Assembly: GCA_031291305.1 (NCBI GenBank)
Contig: JARLJH010000003.1
Location: forward strand, 1-41,147
Reading direction: 5' to 3'
Source: Rhodoferax sp.
Lineage (GTDB): Bacteria; Pseudomonadota; Gammaproteobacteria; Burkholderiales; Burkholderiaceae_C
Length of the DNA: 41,147 nucleotides
A model generated the notes under the pieces. It was given only the letters and a program-made list of their open reading frames with translations, made no database searches and had not been told where the DNA came from. Of the stretch, positions 1-41,147 are shown in pieces. Positions within the stretch are counted from its first letter, which is position 1. Each line of letters begins with the position of its first letter. Made by a program: the position numbers and the translations under genes.

Positions 1-2
1 GC

Positions 3-68
3 CTGATAGAAAAAGAAGCCAAGAGAAACCAAGCCCAAAAACCGGGCACCGTAAACTTCCAGCTTTAA
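3..68 (+). CDS. possible C-terminal tail of a gene that begins upstream of the window
   Basis: Frame 3 is open from the window edge to a TAA at 66-68 and encodes about 21 residues rich in Lys, Glu, Gln and Asn, ending VNFQL. The charged composition would suit the end of a real protein. The stretch is too short to assign, and frame 2 is also open across this region, so chance cannot be excluded. It would lie about 60 bases upstream of the ATPase gene and in the same direction, so the two could belong to one accessory operon. Confidence 0.22.
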   Translation: MIEKEAKRNQAQKPGTVNFQL

Positions 69-128
69 CCCGGTCAAGCCACCAGTCAGAAGTTCTCAAC
101 TTCCTCCGCCTTCAGGCTCATACCTGGA

Positions 129-2048
129 TTGGAAAATACTAGTAATCCTGTGTTTCCTGTTATTGAAGATGAGATTATGAAAGCTTTCTCGGATTCAATT
201 GTTGAGTTGCAGCCAGATTCATTTGAAAAATGCTACGTGGCCACTCCGGAATCCATTAAGTTTGACCACAAGATCAAAATGCATGTTGGTAAGAGGGAGT
301 CTGTTGTCGGTGGTGTGATCACCCGTCCAATGAAGGATAAAGATGCACAGGCGCTATATTCGAGAGTGGTGGATGTGGGTAAGAGAAGGCGACCTTTGGC
401 TCTATTGGTTCTGGGGACAGTTGGTGCAGGTAAAACAACATTCCTGCATTACACGCGAAAAATTAGGTTGCGGGATTACTTTGATGTGGCAGGGAAAGTG
501 ACTAAACCACAATGGGCGCATCTAGATTTTTTGAGTAACCCACCAGGAAATTCTGCCTCTGATTTCATTTATCGGGCGTTGCGTGAATACATCGGTGCTG
601 ATGAATTTTTGGGTGACGCCGGGGCCTGCGTTGAAAGAGCTTATGCGGATGAAATTCGCGCTCTCAAAACAGGACCTCTTTCGAGATTGGTTAACTTTCA
701 AGAAAAGATGGATGAAAAGATTTCTGATCTTATCCTTCAAGATTACCGTGATATACGACCTTATGTAGATAGGGTAATTAAGTATGCAACCAATTCACAG
801 CCATTCTTTCTAGTTATTGATAATGTTGATCAAATCGAAAATGAGGAGGAGCAGTCTCGCTTATTTACCGAGGTTTTGGCGATAGCCAGAAATCTGTCGC
901 TTAATTTAATATTAAGCCTTCGTCCTGCTACTTTTGCTAAACACCGCAACTCACCTGCCATTGATGCATTTGATTTTGAAACCGTGCAAATTGATCCTCC
1001 AAAAATATCATCCGTGATTTCAAAAAGGTTTAATCTTGCCAAATTTCTTGCTGAAGGTAAGAGGGGTGAATTTGTTGCTGAGAATGGTGCAAAAATACGA
1101 GTAGACAATGCGGCGCTAATCGTTGAGCTTTTGCAGGGTTCAGTTTTGGGTACCGAAATTGGCGCTCGCATTGAGGTACTAGCTACCGAAGATGTGCGGC
1201 TTGCTTTGCGTATGACTCGTGAATTTTTGGAACGTGGCTACACGAATCCTGGGCGTGCGATTGAGTTTCATCGACGCACTGGGCAATACATATTGCCACG
1301 ACATGAGGCATTTCGTGCTATTCTTCTTGGGACCAAAACTGTCTATAATGAGGAGTATTCTCCGATTGGTAATCCATTCGATGCAAGATTTTCTGTTAAT
1401 AGTGCTCAATTGCTTCGTTTGTATTTGTTGGCGGCAATTGTTGCTTATGCGAGTGATAATGGTTTTCGATTTATTGATGGGATTTCATTGTCGGAAAGTA
1501 TGAAGATGGTAGGGTATGGAGAGTCATATACTGATTCTGTTCTTAAGGATTTGTGTCGATATCGCTTTGCTTTTACTGCAAACCATGGCGAGCCATCTAT
1601 TTCATCTAGTTATATGCCCTCCCGATTGGGTGGATACATAATCCGCGAGTTGTTGTCAAATTTTACGTTTCTTGAAAACACTCTGTTCGATACTTATATT
1701 GCTGATCCACCAGTATGGACGGAATTGAAATCTCTTAGTCATCAAATTGATGCAGAGAGAAATATGTTGAATAGAACCCGACTTAGGGTGCGTAGAGTTT
1801 ATTGCTTTTTTAATTACTGCAAAAACTCTTATATGCCACTTCTAGAGGAAAGTCAGAAACGAGGTTTATCTTCTCAGTGGTGTTCTAATCCATTTGAAGA
1901 AAGGGCCTTAGATTTTCGGAAGGAGCTTTCTCGTGTTCTCAGATCAGCGAGAAATTCGGCCTTGCGTTCTAATCGGTTTAACGGGGATGTGGCAGGAGTC
2001 CTTGCGTACGGTGATGCTGAGGATTTGGAGGACTTCTCCAACGTGTAA
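129..2048 (+). CDS. large P-loop NTPase (AAA/STAND-like) of unknown role, probably horizontally acquired
   Basis: The 639-residue protein has a Walker A motif GTVGAGKTT near residues 97-105 and a Walker B-like FFLVIDNVDQ near 225-234. It is followed by a sensor-like strand (NLILSLRP) and a predominantly helical C-terminal half that may carry winged-helix-like segments. The ATP-binding core is what one expects of AAA, ORC or STAND ATPases, a group that includes many defence and regulatory proteins. I do not recognise the specific family. The reading frame opens at a TTG at 129 without a clear ribosome site; an ATG at 177 preceded by GAAGATGAG is an alternative start. Base composition is strikingly AT-rich (roughly 43% GC by eye) against the surrounding high-GC genes, and AT-ending codons are frequent, which points to transfer from another source. 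Partner genes, if any, lie upstream of the window. Confidence 0.8.
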   Translation: MENTSNPVFPVIEDEIMKAFSDSIVELQPDSFEKCYVATPESIKFDHKIKMHVGKRESVVGGVITRPMKDKDAQALYSRVVDVGKRRRPLALLVLGTVGAGKTTFLHYTRKIRLRDYFDVAGKVTKPQWAHLDFLSNPPGNSASDFIYRALREYIGADEFLGDAGACVERAYADEIRALKTGPLSRLVNFQEKMDEKISDLILQDYRDIRPYVDRVIKYATNSQPFFLVIDNVDQIENEEEQSRLFTEVLAIARNLSLNLILSLRPATFAKHRNSPAIDAFDFETVQIDPPKISSVISKRFNLAKFLAEGKRGEFVAENGAKIRVDNAALIVELLQGSVLGTEIGARIEVLATEDVRLALRMTREFLERGYTNPGRAIEFHRRTGQYILPRHEAFRAILLGTKTVYNEEYSPIGNPFDARFSVNSAQLLRLYLLAAIVAYASDNGFRFIDGISLSESMKMVGYGESYTDSVLKDLCRYRFAFTANHGEPSISSSYMPSRLGGYIIRELLSNFTFLENTLFDTYIADPPVWTELKSLSHQIDAERNMLNRTRLRVRRVYCFFNYCKNSYMPLLEESQKRGLSSQWCSNPFEERALDFRKELSRVLRSARNSALRSNRFNGDVAGVLAYGDAEDLEDFSNV

Positions 2049-2066
2049 TTGACTTATTGTTTGCAC

Positions 2067-2098
2067 AAAAAAGCCGAGGAAAATACCTCGGCTTTTTT
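2067..2098. terminator. bidirectional intrinsic terminator between the ATPase gene and glnS
   Basis: A run of A leads into the stem GCCGAGG (2073-2079), loop AAAATA, stem CCTCGGC (2086-2092), then a run of T. Because the stem is flanked by A on one side and T on the other, it can terminate both the rightward ATPase transcript, whose stop is at 2048, and the leftward glnS transcript, whose stop is at 2127. Confidence 0.9.
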
Positions 2099-2126
2099 GT
2101 TAGATATTCACACAATAAAAGGGAAG

Positions 2127-3932
2127 TCACTTCCCCCACGAATCCCTCAACCCCACCGCCAAATTAAACACCGGCTTGCTGCCTTGAACGTGATCAATAC
2201 GATCCGCCACAAAGTAGCCATGCCGCTCAAACTGGAAGTTTTGCCCCGCCACGGCGTTGGCCAGTGAGGGCTCGACGATGGCCGTGATGACTTTCAGACT
2301 GTTGGGGTTCAGGCTTTCCAGGTAGTCTTTGCCGCCCGCGTCGGGCTGGGCGTCCAGGAACAGGCGGTCGTACATGCGCACTTCGGCGTTGACGCCGTCG
2401 GCCACGCCCACCCAGGTGATGGCGGCTTTGACCTTGACGCTGTCGCTGCCGGGGGTGCCGCTTTTGGTGTCGGGCACCACGGTGGCGAGTACTTCGGTGA
2501 TCTTGCCGTCGGCATCTTTGGTGCAGCCGGTGCATTCGATGACGTAACCGCCTTTCAGCCGCACCTTGTTGCCGGGGAAGAGGCGCTTGTAGCCCTTGGG
2601 TGGCACTTCTTCAAAGTCTTCGCGCTCAATCCACACTTCTTTGCCAATCGTGAAGTGGCGTGTGGGGCTTTCCACGCCTTCGGGCGGGTGGGGCAGGGCG
2701 GGCTGGGTGCAGGGTTCCAGGTGGCCCGCGCCCATGACGTCGTCCCAGTTGGTCAGCACCAGTTTCACCGGGTTCAGCACGGCAAAGCCGCGGTGGGCTT
2801 TGAGTTCCAGGTCTTCGCGCAGGCAGCCTTCCAGCGTGCCGTAGTCGATCCAGCTGTCGCTCTTGGTCACGCCAATGCGTTCGGCAAAGGCTTGTATCGC
2901 CGCAGGCGTGTAGCCCCGGCGGCGCAGGCCGACGATGGTTGGCATGCGCGGGTCGTCCCAGCCGTTGACCTTGTTTTCGTTCACCAGCGCGGCCAGCTTG
3001 CGTTTGCTGGTGATGACGTAGGTAAGGTTCAGGCGGGCAAATTCGTACTGGTGTGGCGGCGGGCTGGCCAGCAGGCCGCCTTCGCACAGGCGGTCCATCA
3101 GCCAGTCGTAAAACGGGCGTTGGTCTTCAAACTCCAGCGTGCAGATGCTGTGGGTGATCTGCTCCAGCGCGTCTTCAATCGGGTGGGCAAAGGTGTACAT
3201 CGGGTAGATGCACCATTTGTTGCCGGTGTTGTGGTGCTCGGCGTGTTTGATGCGGTAGATGGCCGGGTCGCGCATGTTGATGTTGGGGCTGGCCATGTCG
3301 ATCTTTGCTCGCAAGACCATAGCGCCATCCGCAAGCGTTCCCTGGGCCATCTGCCTAAAACGCTCCAAGTTTTCAGCGGGCGTGCGGCTGCGGAACGGGC
3401 TGTCCACGCCGGGTTTGCCAAAGTCGCCCCGGTTGGCGCGCATTTGGTCGGGGGTTTGTTCGTCCACGTAGGCGTAGCCGGATTCGATCAGATATTCCGC
3501 GGCGCGGTACATAAAGTCGAAGTAGTCGCTGGCTTGGTAGGGTTTGTCGTTGCCGGGCTGGCTCCAGTCAAAGCCGAGCCATTTCACCGCGTCGATGATG
3601 CTGTCGACGTATTCGGTGTCTTCTTTTTCGGGGTTGGTGTCGTCAAAGCGCAGGTGGCACACGCCGCCGTAGTCGCGCGCCAGGCCAAAGTTCAGGCAGA
3701 TGCTTTTGGCGTGGCCCACGTGCAGGTAGCCGTTGGGCTCGGGCGGAAAGCGGGTGCGGATTTTGGCCGGGTCTGGTTGGCCTGCGGCGTGGTGCGCGGC
3801 GTCACCGGGGCTGCCGCCCCAACGGCGGGTGGCGTAGGTGCCTTTTTCGAGGTCAGATTCGATGATCTGGCGCAGGAAATTGCTGGGTTTGACGGTGTCG
3901 GGCGTGGGGGTGGCGGGGGTAGGGGTGCTCAT
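2127..3932 (-). CDS. glnS: glutaminyl-tRNA synthetase
   Basis: This class I aminoacyl-tRNA synthetase charges tRNA-Gln with glutamine in the cytoplasm. The HIGH-type signature PPEPNGYLHVGH lies at residues 63-74 and the KMSKS-type loop VITSKRKL at 306-313. They are followed by the GlnRS/GluRS catalytic core and the C-terminal beta-barrel anticodon-binding domains. Length is 601 residues against about 554 in Escherichia coli. Part of the excess is a Pro/Thr-rich N terminus and an insertion of about 20 residues (RRWGGSPGDAAHH region, 36-56) between the N-terminal helix and the HIGH segment. I believe related Burkholderiales enzymes carry a similar insertion. The gene is transcribed away from the GGDEF gene at 4059 and ends near the shared hairpin terminator. 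Assignment is firm. Confidence 0.97.
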   Translation of the reverse strand: MSTPTPATPTPDTVKPSNFLRQIIESDLEKGTYATRRWGGSPGDAAHHAAGQPDPAKIRTRFPPEPNGYLHVGHAKSICLNFGLARDYGGVCHLRFDDTNPEKEDTEYVDSIIDAVKWLGFDWSQPGNDKPYQASDYFDFMYRAAEYLIESGYAYVDEQTPDQMRANRGDFGKPGVDSPFRSRTPAENLERFRQMAQGTLADGAMVLRAKIDMASPNINMRDPAIYRIKHAEHHNTGNKWCIYPMYTFAHPIEDALEQITHSICTLEFEDQRPFYDWLMDRLCEGGLLASPPPHQYEFARLNLTYVITSKRKLAALVNENKVNGWDDPRMPTIVGLRRRGYTPAAIQAFAERIGVTKSDSWIDYGTLEGCLREDLELKAHRGFAVLNPVKLVLTNWDDVMGAGHLEPCTQPALPHPPEGVESPTRHFTIGKEVWIEREDFEEVPPKGYKRLFPGNKVRLKGGYVIECTGCTKDADGKITEVLATVVPDTKSGTPGSDSVKVKAAITWVGVADGVNAEVRMYDRLFLDAQPDAGGKDYLESLNPNSLKVITAIVEPSLANAVAGQNFQFERHGYFVADRIDHVQGSKPVFNLAVGLRDSWGK

Positions 3933-4058
3933 TTGGCGATTTTAGTCGGCGCTTCTTCGATCAAGGCCCGCGCAGGCCCTGCCACGCTTGAGAAAACGCA
4001 CCTAGCCCCGTACACTGAGAGCCAGAGTTATTCAACATTTTTGCGCTCCCAAGGTTTC

Positions 4059-4994
4059 ATGAAGTCCGCCGCCGCCGTCACCCAAGCCAATGCACTGCAC
4101 ATGGCGCGTTTGTATGAGCAATCGCCCCTGTGTGTTGCGCTGTTTGATGCCTCGGACACGGTGCGCTATGCCAACCCGGCGTACTGCGGCATGTACGGCA
4201 TGGCGTCCATCACCGGCTTGAGCTGGGCGGATCTGATGCGTCACAGCTTTGAGCTGGGCGTGGGCTCGGCCATTCAGACCACCGACTTTGAGGCCTGGCT
4301 GTCCTCCACCCGCTCGCGCCGGGGCAAATTGCCGTTTCGCGCTTTTGAAGCCGACTTGACCGATGGCCGCTGGCTTTACGTCACCGAGACGGTGGACGAG
4401 CAGGGCTGGATGCTGTGTGTGGCGTTTGACATCACGGCTATGCGGGTCAGCGAACGCACGCTGCGCCAGGATCGTGACGGTGCCCTGCGCGCCGCGCAAA
4501 CCGATGTGTTGACGGGCATCAGCAACCGCGCCCATGTCTTGCAGCAGCTGGACTTGCGGCTGGAGCAACTACGCACGCTGCATCAGCCGTGTGGTTTGGT
4601 GATGCTGGACTTGGACCATTTCAAGCAGGTGAATGACACCTATGGCCATGCTGGCGGCGACCAGGTTCTGAGGCACTTTGCGCACTTGGTGGTCGGCACC
4701 CTGCGGCGTGACGATGGCTTTGGTCGCCTGGGTGGTGAAGAGTTCATGCTGCTCTTGCCCCATATCGAGCCGCAAGCGCTGGAGCAGGCAGTGGGGCGGG
4801 TGCTGAGTCTGGTGCGCCAGTCCAAGCCGTTGCCGCAAGTGCCAGCGTTTAGCTACACCTGCACGGCTGGGCTGGTGATGCTGGACGCCAAGCAGGATGT
4901 CATTGAAAACATGCGCAACGCCGACCGTGCGTTGTACCAAGCCAAAGCGCTTGGGCGTGACCAGATGGTGTGGGGCAGCAGTCTGGCGGCTTAG
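4059..4994 (+). CDS. PAS-GGDEF diguanylate cyclase
   Basis: This predicted cytoplasmic protein of 311 residues should make cyclic di-GMP from two GTP. A PAS-like sensor region (about residues 18-140) precedes a GGDEF domain (about 150-305). The catalytic motif appears as RLGGEEF, the active GGEEF variant, and an RxxD inhibitory site (RRDD) sits exactly five residues before it, so product feedback inhibition is expected. No membrane segment is seen. I chose the ATG at 4059 because AAGG precedes it by five bases and the PAS domain follows. The same frame stays open far upstream only as antisense of glnS. The membrane protein gene at 5013 follows closely in the same direction, so the two may be cotranscribed. 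Confidence 0.92.
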   Translation: MKSAAAVTQANALHMARLYEQSPLCVALFDASDTVRYANPAYCGMYGMASITGLSWADLMRHSFELGVGSAIQTTDFEAWLSSTRSRRGKLPFRAFEADLTDGRWLYVTETVDEQGWMLCVAFDITAMRVSERTLRQDRDGALRAAQTDVLTGISNRAHVLQQLDLRLEQLRTLHQPCGLVMLDLDHFKQVNDTYGHAGGDQVLRHFAHLVVGTLRRDDGFGRLGGEEFMLLLPHIEPQALEQAVGRVLSLVRQSKPLPQVPAFSYTCTAGLVMLDAKQDVIENMRNADRALYQAKALGRDQMVWGSSLAA

Positions 4995-5012
4995 AGTCTT
5001 GTGAGGTTTCTG

Positions 5013-6221
5013 ATGTCAAAAAATGACGCTGATATGGTTGGCAGTGGGCTAGGCACGCGCTCTGCAGATGCCTCTGGCGATGATGTATTTGCACCTGGTG
5101 TACGGGTTCAACTCAGCTGGCAAGACCTTGAGGCGGCGGCCGGGCGTGGTGCCATTTTGCCGACGGACGCGCGTGCTATGTGGGCTGGTTGGGCTGCGGC
5201 AGATAGCCCGCAGCGTCTGGCTGCCCAGCCAGAGGCCCGGCGTCGAAAGCCCCCCGTGGCCGGACCGCGTTTCAGTTTTACCAACACCTTGTATTACTTT
5301 GGCGGCATGGTGGCCATTGGTGCCATGACGCTGTTCATGCGGTTGAGCTGGGATGCCTTTGGCGCCTGGGGGCTGATGGTGATCAGCGCCGCGTATCTGT
5401 TGGGCTGCCTGAAGGTGGCGGACCACTTGAAAGCACGCCACTTACCGGTGCCAGCAGGTATTTTGGCAACGCTGGCGGTGGTGCTGGTGCCGCTGGTGGT
5501 GTTTTGCGCGCAGAACGGTCTGGGCCTGTGGCCACCGGGCGGGCCGGTGGACTATTCGGCTTACCACACGCAGATCAATTGGCGCTGGCTGACGCTGGAG
5601 TTTGTGACGCTGGCGGCCGGGGTGGTGATGCTGTGGCGCTACCGGCTGCCGTTCATGGTGATGCCGATCGCGGTGACGCTGTGGTACCTGAGCATGGATG
5701 CCGCCAACGCCCTGATGCAGCAGGGCGATGGGTGGGACTTTGCCTTCATGCGCGATGTGACGCTGGTGTTTGGCATTGCCACCATCGCTATCGCGCTGTG
5801 GGTGGATGCACGCTGCCGCCAGGCGACGGATGCCGATTGGCGGCAGGACTACGCCTTCTGGTTGTATCTGTTTGGCACGCTGATGTTTTGGGGCGGCCTG
5901 AGCTGGCGCAATTCGGACTCGGAGTTGGGCAAGGCGGTCTATTGCCTGATCAATTTGGTGATGGTGTTTGCCGGCGCTGCTATCGGGCGGCGGGTGTTCA
6001 CGGTGTTTGGCGGGTTGGGTGTGGCCAGTTACCTGGGTTATCTGTCACACCGGGTGTTTGGCGACAGTCTGGCGTTTGCCTTTGTGCTGACGCTGCTGGG
6101 CCTGGGCGTGGTGGCTTTGGGTATCTGGTGGCAGCGCCACGAGGAGCGCATCAACGCCTATTTTTCAAGCTGGGTGCCGCCAGCTCTGCGGCCCAGGGAT
6201 GCGTCTCAAGACGCTGACTAG
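5013..6221 (+). CDS. polytopic membrane protein, possibly DUF2157-like
   Basis: The 402-residue protein has a soluble N-terminal part of about 85 residues with a helical segment (LSWQDLEAAAGRGAILP) that recalls the N terminus of DUF2157 proteins. About ten hydrophobic segments then fill the rest of the chain. No catalytic motif was recognised and the function is unknown. The start at ATG 5013 is preferred over GTG 5001 because GAGG (5003-5006) is correctly spaced before it. The gene begins 18 bases after the diguanylate cyclase gene and its last bases overlap the convergent ATPase gene at 6218. The GGDEF protein might regulate or share a stimulus with it, but that is only inferred from adjacency. 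Confidence 0.75.
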   Translation: MSKNDADMVGSGLGTRSADASGDDVFAPGVRVQLSWQDLEAAAGRGAILPTDARAMWAGWAAADSPQRLAAQPEARRRKPPVAGPRFSFTNTLYYFGGMVAIGAMTLFMRLSWDAFGAWGLMVISAAYLLGCLKVADHLKARHLPVPAGILATLAVVLVPLVVFCAQNGLGLWPPGGPVDYSAYHTQINWRWLTLEFVTLAAGVVMLWRYRLPFMVMPIAVTLWYLSMDAANALMQQGDGWDFAFMRDVTLVFGIATIAIALWVDARCRQATDADWRQDYAFWLYLFGTLMFWGGLSWRNSDSELGKAVYCLINLVMVFAGAAIGRRVFTVFGGLGVASYLGYLSHRVFGDSLAFAFVLTLLGLGVVALGIWWQRHEERINAYFSSWVPPALRPRDASQDAD

Positions 6222-6808
6222 ATCAGCAGCGTCTCGGCAAAGGCGTGGATGGCTTTGAGGTCGGGCGCCAGCTCAGTAAACGGCAGGTGCTCGCGGATGA
6301 GGATGGCGCGCAGGCCTGCGTCTACCTCGCGCGCCTGTTCTTCGTCCTGAAAACGGCCGCTGCGCATATATTTCTTGTCGCCGCGTTTGACCAAAATGTT
6401 GATGTTGTCGTTTTGCCGGTACCACTCCAGAATTTGCTGGCGCGTCTTGGCCACGTCGCAGATGTTTTCGGTGTAGTTTTCGTTGTAAAACATGACCTGT
6501 GGCAGCGAGCATTCAGTGATCAGAAAATGCACTTGCCCGTCAATCAGGTTCAGCATTTCATATTGGCGCTGGGCAATGAAATACTGGTTTTTGAGCACTT
6601 CAAAGTTTTGCTGCCAGACCAGTGACCTGGCAAAGTCGGGAATGGTTTCAATGGTTTTGCCATGCAGACTCAAATGCAGCACGATGGCTGCTGAAAACAG
6701 TGATTTGTCGCTGCCCGGCCCGCCAATGATGTTGATCACCTTGGTGGGGTAAAGGCGCATCTTGGTTTCAGGCAGGTGGTTGATGACGTTGGTGTAGCGA
6801 ATACTCAT
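6218..6808 (-). CDS. AAA_28-like (NadR/phage type) P-loop ATPase with altered Walker A
   Basis: The 196-residue protein resembles the small single-domain AAA ATPases found in tailed phages and related to NadR kinase domains. Features that fit are the N-terminal strand and P-loop (INIIGGPGSDKSLF), a Walker B-like HFLITECSLP near residues 94-103, a central tyrosine-rich helix, and a C-terminal GRFQDEEQAREVD segment like the conserved GR-x-Q motif of that group. The Gly normally before the P-loop Lys is replaced by Asp (GSDKS instead of GSGKS), which could weaken nucleotide binding. The ATG at 6808 has AGGTG seven bases upstream; a second in-frame ATG occurs 16 codons later. It stands alone between convergent and same-strand neighbours. 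The substrate is unknown; a nucleotide or nucleoside kinase-like role is possible. Confidence 0.72.
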   Translation of the reverse strand: MSIRYTNVINHLPETKMRLYPTKVINIIGGPGSDKSLFSAAIVLHLSLHGKTIETIPDFARSLVWQQNFEVLKNQYFIAQRQYEMLNLIDGQVHFLITECSLPQVMFYNENYTENICDVAKTRQQILEWYRQNDNINILVKRGDKKYMRSGRFQDEEQAREVDAGLRAILIREHLPFTELAPDLKAIHAFAETLLI

Positions 6809-6920
6809 GATGAATCACCTGTTGAATGGCAAGCCGTGGATGGGGGGTGCCAAAAAAGATGATTATGCAGGCTCTCAGGCGAGCCTTGAGCGCCGCCACT
6901 GGCGCTTTTTGCAAGTTCAG

Positions 6921-7580
6921 TCAGATAGGAATGCCGTTGTGTTCCAGCAGGTCATTGACGAGCTCCAGGCGCACCAGTGGGTTGTCCAGCACCATCAATC
7001 TGTGCTTGAGTTCCAGTGCCATCGGCAACAGTTCACACCAGCGGTTGGACACCCAGGCGCAGTCGTCCATTTGGTAGGGCGGCTGGATGGGCATCTGGTC
7101 GGCGCGCGTTTCCTGCTCTTGCAGTGTGCGGATAACGCGCTTTAGCGTGGTGGCCACCGCCTTCAGATCGGCGGGAATCGGTACTTGCTGGTCGCTGGGC
7201 AGCAGCGTGACATCGGCGACCCACAGGCCGTGTTTCATGAGTTCGTGGCTTTTGACGGTGAAGCGCTGCAGTCCGGTGCATTGGATGAGCATCAGTCCCG
7301 GCTGCGGGCGGCTCAGGCTGGTGATGCGCGCCAGCGTGCCCACGGGGTAAAACAGCTCTTGCGCAAAACTGTCACCGCCTGGCTCGTTACTGGGGGCCTG
7401 GCGCACCTCACTGCCGTGGTTCAGGGACACGACACCAAACGGCGCCCCGGCACTGAAGCACTTGCCAACCATGTCCAGATAGCGCACCTCAAAAATTTGC
7501 AGCGGCAGATAGCCACCGGGAAACAGCACGGTACTCAGCGGAAACAGCGGCAATGAAGCGAGTGCAAGGGTGTCAGACAT
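6921..7580 (-). CDS. LON substrate-binding (N-terminal) domain protein
   Basis: This protein of 219 residues is a stand-alone version of the Lon protease N-terminal domain (PF02190). The hallmark opening LPLFPLSTVLFPGGYLPLQI, followed by FEVRYLDMV, is plain to see, and a helical C-terminal part follows. No AAA or protease domain is present. Such short proteins are widespread in Proteobacteria and presumably bind unfolded or exposed polypeptides, but their role is not established. No strong ribosome site is visible before the ATG at 7580. The gene is divergent from the export cluster that starts at 7757, with 176 bases between them available for promoters. Confidence 0.9.
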   Translation of the reverse strand: MSDTLALASLPLFPLSTVLFPGGYLPLQIFEVRYLDMVGKCFSAGAPFGVVSLNHGSEVRQAPSNEPGGDSFAQELFYPVGTLARITSLSRPQPGLMLIQCTGLQRFTVKSHELMKHGLWVADVTLLPSDQQVPIPADLKAVATTLKRVIRTLQEQETRADQMPIQPPYQMDDCAWVSNRWCELLPMALELKHRLMVLDNPLVRLELVNDLLEHNGIPI

Positions 7581-7756
7581 GGCGAGGTCGGGGGCTGGCG
7601 TAGCGGTAAATCATCCCACGACTGCGTTTTCCATGCTGGCTGAACTGCATTTCGCGCCGATCAATTGCCGTTCGTCGCACCGGCGTTGCGGTGCGCAAGC
7701 GTGCTTTTTACAGTGCCGCCATCGCCGCCTCAGGGGGGCATTTTCAGGAGTGATGG

Positions 7757-8410
7757 ATGGTCAGCAGAATTTTTTACAGATGGTCCGGCAGGGCGGTGGC
7801 GACCTTGTTGCTGATCGCCGCGCAAGCAGCGCTTGCGGTGCCCGACACGCAGTTTGACGCTGCGTTTGAGCTGTTTACTCAAGCCCGCGCGGGGGACAGC
7901 AGCGCGATTGAACCGGCAGCGGATTCCTTTACAAGCTTGTTGCGGGCCGAGCCGATCAACCCCGTGGTGATGGCCTATGCCGGTGCCGCCACGGCGATGC
8001 GAGCCCGAACCACCTGGTTCCCCTGGAAAAAGATGGGTTTTGCAGAAGACGGCATGGCGCTGCTGGACAAGTCACTGGCCATGCTGACATCGGCCCACAG
8101 CGCCCCCTTGCAGCACAACGTGCCTGCTGCGCTGGAGGTGCGTTTCGTAGCCGCCAACACGTTTTTGGCGGTGCCAGGCTTCATGAACCGCGGCCCGCGC
8201 GGTGCCAAGCTGTTGCAGGCGGTGGTGGACAGCCCGCTGCTGGCAGCCAGCCCGCTGAGCTTTCGGGAAAACGTCTGGATGGTGGCGGCCAAAGAAGCCA
8301 TCAAAGACAAGCGCCCCGAAGACGCCCGCAAATACCTGAACGAGGTGATCCAGGCCAACGGCCCGCAGCAGCAAGCGGCGCGCGCCCAACTGCAGGCGCT
8401 GTCGTCATGA
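7757..8410 (+). CDS. exported helical-repeat (TPR-like) protein, first gene of an envelope ABC export cluster
   Basis: The 217-residue protein has a signal peptide (SRIFYR basic start, hydrophobic VATLLLIAAQAALA, likely cleavage near residue 27). The rest is mostly alpha-helical, with alternating helices such as FDAAFELFTQARAG and PEDARKYLNEVIQ that look like tetratricopeptide-type pairs, although no full TPR consensus is repeated. It should act in the periplasm. The ATG at 7757 has CAGGAG six bases upstream. Its last four bases overlap the start of the ABC ATPase gene (ATGA junction at 8407), so the two are translationally coupled and probably work together. It may be a periplasmic adaptor or scaffold for the transporter, which is inference from context. 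Confidence 0.72.
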   Translation: MVSRIFYRWSGRAVATLLLIAAQAALAVPDTQFDAAFELFTQARAGDSSAIEPAADSFTSLLRAEPINPVVMAYAGAATAMRARTTWFPWKKMGFAEDGMALLDKSLAMLTSAHSAPLQHNVPAALEVRFVAANTFLAVPGFMNRGPRGAKLLQAVVDSPLLAASPLSFRENVWMVAAKEAIKDKRPEDARKYLNEVIQANGPQQQAARAQLQALSS

Positions 8411-9090
8411 GCGCCGCGATGGAGTCGGTCATCGAGATGCACCGGGTGTTCAAAACCTACCACCTGGGCGAACACGTGATCCCGGCGCTGCAAGGGGTGG
8501 ATTTGTCGGTGCAGCGTGGCGAGCTGCTGGCGCTGACCGGGCCGTCGGGCAGCGGCAAAAGCACCATCCTGAACCTGTGCGGGCTGATCGACACGCCCGA
8601 CTCAGGCGACATCGTGTTGGGCGGGCAGCACGTGAATGGCCTGAACGAGGTGCAGCGCACGCTCATACGCCGCGATGCCCTGGGCTTTGTGTTCCAGAGC
8701 TTCAACCTGGTGCCGGTGATGACGGTGTTTGACAACGTGGACTACCCGCTGTTCATCGCTGGCGTGTCTGCGCCGGAGCGGCGCGAGCGGGTCAACGCCC
8801 AGCTGCAAGCCGTGGGCCTGCAAGACCACGCCCAGCATCTGCCCGACGCTTTGTCGGGCGGGCAGCGCCAGCGCGTGGCGATTGCCCGCGCGTTGGTCAA
8901 ACGCCCGCGGCTGGTGATTGCCGACGAGCCCACCGCCAGCCTGGATTCGCACACCGCTGACCAGGTGCTGGACCTGATGCGCGAACGCGGCCACGCCGAA
9001 GGGGCGGCCTTTGTGATTGCCACCCACGACAGCCGCCTGACTCGGCGTTGTGATCGGGCGCTGGCCTTGCTGGATGGGAGTTTGGTATGA
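8407..9090 (+). CDS. ABC transporter ATP-binding protein, LolD/MacB type
   Basis: The 227-residue ATPase shows every ABC motif: Walker A GPSGSGKST, a Q-loop in FVFQSFNLVP, signature LSGGQRQRVAIARAL, Walker B LVIADEPTASLD and the switch His in VIATHDSR. Size and sequence pattern place it in the LolD, MacB and FtsE group, whose members power mechanotransmission-type permeases acting on lipoproteins, lipids or peptides at the periplasmic face of the inner membrane. It overlaps the preceding exported protein gene by four bases, and its permease follows after a 70-base gap that holds one copy of the dispersed palindromic repeat. The substrate cannot be read from the ATPase. Confidence 0.93.
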   Translation: MSAAMESVIEMHRVFKTYHLGEHVIPALQGVDLSVQRGELLALTGPSGSGKSTILNLCGLIDTPDSGDIVLGGQHVNGLNEVQRTLIRRDALGFVFQSFNLVPVMTVFDNVDYPLFIAGVSAPERRERVNAQLQAVGLQDHAQHLPDALSGGQRQRVAIARALVKRPRLVIADEPTASLDSHTADQVLDLMRERGHAEGAAFVIATHDSRLTRRCDRALALLDGSLV

Positions 9091-9093
9091 ATT

Positions 9094-9137
9094 TAGTAGC
9101 TGTATGCCCAGGTATCTACTGGGCTAGAGGCCGGAAA
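9094..9137 (+). repeat. dispersed palindromic repeat, copy A (intergenic)
   Basis: The copy reads TAGTAGCTG at its left end and GGGCTAGAGGCC near its right. A perfect hairpin is formed by GCCCAG (9106-9111) and CTGGGC (9119-9124) with a seven-base loop. It lies four bases after the ABC ATPase stop and before the permease ribosome site. This is the best-preserved of seven related elements in the window. Confidence 0.7.
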
Positions 9138-9160
9138 TCCATTGGAAACAGGGGAAACGC

Positions 9161-10378
9161 ATGAATCTCATGTGGTTGAAATTTGCCGTGCAAAACACCT
9201 TGCGCAACCGCCGGCGTTCCGCCGTGACGGTGTCGATTGCCGCCCTGGGCACGGCGGGCATCTTGCTGGCGGGTGGTTTTGCGCTGTACACCTATCAATC
9301 CTTGGCTGAAGCGGCAGCCCGCGACTCGGGGCATCTGGTGATTGGCAAGCCAGCGCAATTCACCCAGGACGAAGAAACCCCGCTGCAGCATGGCATGGAC
9401 AACGCCAATGAAGTGCGCGCCAAGCTGCTGGCCGACGAGTCGGTGCGCGCCGTGCTGCCCCGCGTGGAATTCAGCGGCCTGATCAGCAACGGCGACAAGT
9501 CGGTGGTGATGATCGGCCTGGGCGTGGAGCCCGACAGCGAGTTTGCGGTCAAAGGGCCGTTTTTGACCATCCAAAGTGGTGAGGTGCTGGGCAGCGATGC
9601 CAAGGCCCCCGAGGTGATGCTGGGCGACACGCTGGCGCGCAACCTCAAAGCCAAGCCCGGTAGCAGTTTGACTCTGCTGGCCAGCACCACCGACGGCGCG
9701 CTCAATGCGATGGACGTGACCGTCAAGGCGCTGTTTTCCACCGGCGTGCCCGAGATGGACAAACGGCTGATCTACACCGACATCGCCACCGCGAAAAAGC
9801 TGCTCAACACGCAAAAAGTGTCCAGCCTGGGGGTGTTTTTGAGTCGCATGGATTTGACACAGCCTATGCAGGCGCGCGTGGCCGCCGAGTTCCCAGCGCT
9901 GACCGTGCAAACCTGGGAAGACCAAGCCTTCTTTTACAAAGCGGTGCGCAGTCTGTACAACCGAATCTTTGGCGCGCTGGGGCTGATCATCGCGGTGATC
10001 GTGGTGTTTGTCGTGACCAACGCCATGTCGATGGCCATCATCGAACGCACCCGCGAGCTGGGCACTTTGCGCGCGCTGGGCACGCTGCCGAATCAACTGC
10101 TGACCACGCTGTCGCTGGAGGGCATGGTGCTGGGCGGCGTGGGCGGCTTGGTGGGGGCGGTGATGGCGCTGGCCGTGTCGGTCTTTTTGCTGATCGTGCC
10201 GTTTGAGATGCCCCCACCGCCAGGACGATCCGTGGGTTACCCGCTGAACGTGACCATCGACCCGGTGATGTATGTGGCGACGCTGCTGGCCATGGTGCTG
10301 CTGACGATGGCGGCCTCGGCCTGGGTGGCCAGGAAGACGGTGAATATGGCGGTTGTTGATGCGCTGGCTCACACTTGA
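9161..10378 (+). CDS. ABC transporter permease of the FtsX/LolCE/MacB family
   Basis: The 405-residue inner-membrane protein has the family layout. One N-terminal membrane helix (about residues 23-45) is followed by a large periplasmic MacB_PCD-type domain (about 50-260). Three C-terminal helices then surround the conserved cytoplasmic coupling segment IERTRELGTLRALG near 290-303, which contacts the ATPase. Proteins of this type do not move solute through a channel; they transmit ATP-driven movement to the periplasmic domain to extract lipoproteins or lipids, or to expel substrates. GGGGAAA precedes the ATG at 9161; a second ATG follows three codons later. With the ATPase at 8407 it forms a full transporter as a homodimer. 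The LolA-like and beta-barrel genes downstream suggest a substrate destined for the outer membrane. Confidence 0.92.
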   Translation: MNLMWLKFAVQNTLRNRRRSAVTVSIAALGTAGILLAGGFALYTYQSLAEAAARDSGHLVIGKPAQFTQDEETPLQHGMDNANEVRAKLLADESVRAVLPRVEFSGLISNGDKSVVMIGLGVEPDSEFAVKGPFLTIQSGEVLGSDAKAPEVMLGDTLARNLKAKPGSSLTLLASTTDGALNAMDVTVKALFSTGVPEMDKRLIYTDIATAKKLLNTQKVSSLGVFLSRMDLTQPMQARVAAEFPALTVQTWEDQAFFYKAVRSLYNRIFGALGLIIAVIVVFVVTNAMSMAIIERTRELGTLRALGTLPNQLLTTLSLEGMVLGGVGGLVGAVMALAVSVFLLIVPFEMPPPPGRSVGYPLNVTIDPVMYVATLLAMVLLTMAASAWVARKTVNMAVVDALAHT

Positions 10379-10408
10379 TGTTGCTTCTTTTCACTGCGTG
10401 AGGCGTGC

Positions 10409-10510
10409 GTTGATCCCCCCCTATCTCCCCCGCCTCTTTCCACCCCCGCCGGGGTGGAAAGAGGAGCCTAACAGCCGTATTTGGCCAACGTTTTGAAGGG
10501 AGCGAGTTCA
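10409..10510 (+). repeat. long inverted repeat, left arm
   Basis: This arm begins GTTGATCCCCCCCTATC and runs through TAACAGCC and GTTTTGAA to GAGTTCA. It matches the reverse complement of 10637-10735 along nearly its whole length with scattered substitutions and small gaps. Inside it is a perfect 14-bp hairpin: CCTCTTTCCACCCC (10433-10446), loop CGCC, GGGGTGGAAAGAGG (10451-10464). The hairpin has no following T run, so it is not a classical terminator. Confidence 0.85.
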
Positions 10511-10636
10511 TGTCGAGAGAGCAACTGGGCGGTGATGGGCACGCGGCGTTAGCGATCTTGGGTCAGGTATCAACGCTCAAGCGTGATCAATCCAATACCT
10601 GCACAACACCCCAAACGCCCCGTTGACCCAGCGCCT

Positions 10637-10735
10637 TGAACTTGATCATTCAAAACACGCGGCCAGATATGGCTGTTCGGCTCCCTTTCCACCCCGGCGG
10701 GGGTGGAAAGGGCGGGGGGATAGGGGGGGATCAAC
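10637..10735 (-). repeat. long inverted repeat, right arm
   Basis: This is the reverse-oriented partner of 10409-10510. It contains its own 13-bp hairpin, CCCTTTCCACCCC (10683-10695), loop GGCG, GGGGTGGAAAGGG (10700-10712). The outer end GATCAAC (10729-10735) mirrors GTTGATC at 10409. The conserved G-rich tract GGGGGGATAGGGGGG corresponds to the C-rich tract of the left arm. Confidence 0.85.
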
Positions 10736-10787
10736 GACTCTGTCGAATGACAAAAAGCCAAGAAGCACATAGAAAACTATCAATTGA

Positions 10788-10823
10788 ATAGCTACATGCT
10801 AAGGTAATACAAAGGCTACAGGC
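10788..10823 (+). repeat. dispersed palindromic repeat, copy E (intergenic)
   Basis: The copy begins ATAGCTACATGCTAAGG and ends AAAGGCTACAGGC. It aligns closely with copy D at 28038-28074. It lies in the leader of the LolA-like gene, ending 35 bases before the chosen start. Confidence 0.6.
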
Positions 10824-10858
10824 AAAAAATGCTAAATATTTACAAATCGGACAGCATC

Positions 10859-11662
10859 ATGAAACCACGCACACTCCTACCTCTCGCACTCAGCCTGCTG
10901 GCCGCGACTGCAACCGCGAACGTTCATGCCCAGGATGTGCCCACGCTCCTCAAAGCCGCCGACAAATTCCGCATGAGCGCCGACAACCTGCAGGTGGACA
11001 CCCTCATCAACGTGCAGAACGCCGATGGCTCGCCCGACAAGGAACGCCGCTACAAGGTGTTTGCGCAGGCCGGGCGCAAGTCTCTGGTGTTGATGCAAAG
11101 CCCGGCCGAAGCTGGGCAAAAGGTGTTGATGTTGGGCGACGACTTTTGGTTGCTGATGCCCAACAGCCAGCGCCCGCTGCGCATCACGCCGATGCAAAAG
11201 CTGCTGGGCGACGCCTCAACCGGCGACATTGCCACCATGAGCTGGGCTGAGGACTACACCGGCAAGCTGGTGGGTGAAGAAGCGTGTGCCGCACCCGCTG
11301 CCAACCCCGCCGCCGTTGCTTCAATCGCTGCCAGCGCTGCACAGGCGCCAACCTGTCTGCACCTGAGCCTGAACGCCACCCGCAAGGGGGTGACTTATCA
11401 GCGCATCGAGCTGTGGCTGGGCAAAGCCCGGCATGAGCCGGTGCGTGCTGACTTGTATGTGTTGTCCGACAAGCTGGCCAAGCAGGCGCGTTTTGTCATG
11501 GACAAAGCCACCACACCCACCACGGTGACCGAGATGGTGCTGACCGACCAGGTCAGCAACCACAAAACCACCCACGTGCGTTACCTGAACCGCCAGGAGC
11601 GCGTGGTGCCGCCGGAGTGGCTCAACCCGATGTTTCTGGTGCGCAACCCGCCGCTGGAGTGA
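10859..11662 (+). CDS. LolA-like periplasmic protein (outer membrane lipoprotein-sorting family)
   Basis: The protein is 267 residues from the ATG at 10859, which opens a typical signal peptide (MKPRTLLPLALSLLAATA, cleavage near NVHAQ). An in-frame ATG ten codons upstream would put extra residues before the signal peptide, so it is less likely. The mature part resembles the LolA/LolB-fold proteins annotated as outer membrane lipoprotein-sorting proteins (COG2834 type). It has an N-terminal helix DVPTLLKAADKFR, then alternating beta strands including RYKVFAQAGRKSLVLMQSPA and DDFWLLMPNSQRPLRI. Family members bind acyl chains in a half-barrel and ferry them through the periplasm. A low-complexity Ala-rich insert occurs near residues 150-170. 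The beta-barrel gene starts immediately after its stop codon. Confidence 0.85.
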   Translation: MKPRTLLPLALSLLAATATANVHAQDVPTLLKAADKFRMSADNLQVDTLINVQNADGSPDKERRYKVFAQAGRKSLVLMQSPAEAGQKVLMLGDDFWLLMPNSQRPLRITPMQKLLGDASTGDIATMSWAEDYTGKLVGEEACAAPAANPAAVASIAASAAQAPTCLHLSLNATRKGVTYQRIELWLGKARHEPVRADLYVLSDKLAKQARFVMDKATTPTTVTEMVLTDQVSNHKTTHVRYLNRQERVVPPEWLNPMFLVRNPPLE

Positions 11663-12910
11663 GTGGTGCTCCGATTTGCCATCCTGATGACGGCGTTGAT
11701 GTCAGCGCTGCCAGGCGGTGCGGCCATGGCACAAGACGCGCTGCCGCAGCTCAGCGGCCAGGTGCGCTTGCAGTGGGACGACGTACAAGCCAATACCGCA
11801 GGCCCGCTGGCCGCTAGCCATGCCTTGCAAAGCAGCATTGCCGACCTGCCTACCAGTGGTGCCACCTTGCAGACCGAGCTGCGCGCCAGCGGTAAAGGCA
11901 TCACCGGCGTGCTGACCTTGCAGCAACAGCGCGACGACGGCCAAGCCACCGACAGCAATGCCTGGTTCAATGAGCTGTATGCCTCGCATGACGCGGGGGC
12001 CTGGCAGTTCAGCGCGGGCAAAAAAATCGTCGCCTGGGACGTGGGCTACGGCTACCGCCCCAACGACATGGTGCAGCAGGAAACGCGCCGCACGCTGATC
12101 AGCAACACACCCGAGGGACGGCCGCTGCTGCTGGCCGAGCATTTCACCGACAACACCGCCTGGTCGCTGGTGTGGGTCAACCCCACGGCGTCATCGGATA
12201 CCTGGGGCGCGCAGGAGCCCGCGCTGGCGGCACGGTTGTACCAGCGCAGCGGCGCGGCAGACTGGTATGGCTTTGCTCGCGTGGGCGCCCACACCGGAGG
12301 CAGCTTGGGCGCGGCGCTGGCCTGGGTGGCGACAGATGCGCTGGAGCTGCACAGCTCGCTGCGCTATGCCGAGCGGGTGGACAGCACCGTCATGCGTCCC
12401 ACAGCCAGCGGCTTGTTGACCAGCAACCCGTGGCAACTCGCCAGCGTGCCCCATGTCGCGCAGTGGCTGCTGGGCGGCACCTGGACGAACGAGAGTCAGC
12501 TCAGCCTGCTGTTTGAAGCCTGGTGGGACGGCAGTGCGCCCAGCGATGCGCAGTGGCAAACCTGGTCAGCGCGCAACCGCCAGCTCAGCAGTCTGGCAGA
12601 CTTGGGCGCATCGGCGGCGGTGGCGGGCAACCTGGCCTGGCAGACGCAAATACTTGGGACGGATACCAACCTGCAACGCCGCAACCTGTACCTGCGCCTG
12701 AGTTGGGATCACGAAGGCTGGCAACCCACGCTGGACCTGCTCTACCACCCGTTGGATGGCGGGCGCATGGTGACGGCCGCGCTGTTGTACAAAGGTAACC
12801 GGGTGCAAGTGCAAGGCGGCCTGCGGCAGTATGGCGGCCCGGCACAGTCGGTGCTGGCCCAGCTGCCCACCCGCCGACAGGCGTATCTGGCGCTGACTTG
12901 GGTGTTTTGA
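11663..12910 (+). CDS. outer-membrane beta-barrel protein of unknown family, last gene of the export cluster
   Basis: The 415-residue protein starts with a signal peptide (LRFAILMTALMSALPGGAAMA, cleavage near residue 24). It continues with alternating polar/hydrophobic beta strands rich in Trp, Tyr and Gly (for example AWQFSAGKKIVAWDVGYGY) and ends in an aromatic residue (LTWVF), the usual outer-membrane beta-barrel signature for assembly by BAM. GTG codons at 11663 and 11666 directly follow the TGA of the LolA-like gene, with GGAG in front, so translation is coupled. Exact family is not recognised; DUF1302-type or porin-like proteins are possible. By context it would be the outer-membrane end of the transport route begun by the ABC transporter. 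Confidence 0.78.
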   Translation: MVLRFAILMTALMSALPGGAAMAQDALPQLSGQVRLQWDDVQANTAGPLAASHALQSSIADLPTSGATLQTELRASGKGITGVLTLQQQRDDGQATDSNAWFNELYASHDAGAWQFSAGKKIVAWDVGYGYRPNDMVQQETRRTLISNTPEGRPLLLAEHFTDNTAWSLVWVNPTASSDTWGAQEPALAARLYQRSGAADWYGFARVGAHTGGSLGAALAWVATDALELHSSLRYAERVDSTVMRPTASGLLTSNPWQLASVPHVAQWLLGGTWTNESQLSLLFEAWWDGSAPSDAQWQTWSARNRQLSSLADLGASAAVAGNLAWQTQILGTDTNLQRRNLYLRLSWDHEGWQPTLDLLYHPLDGGRMVTAALLYKGNRVQVQGGLRQYGGPAQSVLAQLPTRRQAYLALTWVF

Positions 12911-12913
12911 AGA

Positions 12914-12955
12914 TTTTGGCTTGTAGACGCCGATTTCACTGCATCTATAGCTATG
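12914..12955 (-). repeat. dispersed palindromic repeat, copy G (intergenic)
   Basis: Read on the minus strand it begins CATAGCTATAGATGC and ends TCTACAAGCCAAAA. It is more diverged than the other copies but keeps both ends. It sits just after the beta-barrel gene stop. The rest of the 236-base gap to the sensor kinase gene contains no feature I can support. Confidence 0.45.
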
Positions 12956-13146
12956 TATTTTGTAGTATTTTCTGTTGGCGCCGTGTGGTGCCTGGTGGAA
13001 GCGCTATCGGCAAGTGTCCAGCACGGCAGCCGCAACTGTGCAAGGTGCCTTTTTTGCTGCTTTGAAGCTATTGCTGTCACAGAATGGTTACATCCACAGG
13101 CCGGTCGCTAGAATTTCGAAAAATATCACAACACGGGAGATACCCT

Positions 13147-15147
13147 GTGGACAGTCAAGTTGGTCATCCCGCCACCCCGCTATCAGTTGAAGAACGTTTG
13201 GTATTGCGCCAACGTGCCGAGCTGCATTTAGCTGGCCAGTCGGCATTCCCGTCCGCCGAGCAGGAAACCCTGTCGCCCGAGGCCATGCAGCACCTGCTGC
13301 GTGAGTTGGAGGTGCATCAGATTGAGCTGGAAATGCAAAACGAGGAGCTTCGCCGCACCCAGGCCGAGCGCGATCTGGCTGAAACCCGTTACTTCGACTT
13401 CTATGACTTGGCACCTGTTGGCTATGTCACGGTCAGTGAACAAGGGCTGATCCTGCAAAGCAACCTCACGGCAGCGGCCATGCTGGGCGTGGCCAGAAGC
13501 CAATTAACCTTGCAGCCCATCAGCCGCTTCATTGAGCGGGAAGATCAGGACACCTATAACCTGCTGCGTAAACAGCTGTTTGAAAAGTGCCCCGCGCAGT
13601 CGTGCGAATTGCGCATGCACAAGCACGACGGCAGCCCATTTTTTGCCCGTATGGATGCCATCGCGGCGCCTGGCGACGACGGCGCACAGGTATTGCGCCT
13701 GGTGCTGGTTGACATCACGTCCTCAAAACAGGCCGCGATACAAAGGAATGCCATGGACCAGGCGATCCTGAACTCCGTCAATGCTGCAGTTGTAGTGCTT
13801 GACCAATATGGTGTCATTCGATTGGTGAATGAGCCTTGGCAGCGTTTTGTGCTGGAAAACTGTGTTAAACCAAGGTCATCAGCACCCAACGTTGGCGTTG
13901 GTACTAATTATCCGATGTTCTGTCTGACCAACATCCATGTCCATCCGCACACCGCCACCGCAGCACATGACGGTATTCAGGGCGTACTGGCGGGTGTCTT
14001 GCCCAGTTTCAACCTTGAATACGTTTATCAACTGACCAATCAACGGCGCTGGTTTTCCATGTGCGCCTTGCCAATTGGCAGAGACCCCAAGCATGGCATC
14101 ACCATCACCCACACCGATATCACGACATACAAGCAGGCCGAAGTAGACCTCCGCGTTGCGGCGGTCGCCTTTGAAACCCAGGAGGCCATCGCTGTGATGG
14201 ACAGTCAGCGCCGGATTTTGCGGGTCAACCAAGTCTTCACGGAAATTACTGGTTACAGCGCACAGGAACTGCTGGGCAAAACCACCAAGATCCTGCGCTC
14301 GAAGCGACAGTCCGAGTCATCTTTTGAAGACATCTGGACAAGAACCATCAACGAGGGAAAAGAACAGGGCGGTCGCTGGCTACAAAACAAAAACGGCAAG
14401 GACTTTTTTGCTCATGGCACTACCACGGCTGTCAAAAATCAACAGGGGCAAATCACACACTATGTGATCACCTTCTCAGATCAAACCTTGAAGCAGCAAC
14501 AGGATCAGCAGCGCATGCAACATGAAGCGGCCCATCGTGATGCTCTGGTGCGCGAGGTGCACCACCGCATCAAGAACAACCTACAGGGTATCGGCGGTTT
14601 GCTGCAGCAGTTTGCCAGCCAAAAACCAGAGATTGCAGAACAAATGCAACTGGTGGCGGGTCATCTCAATGGTATTTCCATCATCCACGGACTGCAAGGT
14701 CGCCACGACAAATCCCGGGTGCGGCTGTGCGAGTTGACACGCGAGATTGCCCAGGCCACCAGTACGATTTGGCAAACGGAAATCACCGTAGACATTCCAC
14801 CCCATTGGATTTTTCGTGTCGTGGTGGAAAAAGAGGCGGTGTCGATGGCTCTGGTTCTCAACGAACTGATGGTGAATGCCGTCAAACATGGCGGCAAAGC
14901 GCATGGACAGGTGAACGTCGCAATACGGCAAGGCCTTGGCGCCGATGGGGTCGAGTTGAGTATTGTCAACAAGGGACACCTGCACAAAAACAAGGATATC
15001 CCTGCTGGGCGCCAGCACGGTCTGCAACTGATTGAGTCGCTACGCCCCCGGGAGGGCGTGACCGTGACCCTGACACAACGCGGTGATCAGGTGCATACCC
15101 TGCTGCAAATAGGAACGCCTGTGCTTACCCTTGACACTGAGAATTAG
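13147..15147 (+). CDS. multi-PAS sensor histidine kinase of the HisKA_2/HWE type
   Basis: The protein is 666 residues from the GTG at 13147, which has GGGAGA six bases upstream; the open frame begins earlier, at 13084. A coiled coil (HQIELEMQNEELRRTQAE) leads into PAS domains at roughly 75-190, 200-335 and 340-455. The phosphoacceptor segment is REVHHRIKNNLQ (around 480-491), which is the HisKA_2 form shared with PdtaS and EutW kinases. The ATPase N-box is LNELMVNAVKHG. No membrane helix is seen, so it probably senses a cytoplasmic or redox signal through its PAS domains. The ANTAR regulator gene follows after one base, and HisKA_2 kinases commonly phosphorylate ANTAR proteins, so the pair very likely forms one two-component system acting on RNA. 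Confidence 0.92.
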   Translation: MDSQVGHPATPLSVEERLVLRQRAELHLAGQSAFPSAEQETLSPEAMQHLLRELEVHQIELEMQNEELRRTQAERDLAETRYFDFYDLAPVGYVTVSEQGLILQSNLTAAAMLGVARSQLTLQPISRFIEREDQDTYNLLRKQLFEKCPAQSCELRMHKHDGSPFFARMDAIAAPGDDGAQVLRLVLVDITSSKQAAIQRNAMDQAILNSVNAAVVVLDQYGVIRLVNEPWQRFVLENCVKPRSSAPNVGVGTNYPMFCLTNIHVHPHTATAAHDGIQGVLAGVLPSFNLEYVYQLTNQRRWFSMCALPIGRDPKHGITITHTDITTYKQAEVDLRVAAVAFETQEAIAVMDSQRRILRVNQVFTEITGYSAQELLGKTTKILRSKRQSESSFEDIWTRTINEGKEQGGRWLQNKNGKDFFAHGTTTAVKNQQGQITHYVITFSDQTLKQQQDQQRMQHEAAHRDALVREVHHRIKNNLQGIGGLLQQFASQKPEIAEQMQLVAGHLNGISIIHGLQGRHDKSRVRLCELTREIAQATSTIWQTEITVDIPPHWIFRVVVEKEAVSMALVLNELMVNAVKHGGKAHGQVNVAIRQGLGADGVELSIVNKGHLHKNKDIPAGRQHGLQLIESLRPREGVTVTLTQRGDQVHTLLQIGTPVLTLDTEN

Positions 15148-15148
15148 C

Positions 15149-15754
15149 ATGACCACCCTGCACACTCCTCCCAGTCAGCACCTGTTTTTGGTGGATGATG
15201 ATCGACTCATCCTGACAACCCTGGCCTGCGCCCTGACCCAGGTCGGCTACCAAATCAGCACGGCAGAATCCGCGGATGACGCAGAAAATTGGTTAGCCCA
15301 GGGCCACCAGCGGCCTCAATTGGTCATTCTTGATGTGCATATGCCCGGCCAAAGCGGTTTGACACTGGCACAGCGACTGCGTGAACTTGATCACATTCCC
15401 TTCATGATGCTCAGCGCCTACAGCGACCAGGCCACTGTGGCACAAGCGACCCAGCAAGGTGCGCTAAGTTATGCCGTGAAGCCGATTGACCCGGCGCAAC
15501 TGATTCCGGTCATTGAGGCCGCACTGGCACGTGCCAATGAGTTGCAAGAGCTGCGAACCACGCGCCTGCAATTGCAAACCGCGCTGGACAACGAGCGCGA
15601 CATCAATGTCGCCGTGGGCATCACCATGATGCAGCATCGCCTGCCGCGCAAAGCGGCGTTTGACTTGCTACGTCAAGGCGCAAGAAGCCAGCGCTGCAAG
15701 TTGATTGAGCTGGCGCAACGCATCATCACGGCGGCTGAAACCATCAATGTTTAA
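15149..15754 (+). CDS. response regulator with ANTAR RNA-binding output domain
   Basis: The protein is 201 residues from the ATG at 15149. The receiver domain spans about 10-128, with the acidic triad at D16-D18, phospho-acceptor Asp62 (VILDVHMPG) and the conserved Lys in YAVKPIDP. A coiled coil (about 130-152) leads to a C-terminal three-helix ANTAR domain with the pattern VAVGITMMQHRL...AFDLLRQGAR. Phosphorylated ANTAR proteins bind paired hairpins in nascent leader RNA and prevent transcription termination, as NasT, EutV and AmiR do. It follows the HisKA_2 kinase gene at once, so the kinase is the likely phosphodonor. I could not find a convincing paired-hairpin target in the flanking leaders by eye. 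Confidence 0.93.
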   Translation: MTTLHTPPSQHLFLVDDDRLILTTLACALTQVGYQISTAESADDAENWLAQGHQRPQLVILDVHMPGQSGLTLAQRLRELDHIPFMMLSAYSDQATVAQATQQGALSYAVKPIDPAQLIPVIEAALARANELQELRTTRLQLQTALDNERDINVAVGITMMQHRLPRKAAFDLLRQGARSQRCKLIELAQRIITAAETINV

Positions 15755-15937
15755 CACGCCACTCAAGTCTGTTTCAGGTCTTTCTTTGATTTATCGCAAA
15801 AGCTGCTATAAACGTACCCTGTAAAACAAACGTGATTGCCCTTGCCCCGGCAGCACGTTCTTCAGGCCGTGAACCCGCCTTGTGATGCTGGCCAGTGCAC
15901 CCGATGCACGCTATGGCTTTTGATGAGGTTTGCGGTC

Positions 15938-17698
15938 ATGAATTTGGATCACCTGAAAATTTCCACCCGTCTGGGTGTGCTGATTGGGGCTGCGTTGGCC
16001 GGCATTGTCTTGCTGGTTGCCGCTTTTTTGTACTCTGAGAGAAGTCTGCTCTTGCAGGAGCGTGAACTGGGATTGCAGCAAGCAGTGGAAACCGCGTATG
16101 GGGTGATCCAGCACTACCATGATCTTGCTGTCAAAGGAACGATGTCGGAGGAAGCTGCCAAGCAGGCCGCCATGGCGACCATCAAACCGCTTCGGTACAG
16201 TGGGTCAGAGTATTTCTTCATTCAGGACTATCAGTTAAAGATGGTCATGCACCCCAGTCCAAAAGTTGAAGGTCAGGACGTCTCGGGGCTTAAGGACCCG
16301 AACGGCAGGCTGATGTCGGTAGACATGGACAAAATGGCGAGGGCCAACGGCTCTGGATTTGTGCCCTATATGTGGCCAAAGCCGGGCAGTCAGACTCCCG
16401 TGGATAAAGTGGCCTACGTCAAGGCATTTGAGCCCTGGGGTTGGATTATTGGGTCGGGTGTTTATGTAGACAACGTGAACGCGGTCATCATGGAGCGCGT
16501 CGTCACATCCTCTGTCGGTGCCGCTGTGCTGGCGGGACTGCTGTTGATGGTGAGCCTGCTGATCTCACGAGGCATCCTGCGCCAGCTCGGCGGTGAACCT
16601 GGTGTTGCGGCAGACATCACCCGACGCATCGCAGCGGGCGACCTGACCGCAGACATTTTGCTCAAAGACGGCGACCAATCCAGCCTGCTGTACGCCCTCA
16701 AGACCATGCGCGACAGCTTGTTGGGCATCGTCGGACAGGTCAGAGCTGGCTCTGAAGGCGTAGCCACCGCTAGTGCAGAGATTGCCCAGGGCAACAACGA
16801 CCTGAGTTCCCGCACCGAACAGCAGGCCAGTGCCTTGGAAGAGACCGCCGCCTCCATGGAACAACTGAGCGCCACCGTCAAGCAAAACGCAGAAAACGCG
16901 CAGCAAGCCAACCAAATGGCACATGCGGCCAGCAGTACGGCGCTGCAAGGCGGCGAGGTAGTGGCTGAGGTGGTAGAAACCATGAAACACATCAACGACT
17001 CGTCCAAGCGCATTTTTGACATCATTGGTGTGATTGATGGCATTGCCTTCCAAACCAACATTTTGGCCTTGAATGCAGCAGTGGAAGCTGCTCGCGCAGG
17101 TGAACAAGGCCGCGGTTTTGCGGTGGTGGCGAGCGAAGTACGTAGCTTGGCCGGGCGTTCGGCAGAGGCCGCCAAGGAAATCAAAACCTTGATTAGCGCG
17201 AGCGTAGATCGTGTGAATGAAGGCTCTCGGCTGGTCGATCAGGCTGGCATCACCATGGGGGAAGTAGTCAGCAGCATTCAACGCGTGACTAACATTATGA
17301 GTGAGATCAGCGGTGCCAGCCGTGAGCAAAGTCAGGGCGTCAGCCAAGTGGGAGAAGCGGTAACGCAAATGGACCAGGTGACACAGCAAAACGCCGCTCT
17401 GGTAGAAGAAATGGCGGCAGCCGCCAGCAGCCTAAAAACCCAGGCGCAAGACCTGGTAGGAACCGTGGCGGTGTTCAAGCTGAACGCCAATGACGCCCTT
17501 CGCGATTCTGCACGCCCCGAACGCATTCGCAGCCCGGTGACGGTTCGCTCTCCCCAGCCCGCGCCAAAGGCATACAAGAGTACCGAGCGACGAGCCTTGG
17601 CATCGCCTTCAAAGCCGACTGTACGCCCGGTGCCCCCAAAATTGGCACCCCAAACCGTGGCATCGGCCAGTGAGGATGGCAATTGGGAGTCTTTTTGA
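15938..17698 (+). CDS. methyl-accepting chemotaxis protein with single Cache sensor
   Basis: The 586-residue protein has an N-terminal membrane helix (about 10-33) and a periplasmic single Cache domain (about 35-185, with the sCache_2 pattern SEYFFIQDY...MHP and [12 protein letters not shown]). A second helix (about 190-215), a HAMP domain and a long cytoplasmic coiled coil follow. The signalling tip is unmistakable: [20 protein letters not shown]. The C terminus ends NWESF, a variant of the NWETF pentapeptide that tethers CheR and CheB, so this is likely a high-abundance-type receptor subject to full adaptation. The ATG at 15938 follows GAGG; an in-frame ATG five codons earlier is the alternative. 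sCache_2 receptors often bind small carboxylates. No che genes are in the window. Confidence 0.95.
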
Positions 17699-17796
17699 CC
17701 TCTGGCCCTTTCACATCATCTGCAAGATGCTTCGAAATATGTAGCGCGATTTACGCCGACAAAAACGACATCTAACGCATTCACCGGAGCTGATCC

Positions 17797-17895
17797 ATGA
17801 GAGCCCATCTGCCTGCCCATCAAAACGAGTTCCAGTCTCTGGGCTCCGAGAGCCTGCTGGCGGGCGGGTGGGGGGCTTTGCAGGCAAGCTTTTGA
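17797..17895 (+). CDS. possible 32-residue leader peptide coupled to the MASE3-GGDEF-EAL gene
   Basis: A short frame starts at ATG 17797 with a well-placed GGAG seven bases upstream (17786-17789) and ends in TGA at 17893-17895, one base before the ATG of the next gene. The peptide begins MRAHLPAHQNEF and ends GGWGALQASF. The large gene has only a poor ribosome site of its own, so translation could be handed over from this frame by reinitiation. Nothing in the peptide is recognised. It may be a regulatory leader, a real microprotein, or a chance frame. Confidence 0.4.
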   Translation: MRAHLPAHQNEFQSLGSESLLAGGWGALQASF

Positions 17896-17896
17896 T

Positions 17897-20473
17897 ATGA
17901 AGCCAGATTTCGCTCATCTGCCAGCCGCGCACGTCCACCCGTATCAAAGTGCTTTTGGCTGGGCTTCACTGGCATTGGCTGCCCCCCTACTTTGGGCGGT
18001 GTTGCATACGCAGCGCCCGGTTGTCTTGCAAGCCAACGATTTTGTGTTTTTCCACACAGCGATTGAAGTCTTCGCGGTGGTGGTGGCATTGCTGATTTTT
18101 GTCACCGGTTATCGCGCCATTTTGTCCATCCGCAAGAACGCCGTGGTACTGCTCGGCATCATGTTTCTGGGTGTCGGCCTACTGGACTTCTTGCATCTGA
18201 TGAGCTACGTGGGCATGCCTGATGCCATCAGCCCTAACAGTGCGCAAAAATCCATCTTCTTCTGGCTGGCGGCGCGTCTGCTTGGCGCAGGTGCCTTGCT
18301 GCTGTATGTCTGGCTGCGAGACGAGTCGGAGGTCAGTGCGACGCGCAAGCGCGTTGGACTGGCTGTGATGCTGCTGGTGGTTGGCGTGTTGGCAGCCATT
18401 GGGTTGCTATGGCCGCAGCAAGTGCCGACGTTGTTTGTACCTGGTGTGGGTCTGACACCACTCAAAATTGGCCTCGAATGGCTGATCATCGCCATCCATG
18501 TGGTCACTCTTGGGGTGCTATGGCAGCGCCGCCGGGCCTTGCAGCGTGAATGTGTCATGGCACTGGTGCTCGCGGCTGCCTTGTCGGCGGTGTCCGAGTT
18601 GTTTTTTACCATGCTCGGCATCCATGACCAGGGCGTGGCCAATGCCATTGGGCATGTGTACAAGGTAGTGGCCTATTTGTATTTGTTTCACGCCACCTTC
18701 AACGAGGCCCTGCAACGCCCGCTGCAACGCCTGGAAGTGCAACATTTGCGCGAAAAGCTGATTTTGAGCGCTGCACCAGATGGCGTTTTGTGGGTAGACA
18801 GCAAGGGCAAAATCTTGTTGGCCAACCCAGCCATGGAAACACTGTCGGGCTATTCCCCACAGGAGTTGACGGGGCAAAACGTTGATATTTTTTTACCTGA
18901 ACATCTGCGCGCGCGCCACGCAGTATCGATGCGCAATCATTTCATGGCCCCGCATTCCAGGCCCATGGGCCTGATGGATTTGCATCTGGTGCGTCGTGAT
19001 GGACTGATGCTGCCGGTGGATATTTCTTTGGGACATTGGGAAGATGAAGGCACGCCTTTCGCCATAGCCTACATCCGCGACCTGACTGAACGCAGACAGT
19101 TTGAGGATTCGCTGAAGCACCAAGCCACGCACGATGAACTCACCGGCCTACCCAACCGCTGGCTGTTTCGCCTGCAACTGGACCAAGCGCTGGCGCGCGC
19201 AGAGCGCTCACGTCTGCATGTAGCGGTATTGTTCATCGACCTGGACTACTTCAAATCCATCAACGACAGCTTTGGCCACAGCACTGGCGACATCTTGTTA
19301 GCGCAAGCGGGTGCGCGCATGCGCAGCGTGTTGCGTGGACACGATACGCTGGCGCGCCAGGGTGGCGATGAATTTGCCGTGCTGCTGCCCGATCTGGCCA
19401 ACCCCGACGATGCCATTGGCGTGACGGACAAATTGCTCGCCGTCCTCAAGGAGGTCTATCACCTAAAGAATCAGGATGTGTATTCAAGTGCCAGCGTCGG
19501 CGTGGCGTTTTACCCGGACGATGCCCCCACCAGCGAAACCTTGCTGCGCTACGCTGACATGGCCATGTACCAGGCCAAGGCCAATGGCCGCGGCGCGTAC
19601 GCCTTCTACTCGCAGGACATGGACCGTTCAGCACATGACAACATGCAACTGCATACCCACTTGAAGGAGGCCATGGCCCGCAATGGATTGCAACTGCACT
19701 ACCAGCCACAAGTGGATGTCGAAACCGGTGACATCGTGGGGGCTGAGGCCTTGCTACGCTGGTTTGACCCGGTGTTAGGCCACATCCCACCCGCGCGGTT
19801 TATTCCAGTGGCGGAGGCCACCGGCTTGATCTTGCCGCTGTCTGAGTGGGTGCTTGAAACGGCATGCCAGCAGATTGCCGCGTGGACACAGGCAGGCACA
19901 CCTCTGCGAGTGGCCGTGAATTTTTCGGCGCAACAGTTTCGCCAGCGCGATTTACCCGAGCAAGTGCGCCAGGCGTTGCTGCGCACAGGTGCACTGGCGC
20001 AGTGGCTCGACATTGAAATCACTGAATCGCTGGCCATGAGCCAGCCCGAGCAGGCAAGCGAACAGCTTGCAGCGCTGGTAGCCATGGGTTGCCGCGTGGC
20101 GCTGGACGACTTTGGTACCGGCTATTCGTCTCTGTCCTACCTCAAGGCGCTGCCCATTCACAAGCTCAAAATTGACAAGAGTTTCATGGACGGCATTCCC
20201 GAAGATGCCAGTGATGTGGCGATTTCGCGCGCCATCATCGCACTTGCCAAGAGCCTGGGCCTGAAATTGATCGCTGAAGGTGTGGAGACCGATGCGCAAC
20301 TGGCCTTTTTGCGTCAATACGGCTGCGACACCTACCAAGGCTGGTTGTTTGCCAAGGCGATGGACGCCGCAGCGTTGACCGAGCGGTTGCAGGCATTGAC
20401 CGAAGCAGGATTGAACGGTTCAAAAGGTTGCGCACCAAAATCCACCGAGACTGTCTGCAACGACCGGCTTTGA
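17897..20473 (+). CDS. MASE3-PAS-GGDEF-EAL bifunctional cyclic di-GMP protein
   Basis: The 858-residue inner-membrane protein starts with a multi-helix MASE3-type sensor (about residues 20-275, including the conserved LLDFLHLMSYVGMPD and FWLAARLLGA segments). A PAS domain (about 290-405), GGDEF domain (about 420-575) and EAL domain (about 595-840) follow. The cyclase motif is intact (ARQGGDEF near 489) with an RxxD inhibitory site (RGHD) five residues before it. The phosphodiesterase side also looks intact (EALLRW, DDFGTGYSSL, LKIDKSF, AEGVET). It could therefore make or degrade c-di-GMP depending on the signal. It points toward the kai operon, with 49 bases between the two stop codons, so it is not part of that operon. 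Confidence 0.95.
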   Translation: MKPDFAHLPAAHVHPYQSAFGWASLALAAPLLWAVLHTQRPVVLQANDFVFFHTAIEVFAVVVALLIFVTGYRAILSIRKNAVVLLGIMFLGVGLLDFLHLMSYVGMPDAISPNSAQKSIFFWLAARLLGAGALLLYVWLRDESEVSATRKRVGLAVMLLVVGVLAAIGLLWPQQVPTLFVPGVGLTPLKIGLEWLIIAIHVVTLGVLWQRRRALQRECVMALVLAAALSAVSELFFTMLGIHDQGVANAIGHVYKVVAYLYLFHATFNEALQRPLQRLEVQHLREKLILSAAPDGVLWVDSKGKILLANPAMETLSGYSPQELTGQNVDIFLPEHLRARHAVSMRNHFMAPHSRPMGLMDLHLVRRDGLMLPVDISLGHWEDEGTPFAIAYIRDLTERRQFEDSLKHQATHDELTGLPNRWLFRLQLDQALARAERSRLHVAVLFIDLDYFKSINDSFGHSTGDILLAQAGARMRSVLRGHDTLARQGGDEFAVLLPDLANPDDAIGVTDKLLAVLKEVYHLKNQDVYSSASVGVAFYPDDAPTSETLLRYADMAMYQAKANGRGAYAFYSQDMDRSAHDNMQLHTHLKEAMARNGLQLHYQPQVDVETGDIVGAEALLRWFDPVLGHIPPARFIPVAEATGLILPLSEWVLETACQQIAAWTQAGTPLRVAVNFSAQQFRQRDLPEQVRQALLRTGALAQWLDIEITESLAMSQPEQASEQLAALVAMGCRVALDDFGTGYSSLSYLKALPIHKLKIDKSFMDGIPEDASDVAISRAIIALAKSLGLKLIAEGVETDAQLAFLRQYGCDTYQGWLFAKAMDAAALTERLQALTEAGLNGSKGCAPKSTETVCNDRL

Positions 20474-20522
20474 ATAGACCTCGTACCGGTGTACCTGTCG
20501 TGGCTGTGGTGGACTGGCTTGC

Positions 20523-23500
20523 CTACGTGCTATTAATTTGGATGCCCACCGCAGCCGGAGTCAGGAATCTGGCTTCAAATATTTCAGCCGACACCGGCTT
20601 GCTAAATAGATAGCCCTGCATTTCGTCACAGTTCAGCGAGAGGAGCTGGCGTGATTGTTTCTCGGTTTCGACGCCTTCGGCCACCACCTTGAGCTTCAGG
20701 GCATGCGCCAGGATGATGATGGCGGAGACCAGCGCTAGCCCCTGCGGGTTATCCATTTCGATCACGAAGGCGCGATCAATCTTCAGCGTGTCCACGGGCA
20801 ATTTCGCCAGGTAGCTGAGCGAGGAGAAACCGGTGCCGAAATCGTCAATGGCGAAAGTGATACCCATGGCGCGGATCGCTGTCAGCGTGTCAATGCTATG
20901 TTGGACATCCTCCATGATTAGGCTTTCGGTAATCTCCAGTTCCAATCCCTGCGCCACACGCGCATCCAGGGACAGGACCCGACTGATCTCGTTCAAGAAG
21001 TTGGTGTTACGTAACTGCAGTGCCGACACGTTCACCGCGATACGCACGGCAGGCAGGCCTGCCGCGCGCCAGCGCAGGTAATCTTCCATGGCTTTGCGCA
21101 GTGCCCAGCGCCCGACTTCATTGATCAGGCCGGTTTCTTCCAGGATCGGGATGAACATGGCTGGCGGTACCAGTCCGGTGCGCGGATCATTCCAGCGTAG
21201 CAGCGCCTCGGCACTGGTGACCTTGCCGCTCACCAGATTCACCTTCGGTTGGTAATGCAGCACGAATTCTTCCTTGTCGATTGCCTCGCGCAGCTGATTT
21301 TCCAGCGCAAGTTTGTCGGCCACCAATGCAGACATTTTTTGCATGAAAAACAGATATCGATCACCGTTTGTCTTGGCCTTTTTGAGTGCGGCCTCGGCCT
21401 TATTGAACAGTATGTTGATGTCGACACCATCATCCGGGAATACCGAGATGCCGACCTTGATGCCGATACGGAATGTGCTGTCTTTCAGGTGGAACGGATG
21501 CACCAGAAAATTGCTCATCACTTTCTCGACCAGCCCGGTCAGGTTGCCATCTGCCTTGACGTCGGGCACCACGAAAGCAAAATGGTCTGCGTCGATTCGT
21601 GCAAGCAGGTCGGCATCCCGCGTGAATTGAGTTAGCCACTGCGCCATCTGCGTCAGCAGGGAGTCACCGGCGGGTCTGCCGAGACTGTCGTTGATGTTCT
21701 TGAACCGTTCCAGATCAATCAGACCTATCGCCAGTTTGTGCCCGCCACTGATGGCGCTTTGGATATGCTGCGCTGCCCGATCGAAAAACAGGCTGCGGTT
21801 CGCAAGACCGGTGAGATCGTCGTAGTAGGCGAGGAAATTGAGCCGCTCGTGCTTTTCGATGTGATCGACGGCGAAAGCGATGTCGCCTGCCAGCTCCGTC
21901 AGCAACTTCATCTCATCGCCTTGAAAAAAATCAATCTCGCTGGCGTAAAGCGCAAATATGCCGATGGCTTCACCCGAGATGATCAGCGGCAATATCGCCA
22001 TCGAATTGATCCCTGCTTCTGCATACTGTTTGCCGAATAGGAGACTGGGGTCCTGTTGCGCATCGTTCGATATGACGGCTTTCCTCTCCAGGATCGCCCG
22101 CGCGATCAGGGTCTTTTGCATCTCTTCACTGGATGACATGACTTGTTTGATCGCGGCCAGAAGTTCGTCGCCCTTTCCTGCCGATATGACCGTGAGCGGC
22201 AGCATCGTGCGGGGGTCTACGATGACCAGCATGGCCATGCGGAACCCACCTTCTCCGACCGCGATGTTGCAGGCCTCACTGAACAACTCTTCACGGTCAT
22301 TCGCACGCACGATCAATGCGTTGATGCCGCTCAGTATGGAGAGAACCCGGTTCAGGTACTTGATACTGGCTTCAGATTTCTTCTGTTCGGTGATGTCTTC
22401 ACCAATGCTCGCGGTCCCAATCACATCGCCGGTATTTGAGCGCAGCACCGAATTGTTCCAGCGTATCAGCCTGCGCTCACCCGATCGGGTGACGATATCG
22501 TTCTCGTGATGCAGCGCCTCGGGGTGGTTGTCGAGCAGTGACGAAAAAAAATCACCTTTCAACTCGTGAAGTTCGGGCGGCACGAAAAGTTCCCACCAGT
22601 TTTTTCCGAAGACTTCATCGCGTTGCCAACCGGTCAGCAGGAGCAGGTAATCGTTGCAATAGGTGATCCGCGCCTCGCGATCCAGCATCATCGATATCAG
22701 TTCTACGTTTTCCAGCAGGTCGGTGAAGCGACGTTCACTTTCGAGCAACTTCATCTCATTTTGCTTGCGTTCAGTGATGTCGGTCAGCGTCGCAACGTAG
22801 CCAAGGAGTTCGTTTTTTGGCCCCTTCAGGTGGCCGACACTGACCAAAAGATCGAACTCCTGTCCGTTGTGTTTCAGCCTTGCCTCCAGTGAGAGGTTAC
22901 TGTTCGTTTTGATCGAATTGACAGCAGAAAAAACGCTGCCATCCAACAGGTGTAGGGGAAAAGCCTGCTCAAACAGTTGACCGATGGGGTGGTTGCCATA
23001 GAGCGCTTGCGCCTGTTTGCTGGCGCGCATGATCCGTCCGTTCTCGTCGCAGATCACGATGGCGTCGGCGGCCTGTTCCAGAATCGCGCGCGCGAGTTTT
23101 TCTTCGGTAAGCATCGCCTCATGGCGTTTCTGTTCCGTCAGATCGGTCACGACCATGCATATGAAATCAGTCTCATCCAGAACCAGGTGGCTCACTGACA
23201 AGTAGACCGGTATCGGTGTTCCGTCAGCGGCAGCGAGGACCAGCTCCTCACGGTGCTTGTTGATCGTGTTTTTTTGCAGCAGTGCGTGAACGACCTCCCA
23301 GCTCGGGGATGCGATCCAGTTGCGGATCTCTGAGCCGATCACTTTTTCGAGCGGTGTTCTGAGCATCTCAGCAAAGCGCCGATTGGCGTACAGCACCAAG
23401 CCCTGCGGTGTCAGAGTGAGCGCTCCTTCGCTCATGTTCTCGATCAATGTCCGGTAGGACTGATCGGCACCCCTGAGGGTAAACAGCTGCGCGCCAGCCA

Positions 23501-23630
23501 CGCCGGTGACGAACAGCGCGTCCGCCTCGCCGCTGAGTATCTCGCTCAGCGTCGCTTCAGCTTTTTCAAGCCGGGCGCGCAGGTCCCGGTTGTCTGTGTC
23601 CAGCTGTTTGGGGGCGAGCTTGGTGGGCAT
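20523..23630 (-). CDS. PAS/GAF/degenerate GGDEF/EAL protein encoded in the kai operon
   Basis: The cytoplasmic 1035-residue protein opens with a coiled coil and a short SGEADALFV segment. PAS domains follow at about 55-165, 175-290 and 298-415, a GAF domain at about 425-575, a GGDEF-like domain at about 595-750 and an EAL domain at about 775-1025. The GGDEF signature is replaced by RIDADHF near 677, so cyclase activity is unlikely. The EAL domain keeps EALLRW near 807, ITESL, DDFGTGFSSL, LKIDRAF, AEGVET and MQGYLF, so phosphodiesterase activity is expected. Its ATG overlaps the kaiB stop by one base (TAATG), which implies coupled translation. As I recall, similar N-terminal SGEADAL-PAS regions occur on histidine kinases next to kaiBC in other Proteobacteria; here the output is c-di-GMP turnover instead. 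Confidence 0.93.
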   Translation of the reverse strand: MPTKLAPKQLDTDNRDLRARLEKAEATLSEILSGEADALFVTGVAGAQLFTLRGADQSYRTLIENMSEGALTLTPQGLVLYANRRFAEMLRTPLEKVIGSEIRNWIASPSWEVVHALLQKNTINKHREELVLAAADGTPIPVYLSVSHLVLDETDFICMVVTDLTEQKRHEAMLTEEKLARAILEQAADAIVICDENGRIMRASKQAQALYGNHPIGQLFEQAFPLHLLDGSVFSAVNSIKTNSNLSLEARLKHNGQEFDLLVSVGHLKGPKNELLGYVATLTDITERKQNEMKLLESERRFTDLLENVELISMMLDREARITYCNDYLLLLTGWQRDEVFGKNWWELFVPPELHELKGDFFSSLLDNHPEALHHENDIVTRSGERRLIRWNNSVLRSNTGDVIGTASIGEDITEQKKSEASIKYLNRVLSILSGINALIVRANDREELFSEACNIAVGEGGFRMAMLVIVDPRTMLPLTVISAGKGDELLAAIKQVMSSSEEMQKTLIARAILERKAVISNDAQQDPSLLFGKQYAEAGINSMAILPLIISGEAIGIFALYASEIDFFQGDEMKLLTELAGDIAFAVDHIEKHERLNFLAYYDDLTGLANRSLFFDRAAQHIQSAISGGHKLAIGLIDLERFKNINDSLGRPAGDSLLTQMAQWLTQFTRDADLLARIDADHFAFVVPDVKADGNLTGLVEKVMSNFLVHPFHLKDSTFRIGIKVGISVFPDDGVDINILFNKAEAALKKAKTNGDRYLFFMQKMSALVADKLALENQLREAIDKEEFVLHYQPKVNLVSGKVTSAEALLRWNDPRTGLVPPAMFIPILEETGLINEVGRWALRKAMEDYLRWRAAGLPAVRIAVNVSALQLRNTNFLNEISRVLSLDARVAQGLELEITESLIMEDVQHSIDTLTAIRAMGITFAIDDFGTGFSSLSYLAKLPVDTLKIDRAFVIEMDNPQGLALVSAIIILAHALKLKVVAEGVETEKQSRQLLSLNCDEMQGYLFSKPVSAEIFEARFLTPAAVGIQINST

Positions 23631-23971
23631 TACGCCTTCTTTCGTATATCCAGTCCCACCAGCACGAGCTCGGTATTTGACAGGTCGCCGATGATGCGGC
23701 GCAATGGCAGCGGAAGTTTTCTGATCAGTGTCGGTATGGCAATGATCTGTTCGCCCTGGGCGAGCTGCGGCTGCTGGTACAGGTCGATCACGTCCAGTTC
23801 ATAACGCCCTTGCAGGTTTTCATCGCAGATCTTTTTGATATTGGCGATGGCGTTGACGGACTTCGGCGACTGTCCTGCCACGTACAGTTTCAATATGTAG
23901 CGGGTTGGTGCCACTTCGAGTGATGCTCTGTCTGCATCGGGCAACGCGATCCGGGCTGGGTCGGCTCTCAT
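23630..23971 (-). CDS. kaiB: KaiB clock/fold-switch protein
   Basis: The 113-residue protein matches KaiB over its whole core: [18 protein letters not shown] at about 24-41, the [13 protein letters not shown] strand-turn near 58-70, [20 protein letters not shown] near 77-96, and a final VLVGLDI. About 20 extra residues precede the core compared with cyanobacterial KaiB. In cyanobacteria KaiB switches from a tetrameric ground state to a thioredoxin-like fold that binds the CI ring of phosphorylated KaiC. The gene overlaps kaiC by four bases (ATGA) and the EAL gene by one base, so all three are one operon. No kaiA was found, as is usual outside cyanobacteria. Confidence 0.96.
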
Positions 23972-25734
23972 TTCGCGAACCCCTTTCGTTTGTTCGGCTT
24001 CGCATCGACTTTGCGGCTCAGCCCCATGTCCACGCGTCCTTGCGCGAGCTGTGCCTTTTCTGCTTTTTCCTGAACGATGATTTTCAACGAAGCGACCTCC
24101 TGCACCGCAAACTCGGCACGAAGCATGGCGATCTGTGCTTCTAGCGTCGTGCGTTTGCGTTCCAGTTCGATTCGACGCAGCTCGACTTCCTGATTGCGGA
24201 TCAACAGCGTGGCTTCGTTTTCCGCCTCTTTTGTTAGCCGCGCCGAGCCGGTCAGAACCCCCTCCGGTCCGACATAGACGTCGCGCAGTTCCACGCCGTG
24301 GTCGGTCAGCATGAACTCGCGTATCTGGTTTGAATGCGCCATGCCGCGCGATTTCAGGATGGACAGGCAGCGATTGCGTTCACCGTCGCTGTCGATATCG
24401 CGCAGCAACAGCCAGGTGTCAATCACTGATGAAATAGCGACCTCGGTCTGTTCGACGGGGTTGCCGCTCTGCGCCAAGTTGGTGAACAGACCCGTGATCT
24501 GCCGGGTCTTCAGAAAATCCACCAACCGCATCAACATCGATTTGACTTCGATCTCGTTGTCTCCGATGACGTAACTGTTCAGCGGATCCAGGATTACCAC
24601 CTGTGGTCTGAAGTCTTCGATGGCTTTGTGCTTCATGGCCAGATGTGTTTCCAAGCCTGCGGACGATGGACGGTTCGCGTGGATTTGCAAAAGGCCTTTG
24701 ATGACCCACTGTTGCAAGTCGATTCCGATGGAACGCATATTGCGCCCGATTTGATCGGGAGATTCTTCAAAGGAGAAGTAGAGTACGCGGTCGCCTCGTC
24801 GGCATGCGGAGTCGGCGAAGTGGGCCGCAAGACTGCTTTTGCCAGTTCCCGCCGTACCTGAGATCAACACGCTGCTGCCGCGGTAATAGCCCTTGCCGCC
24901 CAGCATCGCATCGAGACGCGCAACGCCGCTGGAAAGACGTTCACTGGTGACGATGTGCTTGAGACCCAGCGAGGTGACAGGTAGCACCGAAATGCCGTCT
25001 TCATTGATCAGAAACGGGTATTCATTGGTACCGTGGGTCGAGCCACGGTACTTGACCACACGCAAGCGCCGCGAGGAGGCCTGCTCGCTTACCCGATGGT
25101 CGAGCACGATGACGCAGTCGGACACGTATTCTTCCAGCCCCTGACGCGTCAGCGTTCCATCGCCGCGTTCGCCGGTGATGATGGCGGTGACGCCCTTGTC
25201 TTTCAGCCAACGGAACAATCGGCGCAATTCAGCACGCAAAATAGCCTGGTTGGGCAATCCTGTAAACAGCGACTCGACCGTATCGAGCACGACCCGCTTG
25301 GCGCCGACGGCATCGATGGCAGATCCCAGACGAATGAACAGACCTTCCAGATCGAATTGGCCGCTTTGTTCGATCTCGCTGCGTTCGATGTAGACAAAAT
25401 CCAGAACGATTTTTTTGCGCGCGACCAGATCATTCAAGTCGAATCCGAGTGAGGCCACGTTCTGGGTCAGGTCCTGGGCGGTTTCTTCGAACGCCATAAA
25501 CACGCCCGGTTCATTGAACTGTGTCGCCCCATGTACCAGAAACTCCATCGCCAGCAGCGTCTTGCCACAGCCTGCACCGCCGCATACCAGCGTTGGTCGG
25601 CCTTTGGGCAATCCGCCACCGGTGATCTCGTCCAACCCAACGATGCCAGTCAGGCTTTTGGGCAGGTGGGGCCTGGTGTCTTGTGCTCGCGAGGATTGCC
25701 GCGTTGCCGGGGATTGACGTTTGGGCGTATTCAC
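23968..25734 (-). CDS. kaiC: KaiC double-domain ATPase/autokinase
   Basis: The 588-residue protein has two RecA-like domains. CI carries Walker A GGAGCGKT (52-59) and catalytic Glu83-Glu84. CII carries Walker A GTAGTGKS (293-300) and Glu323-Glu324. The CII phosphorylation region aligns without gaps to cyanobacterial KaiC, placing Thr430, Ser435 and Ser436 at the positions of Thr426, Ser431 and Thr432. Autophosphorylation is therefore plausible, with Ser in place of the second main Thr. After the CII end there is an added segment of about 90 residues, mostly charged coiled coil (505-565), in place of the short cyanobacterial tail. The start is a GTG at 25734 with AAGGGA upstream. It heads the operon kaiC-kaiB-EAL. 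The biological output, rhythm or stress timer, is unknown here. Confidence 0.96.
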
Positions 25735-26209
25735 AATGGCTTCCCTTATTGGGTCTGGATTGCCTGTATCGGCGAAATGTCAACGTTTGGGCGACCCGAT
25801 GTGGACCTTGACTTGGATCGAATGGATACCCTCGCCGGACTACATCCGTTGTCGCAGTAGAACACGTCAGGATAGGTATGGATAGCAGGCATCAGCGGAC
25901 CCCCAAAACTGACAACTGACCCCACAGGCAGATCACGCATCTGGCATTGCGTGTGGCCCACTGTGAGAATCCGCGCTGGCCGTGACACGGCAAAAGGCGA
26001 CAGTTATTCGTTGTCTGCTTGGTCATTCTGTGCTTTTCTGCTGCTTACTTATGTGCGGTAGCTAACACAACTCGCCGTTGCCCTCGGGTGAGCGGCATCA
26101 AGTGACTCAAGCTGCTCCGTTTGCGGCATCAGATATGGATGGTATGGTTGCGATACTTTTAGCGGGAAGGCTATCTCCATGCCGAATCCACCTATAAGGA
26201 ACCCCCTCC
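25735..26209. other. 475-base divergent intergenic region between kaiC and the oxygenase gene
   Basis: No convincing gene is visible; the open frames present lack ribosome sites and coding character. It must hold the promoters of the leftward kai operon and of the rightward oxygenase gene. The stretch GGACCCCCAAAACTGACAA at 25897-25915 has the look of an insertion-sequence end, but no transposase or matching second end is present. GC content is lower than in the neighbouring genes. No clear sigma-70 promoter could be fixed by eye. Confidence 0.5.
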
Positions 26210-27187
26210 ATGTCCTCATTGCCCACCATTGATGTCAGTTGTTTCGCCACCGGCGCAGCCCCCTCTGCCGCACAGGATGCAGCGGCCCGGCTGCTGGACG
26301 CCACCTGCCGTGAAACCGGATTTTTCCTGATCACCGGCCACGGCGTGTCATCTGAGGTCAAGGCGCGGATGTTGGCAGAGGCGGCTCTGTTTTTTGCCGA
26401 GCCGCTGGAGCGCAAGAACGTCATCGCCATCAGCAAGTCGCCGTACCACCGGGGCTATGTCGGTATCGCTACCGAGGCGCTGGACGAATCCCAGAAAGGT
26501 GACCTGAAGGAAACGCTCGACACCGGTGGTGAGGCTGGCCCCGACCACCCGGAGGTGCTGGCTGGAACGCCGTTTTTCGGCCCGAACCAGTGGCCATCGA
26601 CACCCGGATTCCGCGCAGCCTGGGAAGCCTATTACGCCCAGGCCAAAGAGGCGGCGTTTCGCGTGCAGCGCGCCATGGCTCGGGCCCTGGGTAAGCACGA
26701 TGATTTCATCGTGGACCAGCCCGGCGAGACCATGTACCACCTGCGATTCATCCATTACCCGCCACAGTCAATCACGCCGCTGGCCGCCAACCAGTTGGGC
26801 AGCGGGGTGCATACCGACTACGGCTCGGTCACGCTGCTGGCTGACGACGGTGTGGGTGGGCTGCAGGTGATGAAGCGTGATGGCGAGTGGATCGAGGTGC
26901 AGGTGCCGTCGGACGCGTTGGTGGTGAACATTGGCGACCTGATGGCGATCTGGACCAACGACCGTTGGACCTCCAACCCGCACCGGGTGGTGAACCCGGC
27001 GTTTCAGGACCGCTACTCGATCCCTTTGTTTGTGACTCCGCCGTACCACTGCGACATTGCCTGCCTGGACACCTGCCTGTCACCCGGTGAGCAGCCCAAA
27101 TACCCGGTGCAGAAGGCGGGCGACTACCTCAACATGCGCATCAGCGCCACGCACAGTTACCGCAATCCGTTGTTGGAAGGGCGGTGA
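26210..27187 (+). CDS. 2-oxoglutarate/Fe(II)-dependent dioxygenase (isopenicillin N synthase-like)
   Basis: The 325-residue enzyme has the two-domain arrangement of this superfamily. An N-terminal DIOX_N region includes TCRETGFFLITGHGV. The C-terminal jelly roll holds the iron ligands HTD (in GSGVHTDYGSVTLL, near 204-206) and the distal His in SNPHRVVNP, with the 2-oxoglutarate-binding Arg in RYSIPLF. A GLQV segment before WIEV is also typical. It should hydroxylate or oxidise a small molecule, but the substrate cannot be read from the sequence. AAGGAACC lies before the ATG at 26210. It is convergent with the LytTR regulator gene, with only ten bases between the stops. Confidence 0.93.
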   Translation: MSSLPTIDVSCFATGAAPSAAQDAAARLLDATCRETGFFLITGHGVSSEVKARMLAEAALFFAEPLERKNVIAISKSPYHRGYVGIATEALDESQKGDLKETLDTGGEAGPDHPEVLAGTPFFGPNQWPSTPGFRAAWEAYYAQAKEAAFRVQRAMARALGKHDDFIVDQPGETMYHLRFIHYPPQSITPLAANQLGSGVHTDYGSVTLLADDGVGGLQVMKRDGEWIEVQVPSDALVVNIGDLMAIWTNDRWTSNPHRVVNPAFQDRYSIPLFVTPPYHCDIACLDTCLSPGEQPKYPVQKAGDYLNMRISATHSYRNPLLEGR

Positions 27188-27197
27188 GCGCGCGACC

Positions 27198-28010
27198 CTA
27201 CATCGCCTTGAACAGATAAGCGTACAAGCGGCTGACCGCCAGCCGCTCCGGTTGGCCGCGCACTTGCAGCCACAGCTTGCCCGCCTCGTCGCGGGTGACG
27301 CTGTCGATGGCGGTGACGTTGACCACGGTGCCACGGTGGATTTGCCAGAAGCTGTTCGGGTCAAGGCGGGGCAGCAGGTCTTTGAGCGGGGTGCGGATCA
27401 GGTACTCGTGGCTGGCGGTGAGTACGCGCACGTATTTGTCGGCGGCCTCGAAAAACAGCACATCGTCGACCGGCACCATGCGGATGCTGTTGCCCACCCC
27501 GGCTTGAATGACTTTCAAAGGCTCAATGCTTGGATTGGGTGCTACGGTCATCAGGCTGCGCAATTGCCCCAGAGTTGCTTCAAAATCAATAGTTGACTGT
27601 GTATGATTGGTAAGGGCTTTCTGCACTTTTAACACTGTCTTTTTCAATCTGTCAGGCTGCACGGGTTTGAGCAAGTAGTCCACGGCCTGGGCCTCAAATG
27701 CCTGTACGGCGTACTGGTCGTAAGCGGTGACAAACACCAATGCAGGAAATGCTTTGTCGGTGGCGGTCTGCGCGGGCCAAGCATCCGCCAGTTCCGCCGC
27801 AGCGTCCAGCCCGTCAAGGCCAGGCATACGAATGTCAAAAAACAGCACGTCGGGCCGCAGGGTCAGCGCTTGGGCGACGGCGGATGCACCGTCACCCACC
27901 TTGGCCACCACCTGCAGCCCTGGCCAGGCGTGGGCCAGTTCGGCTTGTAGCGCGGTAGCCAGCAGAGGCTCATCCTCGGCAATCAGGGCGGTGGGTGGTG
28001 TGACGTGCAT
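27198..28010 (-). CDS. LytR/AlgR-family response regulator with LytTR DNA-binding domain
   Basis: The protein has 270 residues. The receiver domain (about 7-128) has the acidic pair Glu12-Asp13, phospho-acceptor Asp59 in FFDIRMPG, the Thr in VFVTAYD and the Lys in YLLKPVQ. A linker of about 30 residues leads to a LytTR domain (about 165-268) with FFEAADKYVRVLT and WQIHRGTVVNV. Such regulators bind direct repeats upstream of their targets and often control envelope or extracellular functions. It starts ten bases after the sensor kinase stop and is almost certainly its partner. The linker coincides with a copy of the dispersed palindromic repeat (27581-27626). Confidence 0.95.
   Translation of the reverse strand: MHVTPPTALIAEDEPLLATALQAELAHAWPGLQVVAKVGDGASAVAQALTLRPDVLFFDIRMPGLDGLDAAAELADAWPAQTATDKAFPALVFVTAYDQYAVQAFEAQAVDYLLKPVQPDRLKKTVLKVQKALTNHTQSTIDFEATLGQLRSLMTVAPNPSIEPLKVIQAGVGNSIRMVPVDDVLFFEAADKYVRVLTASHEYLIRTPLKDLLPRLDPNSFWQIHRGTVVNVTAIDSVTRDEAGKLWLQVRGQPERLAVSRLYAYLFKAM
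27581..27626 (+). repeat. dispersed palindromic repeat, copy F, inside the LytTR regulator gene
   Basis: The plus strand reads CAAAATCAATAGTTGACTG, then GATTGGTAAGGGCTT. It matches the outer ends of the other copies but the right end is diverged (TTCTGC for AGAGGC). It encodes about residues 129-143 of the regulator, between the receiver and LytTR domains. Confidence 0.4.
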
Positions 28011-28020
28011 GGTTCTTGTT

Positions 28021-29064
28021 TTATATAGAAAAAGTGACTGTAGCCCTTGTCATACCTTGGCTATCAGCTATTAATGTCATAGTTGCCTGTGCGCCATAAG
28101 TGGCCAACAGGCGTTCGCGGACCTGACTCAATCCAAAGCCGTTAGGCGCTAGGGATGGGGGTAGCCCGACGCCGGTGTCCTGCACTTCCAGCACCAGCTT
28201 TTTGTCAGTCAGCCGGGCCAGCACGCTGATGCTACCGCCTTGCACTTTGGGCTCCAGACCGTGTTTGATGGCGTTTTCAACCAGTGGCTGCAGCAGAAGC
28301 GGGGGCACCGGTTGCGCGGCCAGCGCCGGGGGGAGGTCGAGCGTGTAGTGCAGGCGTGGCCCCATGCGCACAGCCATCAGTTCCAGGTAGTCCTGCAAGC
28401 GGTCAAATTCGGCTTGCAGCGGGTGGGTGGCGACGCGCGATGCGCTCAGGGTGGAGCGCAGGTATGCCACCATACGGTCCAGCATGTCCTGCGCCCGGGT
28501 CGGGTCAACCGCGATCAGTGCGCGCAGGTTGGCCAGCGTGTTGAACAGCATGTGGGGTTCGAGTTGACTTTGCAGCAGTTTGAGCTGCGCTTCGGCAGCT
28601 TGGCGCTGGGCCGCCTCAATATCGGCCTGGGTACGCGCCAGGTTCAGGCGGGCCATGGCGAGCTGTTCGCGACTCACAAAGAAATAGCTGATCACGCCAC
28701 CTGCGGTCATGCTGACAAATAAAAACCCCAAGGCTTTGTGTGGTTGCTGGGCCAGGAAGTCAAACCCGTGGTTGCCGAGCAGCTCGCTGCTGATGGTGGT
28801 GCCCATCAGGTAACCCAGCACCACGCTGATCGGAACAATCCAGAACATGCGGTGCAACTGGGTTTCATAGTCCCGAATCAGGGTGTGGTGGCCCAGCTCG
28901 ATCAGCGCCCAGATGCTCAGACCAATGCACTGCGAATAGACCAGGTTGCTGACCAACCCATTTTCGTCAAACGCGGCGATACCCAGGGCAATCAGGGTAT
29001 TGAAGCTTATGGCCTGAAGACCGCGCTTGAGCGAGAGTTGCATCACACCACTATAGTGCAGCAT
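28021..29064 (-). CDS. LytS/YehU-type sensor histidine kinase
   Basis: The 347-residue protein has four or five membrane helices in its first 140 residues (including ISFNTLIALGIAAF and ALGFLFVSMTAGGVISYFF). A coiled linker and a His_kinase domain (PF06580 type) follow, with the phospho-acceptor segment QLEPHMLFNTLANLRALI, then an HATPase domain with PLVENAIKHGL and VQDTGVGLP. It is encoded just upstream of the LytTR regulator gene and should phosphorylate it. An in-frame ATG at codon 8 is an alternative start. The gene is divergent from uppP, which fits a cell-envelope role though it does not prove one. The last codons overlap copy D of the palindromic repeat. Confidence 0.94.
   Translation of the reverse strand: MLHYSGVMQLSLKRGLQAISFNTLIALGIAAFDENGLVSNLVYSQCIGLSIWALIELGHHTLIRDYETQLHRMFWIVPISVVLGYLMGTTISSELLGNHGFDFLAQQPHKALGFLFVSMTAGGVISYFFVSREQLAMARLNLARTQADIEAAQRQAAEAQLKLLQSQLEPHMLFNTLANLRALIAVDPTRAQDMLDRMVAYLRSTLSASRVATHPLQAEFDRLQDYLELMAVRMGPRLHYTLDLPPALAAQPVPPLLLQPLVENAIKHGLEPKVQGGSISVLARLTDKKLVLEVQDTGVGLPPSLAPNGFGLSQVRERLLATYGAQATMTLIADSQGMTRATVTFSI
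28038..28074 (-). repeat. dispersed palindromic repeat, copy D, at the 3' end of the LytS-type kinase gene
   Basis: On the minus strand it reads TAATAGCTGATAGCCAAGG and ends AAGGGCTACAG. AGCC and GGCT form the stem. It encodes residues around 331-343, the last strand of the kinase including TLIADSQGMTRA. Its best match in the window is copy E. Confidence 0.6.
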
Positions 29065-29167
29065 CTGGCAGGTTCAAACCAGTGCAATGCGACGAAAAGC
29101 GGGTTCTGCGGCGTGAAGTGCAGTAAAACCGCAGACGGTGATAATTGCCCGATTTGGAGGATTTTGC

Positions 29168-29992
29168 GTGGATATTTTGTTGCTGTTGAAGGCGGTGGTG
29201 ATGGGGGTGGTTGAGGGGCTGACCGAGTTCTTGCCGATCTCCAGCACCGGGCATCTGATTCTGACGGGTTCCCTGTTGAATTTTGACGATGACAAAGCCA
29301 AGGTGTTTGACATTGCCATCCAGACAGGTGCCATTTTTGCGGTGGTTCTGGTCTACTGGCACAAGATTCGCGACACGCTGGTGTCGCTGCCTCATCAGAG
29401 GCAAGCTCAACGCTTTGCACTGAATGTGCTGATTGGTTTCCTGCCGGCCATGGTTATTGGTTTGTTGGTTTACAAGACCATCAAAACCCATTTGTTCAAT
29501 CCACCCGTGGTTGCCGGGGCGTTTATCTTGGGGGCCTTCATCATTCTTTGGGTGGAAAAGGTGGCCAAGCCGGTTCCGCGCATTCTGGAAGTGGATGACA
29601 TGACGCCGCTGGATGCCTTGAAAGTCGGGTTGGTGCAGTGCCTTGGCATGATTCCTGGCACCAGCCGCAGCGGGGCCACCATCATCGGCGGCATGTTGCT
29701 GGGGTTGTCGCGCAAGGCGGCGACCGAGTTTTCTTTCTTTCTGGCCATTCCGACCCTGATCGGCGCCGGGGTCTATAGCCTTTACAAGGAGCGTGCCTTG
29801 CTGTCGCTGGCGGATTTACCGCTGTTTGGCGTCGGGCTGGTGGTGTCGTTTATCAGTGCCTGGCTGTGCATCCGTTGGTTGTTGCGCTATATCGCCACCC
29901 ACAGTTTTGTTGGCTTTGCGTATTACCGCATCGCCTTTGGTCTGGTGGTGCTGTTGACGGCTTGGACGGGTGTGGTGACCTGGGCGGCATAA
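29168..29992 (+). CDS. uppP: undecaprenyl-diphosphatase UppP (BacA)
   Basis: The 274-residue integral membrane enzyme removes a phosphate from undecaprenyl diphosphate to recycle the lipid carrier for peptidoglycan and other wall polymers. Overexpression in other bacteria gives bacitracin resistance. Both family signatures are present: [18 protein letters not shown] near residues 13-30 and [11 protein letters not shown] near 165-175, the latter containing the catalytic region. About eight hydrophobic segments are visible. The GTG at 29168 is chosen because GGAGG (29156-29160) is seven bases upstream and the length fits the family; a frame opening at 29138 has no such site. The HD-GYP gene starts four bases after its stop, so they form an operon. 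Confidence 0.97.
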
Positions 29993-29996
29993 CGGT

Positions 29997-31295
29997 ATGT
30001 CACAAACGCCTGTGATCACGCCAGATCAGTTGCAGGTGGGCATGTATGTTCACCTGGACCTGAAATGGTTTGATCACCCGTTTGCGTTTAGCCACTTCAA
30101 GATCACCAGCGAAGACCAGATCAAGACGATTCGCGGTCTTGGGCTGAAAACCTTGCGGTTCAGTCCGGAACTCAGCGACGCGAAGCTGCAGACGGTGTTG
30201 TCGCCCTTGGAGGCCGCCCCGGATCCGGTGGTTGCCAAAGCGGTTGTGCCCGAACTTCAGCTGGAACCGTCTCCCGCCATGCAGGCCAAGCGCGCCATGA
30301 TGGCGCAGATGAAAGTGCGCCGTGAAGCCGCCGAGCGCATTGAGCGGGCTTTTGTGGATACCGCTCAAACCGTGCGTGACATCGAAAGGGACCTCTATAG
30401 CCGCCCAGCTGAGACGGTACAACAAGCCAGCAAACTGGTGCAGAAGATTGCCGACTCGATTCTCAGCGCTCCCGAGCTGGCCATTCAGGTGATGGGCGAC
30501 AAGCTGGGTGGCGAGGAGTTGTACTTCCATTCATTGAACGTCACCATGCTGTCCATGATGATGGCGCGCGACCTGAGCTTGCCGGTGGAGGTGGTGGGCG
30601 TGCTGGGGGTAGGTGCCTTGCTGCATGACATTGGTCGCAAGGAAGTCCCCGACAAAATACTGATGAAGACCGAGCCGTTGACACCGGCAGAGCGCAACTT
30701 TTTCGAGCTGCACCCCACCTACGGCGTGGAAATGGCCAAGCGCATGCACCTTGCTTCCACCGCACTGGCCATCATCGGCCAGCACCATGAGCTGTTTGAT
30801 GGCACGGGTTTCCCCAACAAGCTCAAGGGTGAGGCGGTTCATCTGCTGTCGCGTATCGTGGTCATTGCCAACTATTACGACGAGTTGTGCAACCCGGTGT
30901 CGATTGCCGACGCACTGACGCCGCATGAAGCGCTGTCGCTGATGTTTGCCAAATTGCGCGGCAAGTTTGACCCCAAGCTGTTGAGTGCCTTCATCCGATG
31001 CTTGGGGGTGTATCCGCCTGGCACCATCGTGCAACTCTCCAATGGTTTGATCGGCATGGTGTCCACGGTGAATACGGCGCGGCCCATGAAGCCCATTGTG
31101 GTGATCTATGACGCGGAGGTACCCAAGGAAGAAGCCATTCTGTTGGACATGGACTCGCAGAGCGACCTGAATATTGGCAAGGCTATCCGGCCTGTGCAGG
31201 TGCCGCGTGAGGTGTACAACTACCTGAGCCCGCGCAAACGCGTGAGCTACTACTTTGACTCGGCCGCCAAGCGGCCCGCCGCAGGCCACCCATGA
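29997..31295 (+). CDS. HD-GYP-type cyclic di-GMP phosphodiesterase with DUF3391-like N-terminal domain
   Basis: The 432-residue protein starts with a DUF3391-like region (VITPDQLQVGMYVHLDLKWF, about 5-150) and carries an HD-GYP domain (about 165-345). The metal-binding HD is in LLHDIGRKEVPDKIL near 209, followed by IIGQHHELFDGTGFPNKLKG, in which the usual GYP triad reads GFP. The hydrolytic residues look complete, so cleavage of c-di-GMP to pGpG or GMP is expected; the Tyr-to-Phe change is seen in some family members. No membrane helix is present. The gene follows uppP after four bases and overlaps the histidine kinase gene by four bases (ATGA), so its activity or abundance is probably linked to both. 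Confidence 0.93.
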   Translation: MSQTPVITPDQLQVGMYVHLDLKWFDHPFAFSHFKITSEDQIKTIRGLGLKTLRFSPELSDAKLQTVLSPLEAAPDPVVAKAVVPELQLEPSPAMQAKRAMMAQMKVRREAAERIERAFVDTAQTVRDIERDLYSRPAETVQQASKLVQKIADSILSAPELAIQVMGDKLGGEELYFHSLNVTMLSMMMARDLSLPVEVVGVLGVGALLHDIGRKEVPDKILMKTEPLTPAERNFFELHPTYGVEMAKRMHLASTALAIIGQHHELFDGTGFPNKLKGEAVHLLSRIVVIANYYDELCNPVSIADALTPHEALSLMFAKLRGKFDPKLLSAFIRCLGVYPPGTIVQLSNGLIGMVSTVNTARPMKPIVVIYDAEVPKEEAILLDMDSQSDLNIGKAIRPVQVPREVYNYLSPRKRVSYYFDSAAKRPAAGHP

Positions 31296-32950
31296 GCGAT
31301 CTGACGCAGCTCATGCTGGACAACAGTCTGGACCTCATGCTGCTGGTGGATCCTTCTAGCCTGCACATCGTGAGTGCCAACGCGACGGTGGCCACGGCGC
31401 TGGGCTACACGGCGCAGCAGTTGAGCGGCATGTCGATCACCGACGTTGAAAGCGCCTTGCAGGATGTTTTTTACTGGGAAGATGTTCGCGCTGGACAGTA
31501 CGCTGAGGTGCACAACCAGGAAAGTCAGTACTTGCGATCTGATGGTGAGTTGTTGACGGTGAATAAATCAGTTCACGTGCTGGATCAGGATGGCCAAAAG
31601 TGGCTGCTGGTGCTGGCCACGCAGGCGCAGGGCGTGCGAGAGGTTCAGGATGCTCTGGCGCTGACACTGTCGCAACTGCGTGCCACGCTGGAGTCCACTG
31701 GCAATGGCATTTTGGTGCTGAATTGGCGCGGCAAGGTCAACGGCATGAATCGACGGTTTGGCGAGATGTGGGAGTTTCCCAGCGACTTGCTGCGTGCACA
31801 GGATGATGCGCAGGTTTTTGAGTTCATGGCGGGCTCGGTCGTCGAAGAAGATCTGCTGCGCACGCGCCTGAATGCCATTGTTGACCCTGATGAAACCGAA
31901 GACACTGTGCGTCACAAAGACGGCCGCGTGTTTGAGATCGGGTCGCGACCGCAGTATCTGGATCAGCAGATCATCGGCCGCGTGTTCAGCGTGCAGGACA
32001 TCACACAGCGCACGCTGGACGCCCAGGCGCTGCGTGAGTCGCGCGACAGGCTGGAGCGCCGGGTGCTGGAGCGTACCGCCGATCTGCACACGCTCAATGA
32101 GACGCTGAACCAGGAGAAGGAGCGTCTGGCGCAATTGGTGAAAGAACTCGAAGCCGCGCAGGCGCAACTCTTGCAGTCTGAGCGCATGGCATCCATTGGC
32201 CAACTGGCGGCTGGGGTTGCGCATGAGATCAACAACCCGGTCGGTTTTGTCAACTCGAACCTGGGCTCGCTGCAGACCTATGTGTTGCACTTGCTGAAAC
32301 TGCTGGTGGCCTATGAAAAGGCCAAAGGCACCTTGCCCGCGACGACTGCCTTGGAGATTGAACAGCTCAAGAAAGAGATCGATTTTGACTTCATGCGTGA
32401 TGACATCACGGTGCTGTTGAACGAATCACTCGACGGCTTGAAGCGTGTGACGCGCATCGTGCAGGACCTGAAAAACTTTTCGCATGTGGAGGATATCGAG
32501 CGGCAACTTGCCAACCTGGAAGACGGCCTGGAGAGCACGCTGCGGGTGGTTTGGAACGAGCTCAAGTACAAGGCCGAGGTGGTCAAGGAGTTTGCCGGTG
32601 TCCCACCTGTGATGTGCTTCCCGTTTCAGCTCAACCAGGTGTTCATGAACCTGCTGGTCAACGCCGCACAATCGTTGGCGGACAAGGGGAAGATCACGCT
32701 GCGCACCGGTTTTGACGACAGTCAGGTATGGATTTCGGTGCAAGACACTGGAAAAGGCATTGCGCCGGAGAACCTGTCACGCATTTTTGACCCGTTTTTC
32801 ACCACCAAGCCGGTGGGCAAGGGCACGGGCTTGGGTTTGTCGCTGTCGTATGACATTGTCAAAAAGCACGGCGGGTACATCGATGTCAAAAGCGTGGTGG
32901 AACAGGGCACCACCATGACGGTGTTTTTACCCCGTAACTCTGGGGCTTGA
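31292..32950 (+). CDS. two-PAS sensor histidine kinase
   Basis: The 552-residue protein lacks evident membrane helices. PAS domains lie at about 10-120 and 130-245, a coiled coil at 250-295, a HisKA domain with VAHEINNPVGFVNSN (phospho-acceptor His near 311), and an HATPase domain with N-box NLLVNAAQSL, DTGKGI and GTGLGLSLSYDIV. The AHEINNP form of the H-box is typical of NtrB/ZraS-like kinases. No cognate regulator gene is adjacent, so it may be an orphan or may act with the upstream HD-GYP protein. Its start overlaps that gene by four bases. Its end overlaps the convergent hydrolase gene by 24 bases, so transcripts from the two strands collide there. Confidence 0.93.
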   Translation: MSDLTQLMLDNSLDLMLLVDPSSLHIVSANATVATALGYTAQQLSGMSITDVESALQDVFYWEDVRAGQYAEVHNQESQYLRSDGELLTVNKSVHVLDQDGQKWLLVLATQAQGVREVQDALALTLSQLRATLESTGNGILVLNWRGKVNGMNRRFGEMWEFPSDLLRAQDDAQVFEFMAGSVVEEDLLRTRLNAIVDPDETEDTVRHKDGRVFEIGSRPQYLDQQIIGRVFSVQDITQRTLDAQALRESRDRLERRVLERTADLHTLNETLNQEKERLAQLVKELEAAQAQLLQSERMASIGQLAAGVAHEINNPVGFVNSNLGSLQTYVLHLLKLLVAYEKAKGTLPATTALEIEQLKKEIDFDFMRDDITVLLNESLDGLKRVTRIVQDLKNFSHVEDIERQLANLEDGLESTLRVVWNELKYKAEVVKEFAGVPPVMCFPFQLNQVFMNLLVNAAQSLADKGKITLRTGFDDSQVWISVQDTGKGIAPENLSRIFDPFFTTKPVGKGTGLGLSLSYDIVKKHGGYIDVKSVVEQGTTMTVFLPRNSGA

Positions 32951-33757
32951 CGACAGGTTCAGCAGCGCAGCCTCGATAGCTGCTGCGGTAACCAGTGGTT
33001 GTTCCATCGGAAACAGGTGGCTGCCATCAAGCATCATGATGCGGCCATGGGTTACGCGCTGGGTTAGCGTCATACCCACTTGCCGGATCTCTGCCGAACG
33101 CGTGCCGCCAATGAAGGCCACCGGGCAATGGACCGGGTGATGGCGCAGCATGGCTTCGAGATTGTCGGGCAAGGTGTTGTAGATGGCGGTTTCTACATCT
33201 CGGTCAAAGCGCAAGACTCTTTTGGAGTCGCCGTCAACCATCGTATCCAACGTGCCGTGAGCAATGTAGTCGGCCAGCACCTGCGGGTGCCATTGCGCAA
33301 AGGCGCGTTTGCCTTGAAAGTGTGCCAAAGCATCTGCAGCATTGGCCCACTGGTAGCGCCTGCGTCGGCTGACCTTGCCGGGTGACACGGCACCTACCAA
33401 CTGCGTGCGTTTGGCCAGACCAACAGCGCTGGCACGCCAGCCGCCGAGCACGGGCGCGTCCAGCAGCAGCACACCGCGCGCCAGCTCAGGGGCTTTTGCC
33501 GCCGCCATCAGGCTCAAAAAACCACCCAGGGAATGGCCAACAAAAAACAGTGGAGCACCGGCCGCGTCGACCTGCGGCCGGGCAAAGTCGATCAACTGCT
33601 GCACCAGATGCGGCCAGTTGCTGGTGACCGGATAGCGCGGGTCGTGACCAAACTGGTCGATGGCCTGCACCGCCAGACCACGCTGGCGAAGCGCCTGGAA
33701 CATCAGGCGGTAGGTGTCAGCGCCAAAACTGTTGGCGTGGGAAAAGATGATTTTCAG
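32927..33757 (-). CDS. alpha/beta-fold hydrolase, apparently starting at CTG
   Basis: The protein is about 276 residues. It has the nucleophile elbow GHSLGG near residue 80, an acidic residue in VLLLDAPVLGG, and a likely catalytic His in MLDGSHLFPMEQP near the C terminus. The N-terminal strand and oxyanion region KIIFSHANSFG are typical of small serine hydrolases in this superfamily. The only conventional upstream start, ATG at 33850, would add about 30 uncharacteristic residues read through the Anbu gene. A CTG at 33757 immediately before KIIFSHAN fits the family N terminus and overlaps the Anbu stop as CTGA, like the usual ATGA coupling. The substrate is unknown. Assignment of the fold is firm, the start is tentative. 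Confidence 0.85.
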   Translation of the reverse strand: MKIIFSHANSFGADTYRLMFQALRQRGLAVQAIDQFGHDPRYPVTSNWPHLVQQLIDFARPQVDAAGAPLFFVGHSLGGFLSLMAAAKAPELARGVLLLDAPVLGGWRASAVGLAKRTQLVGAVSPGKVSRRRRYQWANAADALAHFQGKRAFAQWHPQVLADYIAHGTLDTMVDGDSKRVLRFDRDVETAIYNTLPDNLEAMLRHHPVHCPVAFIGGTRSAEIRQVGMTLTQRVTHGRIMMLDGSHLFPMEQPLVTAAAIEAALLNLSSSPRVTG

Positions 33758-34581
33758 ATTAATTTCTCTTGCGGGGTGGTGATTTTCTTGAGTGGCAGGC
33801 TGCGCCCGGCAGTTTGCATCAGCGGCACGCTGGTGGCTTCGCCGTTCCACATAGGGTCTTCGATGCTGTCAAAGACCTCGCGCAGCTTCACGCCCCAACT
33901 GTTGTGCAGCATCTTGAAATAGGGGTTGTTCTCGTCAATGCAGACCACTTTGTCGCTCTCGAAGCGGTTGGCTTCATACACCACCAAGTCCAGCGGCAGG
34001 CCGACGGACAAGTTGGATTTGAGGGTGGAATCCATCGACACCAGCGCGCATTTGGCGGCTTCGTCCAGCGGGGTGGTGGGGGTGATGACGCGGTCCAGCA
34101 CCGGTTTGCCGTATTTGGATTCGCCCACCTGGAAGTAGGGCGTCTCAGGCGTGGCTTCAATGAAGTTTCCTGCCGAATAGACCTGAAAAAGGCGCATGCC
34201 TTCGCCCTTGATCTGGCCACCAAAGATCAGACTGACATTGAAATCGACACCGGCGAGTTTGAGCGCTGCCGCGTCGCGCTCATACACGTGGCGGATCGCC
34301 GCACCCAGCACGCGGGCCGCGTCAAACATGCTTTTGGCGTTCCAGATGGTCAGACCTTCATCTTCATCGTGGTCCTTGAGTTTCTCGACCTGCAAAATCT
34401 CGCGCACCGACTGGGAAATGCTCAGGTTGCCCGCTGACAGCAGCACCATGAAGCGGTCGTCGGGCTTTTCATAGACGATCATTTTGCGAAAGGTGCTGAT
34501 CTGGTCCAGCCCGGCATTGGTGCGGGAGTCGGACAGAAAGACCATTCCGGCATTGAGTTTGATGGCGACGCAGTAAGTCAT
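33754..34581 (-). CDS. Anbu, proteasome-like ancestral beta-subunit peptidase
   Basis: The 275-residue protein has the N-terminal-nucleophile signature of Anbu (COG3484). After removal of Met the chain begins TYCVAIKLNAG, giving Thr1 as nucleophile, with Asp17 in FLSDSRTNAG and a Lys near position 32. FGGQIKGEGMRLFQVYSAGN is a further family segment. I chose the ATG at 34581 over the TTG at 34596 because the catalytic Thr must follow the initiator Met. In many Proteobacteria Anbu lies beside circularly permuted ATP-grasp, alpha-E and transglutaminase-like genes. None is present here; instead it is followed by an overlapping alpha/beta hydrolase gene. Its upstream region faces a perfect FNR box about 125 bases away. 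Confidence 0.93.
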   Translation of the reverse strand: MTYCVAIKLNAGMVFLSDSRTNAGLDQISTFRKMIVYEKPDDRFMVLLSAGNLSISQSVREILQVEKLKDHDEDEGLTIWNAKSMFDAARVLGAAIRHVYERDAAALKLAGVDFNVSLIFGGQIKGEGMRLFQVYSAGNFIEATPETPYFQVGESKYGKPVLDRVITPTTPLDEAAKCALVSMDSTLKSNLSVGLPLDLVVYEANRFESDKVVCIDENNPYFKMLHNSWGVKLREVFDSIEDPMWNGEATSVPLMQTAGRSLPLKKITTPQEKLI

Positions 34582-34705
34582 GGAGGTGGAATGCAAAGCA
34601 GTGTGAAATAGGCAAAGGGGCTATTGTCCATCAGACATCCCAAGCAAGCCGTGTGCCCGGAGTTCCTGGTTTTCGGGTATCCCCTAGTGGTTCGATGGAG
34701 GGATG

Positions 34706-34719
34706 TTGATCAAAATCAA
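34706..34719. promoter_or_regulatory. perfect FNR/Anr box in the Anbu-DsrE divergent promoter region
   Basis: TTGAT-CAAA-ATCAA matches the FNR consensus at all ten fixed positions. Its centre is about 104 bases before the DsrE-like start at 34817. A start of transcription about 41 bases downstream (near 34754) would leave a 63-base leader, the normal arrangement for activation under low oxygen. It could also affect the divergent Anbu gene. Confidence 0.75.
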
Positions 34720-34816
34720 TATTGGCTTATATTCTTGCCACTTTTGCATTGAAAATTCTTTCATGGTCGGCCTGTGTGGCCTCCATGCACCACTTCTTAC
34801 CCAGACTACTCTTGCC

Positions 34817-35317
34817 ATGAACTTCAATCTGTCTTCGCGTCGCCATTTGATCGGCAGTCTGGCGGGACTGGCTGCAGCCAGCACCACGATGGAGGCATCG
34901 GCAGCCTCTACCGCAGATGGGTCATCACTAGGCACGGTGATGGATGCCAATGGCACTCGTAACAAGATCATTTATCAGCTCAACAAGGCAGACCCCGAAT
35001 ACCAGCAGGACATTTTCAACTCCATCAGCGCCATGCTGGGCAAGTATGTCGATGACATCAGCATCGTGGTGGTGGTCTGGGGGCCGGGCATCCACCTGCT
35101 GGCCCAAAAGCCCAGGCGGCCGGTGCCCAAGCTGTTTCAGCAGCGCGTCAGAAGCATGGCGGAGTCGTATGGTGTGAAGTTCATCGCCTGTGAAAACACC
35201 ATGAAAACCATTGGCTGGGGCGCTGCAGACATGCATGACTTTATCGAGGTGGAAGATTTTGGCGCCGCAGCTGTCATGCGACTGCAGCAGCAGGGTTACG
35301 CGTATCTGTCCTGGTAA
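34817..35317 (+). CDS. exported DsrE/DsrF-like protein
   Basis: The 166-residue protein starts MNFNLSSRRHLIGSLAGLA, a twin-arginine-like signal peptide with cleavage near ASAAS. The mature part has the alternating strand-helix pattern of the DsrE/DsrF-like superfamily (COG1416 type): KIIYQLNKADPEYQ, ISIVVVVWGPGIHLLAQ, a helix VRSMAESYGVKFIACENTM, and a C-terminal MRLQQQGYAYLSW. One Cys (in FIACENT) sits where related sulfur-carrier proteins have their reactive residue. Periplasmic members of this superfamily are common near respiratory or sulfur genes, but their reaction is not known. The frame is open from 34703; ATG 34817 is chosen because the signal peptide begins there, although no good ribosome site is seen. 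Regulation by FNR is expected. Confidence 0.82.
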   Translation: MNFNLSSRRHLIGSLAGLAAASTTMEASAASTADGSSLGTVMDANGTRNKIIYQLNKADPEYQQDIFNSISAMLGKYVDDISIVVVVWGPGIHLLAQKPRRPVPKLFQQRVRSMAESYGVKFIACENTMKTIGWGAADMHDFIEVEDFGAAAVMRLQQQGYAYLSW

Positions 35318-35477
35318 GCGCTTGGGCGTGCCCTTCAGGCTACCGCCAGCTTCTTGAGCTTGTGCACTTCCTTCGTACCCCGAGTGCCATGTGCGGTGCC
35401 GCACAGCCAGTCGTGTCAGAACGACTTAATATGGGAAGTGCGTTTCTTTTGATGCACGCGCCACAAGGAGGTGTTCC

Positions 35478-36281
35478 GTGAAATCTCTGAATATTTTCTG
35501 GCCGCTGGTGGTTGCCCTGACGGGCTTGCCTGTAGCCTCGTCTGCACAGCAACTTGGGTACGCGGCGAAGGAGATCAATCTGCGAGCCGGGCCGTCGCGA
35601 GACTATCCGGTGGTTGCCGTCATTGGCTCGGGTGTTTCTTTCGTTGTTGATGGGTGTGTGGCGGACTACCGATGGTGTGACGTGACAGTGGGGCAAGATC
35701 GCGGCTGGGTGTACGCCGGCAACATCATTTATTCGTATCAGGGTGCGAGCGTTCCGCTGTTGAGTTATGGCGCGGCGTTGGGCATCGGCATCATTGCGTT
35801 CAGCGTGGGTGACTATTGGGACAGCTATTACCGCAATCGTCCCTGGTATCCGCAGCGCCAGCGCTGGATGGACCGGCCACAGCCCGTATTTCGACCACAA
35901 CCCCATGGCCGTCCGGGTCAGGTGATGGGTCATCCTGAGCCGAATCGTCCACGAACGATGCCCGGCATGCCTCAAAGCCCAGGGCAGGATCACCCGCGCA
36001 GTGGTATTCAACCTCAACCCCAACCGAATCGGGTGCCCCCGTCAGGCATGCCGCGGCCCTTCCAAGGCGCACATCCGACTGGTTCTGAAGCGACGCAGCA
36101 CAACCACGCCCCTGACGCAACTCGACATGTACCGCCGGTTCGCGCACCTGCGGAAGGCGGGCCGCAGATCGACAATAGGCATCCCGCAGATGCCGCCCAA
36201 GGTGCGGCGCAAGGCCAGCCGCAGCGTGGGGCCCGACGCGCCCAGCCCTGGGAGGAAGATCCCACCAAAGGCAGGAAATAG
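35478..36281 (+). CDS. exported bacterial SH3 (SH3b) domain protein with Pro-rich tail
   Basis: The 267-residue protein opens with a signal peptide (NIFWPLVVALTGLPVASSA). An SH3_3-type domain follows at about 25-90, with the classic INLRAGPSRDYPVVAVIGSG and CDVTVGQDRGWVYAGNI. A glycine-rich hydrophobic stretch (about 95-112) comes next, then a low-complexity tail rich in Pro, Arg, Gln and His. SH3b domains usually bind peptidoglycan or peptide ligands in the periplasm. The GTG start at 35478 has a very strong ribosome site, AAGGAGGTG. The tail should be disordered and may associate with the wall or with nucleic acids. No partner gene is evident nearby. Confidence 0.86.
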   Translation: MKSLNIFWPLVVALTGLPVASSAQQLGYAAKEINLRAGPSRDYPVVAVIGSGVSFVVDGCVADYRWCDVTVGQDRGWVYAGNIIYSYQGASVPLLSYGAALGIGIIAFSVGDYWDSYYRNRPWYPQRQRWMDRPQPVFRPQPHGRPGQVMGHPEPNRPRTMPGMPQSPGQDHPRSGIQPQPQPNRVPPSGMPRPFQGAHPTGSEATQHNHAPDATRHVPPVRAPAEGGPQIDNRHPADAAQGAAQGQPQRGARRAQPWEEDPTKGRK

Positions 36282-36404
36282 CGTGCCCGGTATTTGGTTG
36301 GGCATGTATTCCTTTTTTACCTTGGGCCTGCAGGTGGCGTTATTGCGAAAGCCTGTGTTGTTGCCTGACTTGGCCGTATAGCCCTGCAAAAGTTCTGTTG
36401 ATCG

Positions 36405-39056
36405 TCAGGACAGAGCGCTTAGCTTCTTCAACTGGTACAGCGCCTCCAACGCCTCACGCGGGCTCAGTTCATCGGGATTTATGGCTCTAGCCCAGGTTTC
36501 TACTTGGCTAGAAGCTATGTCTTCTGTAGCGGGTGGTGCGGCAAATAAATCCACCTGGGCTTGATGCGCGGTGGCTTGGTTCTCCAGCGCCTCCAGCGTG
36601 TGGCGGGCGTGGTTGACCACGGTAGCAGGCATACCAGCCAAGCGTGCCACCTGAATACCGTAGCTCTTGCTGGCTGGGCCGCTCTGGATTTCATGCAGAA
36701 AGACGATGTCGCGGCCTGATTCAGCCGCACTCACATGCACGTTGATGGCCGCGTGGTGGGTGGCGGGAAACTCGGTCAGCTCAAAGTAGTGGGTGGCAAA
36801 CAGGGTGTAGGCTTGGGTTTTGTCGTGCAGTTGGGTGGCAATCGCGCTGGCCAGCGCCAGGCCGTCAAAGGTGCTGGTGCCGCGGCCAATTTCGTCCATC
36901 AGCACCAGCGAGTTGGGCGTGGCGGCGTTGAGGATTTGGGCGGCTTCGAGCATCTCCAGCATGAAGGTCGATTGCGCGTTGGCCAGATCGTCGGCGGCGC
37001 CAATGCGGGTGTGGATGGCATCAATCGGCCCCAGGCGGCAGGCGCTTGCCGGCACGTAGCTGCCCATGCTGGCCAGCAGCACAATCACCGCAATCTGGCG
37101 CATGTAGGTCGATTTGCCGCCCATATTCGGGCCGGTGATGATCTGCATGCGCTGCTTGACGCTCAGGCGGGTGTCGTTGGCAATGAAGGCACCCGAACTC
37201 AGTTCGGCCAGCCGCGCTTGCACGACAGGGTGGCGACCGGCATTGATGTCGATACACGGCTCTTTGACAAACTGCGGCGCGCACCAGTCCAGGGTGAGGC
37301 TGCGCTCGGCCAGGGCGCATAGCGCGTCCAGCGTGGCCAGCGCGTCTGCCAGTTTCGTGAGCGCGGGCACATAGGCCTGTAACTGATCCAGCACTTGCTC
37401 GTACAACCATTTTTCGCGCGCCAGGGCACGCTCCTGGGCACTCAGGGCTTTGTCTTCAAAGGCTTTGAGTTCGGGCGTGATGAAGCGTTCGGCGTTTTTC
37501 AGGGTCTGGCGGCGGCGGTAGTCGTCGGGCACCTTGGCCGCTTGGCCTTGGGTGACTTCGATGAAAAAGCCGTGCACCTTGTTGTACTGCACGCGCAGGT
37601 TGGTGATGCCAGTGCGCGCCCGTTCGCGGGTTTCCAGATCGAGCAAAAAGCTGTCGCAGTTGGTCTGGATGGCGCGCAGCTCGTCCAGCTCGTTGTCGAA
37701 GCCCGAGGCGATCACGCCACCGTCGCGAATCAGTGCGGCGGGCTCGGCATCAATGGCGGCCCTCAGCAATTCGGCACAGCCTGCTGGGGGCAGAAGCTCG
37801 GCGGATATATATGTCAAATAGGCCTCTAGCCCTTGTAATACGGGGGCTAGTAGCTCTGTTTTATGCAGCGTTACCTGCAAGCCCACCAGCTCGCGCGGGC
37901 GCACCTGGCGCAGCGCAATGCGCGCGGTGATGCGTTGCACGTCGGTGCTGCCCTTGAGCTGCTGGCGCAGCTTGTCCCAAGGCCCGGCACCGGCTGACTG
38001 GGCGGCGCCAGAGCGCAGTGCCTCAATCGCGGTCAGCCGCTGGCGTGCTGCGGTGCGGTCACGCGGGGGTGACAGCAGCCAGCTTTTGAGCAAGCGGCTG
38101 CCCATGCCGGTCATGCAGGTGTCCAAGAGCGAGAACAGCGTGGGCGCGTCCTCGCCACGCAGGTTTTGCACCAGCTCCAGATTGCGCCGGGTGGTGGGTG
38201 GCAGGTCGATCAGGTCATCGGCGCGCTGCACCTGCACGCTGTGGATGTGCGTCAGTGCCCGGCCCTGGGTGTGCTCGGTATAGCTCAAAAGTGCTGCTGC
38301 TGCCGCCTGCGCTTGGGTTAGGTCTTGCGCCTGCCAAGGGGCCAGGCTGGCGGCCTGCAAATGCTGGGTCAGGCTTCGCTGGCCCAGGCCTGCGTCAAAC
38401 TGCCAGTCGGGGCGCACCGAGATGGACAGCGAGGTCGCAGCGGGAATGGCGCGCAGCCGCGCCTCGAAAGCCGGTGTGGCACCGGCGCTGAAGATCAGCT
38501 CGCCCGGGCTCACGCGCAGCACCCAGTTGGCCAGATCGTCCGCCGCGCATTCGGCCAGATGCACTATGCCTTGTGTCACACTCAGCCAGGCCAGGCCGCA
38601 GATGTTGCGCGACCCCTGGTGCACGGCCAGCAGGATGGCCTCGGTCTTGTCGCTGAGCAACTCCAGATCGGTGAGCGTGCCAGGGGTGACGACGCGCACC
38701 ACTTTGCGCTCGACCGGTCCTTTGGCGCTGGCGACATCGCCCACCTGCTCGCAGATCGCCACCGATTCACCCAGCTTGATGAGCCGCGCCAGATAGGTTT
38801 CCACCGAATGAAAGGGCACACCGGCCATCACCACCGGCTGCCCGGCGGACTGGCCGCGCTGCGTCAGGGTGATGTTGAGCAGGCGCGCTGCCTTTTCGGC
38901 ATCGGCGTAAAACAGTTCGTAGAAATCCCCCATGCGGTAAAACAGCAGGGTCTGCGGGTAGTCTGCTTTCAGGCCCAGGTACTGCTGCATCATGGGGGTG
39001 TGCGCAGCATTTACACCGTCTTCGCCTGAGCTGAGGTTTTTATCTTTTGAAATCAA
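36405..39056 (-). CDS. mutS: DNA mismatch repair protein MutS
   Basis: The 883-residue protein recognises mismatches and recruits MutL. The mismatch-reading motif GDFYELF is at 43-49 (Phe45 and Glu47). The connector, lever and clamp domains follow, then Walker [10 protein letters not shown] near 640, Walker [21 protein letters not shown] near 716-735, the [10 protein letters not shown] segment, and a C-terminal tetramerisation helix ([16 protein letters not shown]). It is slightly longer than the 853 residues of the Escherichia coli protein. Part of the excess falls in two places where the coding sequence contains copies of the dispersed palindromic repeat: the lever region (about 401-412) and the flexible linker before the last helix (about 846-858). 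The gene has no operon partner here. Confidence 0.98.
36483..36520 (-). repeat. dispersed palindromic repeat, copy C, inside mutS
   Basis: The minus strand reads ACATAGCTTCTAGCCAAG, then CCTGGGCTAGAGCC. Arms CTAGCC and GGGCTAG can pair. It encodes residues around 846-858 ([11 protein letters not shown]) in the linker between the ATPase/helix-turn-helix part and the tetramerisation helix. Confidence 0.65.
37821..37855 (-). repeat. dispersed palindromic repeat, copy B, inside mutS
   Basis: The minus strand reads AGCTACTAGCCCCCGTATT, then ACAAGGGCTAGAGGCC. CTAGCCC and GGGCTAG form a stem. It encodes about residues 401-411 ([11 protein letters not shown]) in the lever domain. The right end is identical to that of copy A. 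Confidence 0.7.
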
Positions 39057-39253
39057 TGAATTACGTCCAGTCTAATAAGTCGCACGGGCGATAGTGTTGT
39101 GACATGAGTTCTACCCAAAGGTCCGTCTTTGGAAAATCAAGACGCTTTAAAGTTGGTTTAAAAACATCAGGTTTTGTTTGAAGCTATTTTGCTGCATCAC
39201 ACGCCCGTACAGCGAGGGACGCTTTTTTGCCGCCCTTGGATGTTTCAGCACAT

Positions 39254-39877
39254 TCATGGCGCCTTTTGGTCCGTGGCTTTTGCCAGGCACATATGGGTGG
39301 TATTGCGTGTGAGGGCTCCCAGCTTTTCCATCGCGTAGATGCATCGGTAGAGAGCTTCGTGGGTTACGCCGAGTTCGGCAGCCAAGGACTTGATGCCAGC
39401 ACCGATGGGGAAGCGTCCATCGTCGCCTTCGGTTTCCAGAAGATGGACGAAGCGGTCCTGCACCTTGGTGAGTGAAAGTCTTTCGCATTGCAAACGCAAC
39501 CGTTTGACTTCCTTGTTGAGCATGCCAATCCAACGTCCGGCAAAGGCGGTGTCGTTATCGAGCGCATCGCGAATTTCCCGCACAGGGATTTGGATGATTT
39601 TTGCGTTCACCGCCACCTGACCGTGACAGTGGTATTTCGCCGATTTGAGGCTGGCCTCGCTCACGAATCCCTTTCGCGTGCGCTGCAAAATCACCGAAGT
39701 GCCTTGCAGGCCGGGCCGCTCGAGCACAACTTCGCCGCTGACCACGAAAAACATGTGCTGCGGCCTGTCGCCGACCTTGAATAGGCAGGCCCCCTTAGGA
39801 AGCGCAGCTTCCTCGCACGAGGCGATCAAACCCCTTGGCAGCAGTTCGTGAAGTTCTTGAATAGCGTCTGCAGACAT
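39254..39877 (-). CDS. Crp/Fnr-family transcriptional regulator
   Basis: The 207-residue protein has a cyclic-nucleotide-binding-type beta-roll (about 20-115, including LFKVGDRPQHMFFVVSGEV), a long dimer helix (about 115-140) and a C-terminal winged helix (about 150-200). The recognition helix contains THEALYRCIYAME; its Glu and Arg occupy the positions that FNR and CRP use to read TGA. There is no FNR-type N-terminal iron-sulfur cysteine cluster, but single cysteines occur at the beta-roll start (SCEEAALPKGAC) and in KYHCHG, so a redox or other ligand is possible. Two TGAT-N4-ATCA palindromes lie between its start and the divergent DUF4395 gene, which suggests control of itself and of that operon. 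Confidence 0.93.
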   Translation of the reverse strand: MSADAIQELHELLPRGLIASCEEAALPKGACLFKVGDRPQHMFFVVSGEVVLERPGLQGTSVILQRTRKGFVSEASLKSAKYHCHGQVAVNAKIIQIPVREIRDALDNDTAFAGRWIGMLNKEVKRLRLQCERLSLTKVQDRFVHLLETEGDDGRFPIGAGIKSLAAELGVTHEALYRCIYAMEKLGALTRNTTHMCLAKATDQKAP

Positions 39878-39894
39878 CGGTAAATTCTCATTCG

Positions 39895-39922
39895 TATGAT
39901 TTTAATCATATGATAATTATCA
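39895..39922. promoter_or_regulatory. two adjacent Crp/Fnr-type palindromes in the divergent promoter
   Basis: Site 1 is TATGATTTTAATCATA (39895-39910), a perfect inverted repeat containing TGAT-TTTA-ATCA. Site 2 is TGATAATTATCA (39911-39922), also perfect, with TGAT-AATT-ATCA. Their centres are 14 bases apart. They lie 18 bases from the regulator start and 36 bases before the DUF4395 start, so binding could repress the regulator gene and act on the other operon. Confidence 0.7.
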
Positions 39923-39958
39923 CTTACCCGCAATACTCTGGACAGTTCTTTATCCGAG

Positions 39959-40723
39959 ATGACTATGTCCGAATCCATCTTTCAATTTGGCGAGATGCGC
40001 CCTGAATACCAGATTCCCGTTCTCAATGAACGAGCAGTGCGAGCTGCAGCAGGCGTATTGTTTTTCCTGGGGTTGATCTGCTTTATGAATGCTTGGCTCA
40101 CTGGCAACTTTCAACCCACACGGGTCTTTGTGGTCAGTTTTTTGATCGATTTCAGCATCCGCATCTTTGTGAATCCGCGCTTTGCCCCGATCATGATTTT
40201 GGGGCAGTGGATGGTGCGCAAGCAGCAGGACGAGTGGAGCGGCGCACCGCAAAAGCGTTTCGCATGGGCCATTGGTTTTGTTTTGGCCGCCACCATGTTC
40301 TATCTGGTAGTGCTCAACAACGTTATTGGGCCGATCAATCTGATTGTGTGCTCGATGTGCCTGACTTTGCTCTTCTTTGAAACGGCATTTGGCATCTGCA
40401 TTGGGTGCAAGATTTACAACTTTTTCAATAAAGAAAAAGCACAGCTCTGTCCTGGTGGTGTGTGTGAGATGCCCGCAGATCAAGGTGTTTCTGTGACTGT
40501 TGCTCAAGCTGCTGTCCTCATCGCGTTTGCTGCGGCAACTGGAGCCATTGCGCAGTGGGTTTACAGCACGGCACCCAAGCGTGCTGCCAAACTCGAGGCA
40601 CCAGCTCCCCTTCAATCAGCAGCGCCCATCGATCCCGCTGAGGTCGAACGGTGCAAAGTGCCTGATTTCGCCAAGGCCATCGGCCACGAAGAAATGTGGA
40701 AGCTTCATAACAACTGCAAGTGA
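39959..40723 (+). CDS. DUF4395 membrane protein
   Basis: The 254-residue protein matches the DUF4395 family. It has paired N-terminal hydrophobic helices (about 28-60), a conserved central segment RIFVNPRFAPIMILGQWMVRK, two more helices (about 95-140) and the family hallmark TAFGICIGCKIYNFF with its CIGC pair near residue 148. A fifth hydrophobic stretch (about 180-200) and a soluble C-terminal tail with one Cys follow. DUF4395 proteins are often encoded with thioredoxin-like or sulfur-handling proteins, and the CxxC pair suggests a thiol or metal role; the reaction is not known. The next gene, an exported protein, starts 49 bases downstream in the same direction. Control by the divergent Crp/Fnr protein is likely. 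Confidence 0.88.
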   Translation: MTMSESIFQFGEMRPEYQIPVLNERAVRAAAGVLFFLGLICFMNAWLTGNFQPTRVFVVSFLIDFSIRIFVNPRFAPIMILGQWMVRKQQDEWSGAPQKRFAWAIGFVLAATMFYLVVLNNVIGPINLIVCSMCLTLLFFETAFGICIGCKIYNFFNKEKAQLCPGGVCEMPADQGVSVTVAQAAVLIAFAAATGAIAQWVYSTAPKRAAKLEAPAPLQSAAPIDPAEVERCKVPDFAKAIGHEEMWKLHNNCK

Positions 40724-40772
40724 TCACGCCCCTTTCTCGTGGCGACCCACAAATACAACAGAAGGAACCAGC

Positions 40773-41011
40773 ATGAGCCTTAACCGCCGAACCTTGATCA
40801 GTAGTGCTTCCGCTGCTGCATTGCTTCTTTCTATGGACAGCGTCTGGGCCGCGCAACCTGTCGTGGAAATCATCGCCTTTGCGCACCCACCCGTGCAGTC
40901 GGCCTTGAAGCCTCTGCGCGAATGGCTGACCAGCCAGGGCAAGCACGCGCGCGTGATTGAAATCGACATGGAAACGCCTGCTGGCGAGAAGCGAGCCGCT
41001 GCTGTTGGCGT
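40773..41011 (+). CDS. 5' exon of an exported protein gene interrupted by a group II intron
   Basis: From the ATG at 40773 (AAGGA six bases upstream) the first 79 residues start MSLNRRTLISSASAAALLLS, a Tat-like signal peptide with cleavage near VWAAQ. The mature part shows a strand-helix-strand beginning (VVEIIAFAHPP, then a helix to REWLTSQGK, then HARVIEID) that could be a thioredoxin-like fold without the CxxC motif. Coding character stops at about 41011, where the group II intron begins. The frame continues only into intron sequence to a stop at 41079-41081, giving a short chimeric tail. Full product would need intron splicing and the 3' exon beyond the window. Context suggests work with the DUF4395 protein. 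Confidence 0.75.
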
Positions 41012-41147
41012 GTGTGCCGTGCATGGCACGAATCCAGCCGGGTGCAAGTCCCGGTGCCAGGCTTGTAGAGCCGAAGGCTAGCCAAAGGGCAAGTGCGTCG
41101 TCGCGAGGCGGGGTGCGGAGGAAGCTCAAGGCGAAATCGCAGGGCGA
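41012..41147 (+). mobile_element. 5' end of a group II intron (continues beyond the window)
   Basis: The sequence starting GTGTGCCGTGCATGGCACG has the GUGYG 5' boundary of group II introns and the first small hairpin (GTGCC/GGCAC). The pattern CCAGCCGGGTGCAAGTCCCGG and the GGTGCGGAGGAAGC segment at about 41110-41124 look like domain I of bacterial group II introns as I remember them. It lies in the sense orientation of the interrupted gene, so splicing could restore the message. The reverse transcriptase gene and the 3' end are outside the window. The exact 5' boundary could be 41010 or 41012, because GTGTG repeats. Confidence 0.8.

What the first reader, a model, noticed from the sequence alone, without database searches (positions are those of the whole stretch)
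20523..25734. kaiC-kaiB operon wired to a cyclic di-GMP phosphodiesterase
Seen: kaiC, kaiB and a 1035-residue PAS/GAF/degenerate GGDEF/EAL gene overlap by 4 and 1 bases, so they are one translationally coupled unit. Known: in cyanobacteria Kai output runs through histidine kinases, and as I recall many proteobacterial kaiBC loci carry PAS histidine kinases. Inference: here the same sensor-type N terminus is joined to an EAL output, so a Kai timer or stress switch would directly set c-di-GMP and thus motility or biofilm state. I do not know of a described Kai-to-EAL system in a Burkholderiales bacterium.
Basis: partly seen in the sequence, partly recalled or inferred. Interest (0 to 1): 0.85.

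Follow-up and report, generated by a model that had tools for sequence, protein, structure and literature searches.

The report
Kai clock operon's portable output head
A bacterial clock-type gene pair (kaiC-kaiB) is followed by an enzyme predicted to destroy the signal molecule cyclic di-GMP, and the front end of that enzyme turns out to be a shared plug that many other microbes use to attach quite different outputs to the same clock genes.

Summary
In detail: kaiC, kaiB and a 1035-aa PAS-PAS-PAS-GAF-GGDEF(degenerate)-EAL gene overlap by 4 and 1 bp. The adjacency is not new: a 2011 Burkholderiales genome paper says non-cyanobacterial kaiC-kaiB clusters are mostly followed by a histidine kinase or GGDEF/EAL protein. 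What I did not find described is the protein's first ~187 residues. A helix, a beta-hairpin and one PAS domain form a portable head, present in 76 of the 80 best-matching kaiB loci (15 named phyla, two archaeal), joined to histidine kinases, GGDEF-EAL, HD-GYP or sigma-54 activators. In 299 same-family genomes near-full matches to the head occur in 12, each just downstream of kaiB, and in 0 of 280 kaiB-less genomes. Head divergence tracks KaiC and KaiB (Spearman 0.52, 0.55); in 38 kinase operons the kinase domain does not (0.06). On a KaiC tree the effector behind the head changes at least 16 times; the window KaiC is 88% identical to a Sideroxydans KaiC with a kinase output. One natural protein fuses KaiB to head-GGDEF-EAL. 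Best reading: the head reads KaiC/KaiB state and here drives a c-di-GMP phosphodiesterase. Binding, activity and timing are untested.

The parts
23968..25734 (-). kaiC, 588 aa, two KaiC ATPase domains
   Evidence: PF06745 352 bits, 2 stretches; Walker A and FEE motifs in both halves; phosphosite equivalents T430, S435, S436
23971..24285 (-). C-terminal tail of KaiC (105 residues), likely coiled coil
   Evidence: tail length median 105 in 83 loci with the head, 32 in 19 loci without it (7 of these 19 have 91 or more); resembles in position the tail of R. sphaeroides KaiC (PMC10076222, abstract and passages)
23630..23971 (-). kaiB, 113 aa
   Evidence: PF07689 98.3 bits; 4-bp overlap with kaiC
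20523..23630 (-). output gene, 1035 aa: head-PAS-PAS-GAF-GGDEF(degenerate)-EAL
23070..23630 (-). Kai output head, residues 1-187 (helix, hairpin, PAS1)
   Evidence: only this part is shared with Gallionella-type kai histidine kinases; AlphaFold2 model of residues 1-194, mean pLDDT 91
23478..23612 (-). helix 7-32 and beta-hairpin 38-51 of the head; no Pfam match, and no NCBIfam or PDB match among those listed
   Evidence: 25 of 44 families listed; 60 of 72 listed; alignment A3
22341..23069 (-). PAS2 and PAS3, residues 188-430, variable between relatives
21864..22301 (-). GAF domain, residues 444-589
21363..21830 (-). GGDEF domain, residues 601-756, signature DADHF in place of GGDEF
20595..21299 (-). 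EAL domain, residues 778-1012, catalytic-type motifs intact

Best explanation
A KaiA-less KaiB-KaiC timer or energy-state switch whose output is a c-di-GMP phosphodiesterase. Shown by sequence: the operon; an EAL domain with its catalytic-type motifs and a degenerate GGDEF; and a head (helix, hairpin, PAS1) shared with the output proteins of other kaiC-kaiB operons. Inferred: the head is the receiver for KaiC/KaiB state. KaiC, probably in the phospho- or ADP-dependent form that captures KaiB, would bind the head or release it, change the packing of the head's coiled-coil dimer, and pass this through the PAS-GAF chain to the EAL dimer, so that local c-di-GMP is degraded in one Kai state and spared in the other. 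The effector is interchangeable: relatives carry a histidine kinase, an HD-GYP phosphodiesterase, another GGDEF-EAL or a sigma-54 activator behind the same head. Which Kai surface touches the head (KaiB or the KaiC tail) and which state activates are not known.
For: Location: head model A3 gives near-full matches in 12 of 299 family genomes, each within 200 bp downstream of a kaiB match, and none in the 280 genomes without KaiB (Fisher p 6e-17). In 328 phylum genomes there are 10 near-full matches, all next to kaiB (p 6e-12). Thirteen of these genomes supplied no row to A3. In 45 genomes chosen because they hold a head locus, 47 of 49 strong hits are kai-adjacent. Coupling: over 80 operons head-KaiC Spearman 0.52, head-KaiB 0.55, KaiB-KaiC 0.50 (0 of 300 permutations as high); in 38 kinase operons head-KaiC 0.53 but kinase ATPase domain-KaiC 0.06. 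Interchange: on a quick KaiC tree at least 16 effector changes among 70 head-bearing rows, 22 with 19 further rows; one clade for 10 EAL rows rejected (p-AU 8e-43). Physical link: L096 has KaiB in one reading frame with head-PAS-GAF-GGDEF-EAL, and near-identical L099 has them separate. Output: of 17 complete, non-duplicate EAL outputs 13 match all seven motif patterns (two of these with Arg at the last Gln) and 17 keep EAL and DDFGTG.
Against: No biochemical evidence. The head is not absolutely tied to kai: one strong hit (L254) and two divergent-head hits (L259, L260) have no KaiB nearby; one more strong hit sits at a contig edge (L255). KaiB-less genome G404 has a partial match (E 2e-8, positions 2-31), left out of the Fisher count, though beside a KaiC piece. 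The effector half (58-64% identical over GAF-GGDEF-EAL) occurs in 7 of 25 genomes searched and lacks an adjacent kaiB in 2 of the 7, one in the window's genus. Other kai loci lack the head: 19 of 29 kaiB-bearing genomes in the phylum sample, many of them kaiB-kaiC clusters with a short KaiC. Operon inheritance alone gives some distance correlation. The L096 fusion is one metagenome bin, and its model is too weak to show an interface (pTM 0.46).
Confidence: 0.6

Rival explanations
1. The head is an ordinary dimerising signalling helix plus PAS sensor for redox, oxygen or a ligand. The operon co-expresses an environmental c-di-GMP phosphodiesterase with KaiBC, and Kai proteins do not touch it.
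For: PAS1 resembles heme and flavin PAS domains, with DosP and FixL among the best structure or sequence matches; PAS2, PAS3 and GAF look like further sensors.
Against: An ordinary helix-PAS unit should be found all over genomes, but near-full matches are almost confined to kai loci, and its divergence follows KaiB and KaiC but not the attached kinase domain.
Confidence: 0.25
2. Information runs the other way: the head-bearing protein is an input that senses environment and c-di-GMP or GTP and resets KaiC.
For: PMC13001216 (passages): expressing a c-di-GMP phosphodiesterase lengthens the S. elongatus period by 0.6 h, though c-di-GMP had no consistent direct effect on Kai proteins in vitro. CikA, a kinase with a KaiB-binding pseudo-receiver, fine-tunes clock resetting (PMC13001216 and PMC12632262, passages).
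Against: The effectors behind the same head are unrelated enzymes and sigma-54 activators, which fits an output plug better than a common input.
Confidence: 0.12
3. The EAL domain is not an active phosphodiesterase but a c-di-GMP receptor, or the window EAL gene is a chance neighbour kept by drift.
For: The GGDEF half is degenerate, and GGDEF-EAL receptors exist (LapD-type; recalled).
Against: Seven EAL motifs are intact in the window and most relatives; the head is also fused to HD-GYP proteins, a second c-di-GMP phosphodiesterase fold; collinear head-EAL proteins occur in several lineages (L055, L056, L058, L059).
Confidence: 0.1

Closest known systems
kaiC-kaiB-PAS histidine kinase operons of Rhodopseudomonas palustris, Rhodobacter sphaeroides and Bradyrhizobium (PMC4794148, PMC6627678, PMC3899966; passages)
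   Same: Same gene order, and no KaiA match in the window genome; Methylobacterium, Methylorubrum and Azospirillum relatives carry the same head on a kinase.
   Different: The effector here is GGDEF-EAL, not a kinase. Whether the R. palustris or R. sphaeroides kinases carry the head was not tested.
kaiC-kaiB clusters followed by GGDEF/EAL proteins in the Ramlibacter tataouinensis genome paper (PMC3164672, section 17 read whole and legends seen)
   Same: The adjacency itself is reported there as a class.
   Different: That section describes no head shared between kinases and EAL proteins and names no HD-GYP or sigma-54 outputs; its RtaNt module is KaiB-like and belongs to kaiB-less kinases. I did not compare sequences with RtaNt.
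SasA and CikA, Kai outputs of cyanobacteria (recalled; CikA-KaiB binding also in PMC12632262, passages)
   Same: A dedicated N- or C-terminal module reads KaiC or KaiB state and controls an effector.
   Different: SasA uses a KaiB-like domain and CikA a pseudo-receiver; this head is helix-hairpin-PAS, with no KaiB or receiver match in the window protein.
KaiBC of R. sphaeroides with coiled-coil KaiC dodecamer (PMC10076222, abstract and passages)
   Same: KaiA-less; long C-terminal KaiC tail; two serines at the phosphosites (S413/S414 there, S435/S436 here).
   Different: Dodecamer and register shift not tested here; no output protein turned up in the passages seen (0 occurrences of 'histidine kinase').
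DosP and other PAS-GGDEF-EAL phosphodiesterases
   Same: Best NCBIfam matches of the effector half are phosphodiesterases (DibA, Tlr1612 family, DosP); best PDB sequence match of PAS1 is DosP.
   Different: The equivalog cut-offs of these are far from met (for example DosP 375 of 857 bits); DosP is oxygen-sensing and, as recalled, not kai-linked.

Membership tests
KaiA-less KaiB-KaiC system | KaiC with two RecA-type halves, Walker A and paired catalytic Glu in both | tested here: met
KaiA-less KaiB-KaiC system | phosphorylatable pair in CII | tested here: met
   S435-S436 in the window; SS in 79 of 83 head-linked KaiC
KaiA-less KaiB-KaiC system | KaiB present, KaiA absent | tested here: met
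   (KaiA control found in S. elongatus)
KaiA-less KaiB-KaiC system | KaiC autophosphorylation, KaiB binding, timing | not testable with these tools
   needs biochemistry
circadian clock | sustained or entrainable ~24-h rhythm | not testable with these tools
   no expression data
EAL c-di-GMP phosphodiesterase | EAL motif and catalytic-type residues | tested here: met
   EALLR, VNVS, EITES, DDFGTG, LKID, AEGVE, QGY; residue roles recalled
EAL c-di-GMP phosphodiesterase | hydrolysis of c-di-GMP | not testable with these tools
   needs assay
GGDEF diguanylate cyclase | GG(D/E)EF active-site signature | tested here: not met
   DADHF in the window; degenerate in 9 of 18 distinct kai EAL outputs
SasA-type output | KaiB-like N-terminal domain on a histidine kinase | tested here: not met
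   no KaiB domain and no kinase domain in the 1035-aa protein
Kai output head (defined here) | match to helix-hairpin model A3 next to kaiB | tested here: met
   window E 2e-24 (the window is row 1 of A3, so by construction); 13 genomes not in A3 also meet it

The most novel reading that the evidence does not exclude
The helix-hairpin-PAS head is an undescribed, ancient and general Kai output adaptor: a plug that docks on the KaiB-KaiC complex (KaiB face or KaiC tail) and has repeatedly changed effector (at least 16 changes among 70 head-bearing operons on a KaiC tree), between histidine kinases, two unrelated c-di-GMP phosphodiesterase folds (EAL, HD-GYP) and sigma-54 activators, in bacteria and archaea. 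It would be the non-cyanobacterial counterpart of SasA and CikA and would make c-di-GMP one of the main outputs of KaiBC systems in Pseudomonadota (15 of 26 classified head-bearing loci in that phylum).
Probability: 0.45. Interest if true: 0.85.

Novelty: new variant of a known kind. Interest (0 to 1): 0.72.

Why it matters
How KaiBC systems outside cyanobacteria pass on their state is, as far as I know, open: many lack KaiA and their outputs are listed only as nearby signalling genes. A single ~187-residue head, present in 15 named phyla and swapped between effector types, gives one small protein piece to test for KaiB or KaiC binding. If it binds, output genes can be predicted from sequence in many microbes, including phototrophs (Chromatiaceae with EAL, Chlorobiaceae with HD-GYP), and a clock or energy timer is tied directly to c-di-GMP, which governs motility and biofilm. 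The head could also serve as a ready-made coupler for clock-controlled enzymes in laboratory strains.

Tried and rejected
The idea that kaiB-EAL adjacency is undescribed was dropped after reading PMC3164672. I recall, unverified, that the Legionella pneumophila kai operon has a similar third gene; the paper on it is not held and gene-name searches found nothing.

The idea that all kai EAL outputs descend from one fusion was rejected for 10 EAL rows by the AU test (p 8e-43). It is not rejected for the window-type four (p 0.09).

The idea that seven family kai outputs are headless was my first result. It was revised when their N termini showed a divergent helix-GEVDxV-hairpin head (profile comparison 89% probability, E 2e-6 over 33 columns). 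Seven of the eight kai-adjacent A8 hits are A8's own rows; only G278 was independent.

A KaiB-head interface from AlphaFold2 of the L096 fusion: the first alignment was visibly wrong and was not used; the second gave pTM 0.46 and says nothing about docking. A scan of viral contigs with the EAL protein found no relative. A first gene caller that took the longest open frames gave wrong neighbours in high-GC loci and was replaced. A first phosphosite pattern missed many rows and was replaced by alignment columns. Sixteen of 122 outputs stayed unclassified by my patterns (cut, short or of another kinase type) and are reported as such. The figure of 22 effector changes counted 19 rows without the standard head; a recount on head-bearing rows gave 16.
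Full report
Observation. Pfam gives KaiC, KaiB and, in the third, three PAS stretches, GAF, GGDEF and EAL. EAL motifs are intact; GGDEF reads DADHF. The window is contig C7 of a 5.0-Mb genome with one KaiB, no KaiA match, and one full KaiC.

Prior art. PMC3164672 (section 17 read whole) compared kaiC contexts in 2011 and says that in kaiC-kaiB clusters, except in cyanobacteria, almost all have a histidine kinase or GGDEF/EAL protein immediately downstream. So the adjacency is a known class. PMC4794148, PMC6627678 and PMC3899966 (passages) describe kaiC-kaiB-PAS kinase operons in R. palustris, R. sphaeroides and Bradyrhizobium. PMC13001216 (passages) links c-di-GMP and the S. elongatus period, apparently indirectly. 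Ten searches of a partial open library listed no paper whose listing points to a shared output head; I judged most of them from listings and abstracts only.

Survey. KaiB occurs in 19 of 299 genomes of the same family and in 2 of 4 of the same genus, the window's own included, so the system is patchy. Gene order around them is kaiC-kaiB, often a second kaiB, then one large signalling gene. In 76 of 80 this gene begins with the same head; the four misses are L063 (its open frame lacks the helix but keeps PAS1), L100, L107 and L114. The 76 fall in 15 named phyla, two archaeal, plus one unplaced. Effectors in the 76: kinase 34, EAL 11, HD-GYP 11, sigma-54 9, unclassified 11; in the 27 from Pseudomonadota: kinase 11, EAL 10, HD-GYP 5, unclassified 1. 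The sample is biased towards KaiB like the window's.

Effectors overall. Over all 124 loci with an output, 122 after dropping two duplicates: with head, kinase 47, EAL 13, HD-GYP 13, sigma-54 9, unclassified 16; without the standard head, kinase 14, EAL 5, GGDEF 5. Two of the 122 (L199, weak head match; L219) come from genomes in which no KaiB was found. HD-GYP and sigma-54 identities rest on Pfam over 27 proteins (HD_5 in 13, Sigma54_activat in 8) and on motifs.

The head. Residues 1-187 of the window protein match kai kinases of Gallionella, Sideroxydans and another Nitrosomonadales bin at 57-62% (blastp), with no match beyond residue 187. GAF-GGDEF-EAL matches other proteins, among them same-family proteins without an adjacent kaiB (63-64% identity). 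So the protein is a mosaic of a kai head and a phosphodiesterase body. AlphaFold2 predicts helix 7-32, hairpin 38-51, helix 52-64 and a PAS fold, mean pLDDT 91. No Pfam family starts before residue 59, no listed NCBIfam family (25 of 44 shown) before residue 54, and listed PDB sequence matches (60 of 72) start at position 51 or later.

Specificity. Model A3 (38 rows) was run on the same 299 family genomes: 12 near-full matches (E 6.3e-15 or better), each within 200 bp downstream of a kaiB, one per genome; three kaiB-less genomes have only weak partial matches (E over 2e-4). In 328 phylum genomes: 10 near-full matches, E 1.1e-8 or better, all next to kaiB, among 29 kaiB-bearing genomes. One partial match in a kaiB-less genome (G404, E 2e-8) sits beside a 78-residue KaiC piece; two more are weak (G368, G400). 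In 45 genomes reached through my loci there are 49 strong hits (E 1.1e-17 or better): 47 beside kai, one at a contig edge (L255), one not near kai (L254) (positions checked for all 45 loci, where 42 of the 45 lie within 200 bp of a KaiB frame or are fused to one and three within 0.5 kb). Five weaker hits were not counted; one of them (L256) is a kinase away from kai, the other four were not looked at. The tool scored only the best ~20 candidates per genome in the two large runs, so weak matches may be missed.

Divergent head. Seven family kai outputs that fail A3 carry a related head (A8); an eighth, G278, was found by it. With both models 19 of 19 kaiB-bearing family genomes have a head beside kaiB; seven of them rest on A8, six of these by construction. 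Two further A8 hits lie away from kaiB (L259, L260) on kinases followed by REC-EAL. Of the eight kai sites with this head, four have a direct EAL output and three have a kinase followed by REC-EAL (in one of these, L045, the head lies in a separate short frame); one (L051) has a kinase only. The end point is thus mostly the same enzyme, wired directly or through a likely phosphorelay.

Coevolution and swapping. Distances of the head follow KaiC (0.52) and KaiB (0.55) as well as KaiB follows KaiC (0.50), 80 operons, 0 of 300 permutations as high. In 38 kinase operons the kinase ATPase domain does not follow KaiC (0.06), and in 200 resamplings of taxa the difference never fell to zero. The KaiC tree (89 rows, quick) needs at least 22 changes of effector, 16 among its 70 head-bearing rows; well-supported branches of the 89-row tree force at least 6 for EAL and 4 for HD-GYP. 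In a careful 30-row tree 10 changes are needed, the eight rows around the window (100/98 support) hold four EAL, three kinase and one HD-GYP output, and one clade for 10 EAL rows is rejected. The window KaiC is 88% identical to the Sideroxydans KaiC with a kinase output.

Fusion. L096 encodes KaiB, head, PAS, GAF, GGDEF and EAL in one frame behind kaiC and another kaiB. The near-identical L099 has them as two genes, and the two differ by a short deletion across the stop and start. It is one metagenome bin.

KaiC type. Head-linked KaiC have tails of median 105 residues against 32 in those without the standard head, though 7 of those 19 also have long tails; two serines stand at the phosphosites in 79 of 83. 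This resembles R. sphaeroides KaiC, whose tail makes a coiled-coil dodecamer and which tracks the ATP-to-ADP ratio (PMC10076222, abstract and passages).

Reading. Shown: the anatomy, the near-exclusive placement of the head, its coevolution with Kai and not with the kinase effector, and repeated effector change. Inferred: that the head reads KaiC/KaiB state and that the EAL domain is active and controlled by it. I put the combined model at 0.6. Novelty lies in the head and its range of effectors, not in the kaiB-EAL adjacency.

Noticed in passing
window 17897-20473 (+) and 29997-31295 (+): Two more c-di-GMP-type proteins flank the operon: a MASE3-PAS-GGDEF-EAL protein ending 49 bp from the kai EAL gene (convergent) and a DUF3391-HD-GYP protein overlapping a PAS histidine kinase gene by 4 bp.
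   Followed up: no
window 15836-17698 (+): A Cache-type methyl-accepting chemotaxis protein lies near the kai operon; whether it is a target of local c-di-GMP is unknown.
   Followed up: no
L096:2242-5332: Natural in-frame fusion of a second KaiB to head-PAS-GAF-GGDEF-EAL; the sister locus L099 is unfused.
   Followed up: partly
L085, L090, L101, L105, L109, L119, L124, L125, L126: Kai output heads fused to sigma-54 activator domains, all nine in Thermodesulfobacteriota (6) and Myxococcota (3) records.
   Followed up: partly
L190, L203, L208, L210, L213, L215: A different kai layout (kaiB-kaiC, short KaiC, no head) carries PAS-PAS-GGDEF genes close by, so c-di-GMP synthesis rather than degradation may be the partner there.
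   Followed up: no
L254:6019-11271, L259:4456-8586, L260:7291-11796: Kinases with a (divergent) Kai head but no kaiB nearby; the latter two are followed by REC-EAL genes. Possible orphan outputs.
   Followed up: partly
L219:6828-9944: In a genome without KaiB, a head-PAS-GAF-HD-GYP gene sits just downstream of a 78-residue KaiC piece: apparently a decaying kai operon.
   Followed up: partly
window 1-2000: G+C drops to 0.42 against 0.55-0.63 elsewhere; a 639-aa open frame there has only a weak AAA_16 match.
   Followed up: no
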